64,000 bases of DNA from Malus domestica. Lineage: Eukaryota > Streptophyta > Magnoliopsida > Rosales > Rosaceae. The position numbers were made by a program, and so were the translations under genes. Where the stretch lies: the NCBI RefSeq assembly GCF_042453785.1, contig NC_091674.1, positions 28,717,501-28,781,500 on the forward strand. Reading direction: 5' to 3'. The notes beneath the pieces were generated by a model, which saw only the letters and a program-made list of their open reading frames with translations, was not told the origin of the DNA and ran no database searches. Below, one piece after another: positions 1 through 64,000 of the stretch. The stretch's first letter is position 1, and each line of letters opens with the position of its first letter.

Positions 1-966
1 ATCAATTAAGACAAAACAGAAAACCACCGAGATTTTGGAACTTTAAAGCAACCCATCTATATTGTAAATTATCGAATTGGACAGAATTAAAACTTTGAAG
101 CAGAGAAAAAAGGGGAAGAATCTTACGTCTCAAATCTTATACAAAAATGCCGGAAATTCTCTCAACTAGCTTCTGCCTTATTCCTACTGCATTGAACCAG
201 AATCTTCACAAATACTTTGAATCTCAAGAGTCAAAGATGGTCCAATCTGCAAAAACCCAAGAACCATTAGATCAATTAAATAGAATCTGTGAAACCAAAA
301 TTTCAAGAATTCGAAAATAAAATTTCACAAACCCTAATCTAGAATTCGAAAATTAAACTTCACAAACCCTAAATTAATTCCCATATTTACCTGATTTCAG
401 GGAGAATCGATGCACAGTGCACTGGAGGAAGACTCTCAAACTTTGAGTGTCTGAATCTGAGAGTTGACGAACATATGCAAAGAGAAGAAGAGACAGAAAA
501 TGGATAGGGATGACTAATGGCTTGTGATTGGGTTGCTGACAACGAGAAAGGAGAAAAAAAAAATTGCAGAGGAAGAAGATGATGCAATGATAAAAAGATG
601 AAAAGAATTTCAACCAAAAATTGATGAAGAAGAAATAATTTTGTAATTGTTTTAGTTAAAAAAGGATGATGTAGTATTTTCACGTCAAATTTTGGACTAA
701 AATTCAATTCAAGGTTCAACCTTTGGCTATTTTTCCACATTCCCGAGCCGATTTAGTCTTCCTCCCTCCACATCTACAGTTGGCCTCTATCGTACTACAC
801 TCATCTCCCTACTGTCCATGCACGCACAAACAAATCTCAGCCCTCCGATTCAATAAAAGCCATGAATAAATCCATATACCATACAAACCCTAGCTATATA
901 TAATAATAATAATAATAATAACAAGTTATGAGTGCTTGCATGTTCTGTATCTGATTCCACTGACTC
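1..966. other. AT-rich spacer; possible 5' leader exon of a leftward gene
   Basis: No convincing protein is encoded here. On the minus strand a good splice donor (ATCAG|GTAAAT, GT at 390-389) follows a stretch rich in CTTC/TCTT, so this could be the untranslated first exon of a gene that continues off the left edge. Copies of 'cacaaaccctaa' occur at 328-372. A TAA microsatellite lies at 901-921. The leader-exon idea rests only on the donor match and is weak. Confidence 0.25.
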
Positions 967-973
967 TTTTTGA

Positions 974-1184
974 GGGACAAGGATTGCATGCCCTCTCACT
1001 TTCGTGTCCTCGCGTGCCCTCCTATTTTGTGTGGTCACGTTTAAGCAACGTCAACATTTTATATTAATTTTTTATAAAGATAATAAGACAAAATTGAATA
1101 GTAATACAAAATGTTGACGTGACTTAACCGTGACCACACAAACAGAAAGGCACCAGAAGTAGGAGGGTAGACAATCATTGTCCC
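974..1184. mobile_element. 211-bp MITE with 7-8 bp target duplication
   Basis: The ends are inverted copies (GGGACAAGGATTG at 974 and CAATCATTGTCCC ending at 1184). The inner part is also palindromic: TGTGTGGTCACG...CGTCAACATTTT near 1029-1058 is matched in reverse at about 1106-1140. The element is flanked on both sides by 'tttttga' (967-973 and 1185-1191), a fitting target-site duplication. There is no coding capacity. The flank length suggests a hAT-type non-autonomous element, but superfamily is inferred only from that. Confidence 0.75.
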
Positions 1185-1191
1185 TTTTTGA

Positions 1192-2070
1192 GTGAATGTT
1201 TTACAGTTGCTGCCATATGTTTGTTCCTGTTACAAGTGATTACCACCTATTTGAAAAAGGTATTAGCCATTTTTTTTGGCCTATATTTTTTTTTTTAAAT
1301 TATGTATATGTTTTGAATATTTTTTTGGTTTTGTAAGATGTGTAGGATTCGGAATAACATGGTTGAAAATTGGAATATGGCCAATTTGAATCAATGCTTG
1401 AAAAAAAAAAAAAAGCTTGGTAGCATGGGTGCAGGTTATTCAATAACACCATATTTCAAAATATTTTTAAATAAGTTGAGGTAATGGATGTTTAGAAAAT
1501 ACTAAGACCACTGAGATCTTCTTATTGATGTTTAGCCCGATTCTTATCTTCCTTTTCTGTTTAAAGTGACAAAAGACGACATTTTTTTCTGCATGAGAGC
1601 TTAAAATAAGCCTATGAGAGCTTTTATAATCGCTATCTGGTTATGATTGTGATGAAAAAGCTTGTCATATGATTGTGTCTCAATTGACTTATTGCCATTC
1701 AAAAGGGATCAACCTTTTATCATTGTTTTAACCATGCTATAGACTCCAAAACAAAACTTAGTTCTATGTTGCTTTATAAACATATACATACTTGTATTCA
1801 CTTAATTCACCTATTATGAGTTGAGACCCCACACTTTTCAAATAGCAGCATTGAGTCTATTGACCATTCAAACAGAGTGAAAATTTGCTTTTAAGATGGT
1901 CTCATTTAGGGCTTAGAGTTGAGCTCTAAGGTCCAAACTTTAAAAAACACTTCAAACCCTAGTGTCTGATTCTGTGAATTCAGACTATTCAGTTCGAATG
2001 ATATGTTTGAATACGAGGAAGTAATCCACATTCTGGCAACGTATAACATTGCAGAAATCTACCAACAACA

Positions 2071-2072
<2 letters not shown>
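1192..2072. other. Gene-free AT-rich stretch
   Basis: AT-rich sequence with short T and A runs (near 1270-1300 and 1401-1414). I see no reading frame, splice structure or repeat of note. It precedes the first recognisable EFR3 exon, and upstream EFR3 exons were not found in it. Confidence 0.5.

Positions 2073-2133
<61 letters not shown>
2073..2133. repeat. Compound (CT)n(CA)n microsatellite
   Basis: About 20 CT units pass directly into about 10 CA units. The tract sits just before the first EFR3-like exon, where the polypyrimidine tract and acceptor of the original intron should be. Its expansion may have replaced the original 3' splice site. Confidence 0.95.
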
Positions 2134-2160
2134 TTAAGCTCTCTGTTTATTTGTGCTTGT

Positions 2161-6200
<4,040 letters not shown>

Positions 6201-7352
6201 TTTGAAGAACTGTATATATACATCACCGGTGGCTTGTCGAAGCCTGTAAGTACAATTTTGTGTACTAAACTGTGTACTTTATCAGGTAGTTGACACTCTA
6301 ACGACTCGGGCATTTATAGAGATGGATCCTTTCGTAGTCACGGTACTGTGTTTACAGGAGAATCCGAGGATGTTCTTAGTCAGGTTACGATTTAGTTCGA
6401 GGTAGACGAGAATGCTTTGATCACATATATACTCTCAGGAATACAAACAGGGAACTTCTCTAAAAGTTATAATAATTGTAGCCTGTGTGATTTGCTCAAC
6501 AGGCTGAGCTCAGGAGAGGATCCAAATCCTAATTTTCCTGCATGACATTATATGACTGGTTTGATATATCGTGACTTTGCGTCCTGAGTGGATCTGTGTA
6601 TGCAAGTTGTTTTCTCTTTCAACGTGACCTCTGGTTTTCTACTTCTGCCTAATTGTGGTTGACCTTTGACTTTAATTTAATTAAATTCCTGCCTAAGTTA
6701 AAGGTCGGAGGCTACAAAGTCTGTTAAGGTTCCACACAATGTGTAGACTCCTGAGATTCGGCCACTTCGCCTAATTCAAACAAATATTGGTTGTTAATCA
6801 CCATGGGGTGGCCCATTGGTTGGCGGATTTCAGACTCGTATTTCATTAAGTTCGATTCTTGTATTTCACAAGGCACGCTTTGAGTTCAATCTGGTGTTTG
6901 TGAATCATAAGACAGTGGCTAATAGAGAATGAAATGCCTCTGTGAGTCTTTCCGACCTTAGAAGAATGGACTGTCGTGACGAAATCACCAGTTAGTCTCT
7001 TTTTAAATAAAAAAAATGAAAAATATAGCGGTTACTTGCCAGAAAGAAGAAAATACTCGTCAACACATGCACGACTATTTCTAATATTTCCCTCCGATAT
7101 AGCCAGTCAACCGTCCTTTGTAGAATTAACACTCATATTTGAGTAATGTTAGAATCAATCGTTCACTAAATTATCGATTTACTTGATCTAATAAAATTTT
7201 CTGTTTATTCTCATAAGGACCAAAGGATACCAAAAAAAAAAAAGTAATAATGTCACACTGTCTGAGACAACAGGAAAGTAAAAACATGAGGTGAAAAGAA
7301 GAAATTCAATGAATCACTTGTGCTCCTGCAGCTGCAAGAAAATCTCCACATC
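6201..7352. other. Gene-free spacer downstream of the pseudogene and UGD
   Basis: Mixed AT-rich sequence between the helicase fragment and the stop codon of UGD. The UGD 3' untranslated region should occupy roughly the last 200 bases. No frame, inverted repeat or RNA-like structure was evident. Confidence 0.5.
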
Positions 7353-8795
7353 TTATGCCACAGCAGGCATGTCCTTGAGCCAAGAATCCAACGGCTTTCC
7401 GATCGAATACACGATGAATCCGATCTCTCTCAGCTTCCCAGCATCAACCACATTCCTCCCATCGAACAAAAATGCAGGCTTCTGCATGCTGTCGTAAATC
7501 TTCTTGTAATCGAGTGTCTTGAACTCGTCCCACTCGGTGAGAATGCAGATCCCATGAGCGCCCTTTGCTGCCTCGTAAGCGTCCCAAGCGACCCTCACTT
7601 CCTTGGCCGCGGCAGGGCTCATTGGCTGCAGATGAAGTGGATGGTCCCAATCAAACTTCTTCATCGAAAGATCCCTCCGAATCTGTTCCTCAGTAACCTG
7701 CAGATCATATATGCTCAAGTGCGCCTTGTCCCCCAACAGCCCGTTGCAAACATCAATGGCAGCGGTCTCCCTTGTGTCCCCGGTGTCTTTCTTGAATGCG
7801 AATCCAAGAATCGCAATCTTTTTACCCGAAACAGTGTTGAACATCGAAGAGACAACCCTGTTCACGAAGCGGCTCTTTTGGTAGTCGTTCACCTTGATCA
7901 CTTGTTTCCAATAGTCTGCAACTTCAGGGAGGCCATTGCATTCACAGATGTAGACCAAGTTGAGAATGTCCTTCTGAAAGCAAGACCCGCCAAATCCAAC
8001 GCTGGCATTGAGAAATTTCGGTCCAATTCTGGTGTCCTTGCCAACAGCATGGGAAACTTCAGAGATATTCGCTCCGGTGGCCTCACAGAGAGCTGACATT
8101 GCATTCACAGACGAGATCCTCTGCGCCAGGAAGGCGTTCGCGGCGAGCTTTGATAGCTCAGCTGACCACAGATTGGTTGTTATGATTCTGTCTTCCGGAA
8201 CCCAATTCGCGTACACTGCCTTCAATGCCTGGATTGCCTTCTGGCCATCCGGGGTTTCCCTCCCTCCAATCAACACGCGGTCGGGCTTGAAAAGATCCTC
8301 AATTGCTGTCCCCTCGGCAAGAAACTCCGGGTTGGAGAGAATCTGGTACTTGATTCCCTTGCTATTATGTGCCAAAATCTTTTCAATCGCCTCGGCGGTT
8401 TTCACCGGGACAGTTGATTTCTCGACAACAATCTTGTCGGATTTTGAAACATCAGCGATCATTCGGGCTGCGCTTTCCCAGTATGTCAAGTCAGCAGCCT
8501 TGCCGGCTCCAAGACCCCTGGTTTTCGTTGGGGTGTTAACTGAAACGAAGATAATGTCCGCCTCAGCGACATGTTTTTCGACAGCAGTGCTGAAGAAGAG
8601 GTTCTTTCCTCTGCATTGCTTCACAATCTCATCAAGACCTGGCTCATAAATGGGGAGCTGGTCGCTGTTCCAGGCCGCGATTCTGGGCACGGAGATGTCC
8701 ACCACCGCCACTTCGATGGCAGGGCACTTCAGGGCAATCACTGCCATTGTTGGACCCCCAACATAGCCAGCTCCAATGCAGCAGATCTTCACCAT
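7353..8795 (-). CDS. UGD: UDP-glucose 6-dehydrogenase
   Basis: The enzyme oxidises UDP-glucose to UDP-glucuronate in the cytosol with two NAD+, feeding pectin and hemicellulose precursors (UDP-xylose, -arabinose, -galacturonate). The 480-residue product has the usual plant length. Visible marks are an N-terminal Rossmann motif (GAGYVGGPT, about residues 8-16), [10 protein letters not shown], the catalytic-cysteine motif [10 protein letters not shown] (about 268-277), the second nucleotide-binding domain [17 protein letters not shown], and FDGRN near the end. I chose the ATG at 8795. An upstream in-frame ATG at 8825 lies before a splice acceptor (CTTCTAACAG) ending just before the start, so it is probably intronic. 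The coding part is a single exon, as in other plant UGDs. The frame is intact and expected to work. Confidence 0.97.
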
Positions 8796-8805
8796 TTTTT
8801 TTCTT

Positions 8806-9614
8806 CTGTTAGAAGCATGAAACAAAGCAATCTGTCAAGAGAAAATAATGGGCGGCTTCCTCTACAAGAACAAGATTTATACTTTACACACTGGAAAATC
8901 AACAAGAATTTGCTCCACCACTTTGGTTCCTTGACAAGGCGATATTATAAACAACTCTTACCTACGGGTGAGGCGATTCAAACTTGGGTTCGATTGGACG
9001 GGACACATTACCTTGGCCAATTGACCTAACGTAGGTATGCAAGATCTAATCTATAATTTGGAAAAATTGGACCAAATCTAGAAAATAAGCAAATGGCGTT
9101 TTGGTGGAAAGAAATAATGCGTATGCACCTTGGCGTGAGTTTGATCTCTATTGATTTCCTCCCGCCTTACATTACTAATTTAACCTAATAACGCTACTAA
9201 ATTTATAAAATGAAAAAGAAGTGTCCACAATTATAAGATGCCCAACTTTCTAAAAGCTATGGATGGCAAGATGGTAATAAAGAAAGTGATACTCTAAACT
9301 ACTCTAATTTACGAGTTAGAGACTTAAACTCAGATGCAAAAGATAAACACGATACCTTAGCCAACTGACCTAATCTTGAGATTTGACCTTAAATTTGGCA
9401 AAACTTGACTAAATCTAGACAATGAAGGAACAGTGTCCACAATTTTTACATGACAAACTTGCTCAAAACTTTCTACCATGCAGAAAATTGTCATCAGTTG
9501 AGCATTTAAACATGCAAGAAAATGATGAAATACTTTAACCTAATTTACACAAGAAACCATGGCAGTACCTTGATAAGATTTCTGTAGCCTCAAAAATTGA
9601 AGCAAGAAATAAAG

Positions 9615-9680
<66 letters not shown>

Positions 9681-9720
9681 ACAAACTAATGCAGGAAAGA
9701 AAGGGAGGAAAGAGGTGCCT
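8806..9720 (-). promoter_or_regulatory. UGD: UGD 5' leader exon and leader intron
   Basis: On the minus strand a CT-rich leader, including a long (CT)n run at 9679-9618, ends with TTATCAAG|GTACTG (donor near 9571). A matching acceptor lies about 10 bases before the UGD start codon. The TATTTAG motif near 9715-9725 could be the TATA element. A leader intron of about 760 bp is inferred. Such introns are common in plant UGD genes and often raise expression. Confidence 0.6.
9618..9679. repeat. (GA)31 microsatellite
   Basis: Sixty-two bases of pure GA on the plus strand, hence CT in the presumed UGD leader. Length is likely variable between cultivars. Confidence 0.97.
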
Positions 9721-10495
9721 AAATACCCAAAAGCACTAGTGAGATCTGCACCAATTATGTTACTTTTCACAAACCAAAGCAAAGTCAGATTAATGGAAAA
9801 GCTGGAACGGAGCATTCAACACGTTTCCAAACACCATCAGTAACAAACAAGGGAAATTCAGCCCACCCTTTTTTTCCCCTCTTTCAACTCAAACAACGAA
9901 AACTGCTTATCAAAAAGGCAGATTTCCAAGAGTACCCATGTCATTAAAACACAGATAAAAATTACGTCAATTGAAGAAAAAAACAGTTTTCTGGCATAAA
10001 AACAAGGGTTGGAATCAAGGGGTCTGACCAAACAGAACCCATAGAGTAACACTGCAACTGCGTTACAAATGGGTGATCAGAGTAAAAGCTGGACTTTACG
10101 CGTCATTGGTTCATGTGCCACTATACCATCATTAAACACCCCATGCCCCACGAGAAATATGCACAAACAGAATCGGTTACAAACTTTTAATTGAAGGGAC
10201 GTGATTTTCACTAAGAGAATATGATTTCCATTGTTTCTTATTTTTAAGAACATTGTTTTTAGGTAGGGTTATCCATCCACACAGTTTTACTTCGGGACGA
10301 ATAAATTGTCAAAAATTAATAAGGGTTCGTGAGAAATAAAATTGAGTATGAATAGCACTATCCTTGTATTTATCTAATTTCTAAAACTTGGATTTAATAA
10401 ATCATAGAAACATAAATAGAAGCGTGCAAAAAGAGAAAGGTATGCGAAATAAGGACATGAATCAAACAATAAAAGGAGCAAAATCAAAATTTATA
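9721..10495. other. Gene-free region upstream of UGD
   Basis: Presumed promoter-side sequence of UGD followed by AT-rich spacer. No supported gene; the reading frames here are short and unstructured. Confidence 0.4.
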
Positions 10496-10504
10496 TATGA
10501 TTTA

Positions 10505-11409
10505 GGGTAAACTGTCGGTTTACCCCCTGAACTTTCACCTCACTTTCGATTTCCCCCTTGAACTTTTCTATTGGAAAATTAAGGACTCAAACTAATTTTT
10601 TAGCCAATTTGCCCCCTACCGTTAGTTTTTCATATATTCCATCCATATATCCGTTAAGTGAGATCATGTGCATAACATGTGAGGATAGTTAAGTCATTTC
10701 AATTTAAAAATGATTAAAAACTGAAAATAAATAATAATAATAATTTTCCCTCTATTTTTTCCCGCTAATTCCTATCCTCAATTTTAATTTTCCCTCTCAT
10801 TCCTATGCATGAGAAATAACATATGGTGTTATTGTCTTCATAAGTAGCTAAGTTAATCTTTTTTTTGAAGCATGTACTACCGTTTTTATTTTCTCTAATA
10901 AATTAATAATTTGACAAATGCTCATGGTGTTATTGTCTCCAAAGCAATGCATTAATATAAGAAACATGTCCATAAAAAAGACTAGGGTTTCTTATATTAA
11001 TGCACTGCTTTGGAGACAATAGCACCATTAGCATTTGTCAAATTATTAATTTGTTAGAGAAAATAAAAATGGTAGACAATAACACCATATGTCATTTCTC
11101 ATGCATAGGAATGAGAGGGAAAAATAAAATCGAGGATAGGAATTAGCGGGAAACAATAGAGGGAAAGTTTTGGCTTTTTTATTATTTTCAGTTTTTTAAT
11201 CATTTTTAAGAATGAAATAACTTAACTACCCTCACATGTTGTGCATATGGTCTCACTTAACGGAAATATGGATGGAATATATGAAAAACTAACGGTAGGG
11301 GGCAAATTGGCTAAAAAAATTAGTTTGAGTCCTTAATTTTCCAATGGAAAAGTTCAGGGGGAAATCGAAAGTGAGGTGAAAATTCAGGGGGTAAACCGAC
11401 AGTTTACTC
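10505..11409. mobile_element. 905-bp foldback (MULE-type) element with 9-bp TSD
   Basis: Almost the whole element is one long inverted repeat with arms of about 440 bp. The left end begins GGGTAAACTGTCGGTTTACC; the right end, reversed, begins GAGTAAACTGTCGGTTTACC. The centre is near 10960-10990. The 9-bp flank 'tatgattta' occurs at 10496-10504 and again at 11410-11418, matching a Mutator-type target duplication. There is no coding sequence. The left arm carries about 35-40 extra bases near 10832-10880 that the right arm lacks, a later small insertion or deletion. A transcript would fold into a very long hairpin. Confidence 0.92.
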
Positions 11410-11418
11410 TATGATTTA

Positions 11419-14400
11419 TTGTCTGTTTAGCAACCCTTAATTTTATTTTTATTAAAAATTTGTAGTCGGTTCTATTTCAACGCATTAACCAAAAATCAAA
11501 GCATATAAAAAACAACTAAATTCAACAAACACGTCTTAGTTGGTACATTTCCATGGCATTTGGTCTACAAACCATTGGAGATTTAACAAATTATTAAACA
11601 CCAAAATTTTACTAATCACCATAGCTGGTAATTAAAAGAGGAAGCTTCAAAGTGCAGAAAGGAAGGGATGTGTGCTGGTGTGGTGGGGCCCAGAGAATGT
11701 CTGAGTAAGATGAAGGCCATGGCGATTGCAATTAATATTAGCTTATATAAAATTGCAGAAAAGTGACAGACAACAACGACATTTGATGCGAAAGACAATT
11801 AACAAATGAGATTAACGTGTTCGTACCTCAGAAGATGCCCACAAATCAGCACAAAGAAAAAGAAACAAAAAAGTTCGATGACAAAGTGTGAAATAAGATC
11901 GAACTCGATAGTTATAAAGCAAAAAAAAAAAAGTGCGTCAGGTAGTCGACATACTGGATTTTGGTTTAGAGGGTGCAAAGATTATGCAACCAGAGGCAGA
12001 GGAGATGTGAATTATCGTAAGCAACAAAAGGTGTTATATACGCATCAGGATTTTGCATATTTATTTATTTACTTAATTAACAGGATTTGCGTATTAACTA
12101 TTAACGTGTACAGCCTATTTGGAAATGGTGAAGTGGCCATGAGATTATCCACCGATAATTATTTTATGAAAAAAATTTCGCTAAATTGAGGGTATTTTTG
12201 TCAATCAACTCTTCCACTTGAACTAGTGATTTCTTCGATTTGATGGAGATTTTTCACAGAATAACCAAAATGATTTACGGTAGATAATCTGAATGACAAC
12301 TTCTGTCGATTTTAAATTTCAGAGATAAAATAAAGAATTTATGTCAATCTCAAGAATTATTTTGGTTGAAAAGCCATTTGTGTATACTTGACATCACATC
12401 AAAATTAGGAGAGAAAGTTATTTATAAGTGGGACGTCACGGTGACAGGAAAACACGTCTTAGTTGTAGGAATGATTCTTTTAAGCAATAATATTGTTTAG
12501 ATACACAAAATTGATACATTTTTAAATAATACAACCAAAATTGTATATTTAACAAGAAACTCATTCATATTAGTGTGAGTTTTGTGTATCTAGAGTCTAT
12601 GGCTAACATTACTTCCTTCTAAATAAGTTCCAATAAATACTCTATTTTGCATTAGATGAGGCACACAAAATAATCAAAATTTACCAGAATGTCATAAATG
12701 TGGTGGTTAAGTTTTGACTTTATAATAATTTTGGCTCATTGAGAGAGACTCTGTTGGGGGTGGGGTGGGGTGGTGAGACTAAAATAAAGACGGATTTAAA
12801 ATTTTTGAGAGATTCAAAGGGTGTGACAACAAATCCGTTAGTTTTGTGAGAGATCATAAGCTTGATTCTCATCAAAAGTGAATTTGAACCAAATTATTGT
12901 TAGCATATTGTGAGGCTTAGGCCACTCCCCCATCCTCTTAGTGTAGATGATATTGTTTGTTCAAAAAAAAAAACACATTACTCTCTTTTTCACATATTTT
13001 GTAATAATTTTATGACACCGAGTGTGCGAGTGAGACCAAAATACATGCTCTTTATAAATTTATCCTCTATTTGGATGAGGGGAATAAATTTAAAATTTGG
13101 ACAAAAGTTCTTAAATTGAAATGACTGTTTCTCTTGTTCGGATTTATAATCATAGAAATTTAGAATTTCTCTGTGAAAATAAAACTTAAAATTTGGAGGT
13201 AACAATTCGCAACTTGAAATTTCATGTAAATAGTTGTTATTTATTAATTTTCACAAGGAAGAGTTTGTTATTTTCCATTTATCAATTGACACATTAAATT
13301 TTGTACATAAATTTCATTATAGTTTTACTGTAGCCAAACAAGAAACTTCACAATTTTTAAGAAATTAAATTTCATTATTTCAAATTCCATAATTTGATTT
13401 TTCTTAGCAATTTTAAATTTTCTTATCCAAATATATGGTTAAAGAATTTATGTTTTTCCCAATCAATGTTACCTTTTATTTTTTTTTGGTCAAACGAGTA
13501 ATACCTTATGAAGAGTAGTTTTTTTTTTTTTTTTTTTCTAGAGAATGTATGTTGCTTTCTTCTTTTTCAGTTCTAAACAATCATGGGATATGAATATGAT
13601 TTGTGTTATGGATGCATTGTTTGAAAGTCCATAAAAATTTAAGAAATTCAAATAAATTAACATGCATTGTTTAGGCTTGCAATTGATAATTTGAAATCTA
13701 AATGCTATAAGTAAGTGTCAATGAGTTTTGTAAATAAGGGTGGACCTATTTATGACTGATTTTAATTTACATTTTCTTTTTCTACGAACATTCAACTAGC
13801 TATTGATTCGGTTATATTTTTCTTTTTAACTTGAATTAATAAGTAAATGTAAATAAAGAATATCTTAAAGAAAGAAAAATACTTTTAATATTTTTAAAAG
13901 AAAAAGTAGATCTAAGCTTTAAGTTTCACTTGATTTATAAGAATATACATATGGCAAAGTCATGAGGGCACTGACATGCATGTCTCTCAAATACTTTATG
14001 TTACTTGCCAAAAGTCAATACTTGGATGTTAGAAGAGAGTTGAGTATAGAATTTACTCCACCAATACAGTTTAATTAGATCCTTCGCTTAAGATTATTTT
14101 GTAAAGAAGAGTGCTGTTATTTCAATCTCACTGTTATCTTCCGCGTACTTTTTAATGAAAATTTTAATTACAAGTTTGCTCATTTGTAAAATAACAAATA
14201 AGGACCTTAAAAGATATATAATAATAATCGGTTAGGTGCGAAGAGGTAACATGAGTCCTAGACTTACATTGGGCAGTGAAAAGAATAGGCAATATGTAAG
14301 TTGAATTGGGAAAAGAAAAATGTAAAAAGTGGGGATAGAAGGAATTTTGAAACAAAAAATTGCGGATGCCCAATTAAAGGGTACTAAGAAGCTAGGAACT

Positions 14401-15089
14401 AATGAGTATTGGATATTGATGGTAGTTATTATAGTACATAATCACACAGTACTTGAGTATTTGGAGGGTTATTCATTTACGTGTAGATTATCATAGGATG
14501 AGTTTTCGTTGGTGAGGAAATAGCATTTTTTATTTTTTAGAAATAATAGTGAGTGGAGATATAGCATTTCAATTTTTTAACTTTTTATTATAGATGATAT
14601 TATAATGTGGTTAAAAAAATAAGACACTAGAATGGATTTAGTAGCTCTGACAAATAATTAAGCACTTAATTTAAGATTTGGAAGCAAGCAAAAGCATGTG
14701 CAAACATATGATGAGAAAGAGAAATACCACTTTCCACCTCCATACCATACTGTCAAAAACATTGAACAAGACAACAACAAAAATCTTAACATACACACAT
14801 ATCAAACTATAAATAAAAATAATTAACTTAATGCTTTCATGTTTAACACCATTTATTAATTAAGAGTTTGACAGTCACACCGTTATATAGTATTATTAAT
14901 TTATAATTTACAAATTATGTAATTTAAATTGATCGTTGACGACGTAATTGATATTTTATAAGTTTACGATAAAATATTAATAAAGACATTATATATGATA
15001 TCATGAGTAATTTAATAATATCACGTAAGTGTGTGACATTCTCGAAAAACTTATGATGTCAATGTAGAAAGAAAGTCCTATCGAAGACG
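11419..15089. other. 3.7-kb gene-free AT-rich intergenic region
   Basis: Long AT-rich spacer between the foldback element and the small gene at 15247. It includes a dispersed repeat at about 12240-12375, a G-rich run near 12755-12775, A/T homopolymers (for example 13517-13537) and no supported gene. The longest open frame (11806-12189, plus) has no domain, low-complexity composition and no splice or leader context, so I do not call it. Confidence 0.5.
12240..12375. repeat. Dispersed ~135-bp repeat, copy 1
   Basis: Begins 'ggagatttttcacagaataa' and ends 'ttattttggttgaaaagcca'. A second diverged copy lies at about 29025-29160 in the same orientation. No terminal repeats or coding sequence are evident; it is a short interspersed family of unknown class. 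Confidence 0.6.
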
Positions 15090-15096
15090 TATAAAA
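15090..15096 (+). promoter_or_regulatory. TATA box of the small basic-protein gene
   Basis: TATAAAA about 150 bases upstream of the ATG at 15247. Transcription would start near 15120-15130, giving a leader that ends in a CT microsatellite (15207-15234). Confidence 0.55.
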
Positions 15097-15201
15097 CAAT
15101 GCAAGTCCCTAGTAACATTCACTTAACCAACGTTACTTACAAGGCAAACTACCCATCCACCCATAAAATACACTCCCAAAACCTAATAAAACAAACCTTA
15201 A

Positions 15202-15237
<36 letters not shown>

Positions 15238-15246
15238 AAAAAAAAC

Positions 15247-15717
15247 ATGGGAGAGCCTTCAACGCATATAGACCTAGCAACTTTCCTGGAAATCCCGGTC
15301 GGCAAAGAGCCACAAGCCGTCACCGCGACACCTGCTCACCCCCGCATGATAAGCCCTGTGTGGCGGCTGAGCCCGAGTCACAACGGCAGCACGCTATACG
15401 ACTCATACGAGTTCCGAGCCGTGACTCACCAACTCAACAAGGCCATTCTAGCGTCGAAAGCTTCCTCGTCACCTCTTTACATGTACTGCTTCAACTCACC
15501 CTTGTACAGACAGGGCTTAAGTCGCATTGCCAAAGAAAGTGCCAAGACACCGAAGAGAGCGATTACTGGGGACCAAAAGCCGCCGTCTTGTGCGACTGCT
15601 GGGGACCAAAAGCCGAGCGCAAGGCCGGCGGGGGCGGTAACGAAGGGGTTTGTGGCGAGGGCGTGGAGGAAAGTGAAGCAAGGATTTATCAAGAATAAGC
15701 AAAAGAATGAGGGTTGA
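15247..15717 (+). CDS. Small basic plant protein of unknown function
   Basis: A single-exon gene for 156 residues. I do not recognise a named domain. The middle (SPVWRLSPSHNGSTLYDSYE, then RAVTHQLNKAI, about residues 36-66) looks like a conserved core seen in short plant proteins of unknown function. The C-terminal third is basic and alanine/proline-rich, ending in a lysine-rich tail (ARAWRKVKQGFIKNKQKN). A short internal duplication repeats GDQKP (about residues 108-112 and 118-122), from a 16-base direct repeat. Base composition is distinctly GC-richer than the flanks. It has a TATA box at 15090 and a CT-rich leader. There is no signal peptide or membrane segment. Expression is likely, function is unknown. 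Confidence 0.75.
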   Translation: MGEPSTHIDLATFLEIPVGKEPQAVTATPAHPRMISPVWRLSPSHNGSTLYDSYEFRAVTHQLNKAILASKASSSPLYMYCFNSPLYRQGLSRIAKESAKTPKRAITGDQKPPSCATAGDQKPSARPAGAVTKGFVARAWRKVKQGFIKNKQKNEG

Positions 15718-16510
15718 TTACTACTACACACATGCATGCAGGTCTCCTCCCGAAGTAATGTGCAGTTTCAATAAGCTTTTGGAGTCTGTAAACTGTTTGT
15801 GTATAGCATTCTACGCAGGCATGAATCCTCTCCTGGTAGAAGTTAGAACTCCGGCATGCTTGAGTCTTTCGTGCTTCGTTGAAATCGAAAGGGTCAGCCA
15901 CTCTTCCCGGAGCACTGCACTTCCTGTTAGTAGTCATACAATTTCGTACCCAACTTCAATCGGGTTCAACTCCTTGTGATATTATTTTTTTCTCGAGTGA
16001 ATCTCATTGTAACATATGATTTCTCAATTTCAACGTATTTGGCAAGAATTATCGCTGTACTGCAATACTAAATGACCAATTTCTACGAACTTTTAGTTAT
16101 ATATAGCTGGAGGGAGACGTCCCCCACCGGTTGGTACGCCACTGTTTCATTATTAGTCTGAGACACTACGGTAGTGTTACCAACCTACCAGAGTGTAGGT
16201 AAATCCTCGTACTACCAACCTACCAGAGTGTAGGTAAATCCTCGTATAGTAGGACACACAGTTGGTCTTTTGGCCCGATGTCAGAAAAATTGTAAAATTC
16301 CCTATTTCCATTGATGATGAACAAGGTTCATGTACAACAACGCTTCAACAAGAATCAACCTATTAAAACCACAACAAAAATAAAGGCAAAAAAATAAAAA
16401 TAAAAATTACATGTGATATGATGGTATATAACATGTCCATATTAAGCAAGATACAATCAAAACTTTTCACTTTTACTAATTTTAAGCAGCTTCTAGAGAG
16501 AAGTTATTTT
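15718..16510. other. 3' flank of the small gene and intergenic spacer
   Basis: Probable 3' untranslated region of the gene at 15247, then spacer with a tandem duplication at 16178-16246. The 3' untranslated region of DGK1, which comes from the other strand, should fall near 16300-16510. No other gene is supported. Confidence 0.5.
16178..16246. repeat. Tandem duplication, 35-bp unit, two copies
   Basis: The unit starting 'taccaacctaccagagtgta' occurs at 16178-16212 and 16213-16246 with essentially no differences, so the duplication is recent. Each unit contains CCTAC...GTAGG, which can form a small stem. Confidence 0.95.
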
Positions 16511-19500
16511 CTATGTCAGCTTCAGCGCCATTTCTTGAAGAAGAGCTCGCTTCTGCACAGCGTTTATCACACTGTTGGTTTCGGCATTCTCAAGAACATC
16601 AGTGATGATGGCGGCTGCGTGACCTAGTGGTTCCTCCGCTGCCCGCTTCAACATGAATGCCTGCGCACGACATAATATGGCAAACTTAGGGACATGTTTA
16701 GCTATAAATTAGATTTTCATCGGACGAGAATTTTGAGAGAAAGAGACCTGGCTGTGATGGGATATAGCCAATGTACAAGGTTGTTGAAACCAAGGCTCCC
16801 CGTCGACCTGAACAGGCAAAGCAGCATAGAGCTGTATCTTAATTGACTGGCCCTGTGCCAACCTTTGAGCACGGGAAAGCCCAACCTGTACCAAACAAAA
16901 TGGCAGATCAGAAACATAGCACACTTTCCCAAATCTAGTGTTCACGATAGATATAAAAACCATGATCCATTTTCGTATTGAAACTAACTAGCAAGACATC
17001 ATTCCGATACGTAAGTATATGCATCACACTTATTGAGAGGTAGAGTTTCCACGTATACCCAAATTACCTGAAGTTTCCCAAGGTGCCATATTCCAGAAAT
17101 GCTTACAACCTCAAGTATTTTATCATGCATAGATTGTGGGTAAAAATTGTCATAATTTTCGTCTTCATTGTGCCACAGATCTACACCACCCATGTAGCTC
17201 CCAATGTTCGCTACAAGTACACCTTCTGCATCCTGAAAACGTTTGCAAAATTGTCAAGCACTGATAATTTCAAAATTAATCAATCATAATAAATCCAGAC
17301 AGCCAAATCCGAAGCAATATGATGATTTCTGAATCAATAGTCATTGTGCTCTGTGCTTATAATTAAAACTTTTCATACTCACCTCAGGGACCTCTACCTC
17401 AACGCCATCCACTTCAACTCGGACTTGCCAAGGAAAATCTACAAATGTTCTATCTATTATGCCCTTCGCGCCTTCTCGTGCATAAAGAACTTTATTCATG
17501 AACTGCAGGTAGGTAACAAACTCAACATCTTAAGGACACATCAAGTAAAATCTAAATAAAACTACTAACAAACAACGATTACAACGACAGGAACCGATTT
17601 AAAATGTGATCCACCCAGGTTGAGGTTTGATTGACTTTAATTGCTTTCAAATTTATATTGCAACCACATGTCATCTCAGACTCGAAGATGCAATGGCATC
17701 TGCACCATAGTTCCCCTATTCTTACCAACCTGTCTCCATCAGTCTCATGCCTAATATAGCACAAGGGAGTTTGACTCTAAATAACTTGAATTCCATTTTT
17801 GTTAAATATTACCTGGTTATAAAACTTCTCCGGATTCTCCTCTCGTAGATTATGAATGTCCAGAGCAACCTTAGCATCACACCCAATTCCTGCAAATGAA
17901 GCAGGCCAGAGTTGGTAAGTCATATGAGAGCTCACTCAATGTGATGAAAAACTAACACAAAAAGGCATAGAAGTTAGTCAGAATACTCAGAATACTCAGA
18001 ATTAACTCATCAACTGACCAAATCGACATTGTTTCATCAGATGGACTGTTTTTGGAATATCAGAGAGTAAACTCTTATGCAGCAGAACAATAAGTCTAAG
18101 GTTGAGATAAATTTTGTAGGTTTTTCTTTTCTCCTTACAGAGAATATTCCAACTCACCTCATACATATTGACAGTGAGCTATTTATACAGACTGAAAGAT
18201 CTGAAGAAGGTAAAGATGTGAAGCCAAAAAATTGATAATTGGTCTGATACATGGGACAGACTTAATTTGAGCTGAGTATATAGTTTGTGAACTGAGCTGA
18301 GCCAAAACTTAAGTCAATAACTATGAGACATACAAACAACATGAGAACAAGAAAGATCCAGCAAAAATTCAGTATTCTACTATTACATACCAAGATAGTT
18401 GTTCAAAAACTTTGGCGATTGGAGTTGCTTCCCCTCTTGATTAACAATTGCTACCTTCCAACGATCAAGAATGGTTACTGCAGCATGCTCTATGTGGTGC
18501 AAAACTGTGCAGAGGCCTCCTTGTCTCTCCACTGAGCCCAAACCTCCTCCCCATGACAAAACTCTAGCAAGATCGTTCCCCGTTCCAGCAGGAAGAATAG
18601 CAACTGGAGGAGGAGAATCAAAATTTTGCTTTTCTATGGCATTCAAAACCCAACCAACGGTACCATCTCCCCCACACACAAGAACTCTAAAGTGCTGCAC
18701 CTTTCTGAACAAATAAAGACCCACCTCTGGTCCATGTGTTGAGCTCAGCTCAAAAACCTACAGGAAACAAAAGCACATGCAACATTTAAACAAACATATA
18801 TGAAATACCACAATTACTAATAAAGTGCAAGTTGATCAAACTCCATAGACATCAATTGAGGAGATACGCCGGCATGTAATGTTGATAAATTGCAGCAATT
18901 AGAATTTACTTTTAGGGCATCCTATTCCATTAAGAGGCTAAACTTGTAGGTTTTAATATTTTTCTTACATTAGATCCCATTTGTTCATAGGCAGTTATTA
19001 TCACAAAATTCAAACCTTGAACCTTACCTAAGAACCTTACTTAGTCCACATGAATATAAACGAAAAGAAATGCTTTTCTTTTCCACCATGGCATGTAATA
19101 ACCTTACTTGACTTGTTCATGTATCAACGATGGAAAATAAAAAATTTCCATCTATTCAAGATAGTAGAAAAATCAAACCTGAACAGGATTGAGAAGAATA
19201 TTTAAACGTTTTCTCAATGAATTTCCACGCTGAGCCCCACTCTTCTTGTTGATAAAAACTAGCAAGGGTCTTGCATCTGGTGATAAATCAATCAATTCAT
19301 ATCTTTGTTTCATCCCTAAAACCTGAGACTCATCCTTCTTATTGTTTGACGTGCTCCTTTTGAAATTGGGTTTAGAATCCAACTTCTTATCTACATCATC
19401 GTCTTGGTGCTGCAGATTCACATTCACAGTGCCATTACGGTTTTCCTCAACTTCATGAGAACCATTAACAGCTTGAATAGTATCAGCTGTGCTTTCTGTA

Positions 19501-20348
19501 GACATATCCCCAGTACTACCACTATTTCCCGTGTCAACGGAGTTTTCATTTCCATGCTTGGACTTTTTGCTCTGGTTCCTAATAGTTGCACGTACTGAAG
19601 ATGCTATTTCATTGGCTCCATGAGTAATGGTGCTCAGAAATCCACCTGAGGAGGTCTGGTTCAATTCCTTTACATGCAGAGGCGACACAATCAACCTTCT
19701 GAATGGACCTAGATCACAAATATCACCTGTTTCATTGGACATGCTACCGTGGCAATCAACATGTACCACTCTTTGACACCACAAGCAGCACCATATTGGG
19801 GATCCACCAAGAAAAGACCCACTACATGGATCTTCACAATAGCTGCAGAAAGAAGTTTCATCAGGTTGATCTGTTGCCTCTGTCCAACGGACAGCCCATT
19901 GGTGCATCACGTGCTCAAACCCCATCATGGATACACACTTGCAATCCTTATGGGCACTAGACGAGCAGCTCAGATGAGCCACAGCACCACAAATGTTGCA
20001 ATGGTGACTAAAACTATCTGAAGCTATCATAGGCCCAAGAGTCTGAGAAGGGCTCATGGATTTTAGGCAAACACAGCAATTCAAGTTCTTTCCACGAGAT
20101 ACAGATTCTAGAACCCAAGTATGGGGAGTTATAGGAACCTTGTGACGTGCCTTAGGGTTTTTCTTTGACCTGGCAATGGCTTTCATCCAACTTAGATTTA
20201 TATTTCTCCTCCATTGAAAGGCAGAGTAGGCTATAGTCAAAATTCCAACTAAGGCCGCAATAAAGCAAGAGACTATGAAAAGGCGATCAGTTGGATTCTT
20301 GTTGTTCCAATAGGGCAAAAACATATCAAAGTCTCCATCATCATCCAT
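16511..20348 (-). CDS. DGK1: Diacylglycerol kinase 1
   Basis: Converts diacylglycerol to phosphatidic acid at membranes, in plant lipid signalling. Seven coding exons join cleanly: 20348-19179, 18757-18391, 17889-17813, 17502-17383, 17232-17068, 16885-16748, 16660-16511. The product is 728 residues, the size of Arabidopsis DGK1. Order: an N-terminal membrane segment (about residues 19-41), a basic stretch, two cysteine-rich C1-type domains ([12 protein letters not shown] onward, and CSYCEDPC...[13 protein letters not shown]), a low-complexity linker, the catalytic domain with [24 protein letters not shown] and [10 protein letters not shown], and the accessory domain with [11 protein letters not shown] start at the ATG at 20348, because the upstream in-frame ATG lies before an acceptor (TTTAGGCAG). 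Membrane anchor plus C1 domains identify the cluster I (DGK1/2) type. Everything looks intact. Confidence 0.96.
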
Positions 20349-21069
20349 CCTCAGTAAACTGCCTAAACCCAATTTAATTACAAATCAAACTCATATATCC
20401 TCCAATACGGTTTCATCATTCAATAACATTATCAGAAGCCCTATCATCCCAACACCCTCCTACTTACTTCATCCTCTGCAACAGAGAGCCGAACCACGCT
20501 TTTGATAGGCGCTACTTATTATAACCGCTTCAACCTACTTAATAAAACAAATAAAATAAAATGTTCAAAATGCAAAACGAAATATTACTCCAAAAATTCC
20601 AACAAAGCACTTACTACCATGGATGGTTTCAAGTCAAAATTCAGAGGCGACAACCAAATCAAAATTTGAGTAAACATAAAGAAATTATGCGGTTCCCGGA
20701 TGTAACTACACGATTCTATGATTCCATCATAATTTAGTGATAACACTAAACCCACACAAAATTAGCTTGCAGTAAAACACTACCGCTTTGGTTGGAAGCT
20801 TAAAAGGAACAAATTGGCAAGCTTGTGGAAAATAAACCATTCATTCGAAATTTAAACTTAAATTAATAGTCCAAATTGACAGTCCACTGACAACCCAACC
20901 TAACCGCCTAGAATAAACTTCATTTTCTATCCCAATTTCTTGGTAACCAAACAGAATCTAAAAACACATATACACAAACATATATGTATATATATGCACA
21001 GAAACATGAAGATTTAAAAAAATGAAGCATGAAAGGATTGAAAATTCTGGAAAAAGAAAACGGACTCAC

Positions 21070-21240
21070 AGTGACGGACGGCGGAGGACGGAGGTGCGAT
21101 CGCGCCGATCAGAGAAAACCCTATCTCGATCCACGCCAGGAGGAAAAATCCACAGAGTGTAGGGATCGAAGCAAAATCCAAATCCAAGGAAAAGCAAATG
21201 GCTTTCTCGAATTCGAAATTTTCTTTTTTCTTTGGATATT
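21070..21240 (-). promoter_or_regulatory. DGK1: DGK1 leader exon with donor, and upstream G-box
   Basis: On the minus strand an untranslated exon ends CGTCACT|GTGAGT at 21070. With the acceptor at about 20359 it makes a leader intron of roughly 700 bp. Further upstream, at 21324-21331, is the palindrome CCACGTGG, a G-box core bound by bZIP/bHLH factors. Exon start is not defined by the sequence. Confidence 0.6.
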
Positions 21241-22353
21241 TTTTTCTTGAGCGCTAATTAATTAATTTTGTTCGTATATTTATTAATTTTGTTTAAGATT
21301 CTCGAATTCGAATTTTCGAGGTCCCACGTGGCGTAAGGAGAGGGCATGAGGTGGAGCACCATTCGTGGGACCCGACGCGTGCCGCTCGTTCACTCTGGCT
21401 GTTCGAATCCGTGACACTCGACAGCTCTATTCGGACTCGGGTAGCTTTTGGGCCGACATCGGTGTAAATTCTTTTTTACAGCTTGAATATAGGGAAAAAA
21501 AAATATTAACTAATTTTGATTAAAGAAACAATTAATAATTCCAAACTAATAATAATTAATCAAAATCACCATTTCATTTACTTTTGAAAGTGCGTTTAAA
21601 TTTAGAAATACATTTAAATGCGTTTTCAGATCAGCAAAAACGCTTATAATTATGTTTAACACAAAAGCACTAGATGCTTTTAGAAGAAGCATCTATTGTG
21701 TACTTCTTGAAGCACTTTTATTAAAAATTTCAATGTGCTTACACGAGGCGCTTTTATTAAAAGTGTTTATAAACAAAAGGGTTTTTATATAAGCAGTTCC
21801 AAGCCATCCCTAAGTTGCACTTTTGAGAGAATGACTTCCAATTTCCAAATCCTATTAAAAGTCACTAAATAAAAACCCTTTTTTTTTTTTTTTGGAAACT
21901 GGGAAATTCATTACCTGGGCAAAGATGCCAAACATAATAGGAAGAGCCTACATCGAGGCAAGCAATCAACAGAGCAAACAAACGAAATTGGGCAGTAGAG
22001 GGAGTAACAAGAAAGACGCTTTAACCAAGCTAGAGCGTCGCCCCCTCCACTGTTACATGCCTCTAGAAAGACAGTTCCAATGAAAGCACTTATGAACAAA
22101 AGCACTTTATAGAGAAGCATCTCTAAATAGTGTAGGACAGTAGGAATGGGTTCAAGTAACATTGCGAAAGCCAATTTCAACTTAGCACTTCAAAATTAAA
22201 CCGAGAAACGAAGGATGCGATGTTCATCATCATAAAACTGCTAAACACAACATAACATGTCAAAATCCTTCCTATATCTGCTCACTCACTCATAGCTGCA
22301 AAAAGTTTTCTGAATTGTTTTGCATCCATAATCAAGTCTTTCAAGAAATTCTC
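21241..22353. other. Intergenic: DGK1 upstream region and repeat-like sequence
   Basis: After the DGK1 promoter, 21580-22140 is full of the motifs 'aagcacttt', 'aagcgctttt' and 'aaaagtgttt' in both orientations, with a T run at 21879-21893. This is typical of an old MITE or a nest of them. I could not define ends or target duplications. Similar motifs recur at 30120-30710. The last ~200 bases should be the RPS19 3' untranslated region. Confidence 0.4.
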
Positions 22354-23769
<1,416 letters not shown>

Positions 23770-23895
23770 TTTCCGATTACGTAAAGTCCTGCTTCTCCTT
23801 CTTCTTCTGCTAGTGGCTGCTGGCAGCTGCGGCGGCGGAGCACTTCCGAGTCTTCTGGCTTGTGCGTATGAGAGGGGTGTACGCAAGGTTTGGGA

Positions 23896-24061
23896 TTAGG
23901 GTTTTATGTGGTTCGGCAGTTGCAGCTTATGGAGCCCAAACTGAAAGTACATGTTTAGCCCTAGCGCCGATCATTATTCTCTCTCAAAATCTTGGATTGG
24001 GCTTCTTTCCCATTTTTCATATCTGGGCCCAACTAAACGAGTTTTGGGTATTTCAGGCCCA
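23896..24061 (-). promoter_or_regulatory. RPS19: RPS19 promoter: telo-box and site II motifs
   Basis: On the minus strand, AAACCCTAA (telo-box) lies at 23904-23896. TGGGCC site II motifs occur at 24024-24029 (GGGCCC palindrome region) and at 24061-24056. This pairing is the known signature of plant ribosomal-protein and cell-proliferation promoters, where TCP factors bind site II. Spacing from the ATG at 23769 (about 130-290 bases) is normal. Confidence 0.75.
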
Positions 24062-24074
24062 AGCCCGAGTATTG

Positions 24075-24505
24075 AGGGTGTATTCAATTGGGATTTTAAG
24101 GGATTTTAATTCTTTTAATGAATGTAGGGGTATTCAATCAGGATTTTAAGGGATTCTCTGAAATTCTAGGTGTATTCAATTGGAATTTTAAAATAGTTTA
24201 TTAAAATCCTTAGAAATCCAGGTGTATTCAATTAAGATTTTAAAGAAGTTTATAACATTCCAGGTGTATTCAATTAGAAATTGATTTTAGAGAATTTGAG
24301 AAAGTTGAGGAATTAGAGGGAATTGGAGAGATTTCATAGTGTATTTTAAGTATCCACAAATCTCACATCTTCCCATGAGATTTCGAGGGAATTGAATCAA
24401 AATTTTATATAGAATCTCTACAAATCAATTGAACTCCATAAAAATCCATGGATTTATAAATCCATTAAAATCTCTCACATTCTCAATTGAATACACCCCC
24501 CTAAG
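24075..24505. mobile_element. MITE-like element with internal short direct repeats
   Basis: Starts GGTGTATTCAATTGGGATTT and ends TCTCAATTGAATACACCCCC, an inverted pair of about 16-20 bases. Inside, the terminal motif 'tgtattcaatt' recurs about every 45 bases (near 24078, 24171, 24222, 24262; a variant near 24132). Non-coding. Related AT-rich sequence occurs around 42700-43080. No exact target duplication could be fixed. Confidence 0.6.
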
Positions 24506-25708
24506 TAAGCTTAATTATAGTGAATCTCGCTCTCTTAGTCACCCGGTGGCTGAAGATTCTTAATCATCTTGTTCTCTTGATCACCTGATGATTGAGGATT
24601 CTTAGTCACCCAAGATATGATAAAAAGAATTGAGATTAAAATGCTAAAAGTAAATGCTTTTATTTTCCACACTTAACATCCGATGACCGATAGAATATTA
24701 CTGAAACTATACTAGTGTCCCCGGAATTATGATCCAATTACATATTGCCTTATGAAAGTCACAAAGAACCACCTTGAGCCCTCGGTCGATGTTTGGCATC
24801 CCACAGTATACAAAGGGTGTGATAACTGATAAATCGTATTATTTGTCAACATATTCAGCCCCGACACAACTATATCGGGGCAATAAAATGAAAATGAGGG
24901 TCTTAGCGTTTTGTTCAATGGCCAATCTACTAGAGATGAACCGCACATATGTGTAAGACCTAACTGCATTAGAAAGGTGATCAACATTTTATCCGCTATC
25001 AAGTAAAATGTGATTTAATAAATAACACTCCTGGAATAAAATTTAAAACTTCGTGCTATGGCTACATATTGGTAGGATTTATTTTTTCATGGATTTCATG
25101 CCTCCACATAGACAAAATCCTAAGTCCATCATCATGAACAAGTTATCAACAAAATTTCCTCGTACCGTTGAGTATTTTTTTTTTTTTAAAAAACATGAAC
25201 TAGTGGTCATGGTTGATTATATTTGCAACTTTTATTTTTATTTTATTTTTTAAAAACATGGGACTGACTGGTAGCTTCGCTGTAGCAGTCCACCATTTTG
25301 GGGGTTGGGAAGACTCACAGAGGCATTTTAGCCTATCTCTAGCCATCATCGTGCGATTCACACGTGCTCAGACTCAAACCCAAAATATGCTACGTATAAT
25401 ACGCACTTGAAATTCATCCGAACTACTGAGTCACCGCGTGGTGGTTTCTTTTTATTTTTTATTTATGGTTAATGTAAAACAAATTCTTGACTGACCAGGT
25501 CTCTTTTTTCAAGATATATATCCATCCCACCGAAAAAAAGAGAGTCAAAACCTAAACACCACTCTAGGCTCAAAATCTTCCAAGTATATATGCAGACACA
25601 AGAAAATGATAACACAATTAAGAGAAAAAAGGGTCTTTATAATCCAAGTTCTACTAGGATTCAATTACCACCACTACCTCCAAACGTTGCCACCTACACA
25701 ATCTAGTC
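24506..25708. other. Intergenic between RPS19 and NAC
   Basis: AT-rich spacer without supported genes; short T runs near 25167-25186. The last part should be the NAC promoter. Confidence 0.45.
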
Positions 25709-25716
25709 TATAAATA
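25709..25716 (+). promoter_or_regulatory. TATA box of the NAC gene
   Basis: TATAAATA about 150 bases upstream of the ATG at 25861, in sequence otherwise suitable for a plant core promoter. Confidence 0.6.
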
Positions 25717-25860
25717 TGCATCAATATTTCAGCTCAAATTTACTTAGACTTCTTTGTGCAACACCAGAACCATTTCCTCGATCCAACAATCTCCGGACCA
25801 TCATTTCCTCCAAGCGATCACGTATTAATTTGGTCCGCCGTTGACTAAACCGACTCTGAA

Positions 25861-27978
25861 ATGATCATCGGCTTGAATCAGCTGCCTGTCGGGTTTAGGT
25901 TTATGCCAACAGACGAAGAGTTGGTCACTCATTATCTGATGAACAAGGTGTTGTATCGGCCTGTACCAGCTGCTCAGGAAATTCGGGAGATCGATGCGGC
26001 TCGATTCTACAGCAACCATCCTAAGAATCTAGGTATGTATTTATTTATGATCGTCATTGGTTCTTTTAGAATTAACAGTTTTGTTAGCCAAAGTTTATTT
26101 TCCACTACCGGTCTCAAGTCTGGATGCATTCTGTTCGTAGGTCGAATCCCTATATTAGCGAAGTGTGTGTGTATATATACGATTGACATAATATATGTTC
26201 TTAGACATGTTATAAGATCCGATCAGATCCATGAGTTATATGTTGATCGAGGTAACTTAGCGATTGACAATTGATGAAGTTAAGCTTAATTAGAACAAAT
26301 TTTAGATTACATGTTGAGAATCTCACGTCGAAAAAAATACAAAAGAGCATATGAACAAACAAAACAAAGAAAGGAATTTTTTGGAGAAAAATAGGTAGGA
26401 CTTAGTTTTTGGAAAATATAAGTTCGCATATATATATACCACGTGTATATGAAATGAAATGCTTTAAATGTAAAAAAATAAAATACAAACTGGACGATTT
26501 TTTTTTTTCCATTTGAAAAAAATGCACGAAAAGTTAACTTATCTGAATGTGATGGACAACTTCGAGTATATATTTTCAACTTTTTAAAATTTAATGCCAT
26601 ATTTTAGTTACTTTGAGTTATGTAGCACCCTTTTTAACTATGTATATGAAATATGTAGCACCAAATCATAACCATAGCGAAAGCAAATTGAAAAAACTTA
26701 ACTCCTTGCGTGCATGCTTGCTTGGCTCTAAAGTGATGCTAGAGAGACCAAATTTTTTAAATTTAATTTAAAAGAGTTCAACTATTAATCGTCACATCAT
26801 GTGATTTACAAAAGATAATCTAAAAATTTGGTCTCTATAACATTTTCCCGCACTGTATATTTCGATCAAATGTCATGCATTGAAGATATCTGTAGATTAA
26901 ACCCTAGTTATCTATGTTCGAGTAGTATTTTTCTTTTCCTTTTTTCGAGGTTTCAAGTCAACTTTTATAATTTATATGGACCAGTATATAATTTTGTATC
27001 TTCTTACTTGCATGCATGCAGTGACGTTCTCCTGCGGGGAGAGAGAGTGGTTTTTCTTCATCCATCAAGGTGAAAGCAGTTATGCATCCCAAACCAGAAG
27101 CAGTATTCGAGTAGTTGGAAATGGTTTAGGGTTTTGGAAACCCAAGTACGGATCAGAAACTCCCATCTGCGATGAGGATGGACATTTCTTTGCCTCCAAG
27201 ATCTCTCTCACTTACTTCTCGGGAAGAAGTGCTTCGCATGCAAAGAGAACACATTGGAAAATGGTGGAGTACTACTTACATGAACATGATCACGTCGAGT
27301 CTAACACAGAAGAAAAGTACCAAGGTAAAAGACGAAATACAACCATACTCTACTTTCATGGGGCACTGCAATGAATATGACTTATTTTGGTAAAAAATAA
27401 AGCCTATTTATTTTATTATATTTTATACTAGTGGCGGATGTACATTGTGACCAACGTGGTCAGGATCATATGGAGTTCATGAAATATACATGTGAAGGTC
27501 TTCCGATGACCTTTGAATATTTGGTATGTGTGCTCGCCAAGTGTTTGATGTAATCCTTGCTCAACAGCATGTTGCGTTAAGAGCACTTGACAAATTATCG
27601 ATAGCACTCATCAGATTGTTTTGGCATATGTCGACTGCACAACATGGTTCGGTTGACAACAACAAGCACACTAAGTGCTCAACGAAATGCCTAACCGAAT
27701 AACATCATTGTAGTTTCAATGAAATTCTCAAATTTACTAGTAAGTGCATTAAAGATGTAGTCATCGATTCGCCCAAAAGGCCACAACTACCGCAAAATAA
27801 AAAAATTCATAATCATCCTATTAAGATCGACCTAAACCAGCTCATTAGAATTAGTTGCTTATTATTGTTACAAGTAATTTCATAGCTCATACTAATTCTA
27901 CTACTTTTGGATGCAGTGCGGAGAAGAGAGTGGGTATTGAGCCGAATGATAAGAGGAACGGATTACACTGGATTTTGA
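25861..27978 (+). CDS. Short NAC-domain transcription factor-like protein
   Basis: Exons 25861-26032, 27022-27324 and 27917-27978 join in phase to give 178 residues. Subdomain A reads LPVGFRFMPTDEELVTHYL (relatives usually have PGFRFHPT). The second exon holds EREWFFFIHQG, GFWKPKYGSE and HWKMVEYYLHE, matching NAC DNA-binding subdomains C and D. The third ends RREWVLSRMIRGTDYTGF, matching subdomain E. The protein stops right after the NAC domain, so there is no activation domain; the factor could bind DNA or dimerise without activating. It may be a regulator of full-length NACs or a decaying copy. The frame is open and splice sites are good. An alternative exon at 27432-27522 is possible. I do not assign a subfamily. 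Confidence 0.7.
26743..26836. repeat. 94-bp inverted-repeat element in NAC intron 1
   Basis: AGAGACCAAATTTTT at 26743-26757 is matched in reverse by AAAAATTTGGTCTCT at 26822-26836. It is a short MITE-like unit within the first intron. Target duplication not resolved. Confidence 0.55.
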
Positions 27979-28667
27979 GGATTTTGCAAATTTTGGAATT
28001 CTTTTATAATTTATTCATTAAATAATAGAGAAAATACTTCAACATTTTTTCTTTAAATGTTAGAAATAAGGCTGCAGGAAGCATTTTATTCATGTAATAA
28101 GATGATTTATTTATTTCTCCTTTCATCTAGGTCCTATTTTATTTATCTACAATTTTGTGAGGTATTTTTTACTTCATTTGTTCTATCAAGCTTTCCAAAT
28201 TTTCACTCAAACTCTCCGGTCATTTTTTTCGCTTTATTGCATTCGTGATTTAGCCTGGTATATTGCGTAATATGGTGAGTTTATTCAAACTATTTGTGGG
28301 AAGGAAAATAAAGTTTTCTGCTGAGTTTAAGTGACAATTTAGCATTTTTATCGACTATTTCCAGTGTTTTGGGACGGTTTCCTACTTTAACGACCATTTT
28401 AGGGCTTCCTACGTGGTGAAAGGTCTTTAGTAACCAGTTTCATTAGTCACTCTACCCTACAAAAAGATACTTTAAGCAACGGTTAAACAATTCGTCGCTA
28501 AAAATCCGATTTGGACAATGCCTTTCCCCGGCTACCGACAGCAGTCGACCAAATTTTATAAACGATCCCGGCACAACCTTAAGACAATAAAACTTCAAAC
28601 CTATCGCAGAAAGTAGACCAGTTAAAAACTAAATTTGAGTTTCAAAGAAACTGTGACTGGAAACTAA
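27979..28667. other. 3' flank of NAC and spacer
   Basis: Probable NAC 3' untranslated region, followed by AT-rich sequence. Around 28330-28560 phrases such as 'atcgactatttccag' and 'aaccagtttcattagtc' suggest an old DNA-transposon remnant, without definable ends. Confidence 0.35.
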
Positions 28668-28675
28668 TAAGCTAT

Positions 28676-28822
28676 GGGGTGTGCTATCCACACACCACTT
28701 TTTACTTCTCTTACACCCCTTGTTAATTTCTATCATTTGATCTTCTTTAATTCATCCGATCTGACGGCCGAAAATTAAAAATGTGTGAAAGAAGTAAAAA
28801 AGGTATATAGATATCACACCCC
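28676..28822. mobile_element. 147-bp hAT-type MITE with 8-bp TSD
   Basis: Ends are GGGGTGTGCTATCC and, reversed, GGGGTGTGATATCT. The inner arms also pair (ACTTCTCTTACAC versus ACTTCTTTCACAC). The 8-bp 'taagctat' is present at 28668-28675 and 28823-28830, a perfect target duplication of hAT length. Non-coding. Confidence 0.85.
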
Positions 28823-28830
28823 TAAGCTAT

Positions 28831-29994
28831 ATGAAAAACATAACCATTCCGGTACAAACCACAAAACAACCAGAGAAATGAAGCCGTAACTCACGAATAA
28901 TATATATTAGTTCTGTTGACAATCAGCGATCATTTTGATCATTCTCTGAAAACTCTCTGTGAAATTCAAGAAACCGCCAATTCAAGGGGATGGGTTCATT
29001 TAACAAAATTACAATTAATTGCATGGAAATTTTTCACAAAATAACCAAAATGATTGACTATGGACAATCTTAGGGACCGCTTTTATTGATTTTGAATCTT
29101 AGGGACCAAAGTGATGAGTTATGCCAATCTCAGAGACTATTTTGGCTAAAAAGCCATTAGTTTCAAAGTAGCATTCATCCATTTTCGGCGTTGGTTATGC
29201 TAAACCAACATCATCTTCGCATGAACGAACATATATAATACCTAATAGCAGTCATTCATCTGTGATGTAGATTTTCTCTTCCAGATTTAATGCAGAAAAC
29301 TATTTTGAAAGCTCGAAATTCATGGGATCGGCACATCGAGAGATGGCCATAGACTTCCATATTGTTGATATCTAATGGAAGATTTGGCACAAAAGGAAGA
29401 AAATTGGTTTACAGTACAAGAATAATTGGCTATAAACTATCATCCAATACAGTGCACAAAAAGAAAAAGAAGAACCATAACACAGAAGGCCAGCCACACC
29501 TTCCAGACTGCTATAAGATTTGTGACAACCACGCCTTATCACGGTTGGGGAACTTACATAAACATCTTCTTCTCAGATAGTTTGACATAATTCGTTGAAA
29601 AGATGCACATGAACCCGACCAAGGCAATGGTTTGATGAATATGCATTCCAATCATACATTGTGAAAACACAAACTTCCAGTTAGTTTGACATAATTCATC
29701 TCTTATTCGGAACGCTATAGCAACCAGTTTCATCATACTAGGGCCGTACGCCTCTAAATAGTCTCATTGAGATCGAAAGGAGCATTAACACGAAAAAGCA
29801 ACAAACAAAAGATTGACTGCACAGTCCAAGACATAACTAAGAATTTCAATCGAATTGATGTAAGAAGCAGTCTAGTATCCCTTCAAATTGATGACATCAA
29901 ACTTAAACAACAGTTTCCATCTAGAAAAAACATAACGATAATCAGATAAAGCGAAAACGCACAGTATTACGTCTCAAGTCTCTGACAAGCAATT
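28831..29994. other. Spacer and 3' region downstream of the Asterix gene
   Basis: Contains copy 2 of a dispersed repeat (29025-29160) and, nearer 29995, the presumed 3' untranslated region of the minus-strand Asterix gene. Nothing else is supported. Confidence 0.4.
29025..29160. repeat. Dispersed ~135-bp repeat, copy 2
   Basis: Same family and orientation as 12240-12375: 'tttttcacaaaataaccaaa' at the start and 'gactattttggctaaaaagc' at the end, with two internal 'atctcagagac/atcttagggac' motifs. Confidence 0.6.
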
Positions 29995-31235
29995 TCAACT
30001 CTTTTGTGTCCCCGGTCGAGCAGGTCCGAAGTAGTTGGTTACCAATCCCATAATAGCAAACCTGGTATTTGAGATAAAAGAACACAGGAAACAGGAAAGA
30101 TTTCAGAACATAACCCATGACAAGATTTAGTACTGATTAGGTACTGAGGTGCTTTTATAAAAAGTGGGTATAAAAAAAAGCTGATCTCAAAAAGATGTTT
30201 GGTAAACACTTCAAAACAGCTTATTTTCACAGTTTTACGTGAAAAAAAAGTTGAAAACGTGAAGCAGCAAAAATGAGCTTATTCTCACAACAAAGCAGAA
30301 GCAGTTTTTTTTCAAAGCAAAAACGGTACCAAATCAGCCATTACAATCCCATCACATCCATTCGAGAATAATAAAATAAACCCATAAATTATGGTGAATA
30401 CAAGTAGCACTTAAGCCTAACAGAGCTCCTGTTTAAAAATGCTTCTCTAGGAAGCACTTCAGATCATAAGCGCTTTGACTGAAACCGCTTCTATTAGATG
30501 CGATGCAAGTAAAAACCGCTTCTATCAGGTTCAATGCAAGTAAAAGATTTTAATAAAAATCTAAGTGGATCGTGAAGTAGGTGGTTCTTCTAGAAAGCAC
30601 TTCTGGTTCTAGGTGTTCTTCTAACTCCAAAAGCTGTTAACTTTCACTGCAAAACATTGTCAGAAGCACTTATGTTTATCTGAAAAACGATTTAGCACCT
30701 CCAAACAGGCCCAGTATCACTACTTTAAAGAAAAAGCTGAAATTTTTAACTTCCAAATCTCGAAAAATGTTGTTGTAAACACACTACTTTCATGTCCGAA
30801 TCCCAAATGCTCTGGTAAATTGGTAAATCGGTAAATCGTGCACAAATTTGGAAATTTACTAAAGTAATACAGTAAAAAGTAAATTGGGAACTTACATCAT
30901 GGCCATGGAGATCTGTTTGAGGTCGTTCTCGATGTTCTTCATGTTCACCAGCGATTGAGCGCAGAATATGATCGCAACCCAAGAGCACAACTTGTACTGC
31001 AAATTCATAATTCAAATAATTAATCACACTTCAAATATTAGCAAATTCCAATTAAAAGTAGCAAATCTGCAATCGAGAGAGAGAGAGTACGGACGCGGAA
31101 CATGACGCCGGCGAGGCCGAAGACGACGGCGATCAGACCGGAATAATCCACTGGAAGATCTTGCGGCGCCACCGCGGACGGCACGTAGCGCTTCGCCGCC
31201 GAGGGCTGGCGCGGGTCGTTCACCGTCGATGACAT
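29995..31235 (-). CDS. Asterix (WDR83OS/PAT10-type) ER membrane protein
   Basis: Exons 31235-31095, 30996-30896 and 30061-29995 give 102 residues, the usual length. It begins MSSTVNDPRQPSAAKRYVPS, with the family's N-terminal 'DPR.P....RY.P' pattern. Hydrophobic segments follow (GLIAVVFGLAGVMF, WVAIIFCAQSL, AIMGLVTNYFG), with NIENDLKQISMAMM between the second and third. In animals Asterix pairs with CCDC47 as the PAT complex, an intramembrane chaperone for multi-pass proteins at the ER translocon; the plant role is inferred. The start is the ATG of the MSSTV peptide. An upstream in-frame ATG at 31325 would add 30 unrelated residues and is rejected. Splice phases fit and no defects are seen. 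Confidence 0.93.
30120..30712. repeat. MITE-like repeats in Asterix intron 1 and 2
   Basis: Sequence rich in 'agaagca', 'aagcactt' and 'aacagg' motifs. The segment 30429-30712 has inverted ends ('ctcctgttta...gcttctct' and '...cctccaaacagg'). It fits a non-autonomous DNA transposon typical of plant introns, lying in the intron between exons 2 and 3. Exact ends and target duplication were not resolved. Confidence 0.45.
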
Positions 31236-31821
31236 CTCTCTTTTCTCTGGCTCTCGGGCGAGTGTTCCGATGGATCTCTGGCTCTCGCTCGAGTTTTGGT
31301 ACGTTGGATGTGAAGAGGAAAACAAAGAGTTAAATTATTAGGTCGTGTTTGGTTTGTTTGTTATTGTATGCGGCCCAAAAGTAAAGAAAAACACAGTTTA
31401 CTCGAACAAGGCCTAAAAAATAAATTGAGAATTTTAACGAAAAGCTTTCGGTACTATTTATTTTAATGAAAATTTTACACTAAAATGTTAATCCTGGTAC
31501 TATTTATTTTCCCTTTTATTTTTTTTTATCGTTAAAACTCAAAGTTTTCAAATCTCTTTTATTAGTTTTCTTAAAAAAAATTGAATTGAAGATTAACCAA
31601 AATTGAACTGAATTGACGAGAAATTCGAATTTTTATTAAAGTTATTTTCTATACGGAATTGGAGAACAAATAAATTGTTTCATATAAGATTAGGAATCAC
31701 ATAAATCGTAATGAAATCAATTTTATTTTGTTTTATATGAATTATTTTATATGCAAACTAGGTTAAATGAGTTAGTAAATTAGAATTTTAGCAATGAATA
31801 GAATCTTACATCGAGTATATG
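31236..31821. other. Asterix promoter side and AT-rich spacer with a dispersed repeat
   Basis: After the Asterix leader, 31430-31565 holds one copy of the 'ttttaacgaaaagc...ttttattagttttc' dispersed repeat that is amplified at 47-48.6 kb. The rest is AT-rich. From about 31785 it becomes the left piece of an older LTR-like repeat into which the large insertion went. Confidence 0.5.
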
Positions 31822-32019
31822 ACAAAATAATATACAATTTCGTTTTTGTCGAAACCAGGGAAGAAAATATCGATATTATCGGCAAAATATCGCCGATAAT
31901 ATCGTTATTTTTACATAGCGATATTTTCAACGTTTACACTTAATTATCGTAATAATATCGCGATAATATCGATAATATCGCGATATTAGCGATATTATCG
32001 CGATATTAGCCATAATATC

Positions 32020-32465
32020 GCCGAGGATCCTCCGTCGTCATCGCAACGGCAGCCAAAGAAGAAATGGGGAGGAGAACCGAAGAAGAAACAAGGAGAGACT
32101 GAGGGAGAAGGTGAGTTGCAGAGAAGAGATAGGGGGAGAACCGAAGAAGAAACAAGGAGAGACTGAGGGAGAAGGATGGAGAAGGATCGATCGAGAGACT
32201 GAGGGTGGAGCGCGGCCATGAGGACGAGATGGTGATGGTGATGTTCCTCACGTAGGGAGATGAGTGCGTGCGTGCTGCGGTGCAGAGAAGAGAGATGAGG
32301 GAGATATGAGAGAGAGAGCCGAGAGGGAGACAGAAGAAAACAGAAAAGAAAACAGAAAGAAGAAGAAAAGAGGAAAGGAGTCACGGGGGAATAGAGAGAG
32401 AAAAGAGAAGAGTGGAGAGGGGGCTGCCACGTGGCCACTTCAGAAAGAAAGGGATCCAATGTTTT
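32020..32465. other. Purine-rich, partly duplicated arm of the outer element
   Basis: A GA-rich stretch with a 60-65-bp tandem duplication ('gagaaccgaagaagaaacaa' near 32070 and 32136). The minus strand reads as a long open frame of serine/leucine/phenylalanine, but this is a by-product of the purine run. It could be a captured promoter or leader; I make no gene call. Confidence 0.4.
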
Positions 32466-33530
32466 TGTGAACACGGAAAATTCCTGAAACGAAAGAGACA
32501 AAAACAACGTGCACAAACAAATATTATGTATTTGATGATTTTGGGTTACAATCTCTCTCTAATTTGATCCTCTGATTCGATCTCCGTAAGGTGTTGATTG
32601 GTGGGTGTTTCGTTGATCCAAGGGCCGTCGAGGCTTAATCTTGGATGAACAGTTGGAAGTTTCTTCAAAGGGCCGTGGGCTTTATCTTTGCAGGTGGATT
32701 TGAGCGGATCTTCAAGGAGCCGTTGGGGCTTGATCTTGAGTAACGGTGATGAACGGATCTTCAAGGGCTTTTGGGCTTGATCTTGAAGAAACAGTGATGA
32801 ACAGATCTTCAAGGACTTTTGGGCTTAATCTTGAAGAACGGTTGGATGTGTGTGGATTTGTCGACGTTGTTGATCCAAAGGGCCGTTGGGGCTTGATCTT
32901 GGATGAACGGATGATGAACGATGGTGCTTTCTTCAAGGGCCGTCGGGGCTTGATCTTGGAAGAACGATGAACGAAGAACGAAGAACACTTTCTTCAAGGG
33001 CCGTCGGGGTTTGATCTTGAATTGGTGGATGATTGTTGATCCAAAGGGCCGTTGGGGCTTGATCTTGGATGAACGATGAACGAAGAACGAAGAACACTTT
33101 CTTCAAGGGCCGTCGGGGCTTGATCTTGAATTGGTGGATGATTGTTGATCCAAATGGCCGTTGGGGCTTGATCTTAGGATGAACGATGAACGAATAGCGC
33201 TTTCTTGATTCTTCGGGAACCTGGATGCTTGAGAGCTTCGGAGTTTCAGAGCTTCAGAGCTTCAAGAGTTTTGCCTAATAATTTTGGTTCCTCCAAATGA
33301 ATGAAATTGGCTTCATTTATAGAATTTTCCAAGGCCTAATTTTGAATATAATATTCCAGATGAAATAAGTCGTTTCTGCCAGGTGTTGACACGTGTCCTA
33401 TTTGATGACTTTTCCAACTCATTTCAATTTTCGTTGAGTCACACGCTACGTGTAAAATTTATGTAATACATGAGCGTTGACACTTTGATTTATCGATCAA
33501 CATTTATATACCGAAATTTCGATGTCTACA
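32466..33530 (-). repeat. 3' LTR of the retroelement
   Basis: About 1,065 bp, nearly identical to 41476-42541. Plus-strand ends are TGTGAACACGG and ...GATGTCTACA, giving the TG...CA form. More than half of it is built of a degenerate 30-40 base motif, 'caagggccgtcggggcttga' plus 'tcttgaa', in about a dozen copies. Confidence 0.93.
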
Positions 33531-33589
33531 AATGCCCCCACTTCAAGGCACGTCGTATACATGTGCTTGTCACGTGTAGGAGATGCGTT

Positions 33590-34090
33590 TTGAAGTCCCT
33601 TACTGTAGATGTCGATCCAAGGGCCGTTGAGGCTTGATCTTGAATTGGGCTGGAGATTATTCAAGGGCCGTTGAGGCTTGATCTTGAATTGGGCTTGAGA
33701 TTTCTTCAAGGGCCGTTGAGGCTTGTTCTTGAACTTTTGTTTGAAATTTCTTCAAGGGCCGTCGAGACTTGATCTTGAAGGTTGAAATTGGACCACAAAG
33801 AGCTTCATGTGGTAGATGATCTTTGGCTTTGGTAGTGGGTGAATCGGCACGTATTTTGTTGCGCTTGTTGACTTTCCACAGCTTTGATCTTGAACTGGGT
33901 TGAAGGATTTTCTGGATTCCTTCAATTGTTGATTTTCCACAGCTTATTCTTGAACTAGGTTTTGATTCAAGGGTGGTAGACATTTAATCTTGAATCGGAC
34001 TTGTGATTTCTTCCAGGGCCGTCGAGGCTTGATTTTGAATTCGGCTGGAAGCTTCTTCAAGGGCCGTTGGGGCTTGATTCTTGAAGGCTG
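33590..34090. repeat. Minisatellite continuing inside the retroelement
   Basis: The LTR motif 'caagggccgt(t/c)gaggctt' plus 'gatcttgaa' recurs about seven more times at irregular spacing, just inside the 3' LTR. The array therefore spans LTR and internal DNA. Confidence 0.8.
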
Positions 34091-34279
34091 ACTCGAACAC
34101 ATGGCAAGCAGGCACGAGGTGAAGGTGACGACTTGTTGCTTTGTTCAATCTTTCTAATTCACACATGAGCAGTTTGGTCAACGGTATGATCTTCAAGATT
34201 GATGGGCTCTTCTTCCAGTTGGTGACTTGGTCTTTAAGGATTTGATTCAAGGGTGGTGAATCGGCACGTGCAGCCCACA

Positions 34280-35060
34280 ACGCCTAGTAAGTCGACCCAA
34301 GAATTTGAGGGTCAAAACGAGTTCACCGTCCTCAGGCAGATGCGGCATCTTCTCGAGTTCTTCACCTCAGACTCTTTCTGCTGAGTTGACTGTGCATGCT
34401 GCATTCTTCTCTGCTTGTTTCTTCAGGCAGATGTGGCAGCTTCTCGAGTTCCTCAGTTCGGACTCCTTCTGCTGAGTTGACCGTGCAGACCGCATTCTTC
34501 TCTGCTTGTTCCTTCTGCACCTTGTCTCCACATGCTGCAAGGTATCATTTTCACTTGCCTTATCTGTCCTCCAGGCAGATGTGGCAGCTTCTTTGAAAGT
34601 ACAGCAGCAGTGGAAGGCGAGTACTCGAGAGCAGTGCTAGGCAGGCAATCAGGGAAGGGTTCCAAGCAGTCGGTTCCTTACCCGAGTTTGAGTGGAAGTT
34701 CCGGCATATTGTTTTCTTTATCCTTGTCTTTGTAGGTAAGAACAAGGACAAAGGAAATGATAGGGAGAACGCATGATATGAGATACTCTTGCTTTCTACC
34801 CTGGTGATATGAGATACTTTTGCTTTTGAAGTCATTGGCTTGCAGAGGTACCCCAACGAATAAGGAACACTGAATGACTCGAGATGTTTCGTTGGGAAAG
34901 CATTTTTGGAGATAAAGAAAGGCTCTGTATGTCTGTCTTGCTACGGAAGGTGAAGGTGGACAGTTATAGGAGGTCCCTTAATACCTGTAGAGGTACTATT
35001 CTTTCACTTGTGTCGGCAACTAACGCGTGATTGAACAGTAAACTTTCACGTGCTTTCTCC
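34280..35060. other. Internal retroelement sequence without recognised coding
   Basis: Includes imperfect repeats of 'caggcagatg(c/t)ggca' plus 'gcttctcgagttc' at 34335, 34423 and 34563. No polymerase motif was seen on either strand. Confidence 0.5.
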
Positions 35061-35072
35061 CTCACCGAAAAT

Positions 35073-35464
35073 CTTCGACAAATTGCCCATGATTTGCGCA
35101 AAGTTGAGTGTGCATATGACAGGTGATGACGCGGCTGAAAAAGACTGGCGCCTCTTCGATATCTGGGATCGGCGCTTCGACAAATTACCCGTGATTTCCA
35201 CAAAGCTGAGTTTGCATGTGATGGGTGCCGACGTGGCTGAAAAAGACTGGCGCCTCTTCGATATTTGGGATCGGCGCTTCGACAAATTGCCCGTGATTTT
35301 CGCAAAGCTGAGTTTGCGTGTGACGGGTGCCGTCGCGTCTGGAAAAGCAAGATGCTTCTCTTCGATATTTGGGATCGGCGCTTCGACAAATTGCCCGTGA
35401 TTTCCGCAAAGCTGAGTTTGCGTGTGACGGGTGCCGACGCGTCTGGAAAAGCAAGATGCTTTTC
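35073..35464 (+). repeat. Four tandem ~102-bp repeats upstream of the antisense frame
   Basis: Units begin 'cttcgacaaatt(g/a)cccgtga' at 35073, 35175, 35277 and 35381. Each contains 'gcaaagctgagtttgcgtgtg' variants and 'cctcttcgatatttgggatc'. The first two and last two units form subtypes (GCTGAAAAAGACTGG versus TCTGGAAAAGCAAG). They stand 200-600 bases before the ATG at 35676, where a promoter for the antisense frame would be. Confidence 0.9.
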
Positions 35465-35675
35465 CGATTTCTGAGCTTGCCTCTTCGATTTTTGAATGGC
35501 CTCTTCGAATTCTGAGCTCGCCTCTTCGATCTCTGAAATCTCGTCGAGTGCTGATTTTTTATAGAGGCATGCAGTTCTTTTCAAAGCACACTTGAATTTT
35601 CGCTTGTGAAAACTCCCCTCTTGTACTTCTAAGATCTTGATTTGTCCGATCTCTTCTTCCTTCAACACTTTGAAA

Positions 35676-36290
35676 ATGTCTGGACCCTCCGACCGTCGTT
35701 TTGACTTGAATCTTGGTGAAGAGGCAGTCCCGCCTTCTCTAGACAACATATGGCGCCCATCCTTCATATCCCCCACTGGTCCTCTTACCGTTGGGGATTC
35801 GGTGGTGAAGAATGATATGACCGCTGCGGTGGTGGCCCGGAACCTTGTCACTCCCAGAGATAACAGACTACTTTCCAAACGGTCGGATGAGTTGGCTGTT
35901 AAGGATTCTCTGGCTCTCAGTGTGCAGTGTGCAGGTTCTGTGTCTAATATGGCTCAACGCCTGTTTGCTCGAACCCGTCAAGTTGAATCGTTGGCGGCTG
36001 AAGTGATGAGTCTCAAACAGGAGATTAGAGGGCTCAAGCAGGAGAATAAACAGTTGCATAAGCTCGCACACAGCTATGCGACAAACATGAAGAGGAAGAA
36101 GACCAGATGCAGGAATCTGATGGTCAGATTTTACTTGATCATCAGAGGTTTGTGGGTTTGTTCCAGCAGCATTTGCCTTCGTCTTCTGGGGCTCTGCCGA
36201 CTGCTGAGGCTTCAAATAGTCAACCTCCGGTGCCTCCTCTTCCTGGAGCTCCGCCGAGTTGTGAGGCACCACCTGATCGTCCTTGAAGAT
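35676..36290 (+). pseudogene. Antisense extra reading frame of the retroelement
   Basis: Lies opposite in sense to gag, between the host-fragment block and the 3' LTR. It begins MSGPSDRRFDLNLGEEAVPP and has a heptad-rich segment (QVESLAAEVMSLKQEIRGLK) likely to form a coiled coil. I recall similar proteins annotated many times in apple-type genomes, always repeat-associated. Some plant Ty3/Gypsy lineages (Tat group) are known to carry antisense extra frames at this position; function is unknown. A TATA-like TTTTTTATAGAGG lies near 35556. This copy looks broken toward its end. Confidence 0.6.
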
Positions 36291-36299
36291 CCCCTCTTG

Positions 36300-36615
36300 T
36301 AAAATTGATTTGATTTGATTTGATTTTTTTTTATTATTATTATTTTTTTAAGGTATGTATAATGCAAATTTATGTAAAATTTTCAGAAAAATAAATAAAA
36401 CGGACTTTATTTCTCTCGATGCATTTGTTTTGTTTTTGTTTTTTTTTTTTGTTTTTTTGTTTTTTTGTTTTTTTTTTTGCTGTAATCATATATATTATGT
36501 ACACACACACATACATACATGTTAATTTTTTCACATGGACTGATTCACCATTCCAAAACCTTTTCCCCTTCTTTTTTTTTTTGCATGGTGCTAGCCACCA
36601 AGGATTCACTTACTT

Positions 36616-36665
<50 letters not shown>

Positions 36666-36960
36666 TTTCTTTTTCTGCACATGGTCTTTTTTTTTTTTAA
36701 ATTTATTTATTTATTATATATATATATATATATATTTTTTTTTTTTTAATTTTCTTTGCACATGGTGCCTGAAGCACTACCTTTGCTTTTCCCTTTTCTT
36801 TTTTATTTTTTATTTTATTTTTTTATTTTTATTTTTTGCTTTCGGTGCCCGTGCACCATGTCTCTTATTTTCCTTTTTTTATATTGTGATTTTTATATGC
36901 ACATATACATACATACGTACATACATATACATACATACATACATATATATATATATAGGA
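36300..36960. repeat. Low-complexity T, TA and CATA tracts
   Basis: T runs at 36420-36480, pure TA at about 36619-36662 and again near 36715-36735, T-rich sequence at 36790-36840, and CATA units at 36900-36950. They separate the antisense frame from the captured gene pieces. No coding value. Confidence 0.85.
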
Positions 36961-37029
36961 TGCGAGATAGGATGGAGAGAAGGCAGGGAGGAGCCTGGTG
37001 GATGAATATGGTGGCTTTGTGGCTGCGGA

Positions 37030-37196
37030 GGATTGCATGGGCGGCCATGGAAGAGCGAGGCCCTGTCGGTGCAGCTCCGTGAAGAACGCCCTGCCCCAAC
37101 ACTCGATGCTACGCTCGCCGTGCACATGATGTTCCCTCTCACGCCGCCATCCCGCGGACGTTGACTGCCATGAGCTTGTCGTAGTTTGGAGAGGGA
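37030..37196 (-). pseudogene. Captured fragment: short-chain dehydrogenase/reductase
   Basis: Minus-strand peptides NYDKLMAVNVRGMAA and RGNIMCTASVASSVG match consecutive parts of plant SDR enzymes of the momilactone-synthase/xanthoxin-dehydrogenase-like group (VN.RG.A...KHAAR, then G.I.CTASVA). About 15 residues expected between them are missing, so it is an internally deleted exon piece. The cofactor motif and catalytic YxxxK are absent. Sequence to about 36965 may belong to it but is not recognisable. Confidence 0.6.
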
Positions 37197-37201
37197 GGTG
37201 G

Positions 37202-37243
37202 ACGAAACGGGAAATTGTTCGGCGACCGATTGGCGAGGAGTGG
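37202..37243 (-). repeat. 42-bp duplicate of part of the bZIP fragment
   Basis: Identical to 37944-37985, within the captured bZIP piece (encoding QSVAEQFPVSF there). Here it abuts the SDR piece. Confidence 0.95.
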
Positions 37244-37267
37244 AAGATTAATCTGGGAAGCAGCAAT

Positions 37268-37316
37268 TTTTTTTTTTTTTTTTTTTTTTTTAATTTTTTT
37301 TTTTTGCAGCTGGACC
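37268..37316. repeat. Poly-T tract (poly-A on the minus strand)
   Basis: Nearly 40 T residues with one small break. Read on the minus strand it is an A run directly after the EH-domain piece, which could be an imprint of RNA-mediated capture or simple slippage. Confidence 0.8.
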
Positions 37317-37317
37317 G

Positions 37318-37625
37318 TATAGTGCCGCCTTGACAATAATCGGAGTCAAATCTCTCTTACTCTGTGCAACAGTCACAAGTCTGAGTGCATTATAAAATTC
37401 TGGCCGACCAAGAAAACCAGTTTTGTTCTGATCAGCATGCATCCATATCTGAGCAACAACTGGTTTGGGCAAATTGGAACCCTGGAAGAAAGCTACGGCT
37501 TCAGCTCCGCTGATCCTGCCATCTCCATCCAAATCTGCTTTCCTAAAGCAGGCTTCCAGCTGATCCGCATACGGACCCGCCATTTTCCTCCGATCTCACA
37601 CCAGATCACCACCACACAGAAAGAA
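37318..37625 (-). pseudogene. Captured fragment: first exon of an EH-domain (EPS15-like) gene
   Basis: From the ATG at 37583 the minus strand reads one EH domain: ACFRKADLDGDGRISGAEAV (EF-hand loop DLDGDGRISGAE), then VAQIWMHADQNKTGFLGRPE and RLVTVAQSKRDLTP. It matches the N-terminus of plant EPS15-like endocytic adaptors, which bind NPF motifs at clathrin sites. About 40 bases of plausible leader precede the ATG. It stops after about 90 residues at ALYGPAA; the other EH domain, coiled coil and tail are absent. Confidence 0.85.
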
Positions 37626-37699
37626 ACGATGGCAAGTCGAATCGAATGCGTGGGAACCAGAGGTTGGTACTTGCAGGCTGGATCGAAGAGATGACCGAG

Positions 37700-38115
37700 A
37701 GAGAGTAGTCTGCTGCGCAAGCCAGATCGAGCTGGTTCTTAAGAAATTCGCGGTACTGGTCTGAGTTAATCGGAGCCGTAGGAGCTGGATCCAACGCCGC
37801 CGGCGGAGGATGATTGAGCTGCTGAGGAGGTTGCAGTTGACGATGGCGATGACGATCGGGCTTCTTGATCTCAACTACCTCTTCGTCCACATCGTCGTGC
37901 TTTGACGTCGACGACTGAGACGCGACGGAGCAGGAAGCGGCGAACGAAACGGGAAATTGTTCGGCGACCGATTGGCGAGGAGTGGCGGCCGGGGTCGTGA
38001 ACTCGTCGAGGAACTGCTCGAAGGCCCACTCCGACGTGCTCCGGTTCATCTCCGCCGGCGACGACAGAGCCCAAAACGTGTCGGATGAGTCGTCCGCGGT
38101 GAACACTGAATGCAT
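37700..38115 (-). pseudogene. Captured fragment: CPRF2-type bZIP factor, N-terminal exon
   Basis: Minus-strand frame from the ATG at 38115: HSVFTADDSSDTFWA, NRSTSEWAFEQFLDEF, then NSDQYREFLKNQLDLACAA. These blocks are the conserved N-terminal motifs of plant group C bZIPs (bZIP63/CPRF2/Opaque-2 relatives). The piece ends at the usual exon 1 border, after which the reading continues into unrelated residues. The basic region and leucine zipper are missing, so it cannot bind DNA. Confidence 0.8.
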
Positions 38116-38264
38116 ACTCTGTGCGGGCGTGAATGTCCGAAATATCCAATTTTTGGTTGGCTGCCGAAAGAGAAGGAAGACGACGAGATCGAAATCTGCA
38201 GCAGCGAAGAAGAAGACATTTTTTGGATTTTGAAGAATCGCAGAAAGTGTTGGATACTACTGTA

Positions 38265-38450
38265 CTGGTTAGCTCTCCAATTCGCTTTGGGATTGGACTG
38301 GTGACGGAGTTCTGGTACAAGTACAGGTTCTGCAGCTTACTGCAGTTTCCAACTTCTTCAGGGATTGGACCGGATAGCAGAGATGTGTACAAGGCTACGG
38401 TTTGGAGTCTTTTGAGCATTCCAATTGATGAGGTCCAGGTCGTGGGTCGG
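38265..38450 (-). pseudogene. Captured fragment: LRR receptor-like kinase ectodomain
   Basis: The minus strand reads SSIGMLKRLQTVALYTSLLS, GPIPEEVGNCSKLQNLYLYQ and PIPKRIGEL, two and a half leucine-rich repeats. They match the RGI/RCH1-type receptor kinases that perceive root meristem growth factor peptides. Only about 60 residues are present, without signal peptide, transmembrane segment or kinase. Confidence 0.8.
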
Positions 38451-39100
38451 TTCGACGCCGTCATCGAACCCGTCGGAGAAAGTAGCGAATGATAAGCCTT
38501 GGAGGGAAGGGAAGGATTTGATTTGGGTGAGGTCGCGGTCGTTGCAGCGACAGGTCTGTGGAGCGTATGGCAGAGGTTGCTGCTGAGCTGTAGTTGCGTC
38601 GCGGGGGAAGATGAGGGCTGACGAGAGAAGACGAGAGCAGATCTACCATTTTCTCTGAAGCTTTGCAATCTATTTGATCCCAGCACCTTTGAACCCTAAT
38701 CCTGAACCTTTGCATCTGAAGGCTTTGTGGAGCTCCGACCGAGAGAAGACGAGAGTAGGCGGCGGAACGGTGGAGAAGGAAGGACGATCGTCGAGACCAT
38801 CGATTCGCTCGGTTTCACATTCCCCGCAGCCATTTTAGCAGAGAGAGTGAGACTTGTGAGGATGGGCTTTGAGAGCTGGGCCCGGTTTTGTAATTGGTGG
38901 ACAAGGAAGGAGATGGGCCTGGTTTGATTTGGGTTTCTTCTTCTTGGAGCTGGATTTGGACAACAGGCTTTGGGCTTGGCCAACCTCCTTTTGATGGGCT
39001 TATTGCTGCTAGATAGAAGACATATATATATATATAAGGAATTTTTTTTTAAATACATAAACATATGTATTCATTTTTTTTTAATAAAATTGACTTTCTT
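38451..39100. other. Further GC-rich captured sequence, source unknown
   Basis: GC-rich and exon-like, unlike the AT-rich surroundings. The minus strand has MAAGNVKPSESMVST starting near 38832, which looks like a genuine N-terminus, but I cannot name the gene. It ends near a TA run at 39024-39038. At least one more host fragment is likely here. Confidence 0.4.
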
Positions 39101-39446
39101 TAATAAAACATTTATTTATATTTTGATGTGACTGAACTCGAAATTTTGAATGCTCGAGCTGCCTATGTACCCTTCCAAAGAAAGAGATCAAGTCAAAACG
39201 TAGTTCCAATACATACATATTTTTTGGTATTTTCTTTTTTTTTTGTGCCGTTTGCAGTTTCAGCTCGTGCAGACCAGGCGCGTTGTGCCATGCAGTTTAG
39301 GCTCGTGCAGGCGAGGAGCTTTGGTTCGTGCAGTTTAGGCTCGTGCGAACAAGGAGCATTGTGCCATGCAGTTTAGACTCGTGCGGGCGGGGAGTCTTGT
39401 GTCTTGCAGTTTAGGCTCTTGCAGACAAGGAGCTTTGGTGAATTTG

Positions 39447-41396
39447 TCAAGCAATTTTGGAGAGGCGTTCCTCACAATCTTCATAACAAGGAGCCTTGAC
39501 CGAGTGATTGAAGAAGTCTTCGGGCAAGAAATCACGCATCGTGATGGGGATGGACGATCTATATGTCGAAATTTCATCATCTTCAACACGTTCACGTTGC
39601 TTTGAAGGTTGACAAGAGCTGCTTTGCCCCATTTCCGATTGGCGGACTTGTGGAGGAGACGTATGCTTCTTGTGCAATTTCTTAGGAATGACTTGAGTCC
39701 ATCCTTCAATTTTGCTTGTCTTGGACGATGCCCCCAGCGGTTGAGGTGAAAACTTTGAGTCGGAAGAGCCAGAAGTGAAGGTGGTATAATTTGACTTCGC
39801 CACTTCGTCAAGATCTAGCTCGATGATTCCTTTCTGAGCTAGCTTTATGATGAGATCTTTCAGGATGAAACATTTTTCTGTCGGATGACTAATGAAGCGG
39901 TGGAATTTACAGTACCTTGGACTGTCGGTGCGATTCATCTCTTCCGGCCGTCTGCACTCAGGCAAGTCGATCACCTTCTTTTCCAGCAAGTCTTCTAACA
40001 TGGCAACCACATCAGAGTTGGGGAATGGATAAGTTTTCTCCTCCAGCTCCTTCAAAGTGCGTCTACGCATCTCTTGATCACGAAAAGCTTCGGTTTGAAT
40101 CGCCTTGCCTCGTGTGGAGATTTTGACGGGAGCTGTGTTGACCGTCATCGCTTCCTTGGTGGGTTTCCATGCGGCCTTTTCCACCTTTGTCCCAAGAACT
40201 TTGTCGTTCTTGTAGTCGGCGATCGGTTATTTCTTCCCATGATGGGCGATGCTCAACTCCATGTCATGGGCGCGAGTAGCCAATTCCTCGAAGGTCCGCA
40301 TTTTAATGCCTTGAAGGATGTATTGCAAACCCCATTGCATGCCTTGGATGCACATCTCGATTGAAGAAATCTCGGAGAGTCTATCCTTACAGTCGAGGCT
40401 TAGATTACGCCATCGGTTGATGTAGTCTATGACTGGTTCTTCCTTCCATTGCTTCGTGCTCGTCAGCTCTAGCATGCTCACAGTGCGGCGGGTGCTATAG
40501 AAGCGGTTGAGGAATTCCCGCTCTAATTGCTCCCAGCTGTTGATGGACTCGGGCTCTAGGTCTGTGTACCACTCAAAGGCGTTTCCTTTCAGTGAGCGCA
40601 CAAACTGCTTGGCGAGGTAATCCCCTTCGGTTCCTGCGTTGTTGCAAGTTTCAACGAAGTGGGCAACGTGCTGCTTTGGGTTTCCTTTTCCATCAAACTG
40701 CATGAACTTTGGTGGTTGATAACCCCTTGGCATCCTTAGGGCATCAATCTTCTTGGAATAGGGCTTCGAGTAGAACAAGGAGGTATGTGAGCTCCCTTCG
40801 TACTGTGCCTTGATGGTGTTGGTGATCATCTCCTGCAGCTGCTGGATAGAAAGAGATCCCATGAGTGCCGCTGCTTGGTCTGGCTCCGGCTTCCCATCGA
40901 TTTTCTTCACCGGGGGTTCTTCGTCTCCACCAGCTCCTCCCTTTAGTGGATCATCCTCTGGGTCGGGTTTATCGCCGTCATGCACCTCCAGTTGGTTGAC
41001 TAGTGCTGCAATCTGCAAGTCTTTTTCTTCCACAGTTCGGGTTAGCCTTGCGATTGCTTCATTCATTTGAGCCAGCTGCTCATCGATTGAAGTTGCTCCA
41101 ATGGTCATGACTTGCATGGCTAAACTGTCGCTTGAATCGGCATCAGAGAGCATGGATTCGGAGTATTTCCTTGGGCTTTCCCCCCTTGGTGCCCTTAGTG
41201 AGGCTAAGGTGATCAAAGGCTCGTGCCTTGAGTGTTTTTGTTCCCTTGGCAGAGTTGATGCAGAGGTGAAAGAGGCGGCAGAAGTAGCTCTTGCCATGCT
41301 TCGAGTCGTGATGCCCAAAGTGACACCAGTTGCGACGAGGACGCTTTTGTTCTTTGCGCTGGTTGCGGGAACAGTTTGAACCTTCCTTGATGCCAT
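39447..41396 (-). pseudogene. Retroelement gag region
   Basis: The main part (41396-40227) has an N-terminal low-complexity region, a coiled-coil stretch (ATSIDEQLAQMNEAIARLTR) and the retrotransposon gag core: QHVAHFVETCNNAG, QFVRSLKGNAFEWYTDL and WEQLEREFLNRF. Farther downstream (to 39447) is a Cys/His segment YCKFHRFISHPTEKCFILKD typical of gag C-termini in this lineage. The region is broken at least once. No pol domains follow. Confidence 0.85.
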
Positions 41397-41475
41397 TAAT
41401 TTTGGAAGTGCGCTTGAATTTCTTGAACGGAGAAAGAGATGAAAGGCAGAGATTGTCCCACTGGGCGTGCCAATT

Positions 41476-42541
41476 TGTGAACACGGAAAATTCCTGAAAC
41501 GAAAGAGACAAGAACAACGTGCACAAACAAATATTATGTATTTGATGATTTTGGGTTACAATCTCTCTCTAATTTGATCCTCTGATTCGATCTCCGTAAG
41601 GTGTTGATTGGTGGGTGTTTCGTTGATCCAAGGGCCGTCGAGGCTTAATCTTGGATGAACAGTTGGAAGTTTCTTCAAAGGGCCGTGGGCTTTATCTTTG
41701 CAGGTGGATTTGAGCGGATCTTCAAGGAGCCGTTGGGGCTTGATCTTGAGTAACGGTGATGAACGGATCTTCAAGGGCTTTTGGGCTTGATCTTGAAGAA
41801 ACAGTGATGAACAGATCTTCAAGGACTTTTGGGCTTAATCTTGAAGAACGGTTGGATGTGTGTGGATTTGTCGACGTTGTTGATCCAAAGGGCCGTTGGG
41901 GCTTGATCTTGGATGAACGGATGATGAACAATGGTGCTTTCTTCAAGGGTCGTCGGGGCTTGATCTTGGAAGAACGATGAACGAAGAACGAAGAACACTT
42001 TCTTCAAGGGCCGTCGGGGCTTGATCTTGAATTGGTGGATGATTGTTGATCCAAAGGGCCTTTGGGGCTTGATCTTGGATGAACGATGAACGAAGAACGA
42101 AGAACACTTTCTTCAAGGGCCGTCGGGGCTTGATCTTGAATTGGTGGATGATTGTTGATCCAAAGGGCCGTTGGGGCTTGATCTTAGGATGAACGATGAA
42201 CGAATAACGCTTTCTTGATTATTCGGGAACCTGGATGCTTGAGAGCTTCGGAGTTTCAGAGCTTCAGAGCTTCAAGAGTTTTGCCTAATGATTTTGGTTC
42301 CTCCAAATGAATGAAATTGGCTTCTATTTATAGAATTTTCCAAGGCCTAATTTTGAATATAATATTCCAGATGAAATAAGTCGTTTCTGCCAGGTGTTGA
42401 CACGTGTCCTATTTGATGACTTTTCCAACTCATTTCAATTTTCGTTGAGTCACACGCTACGTGTAAAATTTATGTAATACATGAGCGTTGACACTTTGAT
42501 TTATCGGTCAACATTTATTTACCGAAATTTCGATGTCTACG
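41476..42541 (-). repeat. 5' LTR of the retroelement
   Basis: Partner of 32466-33530, about 99% identical. GGATCC sits exactly at its outer edge (42541-42546), and the same hexamer lies 8 bases beyond the other LTR (32452-32457). This may be a displaced remnant of the target duplication; no clean 5-bp duplication was seen. Confidence 0.92.
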
Positions 42542-42546
42542 GATCC

Positions 42547-43465
42547 TGATTGGGTAGTCAAAGAGGACCAATTTGATTTATTAAAATGTTTAGGGGATAA
42601 TTACACAAATATATCTTTATAAATGGGGGTGGGTGTTACATATTGCCCTAAAAAATTCCAAGTAATTACAACATCGTATTAGAATTGTAATTGATCCTTG
42701 TTAGATTTGGTTTAGAAATTCTATGTAATTTAGTGATTGTTTCATATTAGGTTTAGATTTGAATTTTTTACTCCATTCAGATTTTAAAGGATTATAATAG
42801 ATTTAAAAATTTATGAATTTTGATGAAGTTTAATAATTTTTAAAACTTTTATGTAAAATTTTAAGTTAATTCCCTCAAATTTTCAGGGAGCGATTTGAGA
42901 ATGTTTAAAATATTATGTGAAATATTTCTAATTTTTTCGAGTTTCCCAACTTTTTAAAAATCTCTTCGAATCAATTTCTAAATGAATACATTTGGAATGT
43001 ATGAATTTCTTAAAAATCATGATCGAATACCCCTTAAACTTTAAAGAATCACTTGAAATCCTGATTAAATGCCCTTAGATTTTTAAGGAGAATTAAAATG
43101 TTTATAAGCCCCAATTGGATGTACCGTTTAATTTAACTAATTAACACAACACAACAAAACCAATTAAGATTACAAATTAACACAAAAGATGACTTGATGC
43201 GAGGTCATATCTAAAAAACTTGCCGCAATAAGCCCCAATTGGTGTGTTTAAACTTCTTTCATTAATTACCACATATTTTCTACACTCACAATGTTTGTCA
43301 GCTCGCTATATAATCAACTTGATAATGTTAAATCCATCATGCAATGCATTTCCTTCCAATTTTTTGTGATAAACTAATTATTAATTGACTAAATAAACAT
43401 CCTGCAAAGTTTCAATAAAAATTTCCAAGTTTTTCTTACAATTTCCGTGGTTTCCATGTAATTTT
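42547..43465. other. Right arm of the outer element
   Basis: AT-rich, non-coding. 42700-43080 resembles the MITE at 24075-24505 in reverse ('gatcgaatacccctta', 'aatcctgattaaatgccctta'). No gene. Confidence 0.4.
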
Positions 43466-43533
43466 TATCGATATCGATATTATCCCGATATTTCCGTGTT
43501 TTCAAATTACCGATATTTTCTTCCTTGGTCAAA

Positions 43534-44100
43534 ACAAAATAATATACAACTAATAAGTGAGAGTTTTTATCCTGATTACTGATGTCTTTTGTAATAAAAT
43601 TGAACAATTAATAAGTGGTTAAGTTGAAACAATATCAATAATGTTGGTGGTTAACCATATTGGCATGTAAGTTTATCATAGTATCATAGTAGTTTATTCT
43701 TTCGACAAGTCCTAAATAAGATTTACTAAGCTCGGATTTGTCTTTTTAAGTTGAGCTTTTAAAAAGTTGTGCTAACTCTACCTTAAGAATATTGAATGAA
43801 GGCCTTCATAAACTTGCATTGACTCTAGTGAATGAATGTTGACTAGGCTTTTGAAAAATAACGTTAGCTCCAGTATAATGACTTGACTGAATCTCGATTT
43901 GAGAATTGGTCTCATGTGATTTTGTGTGGACTACTTGTGAGGGGCATGTTGAAGAATATGATTTCACATCGGACATATGATAAAATAATATACAATTAAT
44001 ATATAAGAGTTTCCATCATAATATTACCGAAGTATTTTGTGATAAAACAAAACATTTAGTAATAAATGATTAAGTTGAAACAATATTGATATATTGATCT
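43534..44100. repeat. Two diverged copies of an LTR-like repeat
   Basis: 43534-43640 ('acaaaataatatacaactaa' to 'taagttgaaacaatatcaat') and 43978-44098 ('ataaaataatatacaattaa' to 'taagttgaaacaatattgat') are homologous and in the same direction. The second is preceded by TGTTGAAGAATATGATTTCA, like the start of plant Copia LTRs. The first is the right half of a copy cut by the 11.7-kb insertion; its left half is at about 31790-31837. It is an old, broken fossil. Confidence 0.6.
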
Positions 44101-44324
44101 CTCCGAAAAATTGAAAAATGATGAATTTAATACCTTAGAAATATTTGGATAAAAAAAAGAAAAAAAAAGCCCGAAATTTCGTTTAAGAGAAAGTCAATAG
44201 TGCCCTTACTGTTATTTATAAAGGAGAAGGGTAGAACTGACATTAAAATGATCAGTACAATTACCAATTTATCCTCCATTCGCGGCTGTTCTTCTGTTCT
44301 TCACCCGCCTAATTCACTTTAGCA
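44101..44324. promoter_or_regulatory. Upstream region of the gene at 44325
   Basis: About 220 bases of AT-rich sequence between the LTR-like repeat and the ATG. TTATTTATAAAGG near 44212-44224 could serve as the TATA element. The repeats lie so close that they may form part of the promoter. Confidence 0.35.
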
Positions 44325-46668
44325 ATGGCGGACCTAGCAGCCCTTGCTCCTCCTTCTTCTTCTCCTTATTCTCCCCAAAACCCAAGCCAAAACCCTTTAC
44401 CGTCACCATTAACATCATCGGCGGCGAGGCAATGGAGACCCGCCTCGCAGAGAAACCTGAGAAACCAGTGGTCCAAGCTAGCTTCTCACATTCAGCAATG
44501 GGCCTCTTCTTCCTCCGCCGCAAGGTCACACGCCACGAGTCTCGTAAACGCCTTTCTCTCTCTAAAGTACCAATCTCCACTCTCTAAACCTCTCTCTCTG
44601 AATTTCCTTTTAATTCTATATATGCTTTTCTGGGTCGTGGTTGGAATTCAATTTCATGCTTAAAGTTCCACACTTTTTGTTTAATCTGCTTAATTCTGTT
44701 TTTTTTGAAATTTGGGTTTTGTAAAATTTGTCAAACTGCGTTATCCATATAAAATTCAGTCGAAGTTTGTATGGAATCAAAGAAAGTTCATATTTTTTAA
44801 AGAGCGATATTGTTCTTTAATCTAATCTACACTAAGGGGAGGAGTTTCGAACTCGGTGCTAAGGGGAGCACGTCCGCTCTAATCAATGTGACTACGTACT
44901 CGTAGCATTAAAATCTCAATTCTATATCTGCATAATTTTTGTGTTTTTGAGATTTTGGTTTGTGCTGATTCTCTCAGATGACAGATACATGCCTTCAATG
45001 GAGTTGGGCGTTCTAACCGATATGCCCGATTTGCGAAAGAAAGCTTGCCAGAAATTGTCCCAGCTGCAGGTAACCGATACTAATTACAAACAAGCTTTTA
45101 CTGGACTTATTTTACTGCAACCCTTGTGTTTACTGGATTTTATTTCAGGAGCTCCATCGGAGAAAACTTTTAGCATCATACAAGGACATGGTATGCATTC
45201 TTAACAGTCTTCTTAACCATTTGTGCTTTCTAGTTTTATTTGAATTTGAAACTCTTTTTTCTTCTTCTTTCTTGGTAAATTGGTGAGTGCATTTTTATAA
45301 CAAGTCTAGTTATGGTGTTAGACTTGTCCAAAACATCCGAAACTGGGAAACTGCATCTGTACTTGTATACTATAGTGCTAGTACTGACTGAAAACGTGGT
45401 GGATATTAATTAAGATCGAACAATACATCATATGTTCTTTCAAGATCATGTCAAATTGACTTGGCTAATCCGCGCACTTTTGACGTTAAAGTTACCATCT
45501 TCAGGTGTTAGTTGTAACCGAGATGGTCAGAACTAGTAGATCCATGAGATGCTTCCTCAAAGGGACAAGCAATAGTCCACTTGAACATTATATTGGCTAT
45601 TCTGAAGATAAAATTGATCCTGGAGATGGTGGCGGCATTCCGGTCTTTACATTTTGGTCAATCTCGTGCTTTGGTTGGTTACATTAAAGATCTTCTATAA
45701 TGCATGTTTAAGCATAATATTCTGGTTTTAAAGATTATACATACACAGAAAAAGTAGTTTGATAAAATTTTGATCTTTGGAACAATATCAGAAAAAGTTG
45801 CAGAGGAGCTTGTCCTGATGCTTATATCGGAACTGAATCTGAAGGTAAATTGTTGTTTCATTGCCTGCTATTAAATCTTTTATCTAATTCTGCACGTACT
45901 TATTACATCTTTAACTTTAATACTTGTTGGTATGTTGTGCCCTTCATGCAGCGTTTGCTTGTGGTGGAGTTACTATCTGTTAGTTGCAAAGTTCCAGCGG
46001 TAAACACTATGCATTGGTCGGATGAGTATCTGCAACTTATATTCTGGGGAAACTTGTAGGCCAGTTTATCCTAGATTGGATGATCAGCAACCTGATATGC
46101 CAGCTACACAATGTAACCAGCAGCCAGATTATGATGTTTTGCAGGTATGGTTTCCGTCGATTCATGCAATTGGTTGTAAAAGAAAGAAAGAAAAGAAAAG
46201 AAAAGCAGATTTAGCCCTATAAAACATTTAAACATGTATACCGACAGAGTGATGAGAAATACAGGAGGTCACTCAGATTTTAAAGCAGTTCTCTACGATG
46301 GAAAGAACTGACGAGTATATTTACATTCGGAAGTGATTTCTGCTTCATATTCCCATGAGTTTTGCGATAATTGTTTGCCGTAATGGATTTCCTTCCTTAA
46401 AAATCATTTTGATTTGCAGGTTTATCTAGCGACATGGCTTGCAGAGGTGAATGTAGATGCTCACAGGTAAAATTGATCTCGGTTTCAAAGCATTTTGGAC
46501 TTTTTTTTTACAAAACTTTTCGCCGTTGCATACCATCAAAGATGTTTCTTGAACCGCAAAGCTGTACGAAATTTTATATTTCAGAGGCTTAATTAGTTTC
46601 TTCTTTTCAAAAGGGTGGATGAAATATATGCGGAAGTCGGGAAGGAAATGCATGTCAAGCTCTCATGA
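44325..46668 (+). CDS. Conserved plant protein of unknown function, frame broken in exon 6
   Basis: Eight exons with good GT/AG borders: 44325-44566, 44985-45069, 45149-45190, 45505-45673, 45792-45844, 45952-46144, 46420-46466, 46614-46668. Exons 1-5 and the start of exon 6 are one frame (QRNLRNQWSKLASHIQQW; YMPSMELGVLTDMPDLRKKA; GDGGGIPVFTFWSISCF; KVAEELVLMLISELNLK). In exon 6, after MHWSDE, translation runs to TAG at 46057-46059 (about 232 residues). The protein-like continuation is in another frame (SICNLYSGETCRPVYPRL), and exons 7-8 (YLATWLAEVNVDAHR; VDEIYAEVGKEMHVKLS) follow that frame. From memory, relatives have about eight or nine extra residues after HWSDE, so a small deletion at the repeated GATGA is the likely cause. 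No known domain; function unknown. Confidence 0.7.
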
Positions 46669-47337
46669 GCTTGCTGATATGGGTGAAGATTTGATGCTCA
46701 TCCAAAGCATCCGCCATTACTTGCAATCAAAGAAATATTCTTGAGGAATACTGAGAAGCTCAGTTGTGCGAGTCTCGGTGCCCAAGAAAGAACCGCCAAA
46801 GGGCAGAACGGGCTTTAGGATGGAAGTCAGTGCAGATCGAATGCAATACCACCAATCCTTGGCGTAATAGTTTATCGATCCAATGGCCGAAAACTGATAG
46901 CAGTGAGATTTTGCAACTTCGCTGGTCTTTGTTTGATTTTAACAGACCCTGTGCTTCGAGTTTTATTCCGTTTTTCGCTAGGAATTGTCTGAGAACCGGT
47001 GCTTGGATTGCCGCACTGCATTTTTCAGTCGAATGTTGCTTCTTTTTTCAGGCTAATGGCCGTTACAGGTGAAGGAATTTGTTGAACATAACAATTCGTA
47101 GTGAAAGAACTACTTCGTCATTGGTCATGGTTTGGAGCTCCGACAACCGACGGTAACGAAGAATTCCTGTAACATGCTCCAAGCAATGCGCATCTTTTTC
47201 TTTATCCTCCATGCAGTGCCCAAGTCGAAGCAACATATATTTGGTGAAGTTTTATGTCGGAATACATCAAAACACGATATTACGAGATGCAGGTTCGAAA
47301 ACGTATATCCCTCGAAAAATTTCAAAACCCGTCATCC
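46669..47337. other. 3' region of the preceding gene and spacer
   Basis: Probable 3' untranslated sequence. Open frames here (for example 46764-47072) have no conserved features and start with no leader, so they are not called. Confidence 0.45.
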
Positions 47338-47951
47338 AAAGCCTAATATTCAGCCAGAAGCTAAAAGATAAAAAGGAATTTTAACGAAAAGCTTGCAGTT
47401 CTGTTTATTTTAACGAGAAATCACATTTTTACACTAAAAATTTAACATGATACTATTTACTTTACCTTTTACTTTGTCTTTTTTGTTATAACTCAAAATT
47501 TTCAAACCTTTTTCATTAGTTTTCCAGCTCCTGATACTGTTCACTTTAACGAAAAATCACATTATTACACTAAAAAAATCAATATTGATACTATTCACTT
47601 TACCTTTTATTTTGTCATTTTCGTTAGAACTCTCAAGCTCTTTTCATTAGTTTTTCTAAAGCCTAATATTCAGCCATAAGCTAAAAGATAAAGGAACTTT
47701 AACGAAAATCTTCAAGTACTGTTCATTTAAAAAAAAAAATCACATTTTTACACTAAATTATTTTGTCTTTTTCGTTAAAACTCAAAAATTTTAAACTATT
47801 TTCATTTGTTTTCTAGCTCCTGATATTGTTCACTTTAAAGAAAAACCACATTTTTACACTAAAAAATCAATCTTGATACTATTCACTTTACCCTTTATTT
47901 TGTCATTTTCGTTATAACTCAAAGTTTTCAAGCAATTTGCATTAGTTTTCC
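47338..47951. repeat. ~320-bp tandem duplication built from a dispersed repeat
   Basis: Unit 1 (47338-47657) and unit 2 (47658-47951) both start 'aaagcctaatattcagcca' and each holds two head-to-tail copies of the 'tttaacgaaaa...cattttcgtta' / 'ttttcattagttttc' repeat. Four copies in all, moderately diverged, in one direction. Further single copies: 48450-48602 and 31430-31565. Confidence 0.85.
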
Positions 47952-49140
47952 TAAGATACACAAGGTACGCTGAAAGTTATGTAGCATACCATTCAACTAC
48001 ACATCTAAGAATCCTTCCGGGCCTTTGACGTAGTCAAAGGCCGCCTTACAATGAGTCATTCGACATTGCGGAATAACAAATGCTTAACACATAAATTACT
48101 ACAACTACAAGAGGGAACGGTATCAACTCAGCAAACAAGGTACTTAGCCTACAGCATTTTCAGAGATGACAACGTCCTTAAATTTGAGAACACTTACGAA
48201 ATGACAAAAGGAAGTAAAACATCTAGCAAAGAGGGGCCATATTAGCAAAGGGTCACTCCCGTTTTCTTCTACCGCACTCCTCCCCTTGTTTCTTTCCCTG
48301 ATTCTCGTTTCATTTATTCAATCTAGAGGGTAGAAATGTAGGGAGGCGTGCATGGGGAGAAAACGGGAGTTCGAAAATCAGCCATGAAAGTAAAACAAAA
48401 GCCGAAACCAACATAATGTATGAAGTACTCAAAGCTAACAACAACGGGAACTTTAACGAAAAGCACCCGCTACTGTTCACTTTAACGAAAAACCACATTT
48501 TTACACTAAAAAGTCAATCATGGTACTATTCACTTTACCCTTTATTTTGTCCTTATCATTAAAACTCAAAGTTTTCAAGCCCTTTTCATTAGTTTTCCTT
48601 TTTATTAAGCCTTCTGTGGATGTCATAAACTACCCAGACTTCTACACAACCAAACCAAAATCAAGGCAAAATTTCTCTTATAACTTATTTCCGAACTTAC
48701 TACTAAAGTCCCTCTTCTCGTAAATCCCAGTTGCAGAACCTCAACCAATGGATTTCCCATGCCTAAGATTATGAACGAGAATACATGATTACATAAATTA
48801 TAGAAGTGTGTACAATTTTGAGTAAAGGGACTGCGATTCTATCCTCCCCCCTTAGCCTAAAAATTGATGGGGCATCACAGTTCCTTTCTAAACTTTCGGA
48901 GTATACAGAGACCATCTTATATTTCTTAAAAATGGCATCAATGGCCCATGGTGAAAAGAACTAAAAGTCGCCTTGGCTTTTAAAGGCGACAATCTAGAAT
49001 TCATTCTTCTCCTACATTCCGATTTGTGTAACTGCTGTTGCGAGCCGTGTCCCATTAAATAAGTTGAAAGATAATGGACACGGGGATCACAAGGGATGTG
49101 GAGATAAATGGCTGGGGAGGGAAAAATAATAAATTAATAA
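47952..49140. other. 3' side of the Q-rich protein gene, with one dispersed repeat
   Basis: 48450-48602 is a well-preserved copy of the repeat ('ctactgttcactttaacgaa' through 'cttttcattagttttcc'). The last several hundred bases before 49141 should be the 3' untranslated region of the minus-strand gene. No other gene seen. Confidence 0.5.
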
Positions 49141-52100
49141 TCAAAGTGAAAGACATTGTACCCTGTCTGGCAGATTTCCAGGCACTCGAAGTCCAGTAAC
49201 ATATTTTTGGGGGCAGGATTTTTGAGCATCAGAAGACGATGAGGCCTCCGGCCCCTCACCTTGTGCCCGCCCGTGAAACTTAGCAAAACGATTGATGACA
49301 GAAAACTTCTCAAGATCCTGGCTTTCCACTCTCAAGTCTAAGATTGAGCTTTTCTTGTCCAGTCTGCATCAGTGGAAGAATTACACCAGAGTGAGTGTGA
49401 GAGAAAGAAAGGGAGTGAGAGAGAGAACATACAAAAGAACAATAAGATGATAAGAAATGGTATCTTAGAAATTAAAGTTAACTACAATATGAAAACTAAT
49501 AATCAGAAACGGTGGTGTGAACAGTGAAGGAAAGGAGAAGGTTGCGGAGGCTACCTCAACAAATCATTTTCCAGACTCCTTGCTTTATCAATAAAGGCTT
49601 CCACAACTTTCGAGTAGTATTGATTGCTGACTTTCTCCCGTGTTCTAAGCTTCTCGGGAAAACTATAAATCATATAATGAAGACTGAATGTTAGCATGCA
49701 ATGAATAATGCAAATTCCACCAATCATCAATTCATTGCCTTAATGGAAAATTTTACATAAATTTCAGACAACTCTTACAGGTTTACACTGTCAGGAGGCA
49801 ATGGAGTTTGAGCATCACTTCCGGAGCAGGATATTGCACTGCAAGCATCACCCAGAGATAATCTAGATGCAATGTAAGCCACACTCTCATAGCATGAGCT
49901 AGCATCTGCAGAAAGAACTGCTGCAGAAGGAGGGTGAAGCAGTTGCTGCATAAGCTGTGTAGTCAAGACAAGCCTTCTTTTGAACCTAAGTATTGGCGGT
50001 CCATCTTCAGTTATTTCAGTTTCATCTTCCACCTGTCAACCCAACATGAAGCAATTAGAAATTAGACCGCTTAAAAAGAATTACTGTATATCAAAGCTTA
50101 ATTGTGAGATTAGTGGTTGAACTTGAAACAAACCTTCTCAGCCAGTCGGTTTGTTGAGCGAGCCCAGTCTGCCTCAGCTGCACTGTAAGTATAAACCTTC
50201 CATATGTTAGAAATTCATAAAAGAAATAAAAATTAATATTATCTTCTGTGAAAAATAAAAATAACAAAGAACTAAAGTTAAATGGAGCATCTTTCACCAT
50301 CGAGCAGAGGGTCAAGCAACCCACCTGATACTTAGAAGCCTTTTGGGAAACTCGGTCAGCTCTTTATGCCAAGGTGAAAGTTCAGATGTAGCACTTTTAC
50401 GCTTCATCGGCCGCTCAACAATTAAACCTTGATCAGCTACATCAGACTGCGACACATGAGGTGAAGGTGATTGCTCACTGGGAGTAGGTATGGGAACTGA
50501 ACTCTGCAGGGTGGTAACAAGCTTACTAGCATCAGAAGCAGCACTAGCTTGCTCCATTGATTCCCGAGTATGCAGATCATCACCTGCCCTTCCAACAACT
50601 GAAGGTTGTCCCATAGCCTTCATAGTGGTTCTCAGTGTATCAGGCATTGCAAACACTTGCCCATTCTTAAAGGTTCCATACTGTTCAAACCAGGATGGTG
50701 CCATCTGGGGGCTAACTTGAGACTGTTCACCTCTAAGAGAAGATGCATTACTACTAGCAGAGAAATTCTGGGAGTTCTGGCGATTTAAAGCAAACATATC
50801 CTGACTAGATGCATTTGAATTTTGAGTATCCCCAAGCTTGGATGAAAAGCTAAGCATGTTAGGATCTTTAGAGGGAACTAAAATATGATCAGCTGATGAA
50901 TCTCTAACCATACTATTATATCCATAAGGAAATTGTGATCCTCCCAGGGGACCCACCTGCTGAGTCTCCACACCTGAATCTGCACCCTTCAACCTCTTCA
51001 CACTCCGATCACTTCCATCAACGTCTGTAGTTTTCATAGCCTGCACTTGGTCCGGCAAGGAATAACTATGATGCAAACTGTCATTTGGCCTTAAAGAGCG
51101 ACCGAAAGCTTCAATATCTCTCAGGGTAGCAACAGAGCTTGAAAAGTTATTTGCAATGGATTCTTTTCCCTGAGAGACATTGATATTTTGGGCATTCTGA
51201 ATGTTCTCAGGTGACGCTTGTTGCCCGGTACTTGGTTTGGATTTTTGCTCTTTCCCAACAAAGCTTTGCACATTCAAAGAATATGCACCAAAGGCAGACG
51301 AGCCATTCCCTCTTTCCCGGGTATCTTGTTCATTGAGCTTTGGTGATTCAGCACTTGCTAAAGGTTGCTGAAATGGAACATTGGTCCATACATTAGTCAA
51401 TACTTTAGAAACGGCACCTTGACGGGACATACCCGATACAACAGAAGGCTGAGAGCCTGGTAGAACATCTGATTTGGGGATTTTGGGGGCAGCAACTCGT
51501 AAACCGGATTGATCAGCAACATTCAGTAGGGATGCCTCTGCTTGGTTATTCTGTGAAGTACTTCCAGACAAATCTAGCACTGATTGCAGGGCAGATTGGC
51601 TAGTTTGAGATGTGTCACGAGAATCACCCATCTGTTTTGGTCGGAAAGCATGCCTATCAAAAGGTATGTTCTCAGACTGGCTTGCTGTTTCTTGTCCACT
51701 TGAACCTGTCATGTGCTGTTTTTCTAGTTGACCTCTTGAAAGAGGAAAACCAGATTTGAAAGCTGCAGAAAGACTTCCCTGAATATTGTACTGTGAAGCC
51801 TTACTCCCTGTCTGTCCTGAGGTAACAGAAAGATTATTTCTAATTTCACCTTGAGATGCTTCACGAGAAGAAGGCAAGGTCTGGGCAGATGCTTCCGAGG
51901 CCAACCATGTATGACCCTTTTCTCCTATCTCAGAATGGACAGGGGATGAACTGACAACTACTTGTGAAGAGAACTGAGAAGATGAGGTATGATCTGCAAT
52001 TGGAGTACGTTGAGATGGAGGAGCCAGCTGTAAACCGAAACCTTGAGAAACAGATGACTGATTTCGCTGCATGTGACCTACAGATCCTTCAGAAGTTTCC

Positions 52101-55100
52101 ACTTCAGGCATCTCCGACGATGTATTCTGATCTGAAGAGCTGAAGTGTGTAGCATTGCCACCCTCCCTTGGTTGGTCCACCTTGTGAAGTAGCTCAAGCA
52201 TATGTTGACTGCAAGGATTTGAAAATATTAAAGTGTCATCTCATCAAGCAAGTCTATCTATATATGAATTGTACACATGCAGTGGAAAACATTAATTCAA
52301 CTAAAGAAAAAATATGAATTGTAGCAAAGATAAAATTATTCAACTACCTTGATGGTGCAGCCTTGATTGGGGCATTACTTCCAGTGAATCTGTCAAAGGG
52401 AGTAGACGTGCTTGGTACAAAACCTGGAAGCGTATTTTTGGAAGGTGTCTCATCTAAAAGTATTGTGTCACCCTGACAACCAGTTAAACGCACAATTGGG
52501 TAGAAAATGTCAACTAAACCTTAATTTTAAAATTACAATAGACAGAAAAACAAATAAGAAGACCTAAAGCAAAAATATTTAGATGAATCAAGAAAATCAA
52601 AACGAAAAATTGTGGCATCAATCTCAAATATATTAAAAAAAAACAATTGATCACCTTCTCGATTTCCATAGAACTTCTATCAGTGTGACCAATAAATTTT
52701 GACTGCCGAAAACTCGATTGGTCACGACTTTTAAAACCTGTAGGTACATTCTGGGACATAGCTTGCGATTGTGTCACATGTTTTTTACCATAAGATGGTT
52801 CAACTTCAACATCCACATCCCCCATTGGATGATACTGAAACTTGCGAGTTGCAGGGGGTCTTTGAGCAGCATTACTAGATGATTTTTGTTTGCTTCCAAG
52901 AAAAGCAAATGAATCACCAGCATCTGAGGCAACGTTTTCCTTCAAACCACCAATTGGAGCAGGCTGGTGTGCATTAGAGAAAAAAGTATCAGTAGAATTA
53001 TCTTTTCTATTCACATTCTCCATATCATGCATCTCAACTGCTCTTTTGTCTAAGCCATTGTTCCCTGATGACTCCAAGATTAGACGATTCTTATCCAGAT
53101 GATGCTGATTTTTCCTCAAAACCTCGTTTCCCTGAGGGTTCACTTGAGAATCAACTGATTTCCAGAATTCATGATTGTCTGCGAGTTGTTTCTGGCTTTC
53201 GTGGTGGGCTCTTGCACTGCTGGAATTTGATTTCCCTATATTGTTTGTACTTGAACCCTCTCTATTCATCAATGGACCTCCAACGGGATATTTTGCATGT
53301 TCCATTTCAGAATTTGAGTTCAGAACAGAATCCGTCTTCCATATACCAGCAGCATGGCTCATTTCCTCATGCATGCCTCTCTTACGATCACCGCCTGGTA
53401 TTGATCGTGATAAAATTTGATTCCCATGATTTTTGAGATTATTACCCATATCTGTTGGCATAGATTCCATAATTTTCCTACCATTTAACATATTAAATGG
53501 CTGCCCATCACCATTATTTGACAAAATGCTTTGTTGACGGTTCCATGAACCTGAAATGCTATTTCCATTTATTTCTGTACCTGATAAATGACTACTATTT
53601 CCATAATTATGACCACCCTCCACAGGTGGCTTTTGTAGAGAACTGTTATCCAACCATTTACTTCCTTGTTCAGGAACCTGTTGAACAAATCTCTGAGGAG
53701 AATCATTCTGAAAGACCTCACCTCGTTCATGCGAAGTTTTAGGTCCTGGTTGCTGAAATCCCTGAACACTAAAAAAACTAGCAGTCGTATTCGCCCTATG
53801 GGCATCAGTAGATTGTGGAGAAGCTCTAGACTTCAAGTCGGAGAAAGAGTGCAAGTTATTACCAGCCCAATCAGATTGTTGTTTGTGAGTATCACCAACA
53901 CTTGAGCGCTGCTGATTCACAATTGGAGGTTGCTGATATCCAAAACTTGGAGGACACCACTCTTCCTGTAGCCCTATATCAGCACTAGAAGTTTCTGCTA
54001 CTGCAGATTGCATAAGAGCACTCCAACTCCCGCTTTGCAGAGAAGGAAGTCCTCCAAAAACTTCTGTACCATCCAACACACTGGAACCTCCCATTCCCAC
54101 ATCTGTGCTCCTGCCAAAGGCATCCCACAGATTGTCATCTGAACCAAACAAAATCTTTTCCTCAGTTGGATCTAGTGTAGCCACGCTCTGTCCGGATGCA
54201 ACTTGTGTGACTGCTTTCTCTTGTGATGGTTCTGACAATCCAACTAGTTGTGGCCTCCCTTGGAATTCTTCCAGAGGTTCATTTCTTTGATGGGGATTTC
54301 CTTGATTCAAGTTCTCTAAATTAATGCCACTATTCAAACCTTCAGCAGCAGTAGGCCCAAGCATACTCCTGCCTTGAAAATCCTGTCTAGAAACCCGGGG
54401 TCCATCTTGCATGCTAACCTGATCTGGAAATGTGGAATATTGATTACCTGGAAACGAATTGTTACTTGCCGACATCTGCTGCATTGCCGATCTGTCCATT
54501 TGAACATGAGGATATGAACCCATTGAGCCACTTGTGCTAGTAACTGGAACTCCATATAGAGATTGATCAGCATGTTGAGGAACAAAACCCATCAAGCGTA
54601 GTGTGTGGGCTTGTTCAGGGGGCAATACATGTCCACTAGATGCACCCTGAAGAACAGGAGAAGCACCACGCTGCAGCCAGTTTGTGTTACCTGCCACAAG
54701 ATCAGGTGGCCATTGATTGTTCGATGGCTCATTGATTGGAACACCATTGATCAGAGCTGATGAGTGGTTACCAGCAGCCTGTTTTGTAATGGAGGAAGCC
54801 TGATTTGAAAGAACCTGTTGCCTTTCTAGTTGCTGAAGTTGTTGCTGCCTTTGAAATTCTTGAATTTGTGTGAACATAACCTGTCGTTGTAACTGCTGCA
54901 TGTCACTCATCCCCGATTGTTGCCTAGGCAAAGACTGCATTGTGCTGGGATGTGGACCATTCATGTGCTGTTGACCACCAAAAAAATCAAAACCAATGGG
55001 GGATTCTGAAGCTTCTAATCTCATCGAATTATTCTTCTGCTCAGGGCCACTTCCTCTCTGTGATTCATGTGCCGGCAAGCCTCTAGATGTTAAAGTTTGC

Positions 55101-55599
55101 CGATCAGGTTCTGAATCCACTCCCAAAAAGTTAGCTTCATCCTGCCTTGCTTTAAACATCTGGTGCCCATGCACATAGCCATTCAGGTTTGCCTGTTGAT
55201 TTTGATACTGAGATCTGCCAAACTCGGGCCTCACATTTGATTGCATAAAATTCAAACCATGAGGCACATGAAAAGACTGACCACCATGCCCTTTCTCTGA
55301 ATCTGCTCATAATAAAAGAACAGAGATGTTTAGAAACAGGTGATGGCTCGGGCAACACAAAAACCATTACAACCTTAAAGTAATCTAGAAGTTAGTTTAA
55401 TAGTACCTGGTTGCTGTACATTATAATTCTTTAAACTTGAATTAACAGGAGCTCCACTTTGTCTCTGGCCCCCAACCCACAGGTTGTTACTAAGACCTGG
55501 CCAGTTCCCATCAACAGCCTGAGGATGATGCTGACCCTGTGACAAGTTCTCTTGGCCAAAGAAGTTATGGACCCTGTCTCCAATTTCGTTTCCAGGCAT
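49141..55599 (-). CDS. Very long Q/S/N-rich plant protein (dentin sialophosphoprotein-like family)
   Basis: Eight coding exons: 55599-55407, 55302-52655, 52472-52348, 52208-50325, 50182-50134, 50032-49779, 49662-49555, 49363-49141. All phases fit, giving about 1,827 residues. The start MPGNEIGDRVHNFFGQENLS is the conserved N-terminus of a plant family annotated as 'dentin sialophosphoprotein-like' only for its composition; it has no relation to the animal protein. Most of the length is disordered, rich in Q, S, N and G, with a Q-rich coiled-coil-like run (about residues 190-215). The C-terminal ~160 residues are more ordered and acidic (ITEDGPPILRFKRRLVLTTQ, then KVSNQYYSKVVEAFIDKARS) and are probably the functional domain. 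A nuclear role is inferred from composition. An upstream exon near 55824-55762 could add about 19 N-terminal residues (MSVGLALNYTG). Confidence 0.88.
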
Positions 55600-55627
55600 A
55601 GATAATCCAGCCACAAATTTGCAGGAG

Positions 55628-56924
55628 CTAAAGTTCTTATGAGAAAATAACTACCTACGAAAAATATGAATAGAGTTCAGAGCTACCATATTCCGACAAT
55701 TTTAAGATACCAGAAAATCATATGAAGTTCGACCAAACAAAATTCCATTCAGAAACACACCTTTTTCCAGTATAATTTAGTGCCAATCCAACTGACATGT
55801 TCCCAGCCCAAACTACTTATCCTGCATATAACCATGTGACGGTAAGTTATACATCAAGTAGATCATGTATTAGAGGCAGAATTACAGCCATCAGATATAA
55901 CCATCATAATAATTCCTGTTATCCACATTCAAACTATTGATATTCATCCTGAAACAACTGAGGAATAAAAATTTCCCACGATCAAAATATGTAAAACTGA
56001 TATTTAGTAGATCTCTCACTCATATGGTTTGATTAAGTTGCACTATAGGACTGTAATACATGGACTCTTTTCAGAATATTCTATTACCATGTGCATGTAT
56101 ATTCACATTGAGAAAACTCGGGTTCAATTCCACGACAGGTCCATATGGTTTGCTCATTACATTACATTCCTACAAAGATTGGCCAATTTAACAAACCATA
56201 CAACGCGAGTGTAGGTCAATAATATTCACACGCTCTCAGGTAAATTTAATGGTGGGAAATTGGCCTGCTGTCCAGCAATGAGTTCAACCCTAAATGTAAA
56301 TAACACAAACGCGTATATCCTACGAAAACACACCAAAGCATTAACTAAAATTAAAGACATTTTCACAGAAACAAGTCATACAAACAAGCGAAATGGAATA
56401 TACAATCGACGGTGTTCCCTGCATTCTCAAGTGCCTCACTCGAAAAAAATGGTCAAGTGGGGAAAACAGGAGGCAATCAGATATGTGCAATTCATCAACC
56501 CAACCCACATCTGACACAATAACCTTTTGCTCCAATTGGCTGCCTAAAATGCAAGTAGCAGGAAAAAGCACAAAACTTTACGGAATTTTAATCATGTGAA
56601 GCCACACTAAACCAATCCAGCCAAATAGTTTCGTTTCCGAAATCAAAAATCCAAAAGTAACAGAAAGTTTTAAAATTTTAGCTGCCAATTCTTTCCTTTC
56701 CGGTCCATTTATGAGCAATAAAAAGGAATGCTAAAGCCACATTTATAGCAAAAACACACAAGATCGAAAGCAAAGCAGCGACACTTCAACTGTACAAGCA
56801 GCGACGGACCTGCCCAGCCATGGCACGCCAAAACCCTAGCTTAGATTTGAATTACCAGCAGAGATGGTCCGTGCGGAGAGAAAATTAGGGTTTTTTATAA
56901 ACAAAAAAAAAAAAAAGGGGGAAA
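55628..56924. other. Leader introns of the Q-rich protein gene
   Basis: AT-rich intronic sequence. An optional small exon 55824-55762 has clean borders (TATATGCAG| ... GGAAAAAG|GTGTGT) and is in frame with the next exon. No independent gene. Confidence 0.5.
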
Positions 56925-57200
56925 CTCACAGTGACGCTGCAAGGCCGCCATTGGAGCTGGAAGCTGATCCTCCGAGACTGTCAGATTGAGAAGCGTTAGG
57001 GCTCGAATCGGAAAGAGAGAGGAATGTGCGTCTTTGAGCTTCAGAGAGAGAGAGAGAGATAGAGAGATAGAGAGATAGAAAGTGATCGAAATAGTGCGAA
57101 ATTTTCAACGAACTGAGGAACAAAACCGAGGTTCGGAACCGAAGCTGAGGTTCGACTGACGAAGCTAGGTGGTTCGGATCCGAAGCTGAGGTTGGGAAAA
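56925..57200 (-). promoter_or_regulatory. Leader exon of the Q-rich protein gene
   Basis: A CT-rich minus-strand leader (GA repeats at 57041-57078 on the plus strand) ends GCAGCGTCACT|GTGAGT near 56934. It is followed by long leader introns reaching the coding start at 55599. The leader contains a short upstream ATG (CCAATGGCGGCC, about 56955), a possible upstream frame. Confidence 0.6.
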
Positions 57201-58463
57201 GGCGGCGTTTTGGGCGAAGGCTTCGGGTGGGCTTTTCTGAAGAGTTGTTGCGGGTTGTGGGAGAGCTAGGTACTTCCGCAATTAAATTGTGCCACGTGGA
57301 ACTATTGTGTGTGGAGCCCGCAAAAAATTGAAAATTCGGGCCAAAAGGAAAGAGAAAATCTTTACATCCCCTTTTTATAGATATTTTAACATAAATATCT
57401 AAAAGGATCAGAAAAAAATCCAAACAAAAGAAATTCTCATAATCTATTATTTAGAACTGTTTTAGAAGTACTTTACAAGTCACTAAAAGCTCTTTCAGAT
57501 AATATATGTTTGGATTTTAAAAATAGTTGAAATATTTACTATAAGAAGCACATTTTAAATATTTTTTTTTCAAGATTCACTTGCATTTTTACAAAAAATT
57601 AGTTCTAAAAATATTTTCACAAAAAACGATTTCAACTATTTTAAAAGCAATTCATAACGACTTTACACATCCAATTTGATTTTCACCTTCCAGTCTTAGG
57701 AGTATCTGAAATATCTATAGATCTCATTTAAGACAGTGTTACATTTCAACTATTTTTTTTACTGTTACATTTGATCATATTCGATCTTAGTAGTTGAATT
57801 TAGTGTTTTTAAAAATTTAAAGTTAAATAAGTTTGAATCTAAACAGTTGGATCAATCCACGATCCAATAATTAAAATAGTCGGGTCCAAATAGAGTCGTT
57901 GGGCTCGTTTTGGATGGCCGACATTCTCGTCAGGGTCAAGCCACACTTCCGCCCTTTGCATGTCTTGCGCATGGGCATGTAACCTTCTTGTGAGTTCCAC
58001 TTTTCTAGGTGCGTCCACATGCATAAGGTCGGCCAGCCTTTTAATCTTGGCCTGACTTCTAGATTTTGCCCAAATTGTAGGTTTTAACTCAAACTTATTA
58101 TAGGTTCAGCCATTGAAGAATGATTAAGTTAGTTTAAAACCTAAACGGTAGTGCACCAACCTTTTAATGAATTATGAGTTAAATTGGACCAAATTTGGGG
58201 TTGACCCAAAATTTATTTTTATACCGAATCATTAGAGAAAGATTGAGTTAGTTAAAATCAAGGATTGAAAATGGTCTAAATATCTTACACAGTATTTTAC
58301 TATTTTAACGGGAAATCAGTTTTTTACTTTATTTAGATAAAATTGTGAATATTATCAAATTTGGGTTATAAACGCAGACAACGAAATCGGTGGGTGCTGC
58401 AGAACCGATCCGCGGCCAAGTGGAAATCCCCCAGAGCTCCAACCGCAACACACAGCAGCAGCG
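57201..58463. promoter_or_regulatory. Divergent intergenic region between the Q-rich gene and LEO1
   Basis: The two genes are head to head, about 1.2 kb apart. The left part (57201-57340) is GC-richer and contains CCACGTGG at 57292-57299. 57440-57680 has repeat-like motifs ('agaagcacattttaaat', 'aaacgatttcaactattttaa'). The LEO1 leader occupies about the last 90 bases. Whether the spacer works as a shared promoter cannot be told. Confidence 0.45.
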
Positions 58464-59554
58464 ATGGGGGAGGAGAAGCGGCACCAGATGATGCAGAACC
58501 TGTTCGGAGATCAATCCGAAGAGGAAGAGGAAGAGGTCGATTCCGAGCACGAGTCCAATCCCCAGCCCAATTCTGTATGATCCTCTAATTTCATGTTTCC
58601 TTTGTATTCAGATTCCAATTGCATGTTTGGGAATGATTGGGGTTTCAGTTTTTGCTTTAATCTTAGCTGAAGGAAGATATAGGTTGTGGTTTTGTTAATG
58701 GCGGTGGATGATTTGGACGAAAGTGCTTATCTTGGGGTTTTTTTTTTTGCTTGCAGTTGTTTCTAGGGTTTGGGAATTGTACTGGTGTGGTATTTGTTGT
58801 AGAAGGATGAAGGGTTAAGGAGGTTGGTTGTATTGAGAAGGAGTTGAAAGCAAAGAATTTAAGCTGGATTTTAACAGGAGCACAAGTTATTAGTTGTATG
58901 GTATTACTTGTTAATCCGTGGATAATTGTAATGTCAATTACGCGCAAGAAGCTTAACATTCTTTAGTTTTGAAGTTCAATTTCGAGACGAAAATGTGTGG
59001 AAGGTCTCATCCGAGGAATTTCGTGATTATAAGAGCATTTAAGGATTGTATTTGATTATTAATATTAGTCGCACTTATATGATGTGGCGATTATAAGTTA
59101 TTAGGGAAACATGTATTTTGTTTTAATGAAATGTGATTGTGCTTATGTTGAAAATAATCCTTTAGTAATTGCGAGAACTATACCGCCAGCAGAGTGATTT
59201 CCTAAACAACTTTGTAATGGTTTTGTTTTCAGGATGAAGGAGAGGGCGCTGTGGAGGCTGAGGGTGAAGGTGAAGTAGAGGGTCAGGGGGAGGTGGAAGT
59301 AGAGAGTGATGTTGAGCAGCGTAATGCTGATCCTGATCCAGGAGAAAGTGAGGGCGAAAGAGAACAAAGTTCCCAAGAAGTAGACATTGGTGATCATAGA
59401 GAAGAAAGTGAAGGAAAATATACAGACACGGATGAAAAAGAAGAGTTAACCAGCAGGAGACGAAATGTGATTGAAAGTGGGTCTGAGAGATCCGAGGAAA
59501 ACCATTACCCTGACAATGAAGACGACGTTAATCAGGTCATAAGTCCAAGGTAAA

Positions 59555-59601
<47 letters not shown>

Positions 59602-62600
59602 TGCTTGTCCAGTGATCTTGAAAGAAAATATCTGAAGCAACATTTTTTATTCTAATATATCTTATTTGATTTTTGTGGGTGTGGGGCAATGCATGCTGGT
59701 TTGTTAACCAATTACTTTTATTTTTTGTACCCAAAGAGAATAAAATAAAGATGATTGTATGCTTTTTGCACTTAGACTTGTTTGGAGCAAGCATGGTTAG
59801 TCTGACTATAAGGACAATTCTCTTGACTGCTTACAGTAGATCCCCTGAGGAGGAGGAACATACTAACATCGCACACTCTGCTGTTCGCAATGTATTTGGT
59901 GACTCTGATGAAGAAGAAGAAGAAGAGACAGATTTTCGGAATGACATTCAGCATGAATCAAATGTTAGTACCAATTTGGAAAGCATTATGCTTGAATCTT
60001 TCTTTTGTAAATGCTGTCAGTCATGGTGTTTAAAATGACGTGACGTCGTTTCGTGCCTTAGAGATCACCAATGGAAGAGGAAGGAAGCTATGGAAGGAGT
60101 CCAATACTAGAGGATGTAATGCCTGATGAAGGTGCTAGATATGATTCAGAAGAGGACAATATTGAGGCTAAACCTAGAGATAAACCAGTTGGCCCCCCAT
60201 TGGAGCTAGAGATTCCACTACGCCCACCTCCTGCTTGTCCAGAAAAGGTTTGAGTTCTTATTCTACGTGGTGGAATGACTTTTTAAAATATAATTTGTTT
60301 GTTTTGTGTATCAGCAGCTTCTAAGACCATATAAAATTGATGCAACTGTAAGACGGCATGTAAATTGAAGGTGGTAGAGTTTAAAGTAGCTGTTGTATTA
60401 ACAATAACATAGTCTAGCTAATTTTGGGTTTAATGAATAATCTCATTTGCATATGCTGAAAGAGATATAATGTGCTAATTGTTGGGGACATGGATTGTAG
60501 TTTGGTTCCAAAATGACTACCAGAAAATAGCTTTTCATTTTTTTATGGAAAAAAAGTTTCTGACTGAAATTAGATAAAGTACAAAATATGTATCATTTAT
60601 TTTCATGGACCTCAAAAGTACGATGCGAATGCACTGGTGTTATTTCTTCAAATGGTTGGATATGTTACAGGAGGATTTGCCAACATATATTGTCATCAGT
60701 GAAGTAATGGATATGAGCTATGATATGGCTACCTGGTAGAAACATTGTCTACATACATTGGGATGGTCTATTTGTTCTTCCTCATTTATTTCATTTGGGC
60801 ATCGTTTGGGATACTTTAGGAATTATTTGACTGCTACTGTTTACCATCAGATGTGAAGTAGTTAGACGGAAAATTATATCAATATTCAAATTTTGTCCTC
60901 ATGTAGATGAACATGATCAAAGTTTCAAATATCATGGGCATCGACCCCAAACCGTTTGATCCAAAGACATATGTGGAAGAAGATACGTTTGTGACAGATG
61001 AATCAGGATCTAAGAAACGTATTCGTTTGGAGAACAATATTGTGCGCTGGAGGAGGGTTAGAAATCCAGATGGCACAACAACTGTAAGTAATCATCTCTA
61101 TTATATTCTGTTATACACGTGCGTGTGTGCAATGCAATGGATTGCTGCAGACTTTATGTTTATCATTATTGTGTCAAAGATGCATGATTGCATATATTTG
61201 AAATTGTTTTGCAGTGGGTGGACTTTGTGTACGTTGTTCTATGTCTGCAAAGTGTTATTCATGACACTGAGTAGGATCAATCTTGTAATGGGTTATCCAT
61301 TCGAGTACTTGACTATCATTTTTCCAAAGTAAAACTACATATGTATAAATGGCTTGTTATTTATTGGAGATGGGGTTCCTTTTTTCAAGATTAGGAAAAC
61401 TTGTCTCTGTAGACTTGCAGTTCCTTGAACTTTACATTTCTATTTTTGTCATATCTGTTGTTGGGGTTTCCAGTGCTCTTTTTATCTTGAAACCCAATAT
61501 AGATTTAACTTTACCACAATACCCATTTTATGTTGCACTGTTTACAAATTTATGCACTCAATGCTTCAACTTTTATTTCCTATGATTGTAGAGTGAAAGC
61601 AACACACGCTTTGTGAGATGGTCTGATGGCAGTTTGCAGCTGTTGATTGGGAATGAAGTTCTAGATATATCTGTGCAAGAAGCACAGCATGATCAAGCAC
61701 ACCTATTTCTCAGGCACGAAAAGGTAAAGTTCCATATTCTGTTGGTGTTGTGCAATCCATGAATATATACATAACGGATTCTGTTTCCATCATAAATCTG
61801 GAAAAAGCAGCTAAAAAAGTGGTTGAAAAGAATTCTCATCTGTCTACTAAGAAGTTGCTGTTCTAGAAAAACTCGGTCTTCACAAAAAATTGTTCATAAA
61901 TACCTGTGCGTTGTTCCTACAGGGAATCCTTCAATCACAAGGAAAAGTTCTGAAGAAGATGAGGTTCATGCCATCATCCTTGACATCAAATTCACATCGA
62001 CTGCTGACTGCTCTGGTTGATTCTCGACATAAAAAAGTATACAAGGTCAAGAACTGTGTTACTGACATCGATCCTGAGAGGGAAAAGGAGGAGAAAGAAA
62101 GGGTAAGTTATTGCATAAGCTAGTTGTATCTGTTTATTATTATTTCTTTTTTTTTTCATGAAACATATAGATTGATTTTTCATTTGGTGCTGTAGGCCGA
62201 AAGTCAAAATATCAGAGCTAATTTACTTCTTAATCGGAAGAGGGAGAAGGTGAGCCGAAAGTATACAACAACTGGGGACAGGAGGCGCCAACTTTCACCT
62301 GGTTTCTTGGAAGATGCTCTTGATGAGGTACGATCTTGCTATTGGGGTAGGGGTGGAGGGTGGCATGGTGGGAATTTCCTTTGTCTTCTCTGTTCATGGT
62401 TTTGTGTTCCTTTACAGCATATTCAAATGCTAAGACGTATAGCTTACCTGTTTATGACATTCGAAGAACGTTCTCATTTTTATTCTTTTTATGGACATGG
62501 TAGCCTCTATAATCATTTTCTAGTACTTGCTGGAATTTTTTATTTATTACCTATGTATTACTATTAAGTCTCTTAGCTGATCACTTCTGATATTCAGGAT

Positions 62601-63684
62601 GAAGAACCAAATTATCATGAGTCTCGTAATTCTCGCCGCCATATGGAGGAGGATTTTGAAATGGAAGCTCGAAGAGAGAAACGCATTTTGAATGCTAAGA
62701 AGGTCCTACAACTTGATTATTACATTTTCCATATATAAGTTATATTACATCTTTTCTGGCAGAAGTATTAACACCTGGAGTTTTAGTCACAGGGACCTAA
62801 AGACATCCCTCGCAAGTCATCCTTGCCAACTGCCAAATCATCTCGGCGTTCAATGGGTTTGTCTGATAGTGAGAAAGACGAGTCTGAGTATGAAACTGAT
62901 GGGGAAGATGTTGAGCCTCCACATAAGATGGCTGAGGATTCAGAGCCAGAGTATGAAGATTCGGAAGAAGAAGATGACGAAGAACATCATGATGCCGAGG
63001 TTAATGATGCCTCAGAGTTGGAGGCTGAGGTATGTCCCTCTTCTTTTCAGTAAAAATGTTTCTGTATTTATATTTTTTTAACATATGGATCTGTTATATT
63101 GTTACTTGTTACCATAGACTGATAGACGTGAGTGTTTCTCGTTGTTTTGTCTTTCTTTTGTCAGCATATTCTTATGGTACGATGCAGATTGATTATATCA
63201 CTAAGATACAAAATGCAAGAATATGGCTCCATTATTTTGGCCCCTGAGTTGGATTTTTCCTTTGGCAATACATGGCTATTTTCTTGAAAACATATACTGC
63301 ATTTCTTCTGTATCATACAAGTGAGTGGTTATTCTCAGTCCTGAGGACAATTACCGTTCCATATTTTCAAATGGAAATCTACTTGCTGTTAATTCTTCAA
63401 ACGGGGGGAAAAGCTTCTTTTGTTCATCTGTTGTCACTATCTCAATAAATTAGTATGCCTACAATGTTGTTTGACATGAGCAAATTTTCTGGGCTCGGTC
63501 AACTCTACTCCAATTTACATACTTGTATCTTTAAACCTGTTTCTCGATATATTTGTAGGTGCCCAAGCAAAGGGTTAAGGACTCTGGACACAAGCGCAAG
63601 GCAATCGAGTCAGATGAAGACTCACCTCCAAGGAAGGCCGCGCCACATCGCAGAATGGCTGTTTATGATAGTGATGAGGACTAA
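58464..63684 (+). CDS. VIP4: LEO1 homologue (VIP4), PAF1 complex subunit
   Basis: A nuclear subunit of the PAF1 complex, which travels with RNA polymerase II and promotes histone H3K4/H3K36 methylation; in Arabidopsis VIP4 keeps FLC active and delays flowering. Eleven exons: 58464-58574, 59233-59549, 59837-59963, 60062-60247, 60907-61083, 61592-61723, 61923-62102, 62196-62327, 62598-62702, 62793-63029, 63559-63684. Phases fit, 609 residues (Arabidopsis about 625). The N-terminal third is acidic (EEEEEEVDSEHESN). The LEO1 core follows: KVSNIMGIDPKPFDPKTYVE, then IVRWRRVRNPDGTTTSES, RFVRWSDGSLQLLIGNEVLD and LTALVDSRHKKVYKVKNCVT. After it come a basic coil (ANLLLNRKREKVSRKY) and an acidic tail ending MAVYDSDED. 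Start chosen at the first ATG, MGEEKRHQMMQNLFG. No defects. Confidence 0.95.
59553..59600. repeat. VIP4: (CT)n(CA)n microsatellite in LEO1 intron 2
   Basis: About 13 CT and 11 CA units starting right after the donor of exon 2. Same compound form as at 2073-2133. Confidence 0.95.
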
Positions 63685-64000
63685 AACCTTCGGTTGGATG
63701 ATTTCCAGTGAGTACTTTGCCAACGCTAAGACGTCATGAATTTTGAGTTTCGCTCTTTAATTCTCTCACGTTATATTGCAGACAACTCGGTTAGGCTTAA
63801 TACCGTTCATCCCGGGTGGATGATCCAGAGACGAAACCAAAGTGCCATCGGTTCAAAGACGACATGAATTGCCCGTCGCAACCGGGTCTCGGAGCCAAAA
63901 ATAACAGCCGGTCGTATTTATGCTTCTTCAAATGTTTGCTATGGTGTTACAACTTTGTTTTGTGTTTTTGTGTATATATAGCAACAAGTAGTTTGCTACA
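63685..64000 (+). other. VIP4: LEO1 3' untranslated region and flank
   Basis: Follows the LEO1 stop. A possible 3' intron border (GATTTCCA|GTGAGTAC near 63708 with TATTGCAG near 63781) suggests an intron in the 3' untranslated region. No second gene begins before the window ends. Confidence 0.45.

Follow-up and report, generated by a model that had tools for sequence, protein, structure and literature searches.

Spliced host gene pieces in a position-constant, changing bay of a Retand-like LTR retrotransposon family of apple

An LTR retrotransposon family in the genome of apple (Malus domestica) carries pieces of several host genes at one constant place, with contents that change from copy to copy and with skips of parental DNA that mostly coincide with canonical splice sites. 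We consider it highly probable that this is a young Tat-type (Retand-like) gypsy family in which a spacer serves as a cargo bay, filled when reverse transcriptase switches template to spliced host mRNAs packaged with the element and, in addition, when elements packaged together exchange cargo. The reference copy lies in a stretch of 64,000 nucleotides (C14:28717501-28781500), referred to as the window, and positions given without a contig are positions of this stretch. Parents and further copies were sought in the 651-Mb assembly of 19 contigs.

The element occupies positions 32466-42540, is of gypsy type and lies on the minus strand, reading from right to left. Its 5' LTR (41476..42540) and 3' LTR (32466..33530) form a direct repeat with 98.9% identity over 1067 columns. 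Between them follow, in the direction of the element, a primer-binding-site-like stretch adjoining the 5' LTR (41455..41475), a gag frame of 442 and 259 aa around one in-frame stop (39447..41555) that opens inside the 5' LTR, tandem repeats with a 38-bp unit (39253..39437), the host gene mosaic of 2.1 kb, an antisense ORF on the plus strand (35610..36302), tandem repeats with a 102-bp unit near the 3' LTR (35073..35451), and a polypurine tract adjoining the 3' LTR (33531..33550). The primer site and the polypurine tract were read from the sequence, the type of the former being assumed by us, and both sets of repeats came from a repeat scan. The 442-aa part of gag matched PF03732 in Pfam (E=7.7e-14, minus strand), and the viral collection returned no gag relatives. 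Paired LTRs, gag, and the primer and polypurine sites by which an LTR retrotransposon is recognized are all present in this copy. Pol was seen neither among the frames of at least 100 aa nor in the 10 frames scanned against Pfam. No target-site duplication was found for the window copy (flanks GTTTT and GGATC); a GGATCC stands 8 bp off on the left side. At the usual plant substitution rate of 1.3e-8, the difference between the LTRs corresponds to roughly 0.4 million years. By its LTR identity of 98.9%, the element is young.

The cargo bay (36960..39040, minus strand) is a mosaic of host gene pieces with (TA)n on either edge. An earlier note on this DNA had read pieces of an SDR enzyme, an EH-domain gene, a bZIP, and an RGI-type receptor kinase between gag and the antisense frame, all in the sense of the element. 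All four were confirmed, and all four lie in the strand sense of the element. Their parents, which the note had proposed to locate, were found at separate places in the same genome, on C6 (EH), C5 (bZIP), C11 (RGI-type kinase), and C6 (SDR), at 86-99% identity; the two parents on C6 are 30 Mb apart. Because each identified piece has a parent elsewhere in the genome, the mosaic is not a product of chance.

All pieces of the bay are given here on the minus strand and in the direction of the element. The 5' module (38534..39036) occurs whole or in part in 13 of the 20 other copies at 87-98%. Genome search returned no parent for it, and a candidate at C4:5022894 was dropped, as it reads as another element copy. 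The module contains AGCCCA/GGCCCA words, which we take to be a promoter motif; these words and the blank parent search leave room for an origin from DNA rather than from mRNA. Next comes the LRR receptor kinase piece (38271..38433), for which the name RGI is our assumption. Its best PDB match was At4g26540 (5hyx), and its parent lies at C11:3.21 Mb (96.9%), with a second locus on C3 (90.5%). A UGT75 piece considered at 38540-38433 was dropped, since the motif end belongs to another piece that is also present in L036, L037, and L039; for this UGT75-like stretch, PDB, Pfam, and NCBIfam were all blank. Positions 38165..38270, a leader plus MSSSSLLQISISSSSFSFG, look like the start of another gene, and no parent for them was found among the matches to the whole block.

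The bZIP piece (37696..38164), a leader and N terminus, agrees with its parent at C5:32.74 Mb at 97.7% over 470 columns, with a second locus on C10 at 88%. The parental exon downstream of the captured stretch matched bZIP_1 (E=7.2e-11), and the placement in group C is presumed. The EH piece (37240..37704), a leader and coding start, joins three stretches of a parent at C6:0.82 Mb that has a tandem paralog; the three long stretches agree at 96-99% and the last 32 bp at 91%. It matched PF12763 in Pfam (E=1.7e-9) and, as the best PDB match, 6yeu (E=1.4e-36). In the prokaryote collection, the EH piece met 6 distant loci at 32-40% identity. An A-rich tract at 37267-37305 is expanded within the piece; it was rejected as a poly(A) tail because it lies within EH coding sequence. 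On the far side of EH stands a partial second copy of the bZIP piece, 47 bp in length (37197-37243; other copy at 37939-37985). The SDR piece (37060..37198) has lost about 30 nt internally and is situated within the 3' module (36731..37204), which recurs in 7 of the 20 other copies (L016, L027, and L029-L033) at 88-95%. The SDR parent at C6:31.28 Mb, which has a tandem copy, agrees at 96% over 52 columns and at 86% over 84 columns and carries adh_short (E=3.3e-47). The bZIP and SDR fragments themselves gave no usable domain match, and a PDB search for the SDR piece was also blank. Further bay pieces, without gene identity, lie at about 39036-38433, 38270-38165, and 37060-36960.

The joints of the window copy were seen again at other loci. 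The EH-bZIP joint recurs on C10 (L015; 97.7% over positions 37280-38179), the 5' module runs to the RGI-type piece in L016 as well, and outer pieces of the block recur elsewhere. An assembly chimera, against which this recurrence speaks, has practically no probability. Exact shared bases were measured at two joints, both in the window copy: the bZIP-EH joint has 7, plus a few bases that come from neither parent, and the EH-bZIP joint has 4. Random joints of the parent loci (20,000) shared 0.68 bases on average and 4 or more in 1.8% of cases.

A genome search with the window block, another step that the earlier note had proposed, listed 47 matches, of which 20 places were taken with about 10 kb each. 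All 20 proved to be copies of the window's element family. It should be noted that they were chosen for matching the window block and are no random sample, so that copies with wholly different cargo were missed. Both bay edges were placed in 20 of the 21 copies, the window included (L021 lacks the edge on the side of the antisense ORF, and one edge in L016 was set by hand). Wherever both edges were placed, the position of the bay was constant and its contents varied; bay length in the other 19 copies was 2.0-3.6 kb. Starting from the outer modules, copies diverge at varied points into different cargo among the matches listed. For the 3' module, four different contexts are joined at nearly one base among the 8 copies compared. 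Repeat pairs that are possibly LTRs were present in 9 of the 21 stretches (93.9-99.4% identical, some partial).

Common outer modules flanking a variable middle are reminiscent of the conserved ends found in DNA transposons that capture genes, and a nested Helitron or Pack-MULE had been named as an alternative author of the gene capture. Scans for such ends gave it no support. A crude scan of both strands of 36201-39400 detected no CTRR-T with an upstream hairpin, and around the block no ungapped inverted repeat of at least 40 bases was found except AT repeats. Both outer modules occur together in just 2 of the 21 copies (the window and L016), and L015 has neither. Spliced joins and the constant position within the element, where both edges were placed, also speak against a nested DNA transposon, which we regard as extremely improbable. 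Capture of several genes by the LTR element itself, as the note had suggested, is supported by the separate parents, the spliced joints, the sense orientation, and the constant place of the bay.

To describe the cargo at large, stop-to-stop frames of at least 60 aa were collected from the cargo parts peculiar to each of 15 copies (23,500 bases; edges of these parts set by eye), leaving out the near-duplicates L019, L023, L029, L031, and L032. There were 107 sense and 93 antisense frames. At E<=1e-4, the sense frames matched at least 25 Pfam families, which visual grouping reduced to about 12 host genes, and no transposase or reverse transcriptase family was among those listed. The antisense frames yielded one host gene, REF (252 aa, E=3.2e-82), in L020. 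The one-sided binomial probability for 12 versus 1 is 0.002, with the LRR gene among the 12 being the same as that in the window. Sense cargo comprised LRR in L016, Microtub_bd (presumably kinesin-like) in L017, WD40 and DUF1191 in L020 alongside the antisense REF, Helicase_C and an aspartyl protease in L021, AMP-binding in L026, WWE/PARP in L027, and MIP and PTR2 in L033; Myb_DNA-bind_4 and MBF1 were also found in sense among the 15 copies, their carrier copies not being pinned down. No Pfam family could be assigned to cargo frames of L015, L022, L024, L025, L028, and L030. The genome search with L021 cargo was dominated by a common repeat, and no exon-wise parent emerged.

Comparison of breakpoints with parental introns, as the note had advised, brought out 16 places, distributed over 5 parent genes (EH 2, L026 8, two genes of L033 2 each, REF 2), at which the cargo leaves out a stretch of the parent. 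Canonical GT-AG ends were found at 12 of the 16 skips and were absent from the reference parent at 4, and 10 of the 12 have 24/24 flanking bases; the count covers skipped stretches only. In the EH piece, the second skip has exact GT...AG ends in the parent (by eye, with one base differing nearby), and at the first an exact GT donor is paired with GG on the acceptor side in both tandem parents. The most extensive case is L026, in which 782 bp of cargo consist of nine stretches of one AMP-binding gene on C6, spread across 11 kb; 7 of its 8 skips are GT-AG with 24/24 flanking bases, and at the eighth the joint is altered. C11 matches the opening 316 bp of the L026 cargo at 99%. Cargo of L033 matched at least 5 places (C2, C8 or C7, C10, C4, and C3). 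Its C4 gene has an exact GT-AG at one of two skips; for the C10 gene, one skip fits GT-AG at 22/24 bases, with a noncanonical split scoring 23, and the other is without canonical ends. In L020, pieces matching C2, C12, and C17 precede REF, which is composed of three C13 stretches, lies antisense to the element, and is exact at REF-sense GT-AG in both skips. Contiguous partner places, such as those on C11, C2, C12, and C17, were taken as parents, judged by place and second matches. The suggestion that promoter-proximal or first-exon DNA had been captured gained no support where tested, as EH joins three parental stretches and the L026 gene nine.

Spliced cargo could also have arisen if genomic host DNA was captured first and its introns were lost later by splicing of element RNA. 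Most identified cargo lies in sense, so that its introns would have been spliceable in this way, but the two joins of the antisense REF piece, both exact at REF-sense GT-AG, are not spliceable from element RNA, and the L026 cargo would have required the capture of about 11 kb of gene. Since REF is antisense and has spliced joins, it must have been copied from a template from which the introns had already been removed, and for this piece a later splicing of element RNA is excluded. We consider this route very improbable.

Best and second matches fell into the pairs C5/C10, C3/C11, C6/C14, C13/C16, and C4/C12, which fit the homeologous pairs of the apple genome. In the pairs seen, parents were nearer to the cargo than the second loci, except for a single exon, 42 bp long, in the L026 gene. 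The captures would therefore be later than the genome duplication.

Domains of pol and gag were looked for in the long frames of 7 loci. RVT_1, RNase H, and RVT_3 were present in 3 of the 7 (L017, L026, and L032), in frames that end 0.3-1.1 kb before the bay. The integrase core was found in L017 and L032, and L026 has only the integrase zinc-binding domain. Frames of L020 (702 aa), L025 (709 aa), and L027 (902 aa) contained gag; the 599-aa upstream frame of L033 gave no domain match. The order of the family is likely gag-pol-bay-antisense ORF-LTR, and gag-only copies such as the window's look like pol-less relatives. Cargo of L030 and L031 is common to the pol-bearing L032 at 96-98%. The Tat group is marked by an additional RNase H domain, RVT_3, ahead of integrase. 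Marks of Tat/Retand gypsy elements are present here as RT-RNaseH plus RVT_3 before integrase in L017 and L032, and as the antisense ORF and tandem repeats on the side of the 3' LTR. In Retand, according to PMC11963269, TRP28 (PF04195) is found in the antisense ORF of 97% of clusters. In the apple family, it was detected in 0 of 11 antisense ORFs (E up to 1 for the window, whose ORF gave weak coiled-coil-type Pfam matches only, and up to 0.1 for the others). Because of this absence, the family is called Retand-like and not Retand.

Cargo and backbone are discordant. Relative to the window, L017 has 74% identity in the antisense ORF and 98.9% in the 5' module, L026 has 73% and 98.2%, respectively, and L033 has 75% in the antisense ORF and 95% in the 3' module. 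Judged from these identities, exchange between co-packaged RNAs would fit the discordance best. Alternatively, cargo might have entered integrated elements as filler DNA, when breaks were repaired with stray cDNA or retrocopies. Such filler would bring spliced pieces and short matches at joints and could lie in either orientation; against it stand the sense bias, the use of the same bay across many copies, the one 3'-module joint with different partners, and the exchange of cargo between backbones. We regard this explanation as improbable.

The preferred reading, template switching during reverse transcription, would proceed as follows. The bay is taken to be the spacer that extends from pol, or from gag if pol is absent, to the antisense ORF. 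In the virus-like particle, reverse transcriptase would quit the element RNA within this spacer at short sequence matches, copy parts of one or more co-packaged spliced host mRNAs, often in several jumps, and then return to the element RNA. Leaders in the cargo would result from reading an mRNA up to its 5' end. The chimera would integrate and could be recopied, with later rounds swapping or lengthening the cargo, and co-packaged elements of different subfamilies may trade cargo by ordinary retroviral-type recombination. Pol-bearing copies presumably supply enzymes to pol-less ones. With somewhat less than an even chance, we further propose that the spacer is a built-in switching hot spot that repeatedly samples the spliced transcriptome, swaps cargo, and remakes chimeras; it would do with RNA what Pack-MULEs do with DNA, and a promoter-like 5' module, if captured, might enable transcription of the chimeras.

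Pack-MULEs and Helitrons are collectors of gene fragments from several genes and in many copies, but they are DNA based and keep introns. The apple family likewise collects gene fragments, whereas the ends of those transposons were not found here. TR-GAG elements are short LTR elements with gag and no pol. The window copy resembles them in having LTRs and gag, with pol not seen in the frames scanned; unlike them, three relatives within the apple family retain pol, and host cargo is present in the copies examined. In Retand elements, the region from pol to the 3' LTR contains antisense ORFs as well as tandem repeats, and some members are nonautonomous (PMC11963269). These ORFs and repeats are shared by the apple family, in which TRP28 was not found in the 11 ORFs scanned; host gene cargo is a feature of the apple family, with no mention for Retand in the passages of PMC11963269 consulted. 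In LTR-mediated retroposition, mRNA is joined to an element at microsimilarities, and several switches are possible in theory (PMC5408686). Here, by contrast, there are several genes per element, the pattern is family-wide, and one piece is antisense. Maize Bs1 is an LTR element that combines parts of three host genes, each incomplete, into a chimeric gene (PMC13317346). Bs1 and the apple family both carry spliced host exons inside LTRs (in the apple family, EH in the window and cargo of L020, L026, and L033), but Bs1 is described as three transductions in one element, whereas the apple family has many copies, each with a different mosaic, one bay, and cargo exchange. Among 425 gene-carrying LTR elements of a maize survey, none held pieces of two or more standard nuclear genes under the conditions of that survey (PMC2774510), and a rice and sorghum survey counted genes captured by LTR elements (PMC3726574). 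No report of an LTR family with a fixed, multigene, changing bay was found in the open-access literature searched. Transduction by retroelements is already known, and the position-fixed, multigene, changing bay appears to be a novel variation of it.

One family in one genome offers several multigene elements whose parents are mostly 91-99% alike. At this likeness, one can read directly which mRNAs were captured, at what joints, on which strand, and how frequently, and the family becomes a natural record of gene shuffling by retroelements. Since short or broken frames are common in the cargo, we expect it to be mainly neutral for the host, possibly with small RNAs. The family may nevertheless yield new exon combinations and small RNAs against the parent genes.

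A 47-bp bZIP stretch is present twice within the host-gene cargo of the minus-strand gypsy-type LTR element. The two occurrences, at positions 37197 to 37243 and 37939 to 37985, flank the piece of the EH-domain gene, a pattern that looks as if the copying enzyme had paid two visits to the bZIP RNA. The EH coding sequence itself harbors an A-rich run of approximately 39 bases in element sense (37267 to 37305). At this site, the EH parent, the matching locus in the same genome, reads AAAAATT, and the run is expanded in the cargo copy.

In the 5' module, an outer part of the cargo that many other copies have in whole or in part, several AGCCCA/GGCCCA words, which we take to be a promoter motif, were noticed on the minus strand between 38840 and 39010, together with a CT-rich leader and then an ATG. 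Judged by its sequence, this stretch resembles a host promoter with first codons; no parent locus for it was found in the same genome.

Comparison of the element's outer flanks (32440 to 32465 versus 42541 to 42560) turned up no duplicated target site. The right edge carries a GGATCC, and another lies at a distance of 8 bp from the left edge. Elsewhere in the window, pieces of a NAC (NAM) transcription factor gene lie on the plus strand at 25849 to 27374 (Pfam PF02365; E = 3.9e-9 and 1.3e-9).

Three other loci of the genome, L036, L037, and L039 (contigs C17, C14, and C5, respectively), show another chimera, with an RGI-type receptor kinase piece fused to a different 5' partner. Searching the genome with a cargo stretch of L021, a copy of the window element's family, yielded 1,272 first-look candidates for the query as a whole; a very common repeat occupies the end of the searched stretch (query bases 1592 to 1943). 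Another family copy, L024, carries gag-side sequence in both orientations, head to head (5806 to 7653), which suggests an inverted or self-primed copy.
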